Shown here piece after piece: positions 1-64,000 of a DNA stretch of 64,000 nt. Location of the stretch: the NCBI GenBank assembly GCA_964017155.1, contig OZ024861.1, positions 33,959,193-34,023,192 of the forward strand, in the 5' to 3' direction. The translations under genes and the position numbers were made by a program. The notes under the pieces were generated by a model. It saw nothing but the letters and a program-made list of their open reading frames with translations. It did not search any database and had not been told where the DNA came from. The stretch's first letter is position 1; each line of letters begins with the position of its first letter. The DNA is from Oasisia sp. SBJ-2009. Taxonomy: Eukaryota; Annelida; Polychaeta; Sabellida; Siboglinidae.

Positions 1-257
1 GCAATTTAATATCCGGTTTGCTGAGTGATGAAGGGTTACGCGTATGTGTCATGCAAATTATTCCAGTGGCCAAACATATTTTAACTTCATAAAATGGAAT
101 AGAGTATAGTAACCATGAAAATCGGCACAGGAGCTTCCGTTTCGTTGATTTCTGGGAAAGCGTGGACCAGGATAAAATATTCAGCTCCACAATGAATACA
201 ACCGATGTTCCACTCCTGCGCACCTATGATGGCCACACCATTCATCCGTTATGACAA

Positions 258-953
258 GTGCAGCTGGAGATAGTGCATGACACTCATCATCACAACTTGC
301 AAGTATGTGTTGTGCCTGGAACTGGACCAAATCTACTAGACTGTGACTGGCTGGCTGTCCTAATACTGAACAGGACCACAATACAGCACGTGGACAGTGT
401 CAAGGGACAGGCTGGTTTTTGGTCTTGTTCCCAGAATTGTTTGGTGATGACATGGGTACAATAAATGATGTAAACACTTCAATCCATTTGAAAACTGGCA
501 TTTTACAGTGCGAGAAGTGCTCCATATCTAATGAAGAATACGATAAGCTTGATCGACACCTGAGTGCAAACATAATCCAGCCAGTGGCATACTCTGAATG
601 GGCTGCCCTTGGTTGTGCCTATCTTGAAGTGTGACGGCACCGTACGGATTTGTGGCGACGTCCTAAAACGTGACTGTAAACAGATACGCGCACATTGAGC
701 AGTACCCACTTCCAACACCGGGAGACTTATTTGCAACACCGGCGGTTGGAGTGATGTTCTCCAAGCTTGCCATGGCACATGCTTACAAACAGATCCCCAT
801 CGCTGATGGCAGTAAACAGGATTGGATAATAAACACTCACCGAGGGTTGTTCGTCTACAATCGCAAGCATTTGGAGTCTCATCAGCCCATGCAATATTTG
901 GAATGGTGACCGAGAATCTCCTAGCAGAAATCTCTGATGAACTCATGTATCTG
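258..953 (+). pseudogene. Gypsy protease end and reverse transcriptase N-terminal half (broken)
   Basis: The stretch VVPGTGPNLLDCDWL (about 310-355) matches the end of a Gypsy aspartic protease. A frame change leads into the connector with LDRHLSANIIQPVAYSEWAA (about 550-610), then YPLPTPGDLFATPA and INTHRGLFVYNR (670-865), which are reverse transcriptase palm and finger motifs. A further frameshift near 890 continues as AIFGMVTENLLAEI up to the Tyr-Leu that starts the YxDD catalytic box, where the MITE begins. At least three frame changes are needed to read through. Confidence 0.85.
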
Positions 954-1266
954 CCCTTACAAAACAAATAGCATTTAAATAACATTGAAATACCATTCAT
1001 ATACCATTGGTTTTAGAATTGTTTTTGAATGGTACTTGAATGGTCCTAGATATAATTTATTATGGCCAAGGGTATTTGAATGGTATCCTAATGGTTTTAT
1101 GTATGATATTTTGAATGGTATTTTGAATTATTTGTACCGTTCAGGGGTGTCGAATGGTATTTTAAATTATCGTTGACAGTACCATTGAGTCCTGCTGATA
1201 TATCATTGATACTGAATGGTATTCAATGGTACTCAGTGGTATACCATTGACTCTTTTTTGTAAGGG
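954..1266. mobile_element. MITE with 11-bp terminal inverted repeats, inside the Gypsy RT
   Basis: The left end CCCTTACAAAA (954-964) is the exact reverse complement of the right end TTTTGTAAGGG (1256-1266). The 313 bp between holds many copies of the octamer AATGGTAT and its complement, so the interior can fold back. It has no coding capacity. A target duplication is not obvious; at most 2-3 bp (tg or ctg/tga) flank it. The superfamily is undetermined. Confidence 0.75.
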
Positions 1267-1974
1267 TGATAACTGGTGCTTCGGAGGAAGGTTAATCTGA
1301 AGGAGTTATGTCGCCATGTAAATCTGACGACGGTCATACGCCGACTTGCGGAGGCAGGTTTGCAAATAAAGAAGGTCAGGTGCTATTTCAGCGTAGATGC
1401 AGTGGAGTACCTAAGGTTTGGCTACACTGGACAAAATGGTCAGAGCAGTGACCGAGGCACCCACACCCACAAGCGTCACACAGGTAAAGTCATTCTTGGA
1501 CAAGCTGACCTTCTGCTTGCGATTCCTACCACATTTGGCTACGATCATTCAACCACTACACCAACTGCTGAAGAAAGGCTATGTACTCAGGGGATAATAA
1601 CCAAAGAGCATTCAATGAGGCAAAGAAGCTTCTGAGGACAGCCCCAGTCACATTATGATATCAAAGAGTCACTTCTTTTTACATGTGACGCATTGCCTTA
1701 CGGCATTGGTGTTGTGTTGGCTCATCAAATTGAGGATGGAGAGCAACCAATCGTGTTTCACTCCATAAACATGGCATCCGCAGAAAAGAACTATTCCCAG
1801 GTCGAAAAGGCGGCGCTAGCAATGATCGGCCGTGTTCGCAACTTTCACAAGTATCTGTGCGGTAGACACTTCAAGATATACATATGCCATAATCCTTGGC
1901 TGGTGCATGTTGATTCAGCTGACACGATTGACTCTTGGGTTTTTTCTGAGGTAAAACCATTGCCACAGCTCTGA
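1267..1974 (+). pseudogene. Gypsy reverse transcriptase end and RNase H (broken)
   Basis: Sequence just after the MITE still encodes TGASEE, the residues that follow the YxDD box in Gypsy RTs, then RRLAEAGLQIKKVRC and VEYL of the thumb region (1330-1420). After frame breaks, KLLRTAPV (about 1628-1650) and YGIGVVLAHQIEDGEQPIVF and EKNYSQVEKAALAMI (1693-1845) give a recognisable Gypsy RNase H, ending with the GRHFKIY and HNPW motifs near 1860-1905. The catalytic Asp before YGIG is retained in DALPYGIG (about 1687-1710), but the reading frame is not continuous. Confidence 0.8.
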
Positions 1975-2224
1975 TCAGCTCGTAGCAGACTACCGCTACC
2001 AGGACCTGTGAAGATTCCAATATCTGAACGTGTGCTGAACGTTCTACAACACCTGCAGGAGGACCTGTGGCAGCCACTATGATCAAAGAAACGACGACTG
2101 ATCCAGTGTTTTCACGTATTCTGCAGTACGTGTTACAACATTGACCAGCGATAAATACAGCTGAAGAAACTGATGCCGTTGACGTTGGATGTATCCTGTG
2201 TTGCACGAAAGTCATCGTACCCAC

Positions 2225-3160
2225 AATACATCGCTCCAAGATGATGGAAGAACTACACGAGACACATCCGGGCATTTCATACATGAAAAATATATAGAAA
2301 TATTATGTGTGGTGGTCTTCTATTGATACACGTCTAGAAACGAAGGTGAACACTGTAATTCATGTCAGCTGAATCAGCATGCATCAGCTAAGGCACCCCT
2401 CCATTCGTGTGAGTATACAGTAAATCCATGGTGTCGACTGCAGGTAGATTTTGCGGGCCCTTCATGGGACGCATGTCTCTTTAAACTTGTTGACTCACAT
2501 ACCAAGTTGTTGAAAGTGTTTCAGATGCAGAGCATAACGAGCCGAAACACAGTTGAGGTCTTGATTTCCACTCATAGTCTGCCGCATTGTATTGTGGGTG
2601 ACATCGGCCAATGTTCACAAGTGACAAGTTCAGTGAGTTCGCATTTGCCAACGGCATCCGGTATATCTTCGCGGCATCCTAACATCCGTCAAAAAATGGC
2701 TTAGCCGAGGGAGCTGTTCAGTCATTCAAGGAAGCCATGAAACGCATGCAACCTGCACCATTGCAAACGTGCTTGACGGGATGGCCTGCAAACTATTGGC
2801 CAACACCACACACTACCACGAATCGTGGGGAGCGGTATTTGCCTGTGTCTTTCGGAAGAGACACTAAAAGCCGGTGGTCCCTTCTATCTGGTGTCTACGC
2901 CATGGGAAGTAAAAGATCTCACACAGGGAGTAAATCTTAACCTGTAGTGGACTCACTAATTCTATAAAAGGACAACTCATGCGCTAGCCCAAGTTTGGGC
3001 TGTTTGGCGGACTCCACCTGACACCTGAAACCTGAATTATTCGCCTGTTGAAATGTTGCTTCGTCGGTGTACAAAGTCGAGATTTGACTTGATTCGCCCG
3101 AATGCGAGACTTAGGATAGAAGAGAAGCAGATGAAGCAAACGCAACAGCTTGATGACATG
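2225..3160 (+). pseudogene. Gypsy integrase and C-terminal linker (broken)
   Basis: ELHETHPGISYMKN (about 2248-2290) is the His-containing zinc-binding start of a Gypsy integrase. VWWSSIDTRLETKV follows, then VDFAGPFMG in pieces, LLKVFQMQSITSRNTVE (2507-2560) and NGLAEGAVQSFKEAMKRM (about 2695-2755), the motif with the third catalytic acid (Glu of LAE). RFDLIRPNARLRIEEKQMKQ (3080-3140) is the typical linker beyond the integrase core. Frames change repeatedly, so this is a relic. Confidence 0.8.
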
Positions 3161-4030
3161 ACTTCACAGCCGGACCAACATGGTTATCTGGAGAACTTAT
3201 CGAACGCATCGGTATCGGTCACGGCTCAACATTCCGATGATCGTATTGTGCGTAGTCAGCGAGATTATAGACTGATTTGAGGGCACAACCAACCTATGAA
3301 TGAACTGGGTGTATTCCCTACGACGACGGAGCATCGGAATGATATTCCGACAACACCGTCAATCGTCTCGGAACCAGTAAACATTGATGCTAAGACGACT
3401 AGAACTGTGAGTACTCCTATAAATATATACACATCGGCAGCGATAGTTGAGCATAATTCTACGTGTGCACCAAGCAAACCAGAATGTCGTGCACAGCAAT
3501 CACCAAGCCCAGTGTGTCATTACCTTACCCGATTAACTCGAGACATTCCTTCTGCGAGATTTGATCTTTGACGCACCGCCTTCATATCCTGCACAATCCT
3601 CATGTGCCCACGCTTTGCATTCCCACATTTGATCAATTTCTCCCGACGTTTGCTATCCGAAAAAAAGCTCGCTTTAGAAGTCGATTTGCTGTTTGTGAGT
3701 TGTCGCAATGGTTTCGCATACTTCAACTTGTTTCCCCTCGTGCTGGGTGGGCAGTTGTTCGTCATTAGGCTACCTTTTCTAGCTTTCATTTTAAGTTCCA
3801 TTTCTAGTCTGTATCGGCTGAGTGTGATGATGCAGACCTAGGTCGGTGGCTTTTTCTGGGTGTTTGTCTGAACATTTTAGGAATAGTGACACTTATGGTC
3901 GTGATGTGGAGAGCTGAGGTCCTCTGACTTCTTTGTGGGGATCCCACTTTGCCATCGGCATTTATTGACAAATCCATGTCTAAGTCTTTACTGAGCAAAC
4001 ATATGCTCATATTATCGCCATGGGGAGATA
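3161..4030 (+). other. Probable 3' tail of the Gypsy element; no intact gene
   Basis: This stretch follows the Gypsy integrase linker and has short open frames only, such as one ending RLTRDIPSARFDL near 3570 that resembles the Arg-rich pol C-terminus of such elements. The run ATGGGGAGATA at 4019-4029 could be a polypurine tract. If so, the hAT element at 4039 inserted at the start of the Gypsy 3' LTR, and the sequence after 16629 would be the rest of that LTR. This is inference. Confidence 0.35.
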
Positions 4031-4038
4031 ATTGTAGG
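4031..4038. repeat. Left copy of 8-bp hAT target-site duplication
   Basis: ATTGTAGG here is repeated exactly at 16622-16629, directly outside the two ends of the hAT element. An 8-bp duplication is the hallmark of hAT insertion. Confidence 0.92.
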
Positions 4039-4054
4039 CAGTGCTGGGATGTAA

Positions 4055-4205
4055 CGAATTACATTTACTTCGTTACATTACTTAAGTAGTTTTTTTAATC
4101 TACTTGTAACGAAGTACATTTTTGGGGGATAATTTTACTTGTAACGAAGTACTTCATTTTTTATTTTTTTACTTTTTTACTTTTTTTACTTTTGCGTTAC
4201 TTTGA
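4055..4205. promoter_or_regulatory. Left subterminal repeat cluster of the hAT element
   Basis: Repeated GTAACGAAGTAC-like and TTTTTTACTT motifs follow directly on the left terminal repeat and mirror the ACTTAAGTA-rich cluster at the right end. In hAT elements such clusters serve as transposase binding sites; that role here is inferred. Confidence 0.5.
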
Positions 4206-4409
4206 TAGACATACATCGTTCGTCGTCGGCCGTGGAGCGACAGCGGCATTGATTTTCCGACTGCCGTTAATTGGGCCTATCAGCCGCCTGGGATTAACGC
4301 GATCCGACCTCAAATCTCTTTGATTGGCCATCCCGTTGCACGGCTTTGTTTTGAATCAAAGTCGGTTGGTTTGGTTCGTGTCTATCTCACAACCGACCGA
4401 GACGTTGAC

Positions 4410-4613
4410 ATGGAAGTTGTAGTGAATATCATCGAGAACGGCAGAGACGAGAAAGAGAAACCCGAACATCCTTGGCCACACTTAAATAAGATGTTTCGCC
4501 TGAAGTCGTATCAGGGAAATAGCATTACGTTCGCGTGTTTGCTATGCGCACCGAAGCACGTTGAATGTTCGGCGTATCCAAATTCGTCGTCGAATCTGAG
4601 GAAGCATGTCGAG
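4410..4613 (+). CDS. hAT transposase exon 1: BED zinc finger
   Basis: The 68 codons start at ATG 4410 and end before GTAAGT at 4614 in phase 0. HPWPHLNKMF holds the aromatic residues at the start of a BED finger. CLLC supplies the Cys pair and SSNLRKHVE starts the His part. The second zinc-binding His arises only after splicing, where HVE joins RKHP from the next exon at 11925. The finger binds DNA in the nucleus, probably at the element ends. Confidence 0.85.
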
Positions 4614-4923
4614 GTAAGTCACATTTTATATATGGGCGAAACAATGTAGTATTAAGGTACTAAACTACTAATGTATTACATGTTGGCAAAGTTGTATAAC
4701 TTTTATTTCAACGCCAGCGGACAACACGCCGAGGACTCCGACCACATCGCTATCGTAAACTAGTAGTACAGATTTGTTTACTTAAGAAGTTTCGTTGAAC
4801 AAGGCGTATAGTTAATTTAGGATGACTGGTATATCTGTTGTGGTATATTGTGCCTAAGAGAATGTATAGATAATAAATAGGTCCGTTCTTAACTCAAAAT
4901 ATCGAATAATAAGTCACGTAGAT
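4614..4923. other. hAT intron 1, first part; nothing recognised
   Basis: AT-rich intron sequence follows the donor of the BED exon. I see no coding similarity or repeat structure before the fold-back element at 4924. Confidence 0.5.
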
Positions 4924-5018
4924 CATGACCACGTGCGCTCGCGTCTATAAATTATTTACTCACTGACACTGTCTGCGTATATATAATATAAGTGTGTGCA
5001 ACTTCAGCGTCCCGCCGA

Positions 5019-5088
<70 letters not shown>

Positions 5089-5140
5089 GCAGTGTCAGTG
5101 AGTAAATCATTTATAGACGCAAGCGCACGTGGTCATGACC
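4924..5140. mobile_element. Fold-back MITE with (TA)n loop
   Basis: The left arm (about 4924-4975, starting CATGACCACGTGCGCTCGCG) is the near-perfect reverse complement of the right arm (about 5088-5140). The loop holds unrelated sequence and a TA run at 5021-5085. It has no coding capacity. The arms are about 52 bp with a few mismatches. A target duplication is not evident. Confidence 0.75.
5021..5085. repeat. (TA)n microsatellite
   Basis: About 65 bp of uninterrupted TA repeat lie in the loop of the fold-back element. Confidence 0.95.
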
Positions 5141-5439
5141 GTATTCTAATAGCCTCAGCGCCTCGGTAATAGGCGGCCATGTTGGAATTGTTAATCTTGT
5201 TGACGATGAGGACGTTTATCAATCTAAAGCCATCCTTGACTGTATTACTATTGAAATAAAACCTGTTATCGCTAAACTGAGTTTTGAGATATGTATTCTC
5301 TACACAGGTTAACAGTTTTAAACTTAGCTCACTACAAATGTGTACTATGCGGGTCTATGCCTTACAAGTGTGGGTGGTATAGTCAGAAATGTGTAGCCCT
5401 ACAAATTTGCGTATCTCGGTCCGTGTATTAAAACGTAGT
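5141..5439. other. hAT intron 1; nothing recognised
   Basis: No coding similarity, splice exon or repeat was recognised between the fold-back MITE and the long-inverted-repeat element. Confidence 0.5.
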
Positions 5440-6280
5440 TAGTCGGGGCGCACGGGTCCAAATTTTGGAGGTAGTGGACACCTCGTGCTATTTTTGGTTG
5501 TCGTGTATTTTATTAAACGTCAAACCCTCCCGAACAATATTCCAGAGGGCAACCTCCTCAAATCGGTGTACCTCACTCCGAAAATTGCGTTTATATCCAT
5601 GCCCTTAATGGCCCAGTTGTATACATTTCTCTTTCCACATTTTCACAGTAACTGTATAACAACACATTTATGTGTTGTATCAAATAATCAGGAATGACGA
5701 GAACTATTATTTATGGCAATAGCTTTTTGATTCATTTATTTTTCAAGATGCCAGATACAAAACATTGGACAAAATAACGATAAATCAGTTCGGTTTCGCA
5801 GTTGACATCACACAACAGAAGTTATATTTACCTTAATATGTAATCAATATACTTATGTAATATATCAAAATGATGTGCATTCAATCACCTACTGAATAAT
5901 GCAAAGCAATAGTAAAATAGTGCTACGTTATACGTAATCACGAGCCAAACATCTACCCAACCCCCTAAGTGTTGCGCAATCGTGACGTGACGCAAATCGG
6001 AGTCGATTTCATTGATTGTATCATTTTTGCGTTCCTTAGGATAATATACACTATTAAAGACAGAGTATGGATGCATAATCTACTTCTGGTTATTAATGCG
6101 ATGTTTGTTAAGACAACATAAAATTATGATAACATTATTCGAAAATGAAAACATAACAAGGTGGTATTCAATCACATCTTAAAGATTGTTCTGAGTCACC
6201 TGTGTCACTCTGGTCACAGCCATTGTTTTCAACAAGAGTCCGAACAGGTATTACTCGCCTACATTTGGTATCGTTCCGTT
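5440..6280 (+). repeat. Left long inverted arm
   Basis: This arm pairs with 8740-9587. Diagnostic shared blocks include the GGTGTACCTCACTCCGAAAA block near 5566, GTTCGGTTTCGCAGTTGACA near 5790 and GTTGCGCAATCGTGACGTGA near 5975, each found as reverse complement in the right arm. Confidence 0.85.
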
Positions 6281-7790
6281 TGCACTTGCAAGCAGCACAA
6301 CGCGGCACTTGGCATTTAGCGCAAGAACAATTACAAGGGCATTTGCTGGCGACACGTAACTTGTATACCATTGTGAAAGTTCTGGTAAAGGCGGCACCGT
6401 CAAAGATACTGGTTCCAAATGTGTGGAACCCGTCTTCCAACCGATATCTAATAATTTCTCCTCCATCTTCAAGTGAGTCTCTTTCAGCACTGCTGTCAAC
6501 CTCAAGCCTTATTGCCTTGACGCATCGATCCGTTTGACTCAAACAAAGCTTGCGGTACCTTAGAACATTCATATTCTCCGATGGTTTCCTCAAGATTGAC
6601 ATTTTCCCCAATACCTTTCTGATAAAGAAGGCGTATCAGCATGACAACTTCATTGATCAGATGCTACGTCTGCTTCTGCAGCACAGTAAGATGTTATTGA
6701 GGATGCAGTTCTTCAAATATGCTGTCACGTACCTTTTGGACTTTGCGTTGTCATTCAAATATTCCTGGAGCTCAGTCTTGCAAATATTTTTCACAGTTTC
6801 CAGAGTTGTCATGATAGTTACAGTGGCTCACTGTTTCGTGGCAATATTTAGTATGTTGCTGGAGTCTACCGTGACGGGATTGATCATGTGCTGTTTTTAT
6901 GCATGCTTGATTGATCATTTGCTGGTTTCCATCTTCGTGGGATTGTTAGACTGCAGATGGTTCATCACTTCTTTGAAATGGAATGATACCTCAGATACAC
7001 AGGCTTTGTGTAATGCTATTTGGTTCGAACTTAGCGTCCAGGGGTATTTATGTAAGCCCACTCGCACTTTCCTTCACATCTATGCTTTATGTCTGCCCAT
7101 GAGCTATTTCAGAAGTGATACATTTGAATGACTCAGCTTTTTTCGCACATCATATTGACCTTTCGTGAAGTACTGATATACATATGGTGCTGGGTTCTTC
7201 AGGTTGTTCATTTCGTTTAGTCACATTGGCAGCGAATAAATGTAGTTGTGGTGACCAGCAGCAACAACAAATGGGAGCATGTTATTATACTAAAACAAAT
7301 GTTCCCAATTGCCCATTTTCCCATTGTTCAAATGCACCCGTGCCTCCCGTAGTCATTTGTGTTCAAAACCTTTGTTAGCCGTTCCTTTCTTACACAAACC
7401 TGTTTCTATAAGGATAAGACACCACATAATTTTTCCAAATGCGCCCATAGCGTTTACAGTGAGATGAAACTACACACATGACAATAAGGTGCCAATGTCA
7501 TCATCAGGGGAAGCTGGCTCCCGTAGCCCATATGAAATATCGTGCAAAGCCTGATCAGCCATAACTACTGTGTGTTTCACCCCAAACTTATTGGCCAGCT
7601 TTGTTGCATGTTCTAAGCGGATCTATTTGAACAGAATGGATCATTAAACCATATATAAAGCATGTGGCTGGCACTGTTGACGCCAGTGTTGTGTAGAAAG
7701 CATTCCAACATTGATAGTGGTTGCTTCCGAGCTCTACTTTCTTTATGGATGACAAACGGCAAAATTGCCATGCCACAATCATCAACTGAA
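6168..7790 (-). pseudogene. Decayed protein gene with Cys-rich tail, multi-copy invertebrate family
   Basis: Read on the minus strand with several frame changes, in order: FGVKHTVVMADQALHDISYG (about 7590-7530), REPASPDDDIGTLLSCV, FHLTVNAMGAFGKIMWC, KMGNWEHLF, MLPFVVAAGHHNYIYSLPM, FHFKEVMNHLQSNNPTKM, CSKVPQALFESNGSMRQ, and finally the Cys cluster CPCNCSCAKCQVPRCAACKC before a stop at about 6168. I recognise this order from a large family of repetitive, uncharacterised invertebrate proteins ending in a CXC/tesmin-like Cys tail. Its function is unknown to me. A relative lies at 58680-59795. The match is from memory and should be tested by profile search. Confidence 0.6.
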
Positions 7791-8739
7791 ACTATTGATT
7801 ACATATAGGTTGCAAATATATAGTCCTCATCTTTACAAGTAATCTGGCTTTAAGCTTTTCGCACAAAGAAAAGTAGTGTGGTTCAATTTGAGAAGGTATG
7901 GCGCTCGACAAAAACAATTCAGTACGTTATGATGATAACAGTGCGAAATTCTTCGTCCTTGCCGTCACCAAATTGTTATCTTCAACAATCAAAATAGCTT
8001 ATGCAGACGATAAGTTACCGTTGTTTAGACATTGTCAAATATAGTGATGTCACATACCATATAATTGGTAATCATAAGTGTCCGTTGTGTTTATTTTGTT
8101 AGTTTCGTATTTGTTGTCGGTAAAACACCGTTGACACCAAACTAAGTTAAAATGACTGATACGCTGCAAAACATGTCATTCAAACATGAACACATACCTC
8201 ATGTAGTTGAAAACAAGAATACGTTATATTTAATTTACTTATTAGACTTTTTATATATTCAAGTTATTCCAGAGATGATGTTAAAATCTAACGTCAAACC
8301 AAAATCGGGTGGAGAAGTATACACTGTATGTTGATTCTAGAACAAGTGCTTTTCAAATGTATTTTACAATTGTATGGTACAAATCAACCGAGAAATGAAT
8401 GGGGATACCTTTGATATGTTCACTCATTATTTAGCTTGAATATGTAGTAAGGTGACTACGGTACATTTAAATGAAATCGACGACAAAACGGAAATGTTTT
8501 TCTACTTATTCTTCAATTGTTTGTTTCTCGTTGCCTTAAAATATATACATTTTTATAATATATTTGTGGTCTCTATTCCTCTCACCATTCCGGATATATT
8601 TTGGTACAGAGACTAGCTAATTTCATTAAATAAACCATGAATATTTCATAATTAGCCATTGTGACTTAACAGTCATTCAGACACCTTCAGGCCTGAATTG
8701 AAGTTTAATTTCCAAGTGCCGTGTTGTGTTGCTTGGCCA

Positions 8740-9587
8740 TACGATGGGAAAGATATCAAATATAGGCGAGTAATACCTGTTTGAATTCTTGTTGAAAAAA
8801 ATAGCTATGACAAGAGTGACACAGATTACTAAGAACAATGTATAAGATGTGATTGAGTAACACCTTGATGTGTTTTTTATTTCGAATAATGCGTGTTATC
8901 ATAATTTTATATTGCCTTAGCAAACATTGCATTAATAACCAGCAGTAGGGTATGCATCAGGACTGTCTTTACTAGTGTATTATTACACTAAGAAACCCGA
9001 AATTGATACAATCAATGAAATCCACTCCGATTTGCGTCACGTCACGATTGCGCAACACTTAGGGGGTGGGGTACATGTTCGGCTCGTGATTGCGTATAAT
9101 ATAGCACTATTTTACCACTGCTTTGCATAATCCAGTAGGAAAATGAATGTACATCATTGTGATATATTACATAAATATCTTGATTACATATTAAGGTAAT
9201 TATAACTCCTGTTGTGTGATGTCAACTGCGAAACCGAACTGATTTTTCGATATATTATCCAATGTTTTGTACCTGGCTTCCTAATAAATAAACATATCAA
9301 TACGATATTGCCAAACATATTAGTTCTCGTCATTCCTGATTATTTGATACTACACTTAAGTATGTTGTCACATATTTACTGTGAAAATGTGGAAAGAGAA
9401 ATATATGCAGCGCGGCCATCAAGAGACCACATAAGCCTGAATATAAATGCAATTTTCGGAGTGAGGTACACTGATTTCAGAGGGTTGCCCTCCGGAATAT
9501 TATTAAGGAAGGTTTGTAGTTTAGAAAACGACAGGGCAACCAAAAATAGCACGAGGTGTCCACTTCGACCCCCGTGCGCCCCGACTA
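8740..9587 (-). repeat. Right long inverted arm
   Basis: This is the reverse complement of 5440-6280. It includes, on the plus strand, the mirror of the Cys-rich gene's 3' end near 8770-8850, already diverged (Cys and Lys codons changed), so the arms are not freshly duplicated. Confidence 0.85.
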
Positions 9588-9799
9588 TGCACGAATAACA
9601 GTTGGAGCCTAAAAAATTCAAAGATAAACTGAAAAAGTAAACAAACAGCGCGTGCACGTAATTAGCCCGATTACATCACATGCCTGAGTTGTATATCACC
9701 ACCGCCTATCGATCCTGTAGGCTCCCCATTTTACTAGTTATTCCCATTTTGTGTCAAAACATTACGTCAATCCAAAATGAGGGGTGACGTATATGTTAG

Positions 9800-10295
9800 T
9801 TCAAAAACATGTGATGTGCTGATACATTTTACAATGTCGTGGTATATAGCAACAGAGGAATGAATGGGGATCATTTTGGTATGATAACCATATATTTTGA
9901 ATATATATTAAGAGAACTACGGTAACCGTTACATGATGTCGATGACGAAACGGAAGTGTTTATTTTAACATATTGCTGAATCTGTTGCCTTAAAATGTAC
10001 ATTTCAATAAGATATTTATTGTGTTTATGCTACTCTGCAATACGAATAGTTTGTCATAAAACTTAGCTTTGTAGCCCTAAACAAACTATGAGAAAAACAA
10101 ATTGCAATTGTGACTAAAGGGCCATTCCGGCACCCGATACGTCTGAATTTAAGTGCGATTTTCGGAGTGAGGTACACTGATTTCAGAGGGTTGCCCTCTG
10201 GATTATTGTTAAGGAAGGTTTGAAGTTTAGAAAACAACAGGGCAACCAAAAATAGCACGAGGTGTCCATTTCGACCACCGTGCGCCCCGCCTAAG
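9800..10295 (+). mobile_element. Internally deleted relative of the long-arm element
   Basis: Positions about 9820-10145 resemble 8345-8695. The sequence then jumps to the terminal ~155 bp (10138-10292), which matches the right end at 9430-9585 closely, including GGAGTGAGGTACACTGATTT and CCGTGCGCCCCG. This looks like a deletion derivative whose other end is lost or lies unrecognised between 9588 and 9800. Confidence 0.6.
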
Positions 10296-10522
10296 TACCT
10301 TTCGATTTGATAACGGTGTTATCATCGTATTGATTTACTGAATTGTGACGAATTGTATAGACCGGTAACTGCTAGTTGTACTTCTGAGTCCATATATGTA
10401 TATAACAACGTCCCATGTCCATTTCTGAGGTCCAGGTATCTTGTATTGTTATTAATTGCAAAACTGTATAATAAACCTTTACTGCTTTTGGCTGAAAATA
10501 GTTTTCTTACATAATTGCCTGT

Positions 10523-10530
10523 GGTGTACA
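10523..10530. repeat. Left copy of 8-bp duplication of the small hAT
   Basis: GGTGTACA here is repeated exactly at 11585-11592, just outside the ends of the element at 10531-11584. Confidence 0.9.
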
Positions 10531-11584
10531 CAGGGTTGTTTGATTTAAATCATTTGATTTAAATCATGACTTAAATCATGATTTAAATCATGATTTAAAT
10601 AACTCTAAAAAATCAAATAAATAATTGATTTTGGATTTTTTTTTTTTAATATGTTTTTATTGCTGATTTATATGAATCTACTTGGCTGGGTAGAATGCTT
10701 TGTTATGCCTCATGCATCTATAGGTATAAGTATATAACCCCACACCCATAACAAGTGATTGGTCAAGGGAGATCAGTTTGAGTGAACAGGAAGCCTGGCA
10801 TCATAAAAAAGGCTCTATAGGCAACTGTTGTGCAGTATTAGCAGATTTAAGGTGATGGGGAGTAGAAGTGCTCCCCAGTTGAAACATCTGCCCAGCTGGA
10901 GGGTATGGGAGGGGGTATTGATTAGCAAAGGCTACCAGGTCCAGTAGGCAATTGTAGACCACAACAGAGCCATGGATTATGCAAAATAAGCAGATAAGGC
11001 TGAGACACTGCAGTGTTCCAGCTAGGCCATTTCCCAAGGGAGCATCGCCCTGCCCTCATTTAGACATGCCCTGTGCCTCTTATCTTGCACCCTGTGCCTT
11101 TTATTAGCGCCCTTTAGCAATAGCCTGGTTTAATTAGCAGTGGGGTTAAAGTGTCTGAGACAGCTCAGTGCTGGCTTCCCACTGGCTTGAAAGAATTGTA
11201 TCCAATTAACCACTTCAAAGACTTCCATGAGTAACAAGGGCAATAAAGTAGGCGCCCTTCTAGACCACCCAGGTGCAGCCTGTTCTATTGGTTCCGTTAT
11301 TAGGCCCTGGTATTTAGAAGAGTATAGTGGATATATAGATAAGTAATTATAATTAACCATTTGTTTTTAATGCGTTGCAAATTGGCAAATGAAGACAAAT
11401 GTATGTTCGAGGTATTTCATTTCAGAATGCAGTGAAGCTTCCAAATCTTGTGTTTAATAGGAAACAAGTTTTCAATTCAGAAGCTCAAATAAATCTGATT
11501 TAAATATAAAAAAAAACATTTAAATAATAAAATCCGATTTATTTGATTTTTTTCTAAAATAAATCATGATTTTTTCCAACCCTG
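10531..11584. mobile_element. Non-autonomous hAT element, 1054 bp, perfect 8-bp TSD
   Basis: The ends are CAGGGTTG and CAACCCTG in inverted orientation. Subterminal zones are rich in AAATCATGATTT-like blocks (10541-10600 and 11490-11575). No transposase similarity was found inside. The duplication GGTGTACA flanks it exactly. Related sequence occurs near 10790-10930 and 37300-37420 (inverted), and a related left end is at 35559. Confidence 0.88.
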
Positions 11585-11592
11585 GGTGTACA

Positions 11593-11924
11593 GTTATGGA
11601 ATAATTTTTTTTTATTTATTAATACCAGTATTGACAAGGTAGAGGTAGTTGGCAATTATTAATTATAGTCTAGGTTAGGCTTTTTATTTGATCATGATTA
11701 CAACATAGATGCTATTTTAATGATGTATTTCATCTGTGCATGTTTCGGTTTGACTGATGTTATTGTTAACAGTCTGAAGTCTCGTCATGACATTTAAAGC
11801 TTACATTATTCAGTGTTTACAGATATTGTCTATTTCCAGTGACATTCTGTAGGTAGCCAGTCACGCATCATGTCAGCATACTCACTAGTCATTCCTGGAG
11901 CTCATTTTACACCTTTCATTCCAG
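11593..11924. other. hAT intron 1, last part
   Basis: Ordinary AT-rich intron sequence leads to a pyrimidine-rich CCAG acceptor at 11921-11924. Nothing else was recognised. Confidence 0.5.
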
Positions 11925-13728
11925 AGAAAGCACCCTGCCCAGCGGTGTCGCTACATTGAGCTGGTATCAGGTAAGCGGAAACTGCCTGCTGCATCTGACG
12001 AGAAGCCGACGAAACAGCCGAAACTGGAGTGGGCAAAGTCGACCAACGTGTCCCAGGCAAAGGTGGACACACTGGTGCTGAATTTTGTGACGGAAGGCCT
12101 GCTGCCATTCGGCTTTGTCGAACTGCCAGCATTCAAGCAGCTGGTTGTCGGTATGCAGCCAAACCGTACGGTCATGTGCCGCCTGACTCTGAAGCGTCGA
12201 CTGCACGAGCGTGTGCAAACAATGAAGGCGAACGTTGTAAGTGCAATGTGCCCACTGCAATTTGTTGCGACGACAACCGACTGCTGGAGTGCTCGAGGTC
12301 GAGCATACATCGGTGTGACAGCACACTGGATTAACACTGAGACGCTAGAGAGAAGGTATGTTAAAATGTTACTGTTAGTTAAAATTACTTTATTCTGTTT
12401 ATTCCGCATACATTATATTACACTTGCATTATCATCGTACTAGGAATGTACTTTTTGTCTATAAAATCGTTATATGCAGCCTGTAAAGGTATATCTTAAG
12501 TGTAACGCCCTTATTTAAATAGTATTTCAGCTGTTGAATTTTATGTACAAGTATTAATTGTAGTCTCAATTAACATTTACTAACGATTTAATTGTCTAAA
12601 TGAATAGGCACGTTGGTTATTGATTAAGCACCATAGCCTATTATGTGATTCTGTCGCTCTATGTCTAATGTATACTGCCATATTATCGATGTAATACTAC
12701 AATTGTTTTCAATTTACTAGTATATCAACTTATTTCGTATGAAACAATTATATTTTTACATAATTATGTTGCCAGCGACTAAACAAAGTTATATGAATAC
12801 CACATTTTATTCAAGGTCAGCCGCCCTAGCATGTCGTCGTCTGAGAGGCTCACACACCTTTGATGTGTTGGCTGGTGCGCTGGAAGACATCCATTCGGAG
12901 TACGGCATTCGGCAGAAGGTGACAAGAACAACAACGGACAACGGTTCTAATTTCATTAAGGCCTTTTCGGTGTTTGGTGTCAGCCCGACGACCGAAGATG
13001 ACCAGAGCGAGTTAGAGCTCTGTTTAGGTGGGTAATTACATGCATGCTGTAGAACTTTTGATTTGACCCTAACTAATAAATACTGGCTAAATATGTTGAA
13101 GATTATTATTGTGAAATCAGTTTTTATTTTTTACATACCATTTATGATATAGCCATGTGATGACACAAGTATTTTAAAGTACCTTTGAATTAAATTTGGG
13201 TAAGTACTCTTAACTCACCTTGGCGTCTACTTTGAGGATGTTGACAGTGTACTCAATGACAATTTACTATGCTATTGAATGCAGAAAGTTATGTACTGTA
13301 ATTCCTTTTTACTTTTTGATAAAACAAAGTATTCGGAATTGTCTAGGTGATGGCGTCCGATTTGAAGACGTGGCCAGCGTGCTGGACGACGATGACTTCA
13401 TCGAATTACGGCTGCCGGGTCATCAGCGATGTGCCTGCCACTCCCTCAACCTGGTCTGCACAACTGACGCCCAGCATGCGGAAGACAACACAGGGTATAA
13501 AAAGTTATCCAGGTCGACATTTGGGAAGTGCCAGGCCATCTGGAACAAGGCCGGAAGGTCAGCCCTGGCAGTTGAGACCATCCAGGACACCTGCGGCCTG
13601 ATGGTCATTCGCCCTGTGCCCACAAGATAGAATTCGGTTTTCATGGCGGTCGAGCGGCTTGTCCGCATTGTCAATGAGAAAGGGGAGGAGGCACTGCACA
13701 CGGTGTGCAATGAATTTGACATTGCAAA
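11925..13728 (+). pseudogene. hAT transposase exons 2-4: catalytic core
   Basis: Exon 2 (11925-12355) follows a CCAG acceptor and carries a Lys-rich linker, then FVATTTDCWSARGRAYIG, the first catalytic Asp region. Exon 3 (12816-13027) has CRRLRGSHTFDVLAGALED and TTTDNGSNFIKAF, the second catalytic Asp. Exon 4 (13347-13728) has LPGHQRCACHSLNLV (the conserved Cys-His motif), FGKCQAIWNK and, after the TAG at 13628, NSVFMAVERLVRI. Only that one stop interrupts this core, and removing it restores the family's TRWNS motif, so inactivation looks recent. Confidence 0.87.
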
Positions 13729-14138
13729 GTGAGTACATTCTCAAAGACCACAACTACTATGCAGTGTATTAATTTACAAACATTAATCTATTACTCTGTA
13801 TGCACACTAACATGTGCCAGAACATATTTAAATCGTGCCTTAGCATTTCAAAAATTGTCAAATCTGATTTTAATGTTATTTGAATGTTGACTGTTATACT
13901 GCTATATGAATTTAAAAATTATTTATTTAATATCGTGTTATTATGAGTATTAATTTGTTTAAATTATACATTTTATTTAAGTCATTTTATTTACAATAAT
14001 TTGTATTTGTGTATACATGATTTGTATTGTTTTATTGATGACTATGCAGTGTGTACACACAAATATACCCTGGATACCAGTGTAAAATTAGAGTTTATAA
14101 TTATTATATCATATATTTATGCTTAACCTTTTTTCCAG

Positions 14139-15147
14139 ATTTACAGAGCATCTACTGATGTGTGTTGCAGACAGGTAAAATCCAGGTTGTAGGTTTGTGA
14201 CCATGTATGTGATATCATGATGTTGTTTTCAGGTTGAAATCAGCCGAGCTTGGGTTCTTGGAGGAGTACTCCATAACCTTGAAGCACGTCGCACAGGCGC
14301 TGAACATTCTTCAATTAGAGAAGAAAGCGTACATGGGTTACTTGCTGCCAACCCTGTCAGCACTGCTGGAGAAACTCCAGAAGAGACGGGAGAAGGCCAC
14401 GTCATGTGTCCCGCTCATTGACGCCCTCATGGCCGGCATCCGCAAGAGATTCTGCGGCGCATTTGCAGATAAGCCGGCCATTGCTGCAGCCATCCTGCAC
14501 CCCACATTTGCGTCGACTTGGACGTCGGACGCAGCTGTGCTATAGTCAGGTATGTGAACATTCTAAACATGATCTATGGTTAAGAAAATAAACACATGTA
14601 CGTATTTGTGTTGATGGTTTGTGAATGCAAACAGAAAGACATGTTTTCGTTTGTAGGGCATGGTTATTTATTTGTAGGAGAAAGAAAGAATGGTAAATTG
14701 TGGCTAAACTTTTTCATAGTTTAGTGGATACATTTGATTTGAGTTTGTCCATTTATTTCTCGTATTCTGATTGTAGGGCTGCAGTACATCCAGCAGAAGT
14801 TGTGTGAGGAAGCGCAGCCGGAGAGAGACCTCTCCATCAGTGAAGACGATGACGAGGACCAGTTCTTCGCGCCTCGCCAGCGTAGGACGCCAACAACAAC
14901 GGAGCAACTGGACCAGTACCTGTCTGCAGGTAGGTTCGCAACCTAAAGTCACCTGTCAGCACTGGATGCCTGGCCGCAGCTGAAGGCACTGTTTGTCGAG
15001 ACGAACACGCCACTGCCTGCTAGCGCAGCCTGCGAGCGTCTGTTCAGTGCGGCAGGCCTGATCTTTACGCCAAGACGTGCCTGCATAGGTGACAGCACAT
15101 TCGAGGATCAACTTCTGCTGAAGCTGAATAAAGCATTCCTCGACTAA
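14139..15147 (+). pseudogene. hAT transposase exons 5-7: C-terminal and dimerisation domain
   Basis: Exon 5 is only 36 bp (14139-14174, after TTTTCCAG). Exon 6 (14233-14549) encodes the helical segment LPTLSALLEKLQ and AAAILHPTF, typical of the region before the dimerisation domain, and has a stop at 14543. Exon 7 (14777-15147) has an acidic stretch, a TAA at 14944, and then PLPASAACERLFSAAGLIF and DQLLLKLNK before the natural stop. A mini-intron of about 28 bp could in principle remove the TAA, but that is too short for an animal intron. Confidence 0.82.
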
Positions 15148-15186
15148 ACTTCTTGGTAGATGTGAATTTACCATGGTAGATGTGAT

Positions 15187-15620
15187 TTTTATTGACAGGC
15201 TTTATTTAAATAGTTTTGTTTGATTGTTTCTTCAGGAAGTGTCTTGTGCAATAATTTTTGACTGCATGTAGTGAATTGCAACATGTTTTTGGATTGCATT
15301 TGTTTAGAGCTTTGACTTTTATTGACAGGCGTTATTTAAATACTTATGTTTGATTGTTTCTTCAGGAAGTGTCTTGTGCGATAATTTTTGACTGCATATA
15401 TTGTATTGCAACATGTTTTTGGATTGCATTTGTTTAGAGCTTTGACTTTTATTGACAGGCTTTATTTAAATACTTTTGTTTGATTGTTTCTTCAGGAAGT
15501 GTCTTGACTGCATGTAGTGTATTGCAGCATGTTTTTGGATTGACTTTACCATGGTAGATGTTACTATTATTCATTGCTGGCATTATTTAAATACTTTTGT
15601 TTGATTTTTTGTGTGCAATA
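15187..15620 (+). repeat. Tandem 130-bp repeats in hAT 3' region
   Basis: The phrase ATTGACAGG followed by TTATTTAAATA recurs at 15191, 15321 and 15451 (period 130 bp), with a degenerate fourth copy near 15570. Each copy includes TTCTTCAGGAAGTGTCTTG and GCAACATGTTTTTGGATTGC. The repeats follow the transposase stop codon, so they form a 3' UTR or spacer array. Confidence 0.85.
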
Positions 15621-15771
15621 TGTTTTCCAATATATTTTGGTACCACTTTATGTGATTGCCTCCACCACTATATGATTGCTTTTGTATATATATTTCTTAG
15701 ATGTTCTGTTTTTACATGTGTTGGTGCAATGCATTTATGAAGTGTGAATTGGTGTCGGGTTTCTGTTTGTG

Positions 15772-15774
<3 letters not shown>

Positions 15775-15803
<29 letters not shown>

Positions 15804-15884
15804 TGTATGTATGTATGTATGTATGTATGTATGTATGTATGTATGTATGTATGTATGTATGTATGTATGTATGTATGTATGTAT
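15775..15884 (+). repeat. (GTAT)n microsatellite
   Basis: About 110 bp of GTAT repeat lie in the left palindrome arm. All the apparent Met-Tyr-Val-Cys reading frames here come from this repeat. Confidence 0.97.
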
Positions 15885-16043
15885 ATATAATTATAATGTT
15901 GGGTTTGTTCGACAATAAAACAGTGATGTTACTTTTGTAAACGTATGATTTTGGCTGTGGAAAGATTCACAGCCAAAATCATACGTTTACAAAAGTAACA
16001 TCACTGTTTTATTGTCGAACAAACCCAACATTATAATTGTATA

Positions 16044-16123
16044 TACATACATACATACATACATACATACATGCATACATACATACATACATACATACAT
16101 ACATACATACATACATACATACA

Positions 16124-16153
<30 letters not shown>
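16044..16153 (-). repeat. (ATAC)n microsatellite, mirror of the left arm
   Basis: About 110 bp of ATAC repeat with a single ATGC interruption at 16071-16074. Confidence 0.97.
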
Positions 16154-16156
<3 letters not shown>

Positions 16157-16439
16157 CACAAACAGAAACCCGACACCAATTCACACTTCATAAATGCATT
16201 GCACAAACACATGTAAAAACAGAACATCTAAGAAATATATATACAAAAGCAATCATATAGTGGTGGAGGCAATCACATAAAGTGTTAGATTGCACACTGG
16301 CAAGTGACACTGCAGAGGATCAAAGGTAATACTTCTCATTAACGTGTATTCCACTTATATACCTTTGTATAGAGCAGTGACAGAGGAATTGGAAGACCTT
16401 AAACGAACGTTCACTTATACGATTCAAATTATGTGGAAT

Positions 16440-16621
16440 TCACTTCATAATTTGAGCATCCGGCCAGCTACTTTCTACTTCTTACTTAAGTAGGTTTTTG
16501 AAAAGTTACTTTTACTTAAGTAACTTTTTTAGGAGTACTTTTACTTGTACTTAAGTAGTTTTTTGGTGGGTTACTTTTACTTTTACTTAGTTACTTTTCT
16601 AGAGTACTTGTTACGGCACTG
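16440..16621. promoter_or_regulatory. Right subterminal repeats and terminus of hAT
   Basis: Multiple ACTTAAGTA and TTACTTTTACTT motifs run up to the terminus GTACTTGTTACGGCACTG. They resemble the left subterminal cluster in inverse orientation. Confidence 0.6.
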
Positions 16622-16629
16622 ATTGTAGG
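16622..16629. repeat. Right copy of 8-bp hAT target-site duplication
   Basis: ATTGTAGG, identical to 4031-4038. Confidence 0.92.
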
Positions 16630-17340
16630 TATATTATATAATTTTACATCTATTTGTCTACCATTCTTGATTTGTATTAATCCAGTAGCCTTGCTACAAC
16701 AGCTAAATCTTCAGCCCCAGCTAGATTCAGACAGAGAGGTAGCAGGAGCCGACTGATCAACGGAAGGCAGCGACGGCGAAGAACATGACACAACCAGTCT
16801 TGCGCCCAATGAAGGCCATATACCATTATGTAAACATGATTGTTAAACACACTGATGAATTTGCTGACGAATTTGAATTCAGTTTTTTTAATGCAGCAAG
16901 AGTGCTACAGCTAACCGTTTCACAATCCCCGATGAGGATGGTAACGTTGATGTGCCGTTTTATGACATTGTTGCGCGCTTGTCTGTTCCCATTGAATAGG
17001 ATGGCACTGCAAGCACGAAAAACATGGTTGTGTTTCCTGTTTGTCTGACAGCTAAGTTATATCCACCACAGTGAAACAGTTCACATGCATTCTGCTGTGT
17101 TGGATGTCACTGGATAAAAGTACGTGTTTGTGTTGACGTTACTCGCTATGGACGTAAGTGAAACAAGTCACTTGTTCCGCTGTGTTGGAGGTCACTCGAT
17201 AAAAGTGTTGGTCTTTCAACAACAAAAATACTGTAACTATTTGCGTGATGCTTGCATCATTCACTTGTAAAAAGGAACCAAATTATATAAACTGGTAAGT
17301 CATGCAATCACAAATAGCACAGCTAGCACACCATATACCC
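16630..17340 (+). other. Flank of hAT; unrecognised, weakly coding-like patch
   Basis: This is the continuation of the sequence that ends at 4030, perhaps the rest of a Gypsy LTR or 3' region. Around 16910-16999 the plus strand reads IPDEDGNVDVPFYDIVARL and then a TAG, which looks like protein, but I recognise no family and see no clear exon borders. Confidence 0.3.
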
Positions 17341-17650
17341 AGCAAACAAAACGGCGTTGTAACGAAGGTGCCACGACGTCACGTTTAGGTTATAATGACA
17401 TTGTGACGTGACATGCCTTATTGGGTAGACTCCCACTGATGTTGCGACAACATTGCAAAATTATGTCGTGAAATGACCTTCCCACAACTAAAACCCAACC
17501 TATTGGCGACCTTCCAGCAACCATATTACCCAGTGACTTTCCCACAACCTTTTTGGAAACTTCTAGCAACGATTACACAACTGTTATGCATCTTCCAACA
17601 ACTTTTGCATGACCACCCCACACCTTTTCAGATATACCCTTTTAGTATGT
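17340..17650. repeat. Degenerate minisatellite of CCAACAAC/CCACAAC units
   Basis: Repeated phrases such as CTTCCCACAAC, CTTCCAGCAAC, TTTCCCACAACC, CTTCTAGCAACG and CTTCCAACAAC occur every 35-45 bp. It is non-coding and degenerate. Confidence 0.6.
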
Positions 17651-18049
17651 TTATGTGAGAATGTGAATTACATGAAACATTCAATGCCATTTGAATTATT
17701 TGATTTATTTTACTGAAATTATACACAAATCGATTGATGTCTTCTTCGCCTCCTGTGGGCAAGTCGCTCTGATTCACTGAACTTAATCTGCTTCGTCTTA
17801 CAACAGTAATAATCATGACGCAGCTGGGATTGCCTTTTATTGATGCACGATTCTGCAAATGAAGCATTATTTTAATACATTAACAAGCAATTATAGTCCA
17901 TTTACCGCTAAATTTAATATTATTCAATATTTCACGTGGACCAACATCTGACGATGACAGATCATGTGTGTGCCACATGTATCTACACCATCCATACAGA
18001 CTGTCATCAATACGGCACTACCTAACAACCGAAGCCGCGAAAAGTGCAG

Positions 18050-19103
18050 TCAATGCATAATGCAAGTTTGACATAGCTATCAATGGTATTAGCATTAACA
18101 GAGTGCGTGTGGCTACATTTCTTGGAGTATTAATTGATGAGAAATTGAATTGGAAAGATCATATAGCAAATGTTAAATCAAAGCTCTCTAAGAGTACAGC
18201 TATATTATACAAGTGTAGCCAAGTAATATACTCACAGTCTATGCATATTCTGCATAGCTCATTATTCTTACCATACATTAGTTATTGTTCTGAAATATGG
18301 GGAAACACATCCTTCTAATGTCAATTGTCTTGTTGTACTTCAAAAGAGAGCAATTAGACTTCTGTTTGGGGCAGGTCGTCTTGACCACACAACTCCTCTT
18401 TTCTACAGGTCGCATATATTAAAATTTCCAGATCTAGTGAAATTCAAAACAGCTATGTATATGTATAAAGCATACTACTGCATGTTACCAGCTAATATAC
18501 AACAGCATTTTGTGAAGAAAAAAAAGATATCTCGGTCATAACACATCTCAAATATCAATTAGTAAGGCACTGTGTCACCTTGATTATTACAGCGATGTCT
18601 CTTCCTATGTATGGCATAAGTCTTTGGAATTCCTTGTATGTTGATCTAACTAACGTAAAAACAATAAGGTCTTTTAGACACAGGTACAAGTCAATACTCA
18701 TGAATGAATATATATAATTGCAACTTTCATTGCAACTGATTCAGATTACTAATGTATCTGAATTCTAAATAAAATTCCTTGTATGCATCCATTTATTTTG
18801 AATAAGTGAGATTAGTGTGAATAATGAACTACGGGTTGTATAACTAATTATGTTTATGTTGTTTTGTTTTCTTTCCTAGTCATGTATTTAGGATGTGTGC
18901 AATATTTACATTATAATAATTATTTCTTTCTTATATTATGGTTGTGCCTACAAATATTGTGTGCGGGGATACATACTACTACAAGTTTTTAACTTATTGT
19001 GTATTCCCTTCAAACAACGTTACGTGTATAGCATGATTGTATAGTCTTAAATTGTATTGTATGTTGTTGTTTGAATAAATCATATTGAATTGAAATTGAA
19101 AAT
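18050..19103 (+). mobile_element. 3' end of a jockey/CR1-group LINE
   Basis: FLGVLIDEKLNWKDHIANVK (18118-18177) and LPYISYCSEIWGNT (18268-18310) form the thumb region after the RT palm. A frameshift near 18318 leads to LVVLQKRAIRLLFGAGR and FPDLVKFKTAMYMYKAYY (18331-18480). The sequence ends in an AT-rich 3' region with AATAAATCATATTGAATTGA and a TTGAAA-type tail near 19075-19103. It is 5'-truncated and frameshifted. Confidence 0.8.
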
Positions 19104-19500
19104 ATTAGATATTTGTCCGATAGATGGCAATACTATGTCATAGAGGATACCTGTTTAATCGCGAGGTGGCGCTCGTGTAGGAAACAGTAGGCCGTCACGC
19201 GTCGCCGAGCAAGTGTTACAGAAGTCTAGAGATCCATTTGAGCACTGGTGTGTCCGCGTCATTTCACTTATATATCGCGTCTATCACGGGTGTAAATGTG
19301 GAATCATGGATTAGTAACATTCTTGTTTTCCTGCACATTCGAATAGCGATGCTGACGACAACTTTCAAGCTGAGTGTTAGTTGTATTGACTAAGAGTAAG
19401 ACGGCGGAGGCCGGAGTGGGGTAACTTGTTGCGCCCACCAACTACCGGGTTGAGTTAAACAAGGACGAATCACTTCCGCCTTGTTCGTCACGATCTCAAA
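19104..19500 (+). promoter_or_regulatory. Possible promoter/5' UTR of the FN3 gene
   Basis: Sequence less AT-rich than its surroundings precedes the candidate signal-peptide exon at 19501. No TATA box stands out, and no transcription start can be placed. The assignment depends entirely on the exon at 19501 being real. Confidence 0.3.
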
Positions 19501-19545
19501 ATGGCATATTTACAACAACTGGCGTTTTTCGTTTTCTTGTTGGAG
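19501..19545 (+). CDS. Candidate signal-peptide exon of the FN3 gene
   Basis: ATG in a good context (A at -3, G at +4) opens MAYLQQLAFFVFLLE, a short polar start followed by a hydrophobic core, and runs directly into the strong donor GTAAGT at 19546. The exon ends in phase 0. The first FN3 exon (24560) begins in phase 0, so the two can join in frame, whereas all later FN3 exons join in phase 1. Such a tiny hydrophobic first exon is typical for secreted or membrane proteins. The link to the FN3 gene is inferred from position, strand and phase only. Confidence 0.5.
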
Positions 19546-19639
19546 GTAAGTGAACATTTTTAATACGTACGTTATAGCGATATGTGCCTCCGGTACTGTT
19601 GTTAAAACACTTCATAACAAAGTCTAAAAAAACTGCTTG

Positions 19640-20560
19640 AAGGGTGTCGCCCATAGGTGCACTCACATTGCTACAAAGGTGTGGTCCGCCCTGTGTCGTG
19701 TGGGATCCCCACCAGCAACACCAGATACATTCTTCTAGTGCCACGAGAAGAATCTACCATGATTTCAGCCACTATACCAGCGCCCTACAGACCCTCCAGG
19801 AAAGAAGGACTGTCAACAAGGACACCCGATTGAGCAAGTTCAGTGGCAGGCAACACGACTTATGTGAGAAACAAAGGGATTACCATATAACAGCAGACTA
19901 ACAGAATTACAGCTTCCTACCTTGAACTACAGAGAACAGATCGAGGTAATCCAGACTTTCGAACAGACTTTCAAAATTGTCAAAGGAATAACCAGGACTG
20001 CAGATATTCCCAGTGTCCATCAAAGCCTGTTCAAAAAAGCCACTGGTATCACAAGAGGGCATAGTGAAAAACTTCACAGAGTGCAACAGGCTATAGACAC
20101 TATTTCTTCTCGACCCGAGTGGTTAAAGGCCAGGACAATAAACAAACAAAGTCACTCCTCCGAAAAGATTGGAGTGGCCACCCAGACTTATATAATTATA
20201 TTTTGTTTCTAATTAATCAGCTTGACTATGTAAATTGGACAAAAGCATAAGAAAAAATACATCTATTGAGAAACTGCAACATTAGAAAATTTACCTTGAA
20301 ACTGTGTCACTGCTCATTTTTTGGGAAATATTGACCGGGCTTGAGGTAAGATGTGTGTGTGTAAGATAACAAGTGGCCCTGTGGACGGACGTCATGCCAA
20401 CTGAGGGCACCCCCTCCTGCTTCACTGCAAGATGAACACGCATGTGCACAACTACTCCTCACCATCCGTCTGTGGAACAAGATCCCTGACAGCGTGTCCT
20501 CGACAGCAGTCTCACTGCCTTTGAAGCAAACTGCATTTGCGGTCTGGCTTAAAAGGGGAG
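19640..20560 (+). mobile_element. Decayed CR1/jockey-group LINE fragment
   Basis: In broken frames the plus strand gives VQWQATRL (about 19848), RLTELQLPTLNYREQ (about 19900-19935), FKIVKGI and FKKATGITRGHSEKLHR (19970-20080), and later RLWNKIPDSVSSTAVSLP (about 20470-20520). These are the C-terminal motifs of LINE RT proteins (QRRAT, LPTLxYRR, KIVxGI, WNxLPxxVVxA). It lies in the presumed first intron of the FN3 gene. Confidence 0.6.
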
Positions 20561-20860
20561 TCGCATGACTCGGTTCAAAACAGAGGGCCGGATTATCCAT
20601 TTCTGCAATCGTCAAAGGTCGGCCTTTGTGCGCTCACATGGGCCGAACCAACCGTATCTGCAATGGGTGCTGGCGAGCTACATGGGCTAAATCGTCTGTC
20701 CAGGCTGTGAAGTGTCCTGTAATCTGACGATTTTTCTTATGTTGGGAAATGTATTATTTTTACTACACAATAATCATTTCAAAAGTATTATTTATAAAAA
20801 AAAAATACTTTTGCTGTGTAACGATATTTCATATATAATATCAGTGTATGATAATATTTA
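20561..20860. other. Intronic sequence, nothing recognised
   Basis: No coding similarity or clear repeat was seen here. Confidence 0.4.
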
Positions 20861-21074
20861 CCTGTCCTGCTTCGACTTACGTATTCTTTTTGACGGTTAC
20901 CTGTTTTGCATATTCAGTCATTGTGTATTATTTACAGATGTAAACATAATACTGGTCACAAAATTTCCCGAATAATAATCAATCATTATTATCTACTAAA
21001 ATAATAATATATATTATATGCAGAATATGCCAAAAAGGTAACCGTTGCAAACAATACGTAAGTCACAGCAGGAC

Positions 21075-21110
<36 letters not shown>
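20861..21110. mobile_element. Fold-back MITE with adjacent (TA)n
   Basis: The segment starting TACCTGTCCTGCTTCGACTT (20861-20917) is the near-complement of 21015-21079, which ends CAGCAGGACAGGTA. A TA run (21078-21110) abuts the right arm, and a third, partial arm-like copy (TTCGACTTGCATATTCTTTG) lies near 21153. Confidence 0.65.
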
Positions 21111-21115
<5 letters not shown>

Positions 21116-21672
21116 CTTTCTTTGACAATCTATATATTATTCGGGAAGTACTCTTTCGACTTGCATATTCTTTGCAACAGTAAACCTTTTTTGGTGTTTC
21201 TATTAAATTATATATATATTTCCTATTATCAGTACAAGGGTACTCTAAGGGTGCTCATGACACTAGACTACATGTAGGGTACTATGATTACTATCCTATA
21301 GTATAACAACTTCTAACTAAGTTCTATGATGTTTGTCAGTCATTGCATAAGTTCAAAGGAGATGCAGTCAATTGATTATGTACATCAAGTTGTTGAGCAC
21401 AAGCAATGTGCTCAACATCTTCAATTAGATTAGTGCACTGTCACACCACTGTTTATTAGAATGCATTTAGTGCTATTGCAAACAAACAACAAATGAATAC
21501 ATATTGTTATCTCAGAGGGAACTCATCACAAACAATATATGCATGGTAAATCCTGTAAACAGCTACACAGAGGAATTATTTCATTATACTATAACAGGCG
21601 TGCATATGATAATTATAGTACATACATTTGTAATATATATATATATATATATATATAATTATATATACACTG

Positions 21673-22548
21673 CAGACATGGCACCGAGTAAATGTTCATG
21701 AGTACTGGTACATTGCTGGTGGATGAGTACAAGTACATTACTAAAACCTGAGTACAAGTCCGAGAATATTTTCATGAGTACAAGTACACTTTTAAAAATA
21801 ATAATTAATACTGAACTTCAATCTAGATGAGATGTGTCTTTAATGAATGCAAATGAGTTGGCAACCAGCCAGTGGATAGCCCTAGCTCAGGGTTCCTATC
21901 TCATTTCAAGGGGGAAGTGGGATGTGCTGAGTTCCTTGTTTGTTCTATGCTGGACTACCCTGTTATGTATACTGGGGTTGCCTTATCTCCTATTTTGCAT
22001 AACTCATAGCATTGCTGCTGTTCTTAGATGCTGACTGCATGGTCCTGATAGCCTTTGTTCATCAGAAGCCCTCTCAGTCATCCGTCTGGCTTGGGAGCAC
22101 TGCTGCAGCTCTACTGCCCATCAGTTTATCTGCTTATACTGCATGTTGCTCAAGGACTCATTTTATGATGACCAGTTTCCTGTTCATTTAAATTTATCTT
22201 TCTTGACCACTGCCTTTTTATGAGTTGTATGTAGCATACTTGGAATTAGCAGCTCCTATGCACAAAGCAGTCAAAGCATTTTATCCAGAATGTCTCCTAT
22301 TTATTAACAAAGTTGAGTTATCCTTAAACATAGATAGATAGGTGGAATTATATCTGAAATAACAAAGAATACAATGTTTTTTTAAGTTTCATTTTATAGC
22401 TATAACTAAATTTAGTTTTCCCAGTATATATTAAGGAAGTATTCAGATGTACAGTCAAGTACTCGTAATGGTCTCGTAAGTACGTATGAGTACAATGTAC
22501 ATAAGGTTTATGAGTATACTTCAAAAATGTACACGAGTACTGAGTCTG
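21673..22548. mobile_element. Putative non-autonomous hAT-like element
   Basis: The left side (CAGACATGGCACCGAGTAAA, with CATGAGTACAAGTAC repeats) and right side (TACGTATGAGTACAATG, ending ACGAGTACTGAGTCTG) share a CAGAC terminus and GAGTAC-rich subterminal blocks in opposite orientation. The interior near 22090-22200 resembles the small hAT family at 10531. No 8-bp duplication could be matched, so the borders are approximate. Confidence 0.45.
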
Positions 22549-23129
22549 AATACTATATATGTATTCAGTATATATATTTTTATATATGTATATATACAGG
22601 TGTAGAACTACGCACTAGTCAGTGTTAGTCCATACAATATTTAGTAAAGATAAGGACATACTAGTAAACCTGCCTAATAACTAGTCAGGGTGTCTAGTAA
22701 AGGTCACGCCACGTACAGTAGTCAATCAAGTGCTTATCGTCACAGCATAGACTTATGCAGAGACCCATCATTTGGACGGGTGACAAAAAAATGCTATTGA
22801 GATATACATTCTTTCAAGGAATCATGAAAGTAATCATCATTATATGCTAAAGTAATCACAATTGATTACAGTTGTTTTTTGAGTAATCATACTCATAATC
22901 TTAATCAATTACATTTGTAGTGTAATCACTCCATCTCTGGTATTGACATTCCAAGTTGTAACCCCACTGTGATTCACCAAAGTCGGAATGTAGCCTCTTG
23001 GTCCAATTTTAGTGTTATTACAACAAATAGTGATGTGTTAATTTTAGGAAATATATTTCCAAAATAACATAGCCATGTTTTGCTATAACAATTGTAACAT
23101 GGCATGTCGCATGCATATCACCTTTTCAG
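22549..23129. other. Intronic sequence, small repeats only
   Basis: Short repeats of ACTAGTCA/TAGTAAAG (22610-22700) and AATCATTA/AATCACAATTGATTAC (22820-22930) are visible. The second group ends CCATCTCTGG, like a hAT subterminal region. No gene was recognised. Confidence 0.4.
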
Positions 23130-23229
23130 CTGCATGACATTCGCGAATGCACGGACTGTTTTCCCATTAGTGCTAGCAAACAATGGACAGTTCACAGTCC
23201 TAACAGCGGGCACCAAAGCCAACAGAATC
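23130..23229 (+). CDS. Weak candidate exon (100 bp) before the FN3 array
   Basis: A consensus acceptor CACCTTTTCAG ends at 23129 and a consensus donor GTAAGT starts at 23230. Two frames are open between them. The phase-2-in frame gives CMTFANARTVFPLVLANN and onward, and would leave in phase 0, matching the first FN3 exon. No domain is recognised. It could equally be chance. Confidence 0.25.
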
Positions 23230-23334
23230 GTAAGTTTAATAGCTGGTATGTGGCAACGTCAACTCTGTTGGCTGACAAAGCCTAATATTATTGTTTTAAT
23301 GTACCTCAATGAATCTGTGTGTGAAAATAAAATA

Positions 23335-24165
23335 CAATATTTATATAGCGCCATAATCACACGGTGCTCTGGCGCTTTACAGTACAATAATAATAACTCT
23401 ATAGAGAAATTAAAACATTACAATATTTAGTTAAATCATTTAAAAGCTAAACATATAGTTGTAAATTGAAATAAAGAGTAAAAATACAATTCTATATAAG
23501 GATAGTAAACCTGAAAGGTATAGGTGCAATAAATAATTAAGTAATATATTACATAAAACAATCAAGTAATAAATACATATATAAAATTAAGGGGGATAAA
23601 ATATAGTAAGATTACGGATAAAATGTACTTTCATGGCATTAAAATAAATGAACTAGTAAGAATAAATATCAAGTGCTATTAAAATGGTTGATAAGTCGAT
23701 TTGTTGTCTACGTATTGCTGCCGGAACAGAAATGTCTTTAGTTGCCTTTGAAATTTGATGCAGCTATCACTATTTCTAATGTTAACAGGCTAACTGTTCC
23801 ATAGCGTCGCCGCTGCTTTCGTAAAAGTTCTGTCTCCATATGTTACAGTTCTGGTTCGTGGCACGGTCAACAGGATAGTTGATTCTGACCGTAAAGAGCA
23901 TGTAGGTCTGTAGACGGATAGTAGATCACTCGGGTAGACCGGCGATTGGTGGTGTATCGCACGGTAGGTGTGTGACAAGATCTTATACTGTATTCGGCAG
24001 TGGACTGGAAGCCAGTGAAGTTCTTTTAGAACAGGAGTGATGTGTGAGCGGCGACTCATTCTTGTGATGACATGCGTGCAAACATTCGATCCATCCATCA
24101 TTTGGATGGGTAAAACCCATTGTGGATGGGTAGAGATATCACCAGACGGGTGATGGCCAGGCAAA
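23335..24165 (-). mobile_element. 3' end of a CR1/L2-group LINE, minus strand
   Basis: The minus strand reads ITPVLKELHWLPVHCRIQYK (about 24055-23995), then AIHHQSPVYPSDLLSVY, RSLRSES-like sequence, TVPRTRTVTYGDRTF and AAATLWNS (to about 23793). These are C-terminal motifs of CR1-like RT proteins. The 3' non-coding end reaches 23335, where a TATATAGCGCC/GGCGCTTTAC hairpin typical of such 3' ends is seen. It is truncated at the 5' side. Confidence 0.82.
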
Positions 24166-24559
24166 AAATAAGATCTTCAAAGATTAAATGAAGCCATAGC
24201 TTAAACCATTTTCAGTTGTGCCTTGAAATGGGTGTAACATATGTTGTGTTTGTAGTTTTTTATCAGGTCATAATATACATCTCAATTTGAGATAATGTGC
24301 ATGTGTTCACCAAAATGTGTGTGATTGGCAATAGTTTTATCCTTCATAAAATGCTGGGCTGCACCTGACTTAATTAAGCTATTCACACACTACAAACATG
24401 GACGTAAAATATCCCAGTTTGGGGTGGGAAACCACATGAGAAAGTACATTTAATGTCATTACAATAACAAAATGGCATATCAAGAAAGTGTATAACTTAG
24501 ACTTAAACTGGCTGCCTGGAATCACAAGACCGTTAGACGAATGTATTGTTTTTATTCAG
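24166..24559. other. Intron before FN3 domain 1
   Basis: No gene was recognised. The pyrimidine tract TTGTTTTTATTCAG at the end forms the acceptor. Confidence 0.5.
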
Positions 24560-24818
24560 ATGCAGATTGGCGTCAAGGCAGAATTTGCAGCAACTGTGAC
24601 CACCACCAGCATCTCTGTCACCTGGGACCAAGCTGATGTGGATGGAGTATCATCCTTCAGCATCAAGTTGAACGATGAAGAGAAAGGAGGCAGCACTTCA
24701 AGTTCATCTTCATCCGTCATCATCACTGGACTTACACCTGGCACCACATATCATCTGCTGGTAGAAACTATAAAAAATGGAACCACAACAACACATGTGG
24801 ATCAAGACTACACAACAA
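24560..24818 (+). CDS. FN3 domain 1 exon
   Basis: This exon encodes one FN3 fold: the B-strand motif TSISVTWDQ with the core Trp, then FSIKLND, a Ser-run (SSSSSS, about residues 53-58) in the E-F region, and the tyrosine corner TGLTPGTTYHLLV. It ends at ACAACAA before GTATGT in phase 1. The acceptor at 24559 gives a phase-0 start, unlike the other FN3 exons, which fits it being the first domain after a leader exon. The N-terminal few residues are atypical, so the true acceptor could differ by a few bases. Confidence 0.8.
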
Positions 24819-25043
24819 GTATGTGTTATTTTGCATTTTACATCCAGGATTGAAAAACATAGTGAGCATAGGAAAATATGAGAGGATTCTAACAATGTAA
24901 GCAAATTATTTATATGCAAAATAACATCACCATTTCAACCAGTAACATAGCACAGCTGATTGAATGAAGAATTGCTGGACTAGCAATGGTAATCTAAACA
25001 ATAGTCTCCTGTCCGACATTCAATGATATGAAATCTTAGTATC

Positions 25044-25897
25044 TTAAAGAGAGAAAAAAAACGCAACAGTTTCGCGTCATATACCTAATAGAGTTTATAC
25101 AAAGTAAACATTTCCACATATACTCAATTTTTTTACGTCAGCGGTTTACTCAGAATTTGACTTTAAAGTCTAAAATTCTAACGAAATCCACGATGGTCTA
25201 GACGCCGCCATCAGTGAAGGGTTAACTTGGCTTGGCCATTCAGCGCGCTGCATTCTGTGTCACTGCTGAAGCCGGTCAGCTTCCTGCGACGTTGTTGAGG
25301 GTCAACGACTTCGAGTCTTCGGTTGGCGTGACATCTAGCTGCTGCTTATAGACGTGTATCTAAATCTTTGGTTAAATCTATGGTAAACTTTAGTAATTAT
25401 GCCTTACTGTTCAGCATACGGTTGCAATAATAGTTGAAACAACCGGTAGTATTGAAGCAATGGATTCACGTTTGCGGGCATACTGTTTGGAATCCCTCCA
25501 GTCTAAGTACAGTTCACTTTGCTTGGTCCATTTTGAGGAGAAATGCTTTGAAGTAGACATGTATCATCAGTTGATAGGATGATTTCAGCGATAACAATAA
25601 TAGACAACTTTATATTTACCGTCATCAGACAGCATGTTACGCCCGTTGCCGAGTTGCAGCCATTTCATGACAACAGCCAAACCCCATGCAGGGAATCTGC
25701 GTGGAGGGGTCTCACCGTCGTGATGTCATTCTTCGTCTAAGATGGAGTAGCGCATAGTATTTGGTTGGTTGGGTGTTCAAAAATATTTTTCTGGTAAACC
25801 GCTGGCGTTAAAAAATCGAGTGTATGTGGAAATTGTTTCTTTATATTAACTCTATTAGGTGTATGCCACGAAACAGTTGCGTTTTTTTGTCCTTTAA
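25044..25897 (+). mobile_element. Kolobok-like element (TTAA duplication) with THAP remnant
   Basis: TTAA occurs at 25044-25047 and 25894-25897, immediately outside inverted ends of about 100 bp (AGAGAGAAAAAAAACGCAAC on the left; complement of AGGACAAAAAAACGCAAC on the right). Inversion continues through the block near 25100 with ACATATACTCAATTTTTT. TTAA duplications with THAP-type protein fit the Kolobok superfamily. At 846 bp the copy is internally deleted and non-autonomous. Confidence 0.82.
25399..25580 (+). pseudogene. THAP zinc-finger remnant
   Basis: MPYCSAYGCNN opens at the ATG 25399 and is the typical THAP start with its Cys pair. After stops and frame changes, SKYSSLCLVHFEEKCFEVDM (about 25503-25562) supplies the C-x2-H pair. 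Together these make the C2CH signature of THAP. The AVPTIF-type end is not seen. It is the DNA-binding N-terminus of a lost transposase. Confidence 0.75.
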
Positions 25898-26504
25898 TAC
25901 ATACTGCAGACCTAGGATTGATTCAGCAATGTATTAAAACAGCATTGTTTAGTCTTTCATTTGATATTAATAATCATTATCAAACATATTACAGATATGC
26001 ATAATTAACATTAAAATAGCTATAGATCTTATTGGTGTAACTGATCAAAAAAATTATCTGGTAGTTCACAGCTCCATTGTCAACATTTGCTTCACATGGT
26101 CTTTGGTGTTGCGTTAATAGACTTCATCATTCATGTTCATTTCCATCATAGTTACTCCTGACTTTCTATTGTCCATCCTGGCTGTGTCTGATTGCTCTCC
26201 AGTGCAATGGTAGGGCCAGGGGCTGTATCAATAGTACCAGGTAGATCCCAGTTAAACTGGACAGTTGCTGGCTGTATGGTTTAAGGTATGGCTTCAATTA
26301 ATCTACCGATTGTGTATGCTGGTTGTGTTTATTTTGATGTTTCTTTAATTATCTTTAACATGGTCTGACGTTTGTCCCAGATTCATTAAAGATATATTGT
26401 CACATATAAGTAACAATTAACAAAGATTGAAGATTAATATTCTAGACATCTGTAGAGTGCAACTTTATACACTTCATTGATATTGTCTGCTGCATTCACA
26501 CACA
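25898..26504. other. Intronic sequence, nothing recognised
   Basis: AT-rich sequence with no coding similarity or clear repeat, lying between the Kolobok-like element and duplicated block A. Confidence 0.4.
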
Positions 26505-27623
26505 TGGCTGTTTCTGGTCATCGGATATGAATAACCAGAATGCTAATTACGGTGAAGAAACTAGGCAGAGATTCACATTTCATACATAATTACCAACTCA
26601 TTATATAGTCCAAAGGACTTCAGGGCCATTTTATTTTGCTAAATTTCCAATCCTAAATTAGCAACATCACTTAATCTAGGCAATGCTATTGATACACAAT
26701 GATAGTGGAAAATTATAGTACTGTCTAGTGACAATAATATTAATAAAAGAAAGCATGTGTCAACTGTAGGGCCCCTGTCATAGATTACCGCAATCCCCTA
26801 AATGTTAAAGTGAACATGTCTCTTGATTCTTAAAAAAAGTTTATTTGATTTAAATCGATTGAATTGATTTTTTATTTATATTTTTACTTGAGGCATTGAA
26901 TTTGAATGAAAAGATGATACCTTTTGGAAAAAGGTTTTGGAGTCTTCACTGTATTCAGAAAGGGAATAGCTCAGACATCTAGAAATGCTGATCTTGGCAC
27001 CACTAATGTCAGTTGTGTCATTGCAAGCAGCACATATGTAGATCCCTCCTTTTGATTCTGTTTGGTGAAAGGTCCAATGGGGTTATGGCATCACTCTGCA
27101 TATGCCATTACAGTGTAGCGCTCATATCTCAGAATCCATTGAAGATGTATTTTCCAAATTCTGTCACTAAGCTCATTACATTTTGATTTCATTTTCTCTT
27201 AAAAAAGACTCCTAGGGTCATTTAATGGCCCAAGAATTTTTAGTTTTAAGTTTTCATATTTTTTTCAAAAATTATTTTGTAGCTTTTATCATCATGCCAG
27301 CCCCATTTCTAGTCAATGCAAACATGCTTGAGTGTTGCCTCGTTGACAATCACTATACAAACATTGACGCCAGAGTTGAAGATACCACCAGTCTTGTTAT
27401 GTTCATAACGTGTGAGTTTACAAAGTTTGCTCAGTCACAAGCAGCTGTGACAACGATTGGATGATATGTAGGTTTGTTGCATTTACATTTACGGAGTAAT
27501 ACAAGTGAAATTTCATTCTTATATCATAACATGCACAACTCTACCATATTTTATACATATTGGTTGGTTAATATTGCTAGGCTTTGTTTGAACTAATTCC
27601 ATATGTATGATGTTTTTGTACAG

Positions 27624-27899
27624 AGCCGAATGATCCAACCAACCTCCAAGTGACAGCAACTGTGAACTCACTCGCAGTTTCCTGGACAGCCCCCAGTGGT
27701 GCTGTCACATCATATACTGTCACAGTGAAGGAAGGTACAACAGTAAAGGACACAAAAAGTGTCACTGGAACAACAGCAACATTTGACAGTTCGGCAGCTG
27801 ACAAAAAGCTGACAGCTGGCACGGAGTACACTGTAGAGGTGGTGTCTGTGGCTGGAGTCTTGAACAGTGACTCTTCTCTGTCAGGCAACTTCTATACAA
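27624..27899 (+). CDS. FN3 domain 2 exon (C-type, Q/N subtype)
   Basis: The 276-bp exon lies between TTTTTGTACAG and GTAAGT, phase 1 on both sides. The domain opens PNDPTNLQVTATVNSLAVSW, with the core Trp, and has the tyrosine corner LTAGTEYTVEVV. It ends SGNFYT. Thr and Ser are abundant, as in cell-surface FN3 stalks. Subtype markers are Gln and Asn in LQVTATVNS, TVKDTKS, and NDPTN at the start, which is unique among the copies. Confidence 0.93.
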
Positions 27900-29177
27900 G
27901 TAAGTCAGTCTTGGATTGATTATTTCATTTAAAAATGTGTTCATTCAAACACAGTTTGTGTATGTTTCTAGTTTATGACAGAACAACTCATGGGACAGTC
28001 TTGCCAGATATCTTTGGAGCCAGCGGTGACAGCCTGAGAACAGGATGCAAGACCAGGATGTTTCATGTGACGTTTGTGTGCCAGGGTCTGGATTCCTCTA
28101 GGTGTCAAGCCGGAATATTTCACGTGACCAGACGTAACACTGGGCCAGCATCGTTAGTGGTCATGTGACTGCAGCCACATGACCATAATCCTGTCTGACC
28201 CATTCTGGGTATCTGAGATACTAACCTCCATCATCTATAACAATGGATAAATGGGGCTGGTTGGTGAGTGTCGTGATTCTTTGTTCATGCTCAAGGCAAA
28301 TATGTCAATGAACCAGGAAATTGTTCCACTTGTTAAACTGGAGAATTGTGGATGATTGGATAGTTATATTCCTATGTGTTATGATCGGGCAACTACTCCC
28401 TGCGTAGAGTTATGCATAGTAGGTCATTGTGTCAAGTGGCAGCAGTGGCATACTGCTTGGGCTGTGTGTAGTCACATTTCGACCGTAGTGTCATTGTGGT
28501 GGAAGATGATGATTGGGGAAGGATGGTTAGCATTGTGTTTGCGTTCCCAATAGCACTGTCAATGTGACAAGCCACACATATGTAGATCCCTCTAGCAATA
28601 CAGTGGTGATGAGACCACAAACACTGACGCACGCATAGTCAGATTTTTAGTCCGTTTGATCAAAGGTCCAATGGGGTTATGGCATCACTCTGCATGCATC
28701 ATTAGCACTCATATCTCAAAAACCATTGAAGATGTATTTTCCAAATACTGTCACTATGCTCACTACATTTTGATTTCATTTTCTCTTAAAAAAGACTCCT
28801 AGGGTCATTTAACGGCCCAAGAATGTAATTTTCAGTTTTCATATTTTTTCAAACATTATTTTGTAGCTTTTATCATCATGCAAACATGCATGAGTATTGC
28901 CTCGTTGACAATGACCATACAGACATTGACGCCAGAGTTGAAGATACTACCAGCCTTGTTATGTTCATAATGTGTGAGTTTACAAAGATTGCTGAGTCAT
29001 AAGCAGCTGCGACAACGATTGGATGAGATGTTGCATTTACAGTTATGGAATAATATAAGTGAAATTTCATTCTTATATCATAACATGCACATTTCTACCA
29101 TTTTTTATACATATTGGTTGGCTAATATTGCTAGGTTTTGTTTGAACTAATTCCATATGTATGATGTTTTTGTACAG

Positions 29178-29453
29178 AGCCGAATGTTCCAACCGGCCTC
29201 AAAGTGACAGCAACTGTTGACTCACTCGCAGTTTCCTGGACAGCCCCCAGTGGTGCTGTCACATCATATACTGTCACAGTGAAGGAAGGTACAACAATAA
29301 AGGACACAAAAACTGTCACTGGAACAACAGCAACATTTGACAGTTCGGCTGCTGACAAGAAGCTGACAGCTGGCACGGAGTACACTGTAGAGGTGGTGTC
29401 TGTGGCTGGAGTCTTGAACAGTGACTCTTCTCTGTCAGGCAACTTCTATACAA
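29178..29453 (+). CDS. FN3 domain 3 exon (C-type, K/D subtype)
   Basis: Same length and phases as domain 2, starting 1554 bp downstream of it. Markers are PNVPTGLKVTATVDS and TIKDTKTVTG. The Val in NVPT is the only residue setting it apart from domain 4 in the opening. It can be spliced out or in without frame change. Confidence 0.93.
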
Positions 29454-30729
29454 GTAAGTCAGTCTTGGATTGATTATTTCATTTAAAAATGTGTTCATTC
29501 AAACACAGTTTGTGTATGTTTCTAGTTTATGACAGAACAACTCATGGGACAGTCTTGCCAGATATCTTTGGAGCCAGCGGTGACAGCCTGAGAACAGGAT
29601 GCAAGACCAGGATGTTTCATGTGACATATGTGGGCCAGGGTCTGGATTCCTCTAGGTGTCAAGCCGGAATATTTCTCGTGACCAGATGATACTGGGCCAG
29701 CAACTTTAGTGGTCAAGTGACTGCAGCCACATGACCATAATCCTGTCTGACCCATTCTGGGTATCTGAGATACTAACCTCCATCATCTATAACAATGGAT
29801 AAATGGGGCTGGTTGGTGAGTGTCGTGATTCTTTGTTCATGCTCAAGGCAAATATGTCAATGAACCAGGAAATTGTTCCACTTGTTAAACTGGAGAATTG
29901 TGGATGATTGGATAGTTATATTCCTATGTGTTATGATCGGGCAACTACTCCCTGCATAGAGTTATGCATAGTAGGTCATTGTGTCAAGTGGCAGCAGTGG
30001 CATACTGCTTGGGCTGTGTGTAGTCACATTTCGACCGTAGTGTCATTGTGGTGGAAGATGATGATTGGGGAAGGATGGTTAGCATTGTGTTTGTGTTCCC
30101 AATAGCACTGTCAATGTGACAAGCCACACATATGTAGATCCCTCTAGCAATACAGTGGTGATGAGACCACAAACACTGACGCACGCATAGTCAGATTTTT
30201 AGTCCGTTTGATCAAAGGTCCAATGGGGTTATGGCATCACTCTGCATGCATCATTAGCACTCATATCTCAAAAACCATTGAAGATGTATTTTCCAAATAC
30301 TGTCACTATGCTCACTACATTTTGATTTCATTTTCTCTTAAAAAAGACTCCTAGGGTCATTTAACGGCCCAAGAATGTAATTTTCAGTTTTCATATTTTT
30401 TCAAACATTATTTTGTAGCTTTTATCATCATGCAAACATGCATGAGTATTGCCTCGTTGACAATGACCATACAGACATTGACGCCAGAGTTGAAGATACT
30501 ACCAGCCTTGTTATGTTCATAATGTGTGAGTTTACAAAGATTGCTGAGTCATAAGCAGCTGCGACAACGATTGGATGAGATGTTGCATTTACAGTTATGG
30601 AATAATATAAGTGAAATTTCATTCTTATGTCATAACATGCACAACTCTACCATTTTTTATACATATTGGTTGGCTAATATTGCTAGGTTTTGTTTGAACT
30701 AATTCCATATGTATGATGTTTTTGTACAG

Positions 30730-31005
30730 GGCCGAATGCTCCAACCGGCCTCAAAGTGACAGCAACTGTGGACTCACTCGCAGTTTCCTGGACAGCCCCC
30801 AGTGGTGCTGTCACATCATATACTGTCACAGTGAAGGAAGGTACAACAATAAAGGACACAAAAACTGTCACTGGAACAACAGCAACATTTGACAGTTCGG
30901 CAGCTGACAAGAAGCTGACAGCTGGCACGGAGTACACTGTAGAGGTGGTGTCTGTGGCTGGAGTCTTGAACAGTGACTCTTCTCTGTCAGGCAACTTCTA
31001 TACAA
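30730..31005 (+). CDS. FN3 domain 4 exon (C-type, K/D subtype)
   Basis: Starts 1552 bp after domain 3. Its first bases are GG instead of AG (acceptor GTACAG then GGCCGAATGC), so the junction codon changes. The protein from NAPTGLKVTATVDS to SGNFYT is otherwise nearly the same as domain 3. Confidence 0.93.
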
Positions 31006-31649
31006 GTAAGTCAGTCTTGGATTGATTATTTCATTTAAAAATGTGTTCATTCAAACACAGTTTGTGTATGTTTCTAGTTTATGATAGAACAACTCATGGG
31101 ACAGTCTTGCCAGATATCTTTGGAGCCAGCAGTGACAGCCTGAGAACAGGATGCGAGACCAGGATGTTTCATGTGACGTATGTGGGCCAGGGTCTGGATT
31201 CCTCTAGGTGTCAAGCCGGAATATTTCTCGTGACCAGATGATACTGGGCCAGCAACTTTAGTGGTCAAGTGACTGCAGCCACATGACCATAATCCTGTCT
31301 GACCCATTCTGGGTGTCTGAGATACTAACCTCCATCATCTATAACAATGGATAAATGGGGCTGGTTGGTGAGTGTCGTGATTCTTTGTTCATGCTCAAGG
31401 CAAATAGGTCAATGAACCAGGAAATTGTTCCACTTGTTAAACTGGAGAAATGTGGATGATTGGATAGTTATATTCCTGTGTTATGATCGGGCAACTACCC
31501 CCCCCCCCCGCCGCATAGATTCATGCATAGTACGTCATTGTGTCAATTTACAGCAGTGACAGCAGTGGCATACTGCTAGGGCTGTGCGTAGTCACATTAC
31601 GATTACATTGAGGCAGGGCAAATATTTTGCCAGTCACACAATTTAGTCC

Positions 31650-32005
31650 AAATGATGGGTGAATGGGTTTCTGCATCAAGCTCTACAGCATGGAAGCCAA
31701 ACGCGACATTGGTAGCATTGACTGACATGTTGCCTGAACACAAGCTGGTCGAGCTGCAACAGGCCACGAAGGATGACACAGTGTTGTAGGAGCTTGAGAA
31801 GAGCCATGAAGACAAGACGGCAAGCTGGGAGTACTGGAAATTAAGTACTAAAGCCCCATTTATAGTTCAAAACGAATGTTTAGTTGAAGATGGGCTGATC
31901 TTCAAGGGTGACAGGCTAGTAATCCCTCATATGATCATGAAACAGATACACTAGGGACACATTGTTGTAGATGGATGTCTGCGCAGGGCACACAAGGTTG
32001 CATAA
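31650..32005 (+). pseudogene. Gypsy integrase N-terminal fragment in block A intron
   Basis: In one frame with two TAG stops: LVELQQATKDDTVL, then TASWEYWKLST, LVEDGLIFKGDRLVIPH, and KQIH-stop-GHIVVDGCLRRAHKV. This is the linker before a Gypsy integrase and its His-His-Cys zinc-binding start. A diverged duplicate is at 40650-41015. Confidence 0.75.
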
Positions 32006-32829
32006 GTACTTTTCCTGCTTTATTCTCTTTCTAATCAATACATAGTTTAGGTTTTATCTGTACAACAAGCCAATATAAAACTGTTTTTATGCAAGCACCA
32101 ACACAACTCAAAAGTAGTAATGAAAAAAGGCTAAATGAATTACGTATATTTAACAATAATTTGAAAGCGAAATGTGGGCTCTACACCCCAAGGCCAGTCT
32201 TATGACTGAGCCGCTAACTAATCTCATGTGCCCGGTTGCATGACATGCACCCAAGTTAGGTGGTAAAGTTATCCCTCTCTCTCTAGGTGTCACCTATCTG
32301 AGCGACCGCATGAAACGCGTTGCACAACAGCCACCCAGATGCCGCCCAACTAGAGTATACCAGCACGAGTAACCGATAAGTGGGTTGCCATGTTTTGAGA
32401 ACAAATTTTCTTCACAGAATTAATTTCACCTCTCACAGTCATCATGGCGGAAGCAGTGACACTACAGCAAAATCGTAGGACAATATACTGAGATTGTGGC
32501 CTTAATACAGGCACACGACCAAAGATAAGAACTGTTACAAGGCCGATTCAAATCAACCTTGTCGAACAGGACAGTAAAAGGGATGGAATGCTATAGTGGC
32601 AGACGTCAATGCTTTATCAACGATGTTGCGAAGTGTGGAGGACCTAAAGAAAAACTGGCAATGAGATAATTTTGTTGTCTTCTGTTGGTAAATATATGAA
32701 TAAAAGTGAATTTAAAATGGCATAACTTTTGTTATATAAAATAACTATTAAAATACTGTTTGTAGTGTTTTTAGATGCATTGAACAGAGTTATAAATTTG
32801 AAATATTTTTGTTTATGCTAATTAATTCA

Positions 32830-33590
32830 GTCAATTAGTTAATATTGGCTAATTAGTGCACCATGTTAACAGACCAACACTTTCTAATTAAGACCACCAG
32901 AGTTCATAAATGTGAAGTTATTTATACATATTATGCAATGTGCTTAACCACATTTACTATGAGAATAAACATTAACTAGTCATGTAATAATACATTAATT
33001 AATTAGTTAATAAGTGATAAATAGTGGGTAACCTTGACAGACAGAGATTTTTTAATGCCACCATGTCCATGAATATATGTTTATACAATACATGCCATTT
33101 GTAAAAAAACACTTTAATTGTGGTAAGATATATAATTTAATAGTAATGAATAAAAAATAAAATATTTGTATACAGACCAACAAAAAAGCAAATAATGTCA
33201 TGCTTATGAAGATAATTATACATATTATGCAATGTGTATATCCACATTAATAGTAGTTACAAGTATAAAGTAATAAATCATTTAATAATAATTTAATTAA
33301 TTAGTCAATATTTTGTAATTGGCACACCATTTTGATAGACCTACACATCTTAGTGAAAGCCAATAATGTCCATATTTATGAAGATGTACATACTATCACT
33401 ATAAACTGTGTACAATCACATATACAGTGGTAATAAATACAAAGTAACAAAATCATTTAATAATAGTAGCAATTTAATTTGTCAGTATTTAGTAATTAGC
33501 ATGCAACGTTGACATACTGACATGTAAGTAAACACCCTAATGTCCATGATAATGAGGAGAGAGTTGTATAATTTATACAAGCATGATACA
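32830..33590. repeat. Degenerate ~165-bp tandem satellite
   Basis: Phrases like CATATTATGCAATGTG followed by CCACATT, TAATTAGTCAATATTT, and AATGTCCATATTTATGAAGA recur at intervals of about 160-180 bp, roughly four copies. No coding capacity. Confidence 0.65.
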
Positions 33591-33714
33591 ATGCACTGAG
33601 TCACCCAGCTGCAGTTGTGACTGCTTCGAGTTGCCCCAGAATGTTCAGCCTAACTTTTGACATAACCCAGCTTGGTATGTGTCATGCAATCACACCTACT
33701 GGCTATGTGTCACC

Positions 33715-34171
33715 TAGGGCCGACTTCGATTGAGCTACTCGAGTTACTCGCATAATTCTGCGCACGCAATACTTTGCGCGTAATCCAACTGAACACCGAT
33801 GATCTTGATAACAGACATAAACCCCTTATGTAAATAAATAAAATAAAGTAATCAGTTGTTTAGTGTGTAAATTGTGACATTCATCTTCTTGGACTTTAAT
33901 TATAATTCATAGAATGTGGTGACTTTAATCCATATTTAAATGATTGTGTCATATAATGTTTAATTAATTTCTTTATGCTGTAGGGGCCTATGTTCCCTGT
34001 TAGCTGTCACTGCTAATGACGTCAGTTACTCGAGTGAATCCTGTAAAACTCGCGATTGCTTCGAGTAGCTAATCTAGGTCAAAAATAGTCATGTGCTCGA
34101 GTGATCTTGGCTGTTCGATTGGGACTCGGGTTACGCGAGTTACTCGAATAGCTCAATCGATGTCGGTCCTA
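33715..34171. mobile_element. MITE with ~30-bp inverted repeats flanked by TA
   Basis: The left end TAGGGCCGACTTCGATTGAG (33715 on) and the reverse complement of the right end (TAGGACCGACATCGATTGAG) match with two differences. Inversion continues through CTACTCGAGTTACTCG. The outer TA on both sides fits a Tc1/mariner-type duplication. 457 bp, no coding capacity. Confidence 0.7.
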
Positions 34172-35206
34172 AGTGTTAAATAGCCTAACTTGGGTGAAAT
34201 TTGGACTGCTGCTGTCCCTTAGATTGACAGAGCTCACATTTCAATATATATATATATAAAACATTAGCAGTTTTGCTTATAATACCGCCATTAAATCATA
34301 TTTTTAGTAGTGGAATCACAGTACACCTCATGCCCTTGACTGTACCGAATTACCCAGTCACACCCTTCTTTCACACTAACTATAATCTGACCTACTTGAA
34401 TATCAGAAATGTCCATGTATAATACCCCACCATGTATAATAGACATCACAGTTTTGCCAAATTTTGATATCATTTCTATATAACCATGTATAATACACAT
34501 CCTGACTTTTGACATAAATCTCCAATATTCTTGCTTGAAACAGTTTGCTGTTTTACCGGGGTAAATCACATCCTGTTTTAATTGTCTAAAGCAGGTTTCA
34601 GACAGCGATCATATATTTCTGCTATGATGTAGCATCGTGTGTTTGTGTAAACTACTGTAATCGTCTATAGTGAAGACAAGGTAAATACACTTCTTAACCA
34701 CTTTGTATGTTTGACAACATGCATTCCTGGACTGGACACTCCCCAGTCTCATGCACATCCCGCTAACTGTTGCTACTTGCGATGTCTGACATTTCTTGTA
34801 ATTCCTTACCACCAGACTTCACACATTATCAATGTTGACATAATATGTCCACCAATAATATAAAGCCTTGACGTCAAGATTAAGGTATATTTACATGCAA
34901 TGGAATGTCACAGAACGATAATGATACAAAGATTGTATCTTAGTTTGATCAGCATTCCATGATATTCCATCACACATTAATATACTTTACCATATGTTAT
35001 ATAATTATACTAACATATTGTACCACTTGGTATCAATACATAAAGTATCAATCTGAGTTTTTGAATTGATTCCATTCCATTCTAGCACTCATTCTGGGAG
35101 CTACATAGACCAAACAAATAAATGGGTCAAATAAATTACATTTTTGTCTTAGCACCATATAAAATATGCACCCCGACTTTTGAGTTAGAACTGGAGAGGA
35201 AAAATG
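34172..35206. other. Intronic sequence between blocks A and B
   Basis: AT-rich. A phrase CATGTATAATA occurs three times near 34420-34500, and a short TA run lies at 34247-34258. No gene or mobile element was recognised. Confidence 0.4.
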
Positions 35207-35558
35207 CATATGGCTTTTTCTGGTCATCGCATATGAATAACCAGAGAAAATGCTAATTACGATGAAGAAACTAGGCAGTCATTCACATTTCATACATAAC
35301 TACCAACTCATTATATAGTCCAAAGAACTTCAGGGCCATTTTATTTTGTTAAATTTTCAATTCTATATTAGCAACATCACTTAATCTAGACAATGCTATT
35401 GATACACAATGATAGTGGAAAATCATAGTACTGTCTAGTGATAATAACATTAATAAAAGAAAGCATGCATCAATGATAGGGACACTGTCATGTATTACCT
35501 TGCACACAGCAATCCCCTAACTGTTAAAGTGAACATGTGGCCACATGTCTCTTGCATG

Positions 35559-35945
35559 CAGGGTTGAATCAAAATCACGATTCTTAAAAAAAGTTTATTT
35601 TATTTAAATCGATTGAATTTATTTTTTATTAATATTTTTACTTCAGGCTTTGAATCTGAAAAGATGGTACTTTTTGAAAAATGTTTTGGAGTCTTTACTC
35701 CATTCAGAAAGGGAATAGAAATGTTAATCTTGGCACCATTTATGTCAGTTGTGTAATTTCTACTCGAGACATTGCCACCTCTGACAAAATCCTCATGATG
35801 CTGCTTCATGTGTGCAACACATCTTCATGTAGCTTTACCACAAGCTCTTTATTTGGCCCTGTTCCCCGTCTTTCCTGGAAGAGTGTTCAAAATATAGCCA
35901 CACACAATCTTTTTACTTCCAGACATTGTGAATTGACTCACATAA
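35559..35945 (-). mobile_element. hAT fragment: terminus and BED-finger remnant
   Basis: CAGGGTTG at 35559-35566 matches the end of the small hAT at 10531, followed by similar AAATCGATTGAATTTATTTT sequence. On the minus strand, about 35925-35770, MSGSKKIVCGYIL, GKTGNRAK, ACGK and AHMKQHHEDF resemble a BED zinc finger, with one stop where a Cys is expected. No matching right end was found, so it is truncated. Confidence 0.5.
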
Positions 35946-36177
35946 GCAGTAAGGCTTGTATAATTTAGCAGAGGTCAATAGACGGCATCCCTAAGTTATC
36001 ATCAAAGTATCTACTGGGCCTTGAAATCATTGAAGGCATTGAACCAATCTCAAACCAAGAGAAATTTTGAAATGTATTTATTGAAAAACAATTAAGTGAA
36101 ATCTGACTTGCAAGCAACCTTGATTACATTCTGCCTCTGGCCTTTGTTCACTGGGTTCACTCAGGTTGCCTTATCTG

Positions 36178-37200
36178 TTTAATAATAATAATAATTATTT
36201 TATTTAAACACCTCATTTCTTTACATAGTAAATTCAGGGGTGTGTACAAGTAAAACAGCTTAAAAATTAAATACATTACAACAGTTCAGCAAATTATAAG
36301 TACACATTTTGATAAAATAATGCACACAAAAAGTAAAAAAGTAAATGTACGCTCATTTAAAATATAAAGTGTTCTAAAATGTCTAGAATAACTTACGAAG
36401 ATGCCTGTTTAAAGAAAAACGTTTTTAGGTCTTTCTTAAAATGTCCGGAATCTTGTTGTTTCCTGAGATAAAATGGAAGCGAGTTCTGCAGTGCAGGTCC
36501 CGCACATGAAAAGGCTCGTCGCCCAAAACGTTTTAGGTTGACCCTTGGAACGCAGACGAGAGCCTGGTCAGCCGAGCGCAGACTGCGATGGGGAACGTAC
36601 GGCGTGCATGATTCGATCAGCCAGATAGCGTGGAATGTTAGCATGCACGGCGCTGTGCATAAAAGTCAGCAGTTTGAAATCAATACGCTGTGTCACGGGT
36701 AGCCAGTGCAACTCTCGCAGAGCCTCCGTCATGCTGTGTTGGTCACGGCGATGTAAACGTAGGATGACGCGCGCTGCTGAACGCTGGACCATTTCAAGTC
36801 TATACAACAGCGTTCCAGTAATGCCGTACAGGGCAGCATTACCAAAATCAAGTCAAAACATGACTAACGCATGAACAAGTGTCTTGCGTGCTCGAAGAGT
36901 TAGCACAGATCATATTTGCGCTATGCAACGAAGTTGGGCGTAGGCAGTCCGGCAGGTACGGCTTACGTGTGCGGTCATCGACAAAAGTTGAATCGAAGTG
37001 CACGCCAAGGTCGGGAATGGTGGCCGAAGTGGTAACGTTGCATCCACAGATGTCGATGACAAGAGGACGTGGCTGCGGAGTGCGGTGGTTCGGTGTGGTA
37101 AAGAGAATTTTCTCTGTTTTTGCTTCGTTCAAAAGTAGGTAGCGCGATGCTAGCCAAGGTTTCACGTCGATGACACACCGGGATATCTGGTCGGCAGCAG
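36178..37200 (-). mobile_element. L2/CR1-group LINE 3' part, minus strand
   Basis: In three overlapping frames on the minus strand: LLLNEAKTEKILFTTP (about 37140-37090), IPDLGVHFDSTF, then MVQRSAARVILRLHRRDQHS, LRELHWLPVTQRIDFKLL (36780-36660), RSADQALVCVPRVNLKRFGR and RRAFSCAGPALQNSLPFYL (to about 36460). These are post-palm motifs of L2/CR1 RTs. A short (TAA)n tail at 36181-36195 marks the 3' end. Frameshifted and 5'-truncated. It lies in the extra 1.8 kb of block B. Confidence 0.82.
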
Positions 37201-38185
37201 ACGCCGAATCGTTAGGTGGAAAGTCAACATAGACATGTTTGTTTGTTTTGTATAATCCACGGCAATGTTCTTGCCTACCCTTGAGCTACTCTTGTTCATC
37301 TGTACATACCCTTCCCCTTTGGATGGGACAGGGAGGGGTATTAGCACTACTGCTCCCCATCTGCTTATATTGCACAACAGTTGCCTATTGGTCCCTTTTT
37401 ATGAAGCAAGGCTTCATGTTTGTTCAATGGCCAATAACTTTTTATGGATGTGTTACACTTAAAAAGAGTATCCTATTTGCATGGATCATGACCTCAGTCA
37501 CAAGCAGTCAAAACAATGATTTGGGTGGACACTGGACAGAAAGAAGGCTAACTGCTGTACCTGAGAGTCCACGCAAGACAAAATGGAGCGCACATATGTA
37601 GATCCCTCCTTTTGATTCTGTTTGGTGAAAGGTCCAATGGGGTTATGGCATCACTCTGCATATGCCATTACAGTGTAGCGCTCATATCTCAGAATCCATT
37701 GAAGATGTATTTTCCAAATTCTGTCACTAAGCTCATTACATTTTGATTTCATTTTCTCTTAAAAAAGACTCCTAGGGTCATTTAACGGCCCAAGAATTTT
37801 TATTTTTAAGTTTTCATATCTTTTTCAAAAATTATTTTGTAGCTTTTATCATCATGCCAGCCCCATTTCTAGACAATGCAAACATGCTTGAGTGTTGCCT
37901 CGTTGACAATCACCATACAAACATTGACGCCACAGTTGAAGATACCACCAGTCTTGTTATGTTCATATAACGTGTGAGTTTACAAAGTTTGCTCAGTCAC
38001 AAGCAGCTGTGACAACGATTGGATGAGATGTGGGTTTGTTGCGTTTACAGTTATGGAGTAATACAAGTGAAATTTCATTCTTATATCATAACATGCACAA
38101 TTCTACCATATTTTATACATATTGGTTGGCTAATATTGCTAGGTTTTGTTTGAACTAATTCCATATGTATGATGTTTTTGTACAG

Positions 38186-38476
38186 AGCCAAATGCTCCAA
38201 CCGGCCTCCAAGTGACAGCAACTGTGAACTCACTCGCAGTTTCCTGGACAGCCCCCAGTGGTGCTGTCACATCATATACTGTCACAGTGAAGGAAGGTAC
38301 AACAGTAAAGGACACAACAAGTGTCACTGGAACAACAGCAACATTTGACAGTACGGCAGCTGACAAGAAGCTGACAGCTGGCACGGAGTACACTGTAGAG
38401 GTGGTGTCTGTGGCTGGAGTCTTGAACAGTGGAGGACAGAGCAGTGACTCTTCTCTGTCAGGCAACTTCTATACAA
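38186..38476 (+). CDS. FN3 domain 5 exon (C-type, Q/N subtype, +15 bp)
   Basis: 291 bp, phase 1-1. It begins PNAPTGLQVTATVNS and has TVKDTTSVTG and DSTAAD. It carries five extra residues, GGQSS, after AGVLNS in the F-G hairpin, absent from the other C-type domains. The corresponding loop of the D-type domains (SGDQQSD) suggests the longer form may be ancestral. Confidence 0.93.
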
Positions 38477-39753
38477 GTAAGTCAGTCTTGGATTGATTAT
38501 TTCATTTAAAAATGTGTTCATTCAAACACAGTTTGTGTGTGTTTCTAGTTTGTGATAGAACAACTCATGGGACAGTCTTGCCAGATATCTTTGGAGCCAG
38601 CGTTGACAGCCTGAGAACAGGATGCAAGACCAGGATGTTTCATGTGACGTATGTGGACCAGGGTCTGGATTCCTCTAGGTGTCAAGCCGGAATATTTCTC
38701 GTGACCAGATGATACTGGGCCAGCAACTTTAGTGGTCAAGTGACTGCAGCCACATGACCATAATCCTGTCTGACCCATTATGGGTGTCTGAGATACTAAC
38801 CTCCATCATCTATGACAATGGATAAATGGGGCTGGTTGGTGAGTGTCGTGATTCTTTGTTCATGCTCAAGACAAATAGGTCAATGAACCAGGAAATTGTT
38901 CCACTTGTTAAACTGGAGAATTGTGGATGATTGGTTAGTTATATTCCTATGTGTTATGATCGGGCAACTACTCCCTGCGTAGAGTTATGCATAGTAGGTC
39001 ATTGTGTCAAGTGGCAGCAGTGGCATACTGCTAGGGCTGTGTGTAGTCACATTTCGACCGTAGTGTCATTGTGGTGGAAGATGATGATTGGGGAAGGATG
39101 GTTAGCATTGTGTTTGCGTTCCCAATAGCACTGTCAATGTGACAAGCCACACATATGTAGATCCCTCTAGCAATACAGTGGTGATGAGACCACAAACACT
39201 GACGCACGCATAGTCAGATTTTTAGTCCGTTTGATCAAAGGTCCAATGGGGTTATGGCATCACTCTGCATGCATCATTAGCACTCATATCTCAAAAACCA
39301 TTGAAGATGTATTTTCCAAATACTGTCACTATGCTCACTACATTTTGATTTCATTTTTCTCTTAAAAAAGACTCCTAGGGTCGTTTAACGGCCCAAGAAT
39401 GTAATTTTCAGTTTTCATATTTTTTCAAACATTATTTTGTAGCTTTTATCATCATGCAAACATGCATGAGTATTGCCTCGTTGACAATCACCATACTGAC
39501 ATTGACGCCAGAGTTGAAGATACTACCAGCCTTGTTATGTTCATAATGTGTGAGTTTACAAAGATTGCTGAGTCATAAGCAGCTGCGACAACGATTGGAT
39601 GAGATGTTGCATTTACAGTTATGGAATAATATAAGTGAAATTTCATTCTTATATCATAACATGCACAATTCTACCATTTTTTATACATATTGGTTGGTTA
39701 ATATTGCTAGGTTTTGTTTGAACTAATTCCATATGTATGATGTTTTTGTACAG

Positions 39754-40029
39754 AGCCGAATGCTCCAACCGGCCTCAAAGTGACAGCAACTGTGGACTCA
39801 CTCGCAGTTTCCTGGACAGCCCCCAGTGGTGCTGTCACATCATATACTGTCACAGTGAAGGAAGGTACAACAATAAAGGACACAAAAACTGTCACTGGAA
39901 CAACAGCAACATTTGACAGTTCGGCTGCTGACAAGAAGCTGACAGCTGGCACGGAGTACACTATAGAGGTGGTGTCTGTGGCTGGAGTCTTGAACAGTGA
40001 CTCTTCTCTGTCAGGCAACTTCTATACAA
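39754..40029 (+). CDS. FN3 domain 6 exon (C-type, K/D subtype)
   Basis: 276 bp, phase 1-1, located 1568 bp after domain 5. It shares GLKVTATVDS and TIKDTKTVTG with domains 3 and 4. One private change, Val to Ile, is in the tyrosine corner (TEYTIEVV). Confidence 0.93.
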
Positions 40030-40649
40030 GTAAGTCAGTCTTGGATTGATTATTTCATTTAAAAATGTGTTCACTCAAACACAGTTTGTGTATGTTTCTA
40101 GTTTGTGATAGAACAACTCATGGGACAGTCTTTCCAGATATCTTTGGAGCCAGCGGTGACAGCCTGAGAACAGGATGCAAGACCAGGATGTTTCATGTGA
40201 CGTATGTGGGCCAGGATCTGGATTCCTCTAGGTGTCAAGCCGGAATATTTCACGTGACCAGATGATACTGGGCCAGCAACTTTAGTGGTCATGTGACTGC
40301 AGCCACATGACCATAATCCTGTCTGACCCATTTTGGTTGTCTGAGATACTAACCTCCATCATCTATAACAATGGATAAATGGGGCTGGTTGGTGAGTGTC
40401 GTGATTCTTTGTTCATGCTCAAGACAAATATGTCAATGAACCAGGAAATTGTTCCACTTGTTAAACTGGAGAAATGTGGATAATTGGATAGTAATATTTC
40501 TATGTGTTATGATCGGGCAACTACCCCTCCTCCGCATAGATTCATGCATAGTACATCATTGTGTCAATTTGCAGCAATGACAGCAGTGGCATACTGCTAG
40601 GGCTGTGCATAGTCACATTACGATTAACTTGAAGCAGTCACATATTTTA

Positions 40650-41015
40650 GTCCAAATGAATGGTGAATTGGTCTCTGCATCAAGCTCTACAGCATGGAAG
40701 CCAAATGAGACATTGGTATCGATGTCAGTAAAGTTGAAGACTTGCATGTTGCCTGAACACAAAAAAAACGCTAGTCGAGCTGACGGAGGATGACACAGTG
40801 TTGCATGAGCTTGAGAAGAGCCATGAAGACAAGACGGCAAGCTGGGAGTACTGGAAATTAAGTACTAAAGCCCCATTTGCAGTTCAAAGATGAACTGTTA
40901 GTTGAAGATGGGGTATCTTCAAGGGCGACAGGCTAGTAATCTCTCATATGATGGTGAAACAAATACACTAGGGACACATTGTTGTAGATGGATGTCTGTG
41001 CAGGGCACACAAGGT
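40650..41015 (+). pseudogene. Gypsy integrase fragment in block B intron
   Basis: Diverged copy of 31650-32005: ELEKSHEDKTASWEYWKLST and IHxGHIVVDGCL are still readable, with additional deletions (for example near 40765 and 40890). It was duplicated with the block and decays independently. Confidence 0.7.
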
Positions 41016-41300
41016 CGCACCAACACAACTCAAAAGTAGTAATGAAAAAAAGGCTAAATTAATTACGTTTATCTAAAAATAATTTGAAAGTGAAATGTGG
41101 GCTCTACACCCCGAGACTAGGCCTATGACTGAACCGCTATTTAATTTGATGTGCCCGGTTGCATGACACGCACCCAAGTTAGGTGGTAAAGTTATCCCTA
41201 TCTCTCTAGGTGTCACCTATCTGAGCGACCGCATGGAACGCGTTGCACAACAGCCACCCAGATGCCCCCCAACTAGAGTATGCCAGCACGAGTAACCGAT

Positions 41301-41500
41301 NNNNNNNNNNNNNNNNNNNNNNNNNNNNNNNNNNNNNNNNNNNNNNNNNNNNNNNNNNNNNNNNNNNNNNNNNNNNNNNNNNNNNNNNNNNNNNNNNNNN
41401 NNNNNNNNNNNNNNNNNNNNNNNNNNNNNNNNNNNNNNNNNNNNNNNNNNNNNNNNNNNNNNNNNNNNNNNNNNNNNNNNNNNNNNNNNNNNNNNNNNNN
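41301..41500. other. Assembly gap of 200 N
   Basis: Exactly 200 N, a fixed-size scaffolding placeholder. The real distance and content are unknown. It cuts the right edge of block B and the left part of the LINE that follows. Confidence 0.99.
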
Positions 41501-42340
41501 TGTTGGGACCCATATTATTTTTGATATTTATAAATGATTTGGAGGATGACTTATCAAGTAAGGTACTTTAATTCGCAGACGATACAAAAGTGTTCAGAAC
41601 TGTAAAAACATATTCAGATAAAGACACGTTACAAAATGATCTAACCAAGTTGGTCAAATGGTCTGAAAAATTCCAGATATTATTTAATTTTTGGAAATGT
41701 AAATGCATCCACATAGGACATGGAAATGTGAACAAAGAATATTTTATAGGCAATACTATATTAGGCGTATTAAGTGTAAAAAAAAACGACCTGGGAGTTA
41801 CAGTTAGTGCTGACATGACAGTTTCGGAGCAAAGAGCTACAAAATATTGGGTCTAATTAGAAGAAATATCACATATATGGAGAAAGAGCTAATCATACCG
41901 TTATACAATGCAATAGTTAGTCCACATTTGGAGTATTGCATAAAGGCATGAAGGCTATGGTATACCGCGAGAAAGATGTCAATAAACTAGAAAGTGTACA
42001 ACGAAGGGCAACTATGCCTTTTCCTGAACTTAGATTTTTCTCTTATGAAAGATACCTGTTACAGTATGTATTAACCACACTAGAGACCAGAATATTAAGA
42101 GGTGACCTAATAGAAGTTCCTTAAGATATTAAATGGGTACGAGGATATAGTTAGCAACATTTTCTTTAAACTAAAAGAAGATAGTATGACAAGAGGCCAT
42201 AAGGTATCATTAGTCAACCCATATTGTAGGTTAGGTACAAGAAAGTATTCCTTCTCCGAGAGAACAATAAATAACTGGAATAAATTCAATCACGATTGTG
42301 TCAATGCAAGCAGTGTAAATGTTTAAAAATAAAATTGAAT
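41501..42340 (+). mobile_element. CR1/jockey-group LINE fragment after the gap
   Basis: The plus strand starts at the palm region, with GTHIIFDIYK, DLEDDLSSK and FADDTKVF (F-A-D-D catalytic box, 41574-41595). It continues LVKWSEKFQILFNFWKCKCI, NDLGVTVSADMTVSEQ, LVHIWSIA-like and KLESVQRRAT (about 41970-42010), TTLETRILRGDLIEV (to 42118) and TRGHKVSLVNP-like end. Several stops and frame changes. The 5' part is hidden by the gap. Confidence 0.82.
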
Positions 42341-43300
42341 ATTGATAGTTACCTGCCTGGGATGAATAATTTATTATTTTTAGAAATTATTTTAAATATC
42401 AAATCAATTATCTATTCATATATTTATCTTAATAAATGTATTATTATAAAGAATGTTTTATTATTGTAAGGCATTTTATGTGATTTTTATTTTACTAATG
42501 TTTTTATAGAGACCTTGTATTTTAATTACATGGGGTAGTAACATTTTTAGTGGCATTTTATAATTTGTTTTTTATTTTATGTACAATACTAATTCATGTA
42601 CTGTATAATCTTATAAGAAATAATATTATATTTTATTTTAATGAACTATCGATAAACCAAAGACTTCCTTGTTCGCTTGCTCTCTGGAGCTAGGCTCCAG
42701 GCGGCAACCTTGTTAAACCTTGTCATTGAACACTGGTGGCATGAGGTCAACTTGTGTTCACTTATTGCTGATAGGGGTTGGCAACAACATCTAACCAAGA
42801 AAACATATTACTACATTCAAAGAACTTTCCCTTAGGTTTTTGTCTTCTGAATTACCGAAACTATAAACAAAATATAAAATGAAAAGCATATGTTCATGCA
42901 GCCCTTTTATCGCTTAGTGGAACTAGCTAAGCAACTTGGATACATCAATTGTTTCGGTTTTCTGAAACGTATAATGTTTACACAGATTCATCAAGTGTCA
43001 TTACATTATTGATCTTTACGTACTAATTATTACAACGACTTGTTTATATATATTAAATTAATTATTATGTCATAGCAAACGATATCAAATGTATTTGTTT
43101 TTATAAGGTATTTATCTTTGGTGTATTTTCTATATGCACCTAGGGTGCTGTGAACTGTATTGAATGTTACATGGCACAAATTAATCATGATTTGATTTGA
43201 GATTAGGTATGATTAGTGGTCCCTGCTATGTTGCTCATGGTCGCTGCTGTAGCAATGCTTAGCAAAAACCCTGATGATGCATTAATTTGCTGTTTCCCAG

Positions 43301-43588
43301 ATCCTTTGCCTCCTACAAACCTGGAGGTTCAGACAGCGTCAACAACAACAGACAGTGTGACAGTGACCTGGTCCTATGACAGCACCAAGTCATTCTGTGA
43401 GAAGTGGAAAGTGAAGTATAAAGTGAAAGGCACATCTGATACCAGTGAGTTGACCACAAGCAATGTAAACGAGCAAGAAATGACCATTCCAGGACTGACA
43501 CCAGGAAAGACCTACACCATCAGTGTGTTTGGAGTCACCACAGGTGATGTCATCAGTCAGACGTCTGTTGACAAGCACGCCACTGTTA
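43301..43588 (+). CDS. FN3 domain 7 exon (A-type)
   Basis: 288 bp between CTGTTTCCCAG and GTAAGT, phase 1-1. It opens DPLPPTNLEVQTASTTTDSV, then VTWSYDSTKSFCEKWKVKYK (core Trp and a single Cys followed by EKW, the A-class signature) and LTPGKTYTISVFGV. The intron sequence just upstream is also open in frame from an ATG at 43216. Confidence 0.93.
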
Positions 43589-44044
43589 GTAAGTATCCCA
43601 ACTGAATAGGATGCATAGGCAAATGCAGATTATATTGGTGACATTAAAATATAGTTTAGAAAGATGTTAACCTGTCATTAGGCATTTGGCCAATATTGAC
43701 AGTGTCAATTATGATTTAAATTTGTTTTCATGTCACATTTATCCACGGGTCTGCTTATGATACTAACATTTTGAAGGTGCACAATGCACAATTTCAGAGT
43801 AGTTGTACAACATCCAGTCCAATATCAAACATATCTATGGCTATGTTTAGATAGATCGGGCATAAGATTGATTAAAATCGATATTGCATGTAAACACTTA
43901 ACATTGAGCTCACAGTACTTATGTCACTGATCTTATTAAAATAGTTACCTACAGATGCCTTGACTTATTACTGTGATATCCTTGTGATATACAATTGATT
44001 GAATTGAATGAATTAATACATATTGCCACTCTCTATTTCCACAG

Positions 44045-44314
44045 AGCCATCTGCAGTAACTGATCTGAAAGCAGAAGCCACAGACAGCTCAGATGTCACA
44101 GTGAGCTGGACACCAGGTACAGGCATTCACCAGAACCCATTCCAACTGAAGTACCATGGTACACATCACGCAACTGACTGGTCAAGTGTCATTTCTTCAG
44201 CTGACTCTAAGGAAACAGTGACTGGACTCTTCCCTGGCGACACTTACACATTCGAGGTGAAGGCTGTCAGTGGGACTGAGTTCAGTGCTGAGGAAACAAC
44301 TACAGCAACTATGT
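44045..44314 (+). CDS. FN3 domain 8 exon (B-type)
   Basis: 270 bp, phase 1-1; the donor is GTAAGT at 44315. EPSAVTDLKAEATDSSDVTV, then SWTPG, FQLKYHGTHHATDW, and the tyrosine corner LFPGDTYTFEVKAV define the B class. It pairs with the A exon 456 bp upstream. Confidence 0.93.
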
Positions 44315-44507
44315 GTAAGTTGCAGCAGAACCTTTATATAATTGCTACTAGCTTACTGTCAGAGGATTATAAGCAAACACAAGGTCAATCAACAAAAATA
44401 TGGTATGAGTAACAATCAAATATCTGTAGTAATGTATATGGATAACTTACATAGATGTAAGTACATCTTAATATAGAAGAAAATATTTGTGGCACTTACA
44501 CAAGAGA

Positions 44508-44590
44508 CGTTATAGTGGAACTCAGATCAGTGTCGAGAAAAGAACAACAACAATTATAATTGTGTAAGTTACAGCAGCACTTTTAATTCT
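44508..44590 (+). pseudogene. Fossil 3' half of a B-type FN3 exon (copy 1)
   Basis: TAGTGGAACTCAGATCAGTG and following bases match the last ~60 bp of the B exon (the VSGTEFSAEETTTA region) plus its donor TGTAAGTTACAGCAG. It is degraded, and an acceptor is lacking. Comparable to 47303-47380. Confidence 0.65.
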
Positions 44591-44689
44591 TTTGTCAAAG
44601 GTCTAACTGGCTTATGGCATGTGCATGCACCCTTCACGGAATCAATCCCGTTTTAAAAGTGGGGGGACGGGGGACCAATTTATATATAC

Positions 44690-44763
44690 CTCGTATATAT
44701 ACATGTGTATTATAGGTGTGTATATATATATATATTTATATATTTATATATATACATATATGT

Positions 44764-44842
<79 letters not shown>

Positions 44843-44865
44843 ATATATATATAATTTATTGATGG
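44690..44865. repeat. (TA)n-rich microsatellite at the duplication junction
   Basis: Imperfect TA repeat of about 170 bp lies between the two A+B blocks. Confidence 0.95.
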
Positions 44866-46041
44866 TCTGGTGCTAATTGTAAAATAATATTAATTATTTT
44901 TTGAAATTATTTTAAATATCAAATACATTATCTATTCATATATTATCTTAATAAATGGATTATTATAAAGACTTTTGTATTATTGTAAGACAGTTATGTG
45001 TTTTTTGTTTTACTTATGTTTTTATAGAGACCATGTATTTAATTACCAGGGGTAGTAAAAATTTTAGTGGCATTTTATAATTTGTTTTTTTAATTTTATG
45101 TACAATACTAATCCATGTATAATCTTATAAGAAAAAATATTATATTTTATTTTAATGAACTCTCGATAAACCAAATACTTTCTTGTTTGCTTGCTGTCTG
45201 GAACTTGACTCTAGGCGGCAACCTTGTTAAACCTTGTCATTGAACACTGGTGGCCCGAGGTCAACTTGTGTTCACTTATTGCTGATAGGGGTTGGCAACA
45301 ACCTCTACAGAATCTACATAATATGTATTGATTACATCATTCTGTTTTGTATTTTTTATTAGATACATTTTGTACTACTTGAACTATCGACATGACCTGC
45401 CACATTTGTTAGCACAAAGTAACTTCATGTTTATTTATTTATTTCTCTTTTGTTCACAGGCATGCTTACATATACAAACAATAAACACGTTTCTAGAGAG
45501 GCAGATAATTCATAGGTGTAACATGAAACAAGAACACTTATTACTACATTCAAATAACTTTCCCTTAGGTTTTTGTCTTCTGAATTATCGAAATCATCAA
45601 CAAAATATACAATGAAAAGCATGTGTTGATGCAGCCTTTTTATCGCTTAGCTGAATTTGCTAAGCAACCTGGATACATCAATTGTTTCGGTTTTCTTAAA
45701 CATATAATGTTTACACAGATTCGTCAAGTGTCATTACGTTATTGATCTTTACATACCAATTATTACAACAAACTTGTCTATATATATATATTAAATTAAT
45801 TATTATGTCATAGCAAATGATATCAAATATATTTGCTATTTCAAGGTATTGATCTTTGGTGTATTTCTTTTTATATGCATCTAGGGTGCTGTGAACTGTA
45901 TTGGATGTTACATGGCACAAATTGGTAATGATTTGATTTGAGATTAGGTATGATTAGTGGTCCCTGCTATGTTGCTCATGGTTGCTGCTGTAGCAATGCT
46001 GAGCAAAAACCCTGATGATGCATTAATTTGCTGTTTCCCAG

Positions 46042-46329
46042 ATCCTTTGCCTCCTACAAACCTGGAGGTTCAGACAGCGTCAACAACAACAGACAGTGTG
46101 AAAGTGACCTGGTCCTATGACAGCACTAAGTCACTTTGTGAGAAGTGGAAAGTGGAGTATAAAGTGAAAGACACATCTGACATCAAGGAGTTGACCACAG
46201 ACAATGTAAACAAGCAAGGAATGACCATTCCAGGACTGATATCAGGACAGACCTACACCATCAGTGTCTTTGGAGTCACCACAGGTGGTATCATCAGTGA
46301 GATGTCTGTTGACATAGATGCCACTGTTA
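46042..46329 (+). CDS. FN3 domain 9 exon (A-type)
   Basis: 288 bp, phase 1-1. Very close to domain 7, with changes such as SLCEKWKVEYKVKDTSDIKE and LISGQTYTISVFGV (Pro to Ser in the corner loop). The same in-frame leader-like sequence precedes it from an ATG at about 45957. Confidence 0.93.
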
Positions 46330-46840
46330 GTAAGTATCCCATGAATATGTTATATGGACAAGTACAACTTATATTAGTTACATTAAAATATGTTTTAAAA
46401 GTTGTAAATTGTCATTTGGAATGTCCATGCATAAACAGAGATGCATTCAACTAGGGTAGACAGTGTCAGTTATGACAAACATTTTGTTCACATCACACAT
46501 ATGGTGACATTTCTACCAGCAACTAACACAGTTATCTAAAGCTGATGATGCTAACTTTTTGAGGATGCACAATGCACAATTTCAGTGCAGTTCTTTTAGA
46601 ACTTAACCAACATCCAGACACATTATCAGTACACATTATGTTTAGATAGATCGGACGTAACAGTTATTAACATCTACCCTGCATGTAACACCACACATTG
46701 AGTTCATACTACTTATGTCATTGATCTTTTAAAATACACTGTAGTTTCCTGTTTGACTGATTGTTTGACATTTTACTGTGGTATCCATATTATATACAAC
46801 TTATTGAACTAATACATATTGACACTCTCTATTTCCACAG

Positions 46841-47110
46841 AGCCATCTGCAGTAACTGATCTGACGGCAGTAGCCACAGACAGCTCACATGTCAAAGTGA
46901 CCTGGACACCAGGTACAGGCATTCACCAGAACCCATTCCAACTGAAGTACCATGGTACACATCACGCAACTGACTGGTCAAGTGTCATTTCTTCAGCTGA
47001 CTCTGAGGAAACAGTGACTGGACTCTTCCCTGGCGACACTTACACATTCGAGGTGAAGGCTGTCAGTGGGACTGAGATAAGTGCCGAGAAGACAACTACA
47101 GCAGTCATAT
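46841..47110 (+). CDS. FN3 domain 10 exon (B-type)
   Basis: 270 bp, phase 1-1, acceptor TATTTCCACAG. LTAVATDSSHVKVTW and the shared FQLKYHGTHHATDWSSVISS identify it as the duplicate of domain 8. It ends at GTCATAT before GTAAGT. Confidence 0.93.
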
Positions 47111-47302
47111 GTAAGTTACAGCAGTGCCTTTATATAACTGCTACTGGTTTATTATCAGGTGATAAAAAATCAAACTCAAGGTCAGTCAACAAAAATATGA
47201 TGTGAGTAACAATTGAATATCAGTTACAGTGTGTATGGATAACTTACATAGATGCAAATACATCTAGATGTAAATATTTGTGTTACTTACACGTTCAACG
47301 AG

Positions 47303-47380
47303 ACACTGTCAGTGGAACTGAGATCAGTGTTGAGAAAAAACGACAACAATTATATGTAAATTACAGCAGCACTTTTTAGT
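47303..47380 (+). pseudogene. Fossil 3' half of a B-type FN3 exon (copy 2)
   Basis: CTGTCAGTGGAACTGAGATC, then GTTGAGAAAAAACGACAACA and a former donor region (ATATGTAAATTACAGCAGCA), align with the end of the B exon at 47060-47125. The donor is altered (GTAAAT) and the frame is damaged. Confidence 0.7.
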
Positions 47381-47480
47381 CCTTTGGCCATGTGTCTAAC
47401 GGAATTATGGCATCATTGTGCACGCACCGTTATATCTCAATTCTCAGAAACTGTTGAAGATAAATTTTCATATTTTGCAT

Positions 47481-47928
47481 ATACGTTTCTTGCAATATGG
47501 ACAGTAAATTTAAATGTTATTGACTTGTTTTAAAGCATCCTGTGGTCCTGGTGATCCTACACTCTTTCAAAAGATCCTTCTTTGTGTTGGAATACTATTG
47601 TCAAGGTCGCAGTGTTTTACCATTTCACCTATATCATCATGCCCACAACTCTTTCTGTTGGTTAGGGATTTATTGGTTTTCTCTTGGTTATGTCTTCCAA
47701 AACTTCCATCCTTGACATTGCTATTTGTAAGTACAGGTTGGGTCTCCTCGTTCTTACCTTCCTTGTCTGCTGAACTGTCTGTAGTTTGTAGTTCATTAAT
47801 GTCCAGCTCTGATCATTAATGTGATCACTAACATATTCACCATTTATGTGTGTGTAACTTAGTCAGTGTAATCCATGTTCGTATGTAATGTATATTTAAA
47901 TATCAAGTGTCTACATTGTTGTCCTCAG
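47481..47928. other. Intron before domain 11
   Basis: Nothing recognised apart from the acceptor TTGTTGTCCTCAG at its end. Confidence 0.5.
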
Positions 47929-48210
47929 ATCCACTGCCTCCAACAAGTGTGACAGTGACAGGAAGAACTACCAGCAGTGTGAGTATCAGTTGGCAGCACG
48001 ACAGCAGCAAGTCCTACTGTGAGAAGTGGAAGGTCGAGTACACAGAGAAGGACAAGACTCAAGGCCAAATCATCCCAATCAACAGTGTGGGTGAGAAGAG
48101 TGTCACCATCACTAGTCTGGATCCAGGACGGACCTACACCATCAATGTGTTTGCTATCACCTCAGATGATGTTGTCAGTAAGACAGCAAAAGAAATGGAT
48201 GTCACCACAG
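47929..48210 (+). CDS. FN3 domain 11 exon (A-type)
   Basis: 282 bp, phase 1-1. DPLPPTSVTVTGRTTSSVSI, SWQHDSSKSYCEKWKVEY and LDPGRTYTINVFAI keep the A-class CEKW signature. It is more diverged from domains 7 and 9 than they are from each other, so it belongs to an older A/B pair with domain 12. Confidence 0.93.
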
Positions 48211-49032
48211 GTAAGTACCAGGCACATCAACTGTAATTAAGTCACCCAGTAGTGGGTGACAACTGGTCAGCAATTTAAAGAATAAGTTAACATACACTGT
48301 AAGGGGTATCTGTTTCATGCAGGCACAGTTTGTGTGCACTTGTAAGCTGTGAGTTCCTTTGTCAGTTATATTACAAACACAATTTTTAAATGGTGAAAAA
48401 TCAGCTTTCTGGTAATAAAATAATAATTAAGAAAACATTAGAAAACCTCCAAAAACAAACTCAGAGGCACATCAAGTAGTAGGGCTAAATGGTTTAATTC
48501 CATGGTGTTTTTAGAAATGTGTGATCTCATAATTGACTTTATGTATAAAATGTACTTGTATTACTGCAAATATGGTAATTCAGCTAGTTTATTATATTTT
48601 GCCTATCACAGTAATGCCTATCTTCACATATCTGTGGGAAACTGATGTACCCAGTTAGCTGACATAGCTGATGTATTTGTCACTGAACCAACTCAGAGGG
48701 GGCAGTTTCTGGGTTGCCATGAAGACGTGATACATGCCATCACCTGATTATGGGGGTTTGTGGATAAAGATTTTTTTAAGTAACGATTAAATGCAAAAAT
48801 ATGTTTTGCTAGTTTTAGTTTAACTGTCGATATCAGACTGAAAGCAATAAAACAAACAAGTGGGTCGAAGTACAATATCATTTTCCAATCAACTATCCAC
48901 TTACAATCATCACCTTTGGGAACAGAACGAACAATTTCCCTTTAACAGAAGTAATCGTAATATGGTATTATTCTGCTTGTAGAAAGCATACGGTTGATGT
49001 TGTAGTAGTCCAATATTGAACTGTTGAAACAG
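48211..49032. other. Intron between domains 11 and 12
   Basis: AT-rich, no gene or repeat recognised. The acceptor at 49031-49032 (TTGAAACAG) has a weak pyrimidine tract. Confidence 0.5.
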
Positions 49033-49302
49033 AGCCACTCGCGGTGACTGGATTGAAAGCAGTTGCTAAAGATGACTCGAATGTAGACGTGAGTTGGTCA
49101 CCTGATGCTACCAGTACCCAGGATGAGTATCAACTGAAATATCATGATGACACAAAAAAGACTGCCTGGTCTAAAGTGGTCTCCTTGACAGAGAAGAAAA
49201 AAACTGTGACTGGACTCTTCCCTGGTGACCAGTACACATTTGAGGTGAAAGCTGTGAGCAACTCACAGACAAGTGCCGTGAAGACGAAGACAGCAGTTCT
49301 CT
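49033..49302 (+). CDS. FN3 domain 12 exon (B-type)
   Basis: 270 bp, phase 1-1. EPLAVTGLKAVAKDDSNVDV, SWSPDATSTQDEYQLKYH and LFPGDQYTFEVKAV match the B class. The weak acceptor could make this exon a candidate for skipping, which would keep the frame. Confidence 0.9.
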
Positions 49303-49749
49303 GTAAGTCAACACACTGATATAACATCTATGTATTTGATACCCATAGTTCTGTCAGCGTTTACTGGAACCAGGACAGGAGCCGAAGTTAATATTTAACT
49401 TTTCTCACGTTTTACATAATATTTGAATTGAGAATGAGCATATAGATAACCTAATTTTACAATAATGTAGTTAATAATAGGTGCACAATTATTAATGTTT
49501 TTATAACAATCATAAACATTGTACCTTTTGAACATTGTTTGGCACCTAAACTCTATGACTACATTTATCTCACTGAACCTAAGGCATACAGACATTTCGA
49601 AAATATCTAGTCCAGACTTTTTATGTGTTGCTAATAAAAAGATGATTTTTGGAACACGTCTCTAGATGTTTCTGAAGAAACTTACTAAAAAATTACAAGA
49701 ATCTTCTTGTAATTAAACTCATAATTCTTTAATATCATTGGCGAGGTTA
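49303..49749. other. Intron, nothing recognised
   Basis: AT-rich sequence before the RTE insertion. Confidence 0.4.
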
Positions 49750-52700
49750 TGAGAACTGTTTTGATGGGGCGTGAAGCCAGTCAGGACAACTCAGCGACCA
49801 GTGTCCTGGTCTGACTGGACTTGCACAGAAGTAACACAACCAAGGAAAGGGACCTTGGTACAACGATGTTGTCTACCTGTATGAAATACAATTCATTTAT
49901 CTGCAGCGATGACGTAACATAATCCGCTGGAAGTACGTGGTGACCCTAGTGTGACAATTTAATTTGATAATTTTGTGTTTGCATTTTGATGAACAATTAG
50001 TGTATTTTAATTAGTGCATATACGATGCTATGGTATGCAGGTATTGCAGTACCTCAGGTATTGCAATACCTCAGGGGGTTTGACGCCCCTGCTATGCAGA
50101 GTTGTAAACCACTGCCTTGTGGTATAGGTTCTTGTCAGAACCGATGGCTAAGGGAGCAAACCCTAAACAGAAAACCATGTCACTGTGGCAGCATCAAGGG
50201 CGGTTGGTGTATGGAACTCCCAACATCTCTCGACCAGCCACTGCAGGGACAAATAGTTTGCGCCTGTCTTGGCATGTTCTTGCCGGTGTGAGACCTCTAT
50301 TTGTTCCCCGAGAGAGTGTCGCTAGTAACTTGCAAAAGCCAGCGGTACTTCAAAACGTTTTGCTAGCAGCTTCCATGAAATGTACAACTGCACGAAACAT
50401 GATACCGGATCGGCCGTCACCCGGGTTACCAAGGACCGAGCTGCTCGACCTCACCTTCCGTCGACAGTGGAAAATCAGCTAGGAAGAAGAAGACAAAGAA
50501 GACAACTACTGACAATAGGACAATGGAACGTCAGGACTCTCCTCGACCGAGAAGGAGCTAGCCGACCAGAAAGACGTACGGCACTAGTAGCAATGGAACT
50601 TGCCAAATATAACATCGACATCGCCGCCCTATGTGAAACAAGGTTCTCAGAGTCTGGTAGTCTCGACGATTTGGAATACTCTTTCTTCTGGAGTGGCAAA
50701 CCCGAAGGAGAAAGAAGGGAGGCCGGAGTGGGCTTTGCTATCAAAAAGGATATCATCACAAAGCTGACAGAAATGCCACGGCCAGTAAGTGACAGAATCA
50801 TGACGATGAGACTACCTCTGAGCAAGGACAACTTTGCTACAATTATCAGCGTGTATGCTCCGACAATGACAAACCCAGATGAAAACAAGGAGGCCTTCTA
50901 CAACCAGCTCGCAAGTGTGCTCAGGGGCATCCCTCGTACCGATAAGCTATTGCTGATAGGAGACTTGAATGCGAGGATAGGAAGAGACAATGACAAGTGG
51001 CCCTTGGTCATGGGCAAACATGGAATCGGGAAATGCAACTCCAATGGCGAACTTCTACTGGCTCTGTGCTCTGAGTTCGAACTGATAGTGACGAACACCA
51101 TGTTCAAGCAGAAGGATGAACGCAAGACCACCTGGATGCATCCTCGTTCCAAACACTGGCATATGATCGACTTCATCATCACGAGGTGTCGGGATAAGAT
51201 GGACATCCACAGCACCCGAGCCATGCGTGGAGCAAACTGCTGGACCGATCACCAGATGCTGAGGTCAAAAGTGGCTTTCAGAATACGACAAAAGCACAAC
51301 AGGCAAGGGACAAATAAGCCGACCAAGCTCAACACTGCAAAACTAAGTACCATCAGCCATGGGGAGAGTTTTGAGCAGGAGATGGACAGTGCTCTCGCCC
51401 ACTGGGAGGAGAAGGAAAATTCAACACCAGACGAGGAATGGGCAGCTCTGCAGCAGGTCGTGTACAACACAACCAAGACATATCTTGGCAAGCCAGACAT
51501 AAAACACCAGGAGTGGTTCGACCCCAACGACCAGGAGCTACAGACTCTTATGAGCAGAAGAGATCTAGCCTACCAGAGAGTGTTGCAAACCAGGAGCACT
51601 AGATCCACTACTGCAGCATACAAAGATGCCTGCAGACTGCTACAAAAACACACCCGTGCGCTGAAGTCAGACTGGTGAGAAAGGAAGGCAGTGGAGCTGC
51701 AGAGAGCTGCTGACAGTAACAACATGAAGGGCTTCTACAATGGACTGAAGGAAGTGTGGGGACCCAAAAAGAAGGGATCTGTTTAACTAAAATCAACAGA
51801 CGGAATGGAAACCTTCTCTGACAGCAAGAGAGTTGTGGCAAGATGGAGTGAACACTCCCAGAAGCTACTCAACATCCCTGGCGACATAGATCACGAAGCT
51901 CTGGACAACATCCCGCAGCGCATTACCAAGACAAGCCTTGATGAGATTCCAACTATGGATGAGATGGCTAGAGCAATCGCCAGCCTGAAAGATGGCAAAG
52001 CACCTGGAGGAGATGGAATTCCTGCAGAAGTATGGAAGCATGTAGGAGACAATCTGTTCAGCAGACTGCACCAACTAATCACCAATGCCTGGGAGATGGG
52101 TTCTGTACCACAAGCATGGAAGGATGCCAGCATTGTAACCATCTACAAGAAAGGTGATCGAACAGACTGTGGGAACTATAGGGGAATCTCTCTTCTTTCC
52201 ACACCAGGCAAGATCTTCGCCAGGATCCTCCTCAACAGACTATCTACCCACATAACACCATAGGTAGTTCCGGAGACACAATGTGGCTTCCGAGGTAACC
52301 GGAGCACCGTGAATATGATATTTTGTCTCCGACAACTACAAGAAAAGTGCATTGAGCAGGACATACCACTGTACATGGTATTTGTCGACTTCAGTAAGGC
52401 GTTCGATACAGTTGGGAGGACCGGACTATGGCAGCTACTGAAGAAGTATGGCTGCCCAGAGAAGTTCACAACAATGATCGAGGCACTACATACCGGAATG
52501 ATGGCGACTTTTAATGTTGGAGGGGAAGTCTCGGAATCGTTCAGGGTCACAAATGGGGTCAAGCAAGGCTGTGTACTGGCGCCCACGCTCTTTTCCATCT
52601 TCCTATCAGCAATGCTCGACAATGCTTTCCGAGACAAGGGGGATGGCATCTACATACAGTCCAGACAGAGCGCTGACCTATTCAACGCCGCACACTTCAG

Positions 52701-53565
52701 AGCGATGACCAAGACTACACGGATACTGATGAGGGAGCTGCTATTCGCAGATGACAGTGCACTGGTTGCACACTCTGCTGAAGAGATGCCGAAAATAGTG
52801 GATGCTTTCTCCGATGCGTCAAAGAAGTTCGGCCTGAAGATTAACATCAAGAAGACCGAGGTGCTGTACCAATCCAACTCTACAAGAACCCGAGAGGAGG
52901 ACATCATGGTTGATGGAAACAAGCTGAACTCTGTTCTAGAATTCACCTACCTGGGAAGCACTATATCAAGGGACGGATGCATTGTCGATGAAATACAGAG
53001 GAGGATGGCCAAGGCTAGTGCATCTTTCGGCCGACTACGCCAGAGACTCTGGAACAACCACCATGTGTCCATGCGGGTTAAAGGCAAGATATACCGTGCA
53101 ATTGTGTTGTCCACCCTCCTATACGGAGCTGAGGCCTGGACAGTGTACATACGACAGGTGAAAAAGCTGCATGCCTTCATGATGCGACATCTGCGTTCGG
53201 TCATGAGGATAACCTGGTTGGACAAAGTGACAAACAAGGAAATACTGGAACGGACAGGGCTGCCATCTATGGAAGATCTTCTGATCAGAAAGAATCTCCG
53301 GTGGACTGGACACCTCATGAGGATGTCATCAGACAGGCTACCGAAGCAGGTTCTCTACTTCCAACTGTCTTCTGGTCACAGAAAGAGAGGGCGCCCTCGT
53401 ATCCGGTTCAAAGATACCATCAAGAGAGCCCTGAAGCTGAGAGACATAAAGATCGACTCCTGGACATCACTCTCACAGCAGAGAGACAAATGGAGAGCAA
53501 GAGTCAAATGGTGGAAGCAGTCTTTGTCGCTTCGCGACCGACAGCATGATGATGATATACGATGC
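49750..53565 (+). mobile_element. Nearly complete RTE-type LINE
   Basis: This ~3.8 kb non-LTR element lies in the intron between domains 12 and 13. It has a 5' region of about 600 bp (exact start uncertain), one long endonuclease-RT frame, and a short GATGAT-type 3' tail near 53546-53558, as RTE elements have. A plus-strand frame at 50117-50482 with some coding look may belong to the 5' end or an upstream ORF. Target duplications were not found. Confidence 0.82.
50380..53565 (+). pseudogene. RTE endonuclease-reverse transcriptase, one frame with three stops
   Basis: The protein starts around LLTIGQWNVRTL (about 50506), the endonuclease/exonuclease/phosphatase fold, with CETRFSESG (catalytic Glu), SVYAPT, LIGDLNARIG (Asp-Leu-Asn) and the terminal WTDHQMLRS (Asp-His). 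RT motifs follow: GKAPGGDGIPAEVW, ASIVTIYKKGDRTDCGNYRG, VFVDFSKAFDTV, NGVKQGCVLAPTLF and LLFADDSAL (the catalytic F-A-D-D). The C-terminus has LRWTGHLMRM and KRGRPRIRF. The frame is continuous apart from TGA 51676-51678, TAA 51784-51786 and TAG 52261-52263. The TGA most likely replaces a Trp codon. Confidence 0.88.
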
Positions 53566-53691
53566 ACCCAGTTTTCATCAACATACTGTATTATCGCAGC
53601 TAGCACAAACCAGAGCACTATTTTGGCTGCATCAGTGATATTTTGCTTGCACTACCAAATAACTTGCAATCGCAAGAAAAATCCAATGTGA

Positions 53692-54461
53692 TTGTAAGAA
53701 AATACCTACGCAGACATGTGTGGAATGTTCTTGAAAAAAGGTAAAAACCATTTGCAACAATTATTTACCTTTATGTTGTTAGTAACATAGCATTGTACTA
53801 CACATGACTGAATGAGTAACATTTCTGGAATAATGCACACAAATTATATGTACACTAGTATTCACCACGCTCTGTATCCATAAGTTCAATCAAGTAGCAA
53901 AGTGAAGAGAAGCAAATGTGTTGTGTACAAACGTGTGTCAAATATATTAAACACAACTGCACAATCACATCAGTCATGTTATTACTGGCTGAAATTATTA
54001 GTTTGATATTCAAAATGTACATATATATGACTATTACTCTGTTACATCTATTATTTTCTTAATATAATCTTTCTCTTTATACATTTATTTGCTAGGCTGC
54101 TTCCAAAATGTCGTTTTACACTGAAGTTGAAAATATGTTATTTCACATGGAATTTGCCTTTTCGAGCAGAACAATTACTTGTTCATAGGCTTTCACTAAT
54201 TGATGTTTGCGGTTGTCAATAGCCCATTTGATGGTAACTAAAATAATAAGTGTTCTACAAATAACAACTGTATCCATCAATTACTATTTGACAAGGTTGT
54301 GCTGAGAAACTACGATTTTAGCTGTTTTAGTATATGTTATATATATTTATGCAACCACTGGTCGATCCAGAACATTGTTGTTTGCCAACATCATTCACTT
54401 TTGTAGCAGTAGCAACTTGTAGTGATGCACATTTAAGGTGTACGTCATTGTTTGTTTACAG
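53692..54461. other. Intron before domain 13
   Basis: AT-rich, nothing recognised; acceptor TTTGTTTACAG at the end. Confidence 0.5.
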
Positions 54462-54746
54462 ACCCATTGCCTCCTACAAAAGTGACAGTCAACACTAGGA
54501 CAGAGACAGACCGTGTGACAGCGTCATGGAAGTATGACGAGACTAAATCATACTGTGAGAAGTGGAGAGTCAATTACACTGTGAAGGGCTTAGTGGACAT
54601 GAAGTCTGTCCACACTAATTCAGCAAATGAACTGCAGATTGTAATCGACAAACTACAAGCTGGACAAAACTACTCAATTAGTGTCTACGGTGTCACAATT
54701 GGTGGTGTCGTCAGTAAACCGTCTGTAGATACAGACGTAACTGTCA
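54462..54746 (+). CDS. FN3 domain 13 exon (A-type)
   Basis: 285 bp, phase 1-1, donor GTTAGT. DPLPPTKVTVNTRTETDRVT, SWKYDETKSYCEKWRVNYTV and LQAGQNYSISVYGVTIGGVV keep the A-class CEKW and tyrosine corner. It is the last A-type domain and has no B partner downstream. Confidence 0.92.
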
Positions 54747-56567
54747 GTTAGTATTTGCATCTAATTCATTCACCTTTTTAGTATGATTGTGCATTTATAT
54801 TTTCTCATGTTTACTTAACTATCTCTTAACAATATGCTCCGGACTGTCTCCCTCTCTTTATACACTTATATATCAACGTTTCGAAATATTAAGATATGAA
54901 TTTGTATGTGTATCACATATATTAATACTCCCTCCTCAAAAGAAACTACCATGGATAAGTACGTCTGGTACATAATATAACATTGATAATTCGATGGTAC
55001 CAAATTGTACAAACAACAAATCGTCTCCAATCATTTCTCAGTTCTTTATTTGTGGTCACACTTTTGAACACATACCAAAAACATAAACAAAATAAACAGT
55101 GTGTCAGTCTAGTAGTAACAATACAAATATACATAGACACATATGATGTATAGACATGTGTCACACAACATGCATACACATTATAATGAAATCAGTATAT
55201 TATAGAATAAAGATATATAATTGTAAAACTAGTTATACCATGAATACATATGCATGCAAATCAACAAATACCAGTCTGTGCATCTAACATATACAATATT
55301 TATTATTCTATCATAACTGTAATGACCGTGCTCATCCCTACATTGCCCTGGAGACTCATTAATGACTCTAACATTCATTATTCATATGAGGTCTGCCATC
55401 ATCTTGCAATATGTAATTTATAGCAGAACATAGATTATTATTCAAACAAGTATCGCAATTTCATATACCTTATTATCATATTACTTCCTATTATCATATG
55501 CAATTCCGATTTACACAGGATACAGACAAGATAACCTGTTAAATGGCTGGTCTCACACCTGGCCAGTGTCTATTATCTAGCTATGCTTCCCAGGGTGGCT
55601 CCCAACGTGTTGTCAAGTGTCAATCAGTCTCTAGCCATAAGGTGATTAAATATGGAGACATTAGTGACCACTGGTTAATATTTCTGATAGTGTAGATTAA
55701 CCATCATAATACAAACACAGTATTTGACTAAACATAATTAAAACATTTCTGGGTAGGGTGTATTCATTTTGTAAATAACAAATACGATGTTTGATGCTGA
55801 TAGACATATTAGGGTAGTTTAATTAATACAAATATGTGTAGACTGGCTAATAAGACTGCATACTTCTGTTATATAAATTTAAAAAAACAACTGACTCTAC
55901 TCATCCGGTGGGGTGAGTTACACAAAAATATCCTTGCAAAGCAGAACATATACCTGGATCAGTTGTTATTGAATAATTGTAACCAAACTGTTTGTGATGA
56001 CATTGCTTGCATGCATTGTTTTAACGTACACTAATAAATCATTAGTACACGTTTATTAGCAGACACACAGCTTCACTGGTCCTTATTTTAGTCTCAACCT
56101 AGACTTATTTACTACACCAACAGTGGCAGTGCCCACTACTCTATTATATAGTATACTAATTAATGTCCATTTTATAACTGCTCTTCAGTTGATAGGTTGC
56201 TGCTAGGCAATCAATCCAAATATACCCTCCTTGCAGGCATCAGCATGATTATTAAAATAACTTGTTTGCACAAATCAACAAGCATTATTTTAATGGTTAC
56301 TACATTGGTCCATGTTTATGTGAAATGAAACTGAAATTAGGTCCATGGAAGAATATAATTGACGAGGCACTTTTGAAAGAGGGGTATTTCAGTGGAATGT
56401 TTATGCCAATTGAAATCAAAAATTCCTTTTCTCCTGCATTTCTATTTTCACACAACGGTCACCAAACAGTTTGGTAAACAAGCATTGAGATAAAATTGGT
56501 CAATTCCACTTGTTGTTTCGGCCTATTATTTGTACAGCAGTTGACTTGTTAACTATGTGTTTTTCAG
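54747..56567. other. Long intron, nothing recognised
   Basis: 1.8 kb of AT-rich sequence. I found no domain exon, LINE motif or inverted repeat of note. Confidence 0.45.
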
Positions 56568-56840
56568 GGCCAGAAATAACAACTACTTTGAGTGAAAGCA
56601 GCAATACAGACACAGACTCTGTCGTGGTGGACTACACTGCGGAGACTGGCAGTGGTGTGTTTGACCGCTACTACTTCTCCATAAATGACAGACACACAAC
56701 AACTGTGACCAAGGCCCATAATGATGTCAGAAGGACAGTGCAGTTCGATGGACTAGAGGCTGGCTTTCTGTACACAGTCACTGCATGGACAAAAAGTGGC
56801 AGTGAGAAAAGTGGGGCTATCGACACACAGGTTCGCACAG
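56568..56840 (+). CDS. FN3-like domain 14 exon (divergent)
   Basis: 273 bp between GTGTTTTTCAG and GTGAGA, phase 1-1. DSVVVDYTAETGSG stands where FN3 B-strands usually have the core Trp (Tyr here). FDRYYFSIND and FDGLEAGFLYTVTAWTK keep the C-strand and tyrosine-corner patterns. Fold assignment rests on these patterns and the exon context. Confidence 0.85.
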
Positions 56841-57217
56841 GTGAGATAATGCACCAGTAGCCTGAGCAAATTCTTCCTTTGCAATTAAATAAGGTTATTG
56901 GAGCATATATATTAAGTATAAGTCATACATCGGAGTTTGTCGGCGCTGCGTCATTGTTACATCACTAATATAATTTAATATAATATACAGTGTGATATAT
57001 ACCTGCATTGGCGACACTAATAAATAGCTGAATAAGTATTGATATAAATAACTGCAGAGGTTGGTTTGGAAACTGTGTCACAATATTGCATAGGGTTGCC
57101 CTAGTGAAACAATTTAATAAAATATGTAAGAAAATCACTGAATATCTGATCATAACTGGACACCTATAATGTTTGCAAGAAATAACCTTTAATATAATGG
57201 AGAATATAATTCTGCAG

Positions 57218-57496
57218 TTCCCAACAAACCTGAGCTCAAATGCCTCCCGGAAGAGAATGCAATGACTGTCACCATAACTAAAGGAGATGGCAATGTGGAC
57301 AAGTTCAGTCTGACCTGCAGCAACTGTAATGATACATCACGACGTGAGGCCGCGCCAAATAGCATCAACACTCGATACAATAACCTGGTTCCCTACACAA
57401 CATACTCATTTAAGGCCACAGCCATTGCTGGCACAGAGTCAAACAATCGAAAGGGAAGTGATATTGTGCCCGTAGATTGCAAGACAAACGATGGTC
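57218..57496 (+). CDS. FN3-like domain 15 exon (divergent, Cys-rich)
   Basis: 279 bp, phase 1-1. PNKPELKCLPEENAMTVTI also lacks the core Trp. It has four Cys (KC, TC, NC and the late DCK), which could form disulphides, and the corner LVPYTTYSFKATAIAG. The donor is GTGAGT after GGTC. Likely an extracellular FN3 domain of a different lineage from the A-D classes. Confidence 0.85.
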
Positions 57497-58009
57497 GTGA
57501 GTATCTGTTTTTAGGTTTTATTGTAATAAACGTGTTCCATGTGTTTGTCAGTAGAGATATTGTGTGTGCATATGCCATTTATAATCCGACATCTGTGGGA
57601 ATTGATTGTTAAATGAACACAGTTCAGTACAACGTATGTACGCTGCTACCGTGTGGTGTGATGGTTACTGTAGCAATTAGCAATTTGCCTTCATTGTCAA
57701 CACTGTATGGTTCGTATTTTTACAGGTACCGAATCTAGTGCTAGTACCACTTTATTCTCAATGTCTATAATTTCTTTCATATACCTCGATCTGTCATCTA
57801 TTCTTTTGTCCATCTGTTTCGAGATATTGTCATTGTAACATGTCTTCGGCTGTCCAGGTTAGTCCATTTGCCGCTCCTGTGCTTATGGTGAACCTATGCA
57901 TTTTCTATAGTATAGGGTTTTTTGGTGGATTTATCATCATATGGGGTGGGGTCACTGATGAAATCTAGTTGGGTTGTCACTCCGACAACTTTGGGGAATT
58001 GTTTATATG
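57497..58009. other. Intron, nothing recognised
   Basis: No coding similarity or repeat found. Confidence 0.4.
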
Positions 58010-58500
58010 CATATTAGTGCAGCCATTATCGACAAATCTGCGTTATTCAATAGTGTCAAAAGCATGTATGATAATGTCACAAGTATCTATATGCTTATGT
58101 TTTCAGGGTGAATTATTACGATAGGCACCAATAAAAACTTGTAATATATATTGTTAATATGCAAATTAGCCTCCGTCATTTTTGTAAAACAATTTTTTTC
58201 TAAATATCTGTATGTATGTATGATAATGTCAAAAAATATGTCTATGCTTATGTTTTCATGGAGAATGATTACGATAGGCACCATTAGAAAGTTGTAGTAA
58301 TGTAAATATATATTGCTAATGTGCAAATTAACCACCGCCATTATTTAAAAAAAACTATTTATTTCAAAATTTCTTAATCTATGCATGATAATGAGATAAA
58401 CCGTTTTGTCTACAACCACATTTTTATGGTTAAGGATAATGATGAAGACAAATGCAATGTAACCATATATCTTACTATACAATATCATTATTGAAAAGTA
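58010..58500. repeat. Degenerate ~155-165 bp tandem repeat
   Basis: TATGATAATGTCA, GCTTATGTTTTCA, ATTACGATAGGCACCA and AATATGCAAATTAGCC-like blocks recur in order at about 58068, 58220 and, weaker, 58385. About three units. Resembles in style the satellite at 32830-33590. Confidence 0.65.
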
Positions 58501-58679
58501 TAACTTATACCACAACTCGGTACCATATTGAAGCTATACCAAAGGTAGAATTTTGGCATTTACTAGACAGCGGGACTATAAGAAACAATACAAAAATAAC
58601 AAAAGTAATTAAAGAAAAAGTGAAAATATGATCTGTATTAAAAAAAATATGCAATTGAAAAAGAATGCCAACTGCACTA

Positions 58680-59795
58680 ATTGACAGTGTAGCTCCAAAT
58701 GAGATCAATGTCAGCGAAGCCGTGTTTATTGCTGAGAAGATGGCACGTTCATTCTGCAACTCCCTTCCATCTGGATTCCATGCCAGGATTTCCAGTCAAG
58801 ACGATGGAACAGCTTAAACGAGGCATGACAGTTGGTGACAAGACAGCGTTTGTCTTGGCGACAACCTTGCCTATGGTTTGACAAAAGCGACAGTTGCAAC
58901 TGACACGCATATTCCAATATGAGTTGTGCATATAGCTTCGTCGCTCATCGATGAGTATGGCTGCTTGCGGAAGGGGAACAAATCTATCCTAGCCAATCGT
59001 CTCGGAGTGAAACAAGTCTCTGGTCGGTCCCGCTCCAGACATTGCCATTGTGGACATGCAATAGATGCTTTATCACATTGTTTGGTCACATGGCGGAGAC
59101 GCCTCTGACCTCAGTGAATATACCAAGAGCCGTCAGTCTATCCTGTTATTGTGCTGGTACAGAGCAGGTTCAAGTCTTCGATAGGTATGACGATCTGTCA
59201 TCTAAGAAGATCACGAAAGAATGCGATGTGCTGGGGAGGGCTTCACAGATTACAACCTGACCGCCAACAGTCCATTACCCAATCGGGATGCCATTCTCAT
59301 TAAACAAGCACAACAAGCGGGAACTCTCACGGGTGCTATCCTTATTCAACCTCGGTCCTAATGTAACAATTGACAGTCGATATGATGGTGCATTCACACA
59401 CGATGAGGCACTATGATGGCATACATGCTACAGCTGCAGAAGTTGGGTAGGATGTGAATGGAGACGGTACTGGTGTGGTTGTGGACATCAACGCGACCTC
59501 TACCGAGCTGGGTCCTAAGGGTTTGAGCTAATGGGTATGCATGTTCTTAGTGGATGCGACACTGTGTCCTACCCCTTTATTAAGGGTAAAATCAGTGCAT
59601 TGAATACTCTTCAGGCGGCAGGTGATTTTCCTAAGTTGTACCAGGTGCTGCATGAAGAGGATGCCCACGTTCAGATCTTATGGAAACAGGTTAAAGGTTC
59701 TTCATAGCCACTAGGAACCACGATGAGTTACAGGATTTACTCAAGGAAGACGGGAAAGGCTATGCGCATCATGGCATTACCCGCCAAAGAAGCGA
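58680..59795 (+). pseudogene. Broken gene of the multi-copy Cys-tail family
   Basis: In changing frames on the plus strand: NEINVSEAVFIAEKMA, SLPSGFHARI, TMEQLKRGMTVGDKTAF, SLIDEYGCLRKGNKSILANR (58935-59000), MLYHIVWSHGGDASDL, VFDRYDDLSSKKI, DYNLTANSPLPNRDAIL, a LSGCDTVSYPFIKGKISALN block (59550-59610), LYQVLHEEDAHVQIL and AMRIMALPAKEAN, where it stops at a LINE. I recognise the same uncharacterised repetitive invertebrate family as at 6168-7790, here a different section of the protein. The Cys-rich tail is missing because of the LINE or truncation. Confidence 0.65.
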
Positions 59796-61370
59796 ACATA
59801 TATATAATCATAATCGTCACATTTCTATAGCGTTGTTCCAAGGTTCCTTGCTCACAGCGCTGAACAGAATGTGCTTGTAAAAAGATCAGTCTTTAATTTT
59901 ACTTTAAATGCAGCAGTGGTCATAGAAGACAATGTCAGATGCTGCGGTAGTGCATTCCATAGACTTGCGGCTGCCACGCTGAAAGCTCTGTCACCCCAGT
60001 GACGCCTTGTGCGTGGCACACACAATAAACTGTATTCGCTGGAGCGCACCGACCTAAACGGCTGGCGTCGGCCTTCACATTGTTACATGTAGGCAGGCGA
60101 TTGACCATTCAGTGCTCGGTGAGTGAGTAGCAGGATCTTGAACTCAACTCGCACCACTATCGGCAGCCAGTGCAACTTCTTTAGCAATGGTGTAGCATGG
60201 CTATATCTCATAGCGCTATCGATCAAGCGGGCTGCCCAGTTCTGTATTTTCTGAAGCCGTTGCATTTGCATCAGAGGCAGTCGATAGAGCAGTGCATTGC
60301 CAATAGCCAGTCTGTTTGTGACAAATGCATGAACAACTTGCTCTGTTGCTGCTGCTGTTAGATACCGTATGAACCTCGAGATGTTGCGGAGGTGGAATAT
60401 GGCTGACCTGCATACAGTAGTCACGTAGGACTCCATCGTCATTTCAGCATCAAACTGCATACCAAGATTACGAACACAGCCAGTCACCCTAACCACACAG
60501 TCACCAACACGTAACGCTTGCAGCGTCATTTTCTTTCGCTGTTGAGCTGAACCGAATACGATTACGTACGTTTTATAATCATTCAACTTCAAGGAGTTTG
60601 TCTTCATCCATATCCTGATTTCTGTCACCCGTTGTTCAATGCTCTCAACAGCCGCGTCACTGTCCTCCTGATGGGGTTTCACTGTGATGTAAATTTGCGT
60701 GTCGTCAGCATAAAAGTGCGACATCAAGTTGTTGTTCCAAATTATTTTCGATAATGGTGCCGCATAGATAGAAAACAACTGCGGACCAAGTACGGAATCT
60801 TGAGGAACCCCACACGTAAGGGGGCGAGCAGGTGACGTAGAACCATTAATGTGGGCATCTTGAACTCTGTCACTCAGATACGATTTAAACCAATTAAGTG
60901 CAGTTTGGCCCACTCCAACATCATGTAGCAATCTATGCAACATGACATTGTGGTCCACAGTATCAAATGCAGCCGACAAGTCAAGTAGTAACATGATGAC
61001 AGTGTTGTGGTTGTCAATTGCACGCAGGATGTCATTCTGTACACAGACAAGGGCCGTTTCGACGCTGTGGTTTGGCTTGTACGCAGACTGGTTGGGCACG
61101 CAGATATTACACTTGTGACCCGACAGTCTCGCGGCAACAACACGCTCTATTGTCTTTGACGAGTATGGCAGATTGTACACAAGTCTGTAGTTGTTCAAGA
61201 TGTCCTTATCTAGGCCTGGCTTCTTGATTATAGGTCTTACGTCTGTTCTCAGAGACATGTTTACAATGGTGTAAGAACAGGTATAATGTCATGCGCACAG
61301 TCTCTAAGCAGCCATGTCGGTATGGGATCATTCTGCTAGTCTGTGTTTTAACCTGTTTGAGTCTCGCACT
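59796..61370 (-). mobile_element. CR1/L2-group LINE, minus strand, largely open RT
   Basis: The 3' end at about 59796 directly interrupts the Cys-tail pseudogene. A 391-codon open frame (61258 down to 60083) contains IIKKPGLDKDILNNYR, IERVVAARL, LLLDLSAAFDTVDHNVML, TCGVPQDSVLGPQLFSIY, HFYADDTQIYI (catalytic Y-A-D-D), LNDYKTYVIVFG, VRNLGMQFDAEMTM and KKLHWLPIVVRVEFKILLLT. After a frame change comes CVPRTRRHWGDRAFSVAAAS and LWNALP (60049-59900). The GVPQGS motif has Asp for Gly. Upstream, DPIPTWLLRDCAHDIIPVL (about 61330-61275) is separated by a stop and a deletion. Confidence 0.9.
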
Positions 61371-61499
61371 AGCGAACAATATTCCACCAATGGTAAGATA
61401 AAGGTTCTCTACCCTTGATGGAACTAAAGGTTATGTTGAAGTTTCGATGGAGAAACCCAAGCGTCTTGTTGTATTACTCTGCCAAATGCCTGGCGAAAT

Positions 61500-61844
61500 T
61501 CATCGCTCTGCCTTCCACTCTCCATGTTGGGTGACAATTCCTAAACAAACGGAAGCAATTGTGTCACATATACAGTCCTTTGTGAAAGCCATATTGTTTG
61601 TCCGGAGGATGTGATGGTCTTCTAAGTACTGCATCACAATGTCCTTCTCTATCAGCTTGCATGTCACACATCTATGCCACACATGTGACACATGAGACAC
61701 CATTCTGTATATGGCAGGGTCAAACATTTCCCCGTTCATGTGGATGGACGTAACGTAAGCAAAACGGCAGTGTCCTAAGGCAATATCACCTGACAACGAG
61801 GACAGAAAGAGACGGGCAAGTTCATGCGAAATTTCTTTCAGCAT
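61500..61844 (-). pseudogene. LINE reverse transcriptase fragment, minus strand
   Basis: CKLIEKDIVMQYLEDHHILR followed by NMAFTKDCICDT resembles the RT finger motif (LTSIVCKxxE...HLxxNxLLxxxQHGFxxxRS) of jockey/CR1-group LINEs. It is a separate, decayed insertion from the LINE at 59796-61370. Confidence 0.55.
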
Positions 61845-61980
61845 ACGTTGCTAAAGGCGACACGGTATCAACAAGAAATTACCTATACTAAAAGGTATAT
61901 TGTCGTTATTTACGATATGAAAAACATGATAAATACAGTTTATACATTTGTATGTATTACGTACTTATATTTTCTTTCAG

Positions 61981-62244
61981 GTACAGATGGTGCCTACAGA
62001 CTTCATGTCTACTCCAGAACAGAACATTCATTGGCGGTCACATGGGATGGCCCGATAGCGGGTGATATGGTAGAATATATAATCAAACTGCCCAGCATGC
62101 AGGGAACAGAGAAAATTATCAAGGATCTGACAATTACAACAGCAAACATCACTGGATTGGTAGCTGGGAGACAGTATACTGTTGTCCTAGTTATTGTACA
62201 TGAAGATAAGCAAACACAGATCATTCAAGACATATTTTACACAA
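61981..62244 (+). CDS. FN3 domain 16 exon (D-type)
   Basis: 264 bp, phase 1-1, acceptor TATTTTCTTTCAG, donor GTAGGT. LAVTWDGPIAGDMVEYIIKL with the core Trp, and ITGLVAGRQYTVVLVIVHED as tyrosine corner, define the D class. It ends DIFYT, like the C class NFYT ending, which suggests C and D share an origin. Confidence 0.93.
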
Positions 62245-62709
62245 GTAGGTATTATTATTAATTATGGGTGTTGTGCGAACGTATTTATGCGTGCGTGCAT
62301 GAGTGAGTGATGCTTGCGTACGGGCGCGCCGGATAGATTACTCAATTAGTTTAATGTCGTTTGGCTATAACAAGTAGCAAAATTGTATACCTTCCTGTAC
62401 ATACGCATTTAAAATGACAGTTTTAAAATGACGCGCACACATGCACGTACACATACGTTCCCTTCTATCACATGCCCAACTCAGCCCAGTGACACATTGC
62501 TGTTGTTTAAGGCATACAGTTTGACGATTGCGATTTTACTTTGCCCCTCTAATTAACTGCTATTCGTAAGCAACACATAACGTATATTTAGGGCACGTTT
62601 GGCCGATGCCTATCTCTCCACTGTGGGTAACTCAATGGCATTGGTCAGGAGCATTATGGGGGGCGTTGGATCTGATACACGTTTTTATGTATCTGTTGTA
62701 TTTCTTTAG

Positions 62710-62973
62710 AGCCAGGCATTGCCACCAAACTGGAAGCCAAATCTCGAACAGTTAGTTCACTGACGGTCCTGTGGGACGCCCCAGTATCGGGCGATGTGAC
62801 GGAATACAGAATCAAACTGCGAGATAAGCAGGGCACAGAAACAACAGTCCGCGGACGTGCGACAAGAACATCGACGTTTACTGGCTTGGTAGCCGGGACA
62901 AAGTATACCGTTGTTCTAGTTACCATAAGTGGAGACCAGCAAAGTGATGTCGTACAAAACACGTTTTACACAA
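62710..62973 (+). CDS. FN3 domain 17 exon (D-type)
   Basis: 264 bp, phase 1-1. LTVLWDAPVSGDVTEYRIKL, FTGLVAGTKYTVVLVTISGD and the loop SGDQQSD, then NTFYT. It is closer to domain 16 than to domain 18. Confidence 0.93.
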
Positions 62974-63411
62974 GTAAGTGCCTCAAGACTAGCATTTGTA
63001 TATATTCGTTTTGTCTGTCAGATATTGTGTGAACTCCCATACATTGCTGATTTACCACTAATGCACGTGTTACATTTTAGCTGAAATGCCTTTAACTAAT
63101 GCAGTATAGCACGCAATAACACAACAATTGTTGCTTGATTGTTCACAAAAACTGTAATTATATGTTTTATTGGTAATATTACGGCCACAGTTTTGGAAGA
63201 ATGAAAAGTGGCTACTATTATTGTGCTATCATAAACGTTCAGATACCTTAGTATTAAATCGTATAAATATATCACATGAATCCAAATATGTGTGTAAAAT
63301 GTACTATTTGCTATTCTCGTCGATTGAAGTATATTGTACCAATATATCTAAGTCATACTGAGCTGGCCTGCATAAAGATCATTGACCTTTGGCAATGTGT
63401 ACGATGTTTAG

Positions 63412-63669
63412 TGCCAAATGCCGCACAAAACATGGAAGCAACCGTCGGCGAAACTTCATTGACTGTGACATGGGATGCTCCAGTCTCCGGACGGGTAGAG
63501 ACGTATACAGCCATGTTGAAAACAGGGTCAGGACTGAAACATACTAGTAATGTCACAACGAGTACAGCGACATTCACTGGTTTGACAGCAGGCAAACAGT
63601 ACACTGTTGTCGTGGTTACTGTATGTGGAGATCAAATCAGCAAACCACTCGAGAACAACTTTCATACCA
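63412..63669 (+). CDS. FN3 domain 18 exon (D-type)
   Basis: 258 bp, phase 1-1, acceptor TACGATGTTTAG (weak pyrimidine tract), donor GTACGT. PNAAQNMEATVGETSLTVTW, ETYTAMLKTG and FTGLTAGKQYTVVVVTVCGD. The gene continues beyond the window, so membrane and cytoplasmic parts, if any, are not seen. Confidence 0.92.
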
Positions 63670-64000
63670 GTACGTGTATAATTGTATTACTACAATTAAT
63701 AAAATTGTATGTCGATCGGTATGATTTTGGACGCACGCAATATATGAAATGCGTGCGGATACATAATGCGGAAGCGAACATCAATTAATGATAATGGTAA
63801 TTTATATAAGTAGTTATATGTGTTCAAAGGCAGGTCGGATTTGTAATTACGCTGCTGTGATTATTTGAATTAATCTATGTCGATCCGAATTATGTCTGCA
63901 CGTGAATCATTAAGCAAGATTAGTACAGAGGTGTACCAATTATGCATGCATTTCCGTACACTTTTTCGTACATGTGATATATTAGGTTTAATCCGTTTGA

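Follow-up and report, generated by a model that had tools for sequence, protein, structure and literature searches.

A DNA-transposon-like repeat with long inverted arms and a decayed Cys-tail gene in the genome of Oasisia, likely related to the Academ superfamily

Results

Structure and ends of the element

The window, i.e. the whole 64-kb stretch of Oasisia DNA analysed here, contains a DNA-transposon-like repeat whose ends are present hundreds of times in the source genome. In its long form, the whole mobile unit spans 5440 to 10293 (4854 bp, no strand assigned), with both boundaries shared by 16 other loci and the window. Two copies of a target-site duplication, AGT, lie just outside its left end (5437-5439) and its right end (10294-10296). 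The outer terminal inverted repeats are located at 5440-5599 (+), which starts with TAGTCGGGGCGCACGGG, and at 10137-10293 (-), where the terminus reads TAGGCGGGGCGCACGGT in the window; 15 of the 16 other long copies have TAGTCGGGGCGCACGGT at this right terminus, and the remaining one (L010) is one base shorter. Across the subfamilies, the ends can be written as TAGTC[A/G/C]GG. The initial annotation had reported perfect 17-bp ends, and these are present: TAGTCGGGGCGCACGGG occurs with zero mismatches at 5440-5456 (+) and 9571-9587 (-), against a chance expectation of 0.02 matches. A third 17-mer terminus, with 2 mismatches, is found at 10277-10293 (-).

On the whole, the 17-mer occurs with at most 2 mismatches at 391 + 439 places (830) in the 764-Mb source genome, compared with 18 + 14 places (32) for a reversed-pattern control, and the right-end version ending in GGT is found exactly at 182 places against 0 for its control. 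Among 100 of the 830 places that were listed (contigs C1-C4), there are 24 plus/minus end pairs lying 1.9 to 8.5 kb apart, and 20 of them, all but four on C3, were fetched. The element had initially been bounded at 5440 and 9587. However, the same sequence continues beyond 9587 in 16 of the 20 fetched copies, and with longer flanks these 16 match to window positions 10287-10301, the imperfect terminus at 10293 being common to all, so that 9587 was discarded as their end.

The 3 bp next to the unit are equal at both ends in all 17 long copies (the 16 loci and the window with its AGT), while left and right flanks crossed between long copies match over 3 bp in only 10 of 272 combinations. For this count the end of L010, which misses one base in the right terminus, was placed one base earlier. 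Extended to 4 bp the own-pair flanks match in 0 of 17, and to 5 bp in 1 of 17 (L026, inside an AT repeat). The duplicated bases vary among the 17 copies, are A/T-rich (43 of 51) and sit outside the terminal TA. A TA target duplication, as had been suspected, is therefore discarded, and with it Tc1/mariner and other TA-target elements. Repeated copies with common boundaries and a 3-bp target duplication agree well with the DNA transposon nature proposed in the initial annotation.

Four of the 20 fetched copies are short and end at the 9587-type terminus; L012, L014 and L023 have 3-bp duplications, and the 3-bp flanks of L018 differ (tta/ata). These short copies bear on the origin of the tail segment (9588-10136), whose part 9752-10136 is about 68% identical (66-73%) to about 8279-8705, just inside the right arm. 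A short element (5440-9587) may have inserted into the end of another, related one, whose right end (9588-10293) has since moved with it as a single unit. We give this composite origin a chance slightly short of even; it covers only the tail, and is compatible with the explanation preferred below. The rather low similarity of 9752-10136 to 8279-8705 argues for it, as do the short copies with duplications of their own and the terminal 157-174 bp of the tail, which are mostly 87-93% like the 9587-type terminus, as if derived from another subfamily. However, recombination between the direct terminus copies (9414-9592 and 10120-10298, 88% alike) could equally yield short copies, and the host element that this origin requires was not isolated in any copy.

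The decayed gene

A decayed gene with a Cys cluster had been noticed in the interior, and this holds: the cluster lies on the minus strand at 6335-6258, and further decayed parts of the family protein are also present. The pseudogene is placed at 6168-7613 (-), where the match to a profile built from 48 family proteins runs from 7337 downward, and 7613-7338 is assigned by eye and by weak matches only. The best-preserved coding stretch, 7140-7337 (-), matches profile positions 788-854 with E 5.5e-15, in the helical region of the DDE domain as predicted, and a further coding remnant at 6502-6657 (-) to positions 1015-1069 (E 1.1e-4). Next, the region 6258-6451 (-) contains, in two different frames, a GW motif (profile 1404-1427, window 6451-6380) and the Cys tail (profile 1435-1456, window 6335-6258), both of which are weak alone (i-E 2.9 and 6). 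The profile matches are colinear with the family protein, and on this evidence the dead gene of the window is akin to a family whose full-length proteins have about 1,480 aa. The nuclease core (profile about 1100-1300), expected after the remnant at 6502-6657, is not matched in the profile search. The window read-through gave no match as a protein-search query, and neither it nor its pieces gave a match in a Pfam scan.

To compare stops, the window was aligned with 14 long and 2 short copies (17 in all), leaving out L009 and L010, which have large insertions, as well as L014 and L018. The mean pairwise difference among the aligned copies is 4.0% (0.6-7.2%). The window read-through from 7967 to 6168 has 22 in-frame stops, those above about 7613 possibly falling outside the old coding frame. 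Eleven of them are common to all 17 copies, and 4 more are present in every copy with letters there, including, at 7292 inside the best-preserved stretch 7337-7140, a stop found in 15 of 15 such copies; the stop at 7223 is present in only 2 copies and that at 7106 in 10. The 11 common stops indicate that the gene was dead before the window family spread, so the window element is non-autonomous and its spread needed a transposase from elsewhere.

By tblastn at 1e-5, a gene match is found in the window and in 12 of the 20 fetched copies, and none in the other 8 (L011, L014, L015, L017, L018, L026, L027 and L028). Arms lacking any link to the gene had been named as an outcome that would speak against the initial reading. 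Copies with no gene match do exist, but those inspected are deleted forms of this same element, L017 and L026, for example, being without 7101-7490.

The protein family

Searching with a query sequence for a family common in invertebrates, we obtained 967 proteins, many of the 120 listed being about 1,480 aa long; a second family search gave an overlapping set of 729. Most of the matches listed are nameless, some are called hypothetical or uncharacterized protein or 5'-3' exonuclease, and two bear the name "Tesmin/TSO1-like CXC domain-containing protein". Named sources among them include sponge, corals, anemone, sea spider, molluscs and fish. This is in line with the initial view that the Cys-tail protein belongs to a large and common family annotated mostly as hypothetical. 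A pattern search gave 10 matches in genomes of prokaryote species and 35 in viral contigs, of which none was a relative by tblastn.

A search for nuclease or recombinase folds had been suggested as a check on the family. The full-length proteins are predicted to have an RNase-H-type DDE domain, then a FEN1/EXO1-type nuclease, and then the Cys tail; the 1,480-aa proteins were modelled from beyond their first 400-odd residues, and the Cys tail is modelled at low confidence. The predicted DDE domain is interrupted by a helical insertion ahead of its last acidic residue, as in the nearest solved folds, Hermes (hAT) and RAG1. A search of the DDE part by Foldseek alone gave no significant match. The hAT and RAG systems make 8-bp and 5-bp duplications, unlike the 3 bp of the window family, and are not known to have a fused FEN-like nuclease. 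The second predicted domain resembles the FEN1, EXO1 and XPG nucleases in fold and in its conserved acidic residues, but it lies within a transposon protein and has about 9-16% identity to them over the aligned residues.

In Pfam, the DDE part is represented only by DUF6589 (PF20231). In a scan of six family proteins, the best score is 26.4 bits against the Pfam cut-off of 27 (E 3.5e-6, for P0002 and P0053), two others are weaker and two have no match, while the precomputed annotation of the protein search gives PF20231 for P0002, P0053, P0152 and P0166. No paper with the word DUF6589 was found in the literature searched, which excludes most subscription papers, and none in which Academ, XPG and transposase all occur as whole words. 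Our analysis ties DUF6589 to a testable DDE-plus-FEN1 design. Hundreds of unnamed or hypothetical proteins appear to be transposases and not host genes, by which invertebrate gene counts could be corrected.

Gene-bearing elements elsewhere in the genome

A genome search with P0002 gave 42 matches, and 30 loci were fetched around them with 1.5 kb added per side. In 9 of the 30 loci (L045-L049, L052, L057, L062 and L067), the gene is enclosed by TAGTCAGGTC-type ends on both sides, 1 mismatch being allowed; 17 have one such end and 4 have none. All nine TAGTCAGG pairs show a 3-bp duplication, so the gene travels with such ends in the same genome, in accordance with the expectation that intact copies enclose the gene and share a short target duplication, the duplication being seen likewise in 17 of 17 long copies of the window's own family. 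With TAGTCGG ends, no locus from L045 to L074 has both, and L050 and L063 have one 7-mer each.

Alternatively, an unrelated transposon might have captured the Cys-tail gene from its host. The presence of the gene in many animals is the one observation found in favour of this; the predicted DDE and nuclease domains tell against it, and so do nine further places of the genome at which the gene lies between TAGTC ends and 3-bp duplications. We consider such an origin very improbable.

Three further copies, on C10, C14 and C1, have ends starting with TAGTCCGG (L073, L075-L077, L079, L080). Those on C10 and C14 are gene-rich, have both ends, and are about 5.8 and 6.1 kb long by their coordinates, with terminal repeats of about 300 bp (95 and 91%). 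The C14 copy has an open frame of 1273 aa, and the tabulated, unverified frame lengths are 1460 for C10 and 1393 for C1, the C1 copy being without a right terminus. Against a clean rule, the 3-bp duplication is absent in both TAGTCCGG copies with two ends (C10, C14); in the other two subfamilies it is found in every paired copy tested except L018.

Three larger copies of the window's family, L009, L010 and L078, were inspected as possible gene-bearing partners, a 6852-bp copy on C1 being left out, and all three were rejected. The 8450-bp L009 contains a nested insertion that brings a family member of its own, a LINE is present in the 6594-bp L010, and within the inner 5.3 kb of the 6763-bp L078 lies a 2.4-kb insertion that has no open frame of 100 aa. 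The nested insertion (L009 2016-6334, 4.3 kb) has long inverted arms of its own and a 568-aa open frame for a distant protein of the same family with nuclease motifs and a Cys tail.

The long inverted arms

The left arm spans 5440-6311 (+), its inner end holding the 3' end of the gene, and the right arm spans 8706-9587 (-), ending in the internal 17-bp terminus. The 3' end of the gene is present a second time, in inverted orientation, at 8706-8856 (+), the mirror of 6168-6318, as seen from an ungapped pair and its translations. Ungapped blocks make up the pairing between the two arms, and the four principal blocks are 65-443 nt long and 82-89% identical. Inverted arms of about 840 bp had been claimed; they are real, with an aligned length of about 870-880 bp, and as both recur together in the copies, they are not two independent insertions.

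Another subfamily provides a comparable structure, in which an inverted copy of residues about 1361-1491 is joined to residue 779 (P0002 numbering, gene plus). In a survey of 27 of the 30 loci (leaving out L051, L069 and L073), this junction is found in 8 locus rows representing 6 places: L049, L054, L057, L062, L064 and L066, and L072 and L074. The inverted copy starts at 1371 in L054 and is in two pieces in L066. Since the 8 rows can all be aligned over 240 bp round the junction, it goes back to one event that spread. A separate junction, of 866 and 1397, is present in L059, and the arms of the element nested in L009 also reach into its gene's 3' end. In L045-L048, which keep more of the gene, the arms are about 440-560 bp and overlap the 3' coding part in 0 of 4. 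At C11:15840188-15843256 (L064, L066), the same gene stretch is present in two inverted copies within about 3 kb, as one palindrome-like derivative.

Both arms contain the 3' end of the gene, and they look as if dead derivatives had gained them by inverted duplication, which is also reported for Galileo. In Galileo, a member of the P superfamily in Drosophila, the excerpts used of the published account describe non-autonomous copies in which adjacent internal sequence, copied in inverted orientation, has extended the terminal repeats (PMC3573991). Galileo differs in belonging to another superfamily, with 7-bp instead of 3-bp duplications. The stretch recruited there lies, in the excerpts used, between terminal repeat and coding segment (PMC3573991), whereas that in the window element includes the 3' coding end. 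The family would be a further case, beside Galileo, of dead copies lengthening their terminal repeats via inverted copying.

Discussion

We regard it as quite probable that 5440-10293, an AGT-flanked repeat copy with a dead gene, is a non-autonomous element of Academ type, moved in trans by the predicted DDE-FEN1-like fusion protein. The AcademX lineage of the Academ superfamily reportedly goes back to Kojima in 2020, and its nuclease we take to be XPG-like. As stated in excerpts from one paper, AcademX makes duplications of 3 or 4 bp and AcademH of 9 or 10, these lengths being tied to the encoded nuclease and helicase (PMC10045372). Academ is counted among the superfamilies with a DDD/E transposase in the part used of a second source (PMC9587614), and a third, also used in part, reports its expansion in bivalves with 100 curated elements of 5565 bp on average (PMC10294476). 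In the present family, a 3-bp duplication is found in 17 of 17 long and 3 of 4 short copies, the DDE transposase has an RNase H fold in the predicted structure, and the nuclease, recognised by fold, is encoded by the element in the same protein. The agreement in duplication and nuclease makes membership of the known Academ superfamily, in its AcademX lineage, likely by features and not by sequence comparison. The elements also resemble Academ, reported to be common in bivalves, in being about 5.5-6 kb long (PMC10294476). Set against the descriptions of AcademX, the window copy differs in that it is derived, dead and non-autonomous, and that its inverted arms are extended. AcademH was rejected, its duplication being 9-10 bp instead of 3 bp and the modelled part having a nuclease and not a helicase fold. 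The proposal that the gene is the coding part of a poorly described DNA transposon group is thus right as to the transposon, while the group is probably described already, as Academ (AcademX).

On the other hand, the family might be a separate, undescribed superfamily, whose likeness to AcademX would come from the same target length and an independently acquired similar nuclease. It may be said for this reading that the features of Academ are known here from descriptions and recall and not from sequences, that Pfam has the DDE part only as DUF6589, slightly below its cut-off, and that this word is absent from the literature searched. But a short (3-4 bp) duplication with a nuclease is the stated layout of AcademX in the excerpts used (PMC10045372), Academ is listed with the DDE superfamilies (PMC9587614), and the bivalve mean is near the 5.8 and 6.1 kb of the C10 and C14 copies (PMC10294476). 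We hold a separate superfamily to be unlikely, though a real possibility.

For the preferred Academ-type reading, we suggest the following course of events. The DDE domain would cut at the TAGTC ends and join them 3 bp apart at a new site; the nuclease would trim strands at the cut ends or during repair, and the Cys tail might help to bind DNA or partners. After excision, repair may copy one element end, past the terminal repeat and into the 3' end of the gene, and place the copied end inverted on the other end, which would give the long arms. The crippled long-armed form, with the further tail 9588-10293, would then have spread. A bolder version makes the FEN/EXO1-like nuclease integral to transposition, trimming flaps at cut or folded ends; a slip on fold-back ends would repeatedly turn one end into an inverted copy of the opposite one, and long-armed dead elements would be a built-in product of the transposase class and not accidents. 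This seems to us distinctly improbable. Why a transposase carries a flap-type nuclease is a question now open to mutation.

Other features in the window

Besides the element, the window has several further frames. A 184-aa open frame at 11889-12443 (+) has no Pfam match, and by eye its motif looks like that of a hAT/ZBED-type transposase fragment. A LINE-type retrotransposon lies at 50329-53691 (+), with an endonuclease frame of 449 aa (Exo_endo_phos 2.5e-10) and a reverse transcriptase frame of 475 aa (RVT_1 1.1e-23), and another LINE fragment at 60083-61288 (-) has a reverse transcriptase frame of 401 aa (RVT_1 3.9e-26). Finally, several exon-like frames resembling fibronectin type III domains are distributed over 24440-63788 (+); the one tested, at 43213-43602, has an fn3 match of 8.1e-11, and 43213-44412 and 45954-47205 contain near-duplicate frames, suggesting a host gene with tandem exon duplication.
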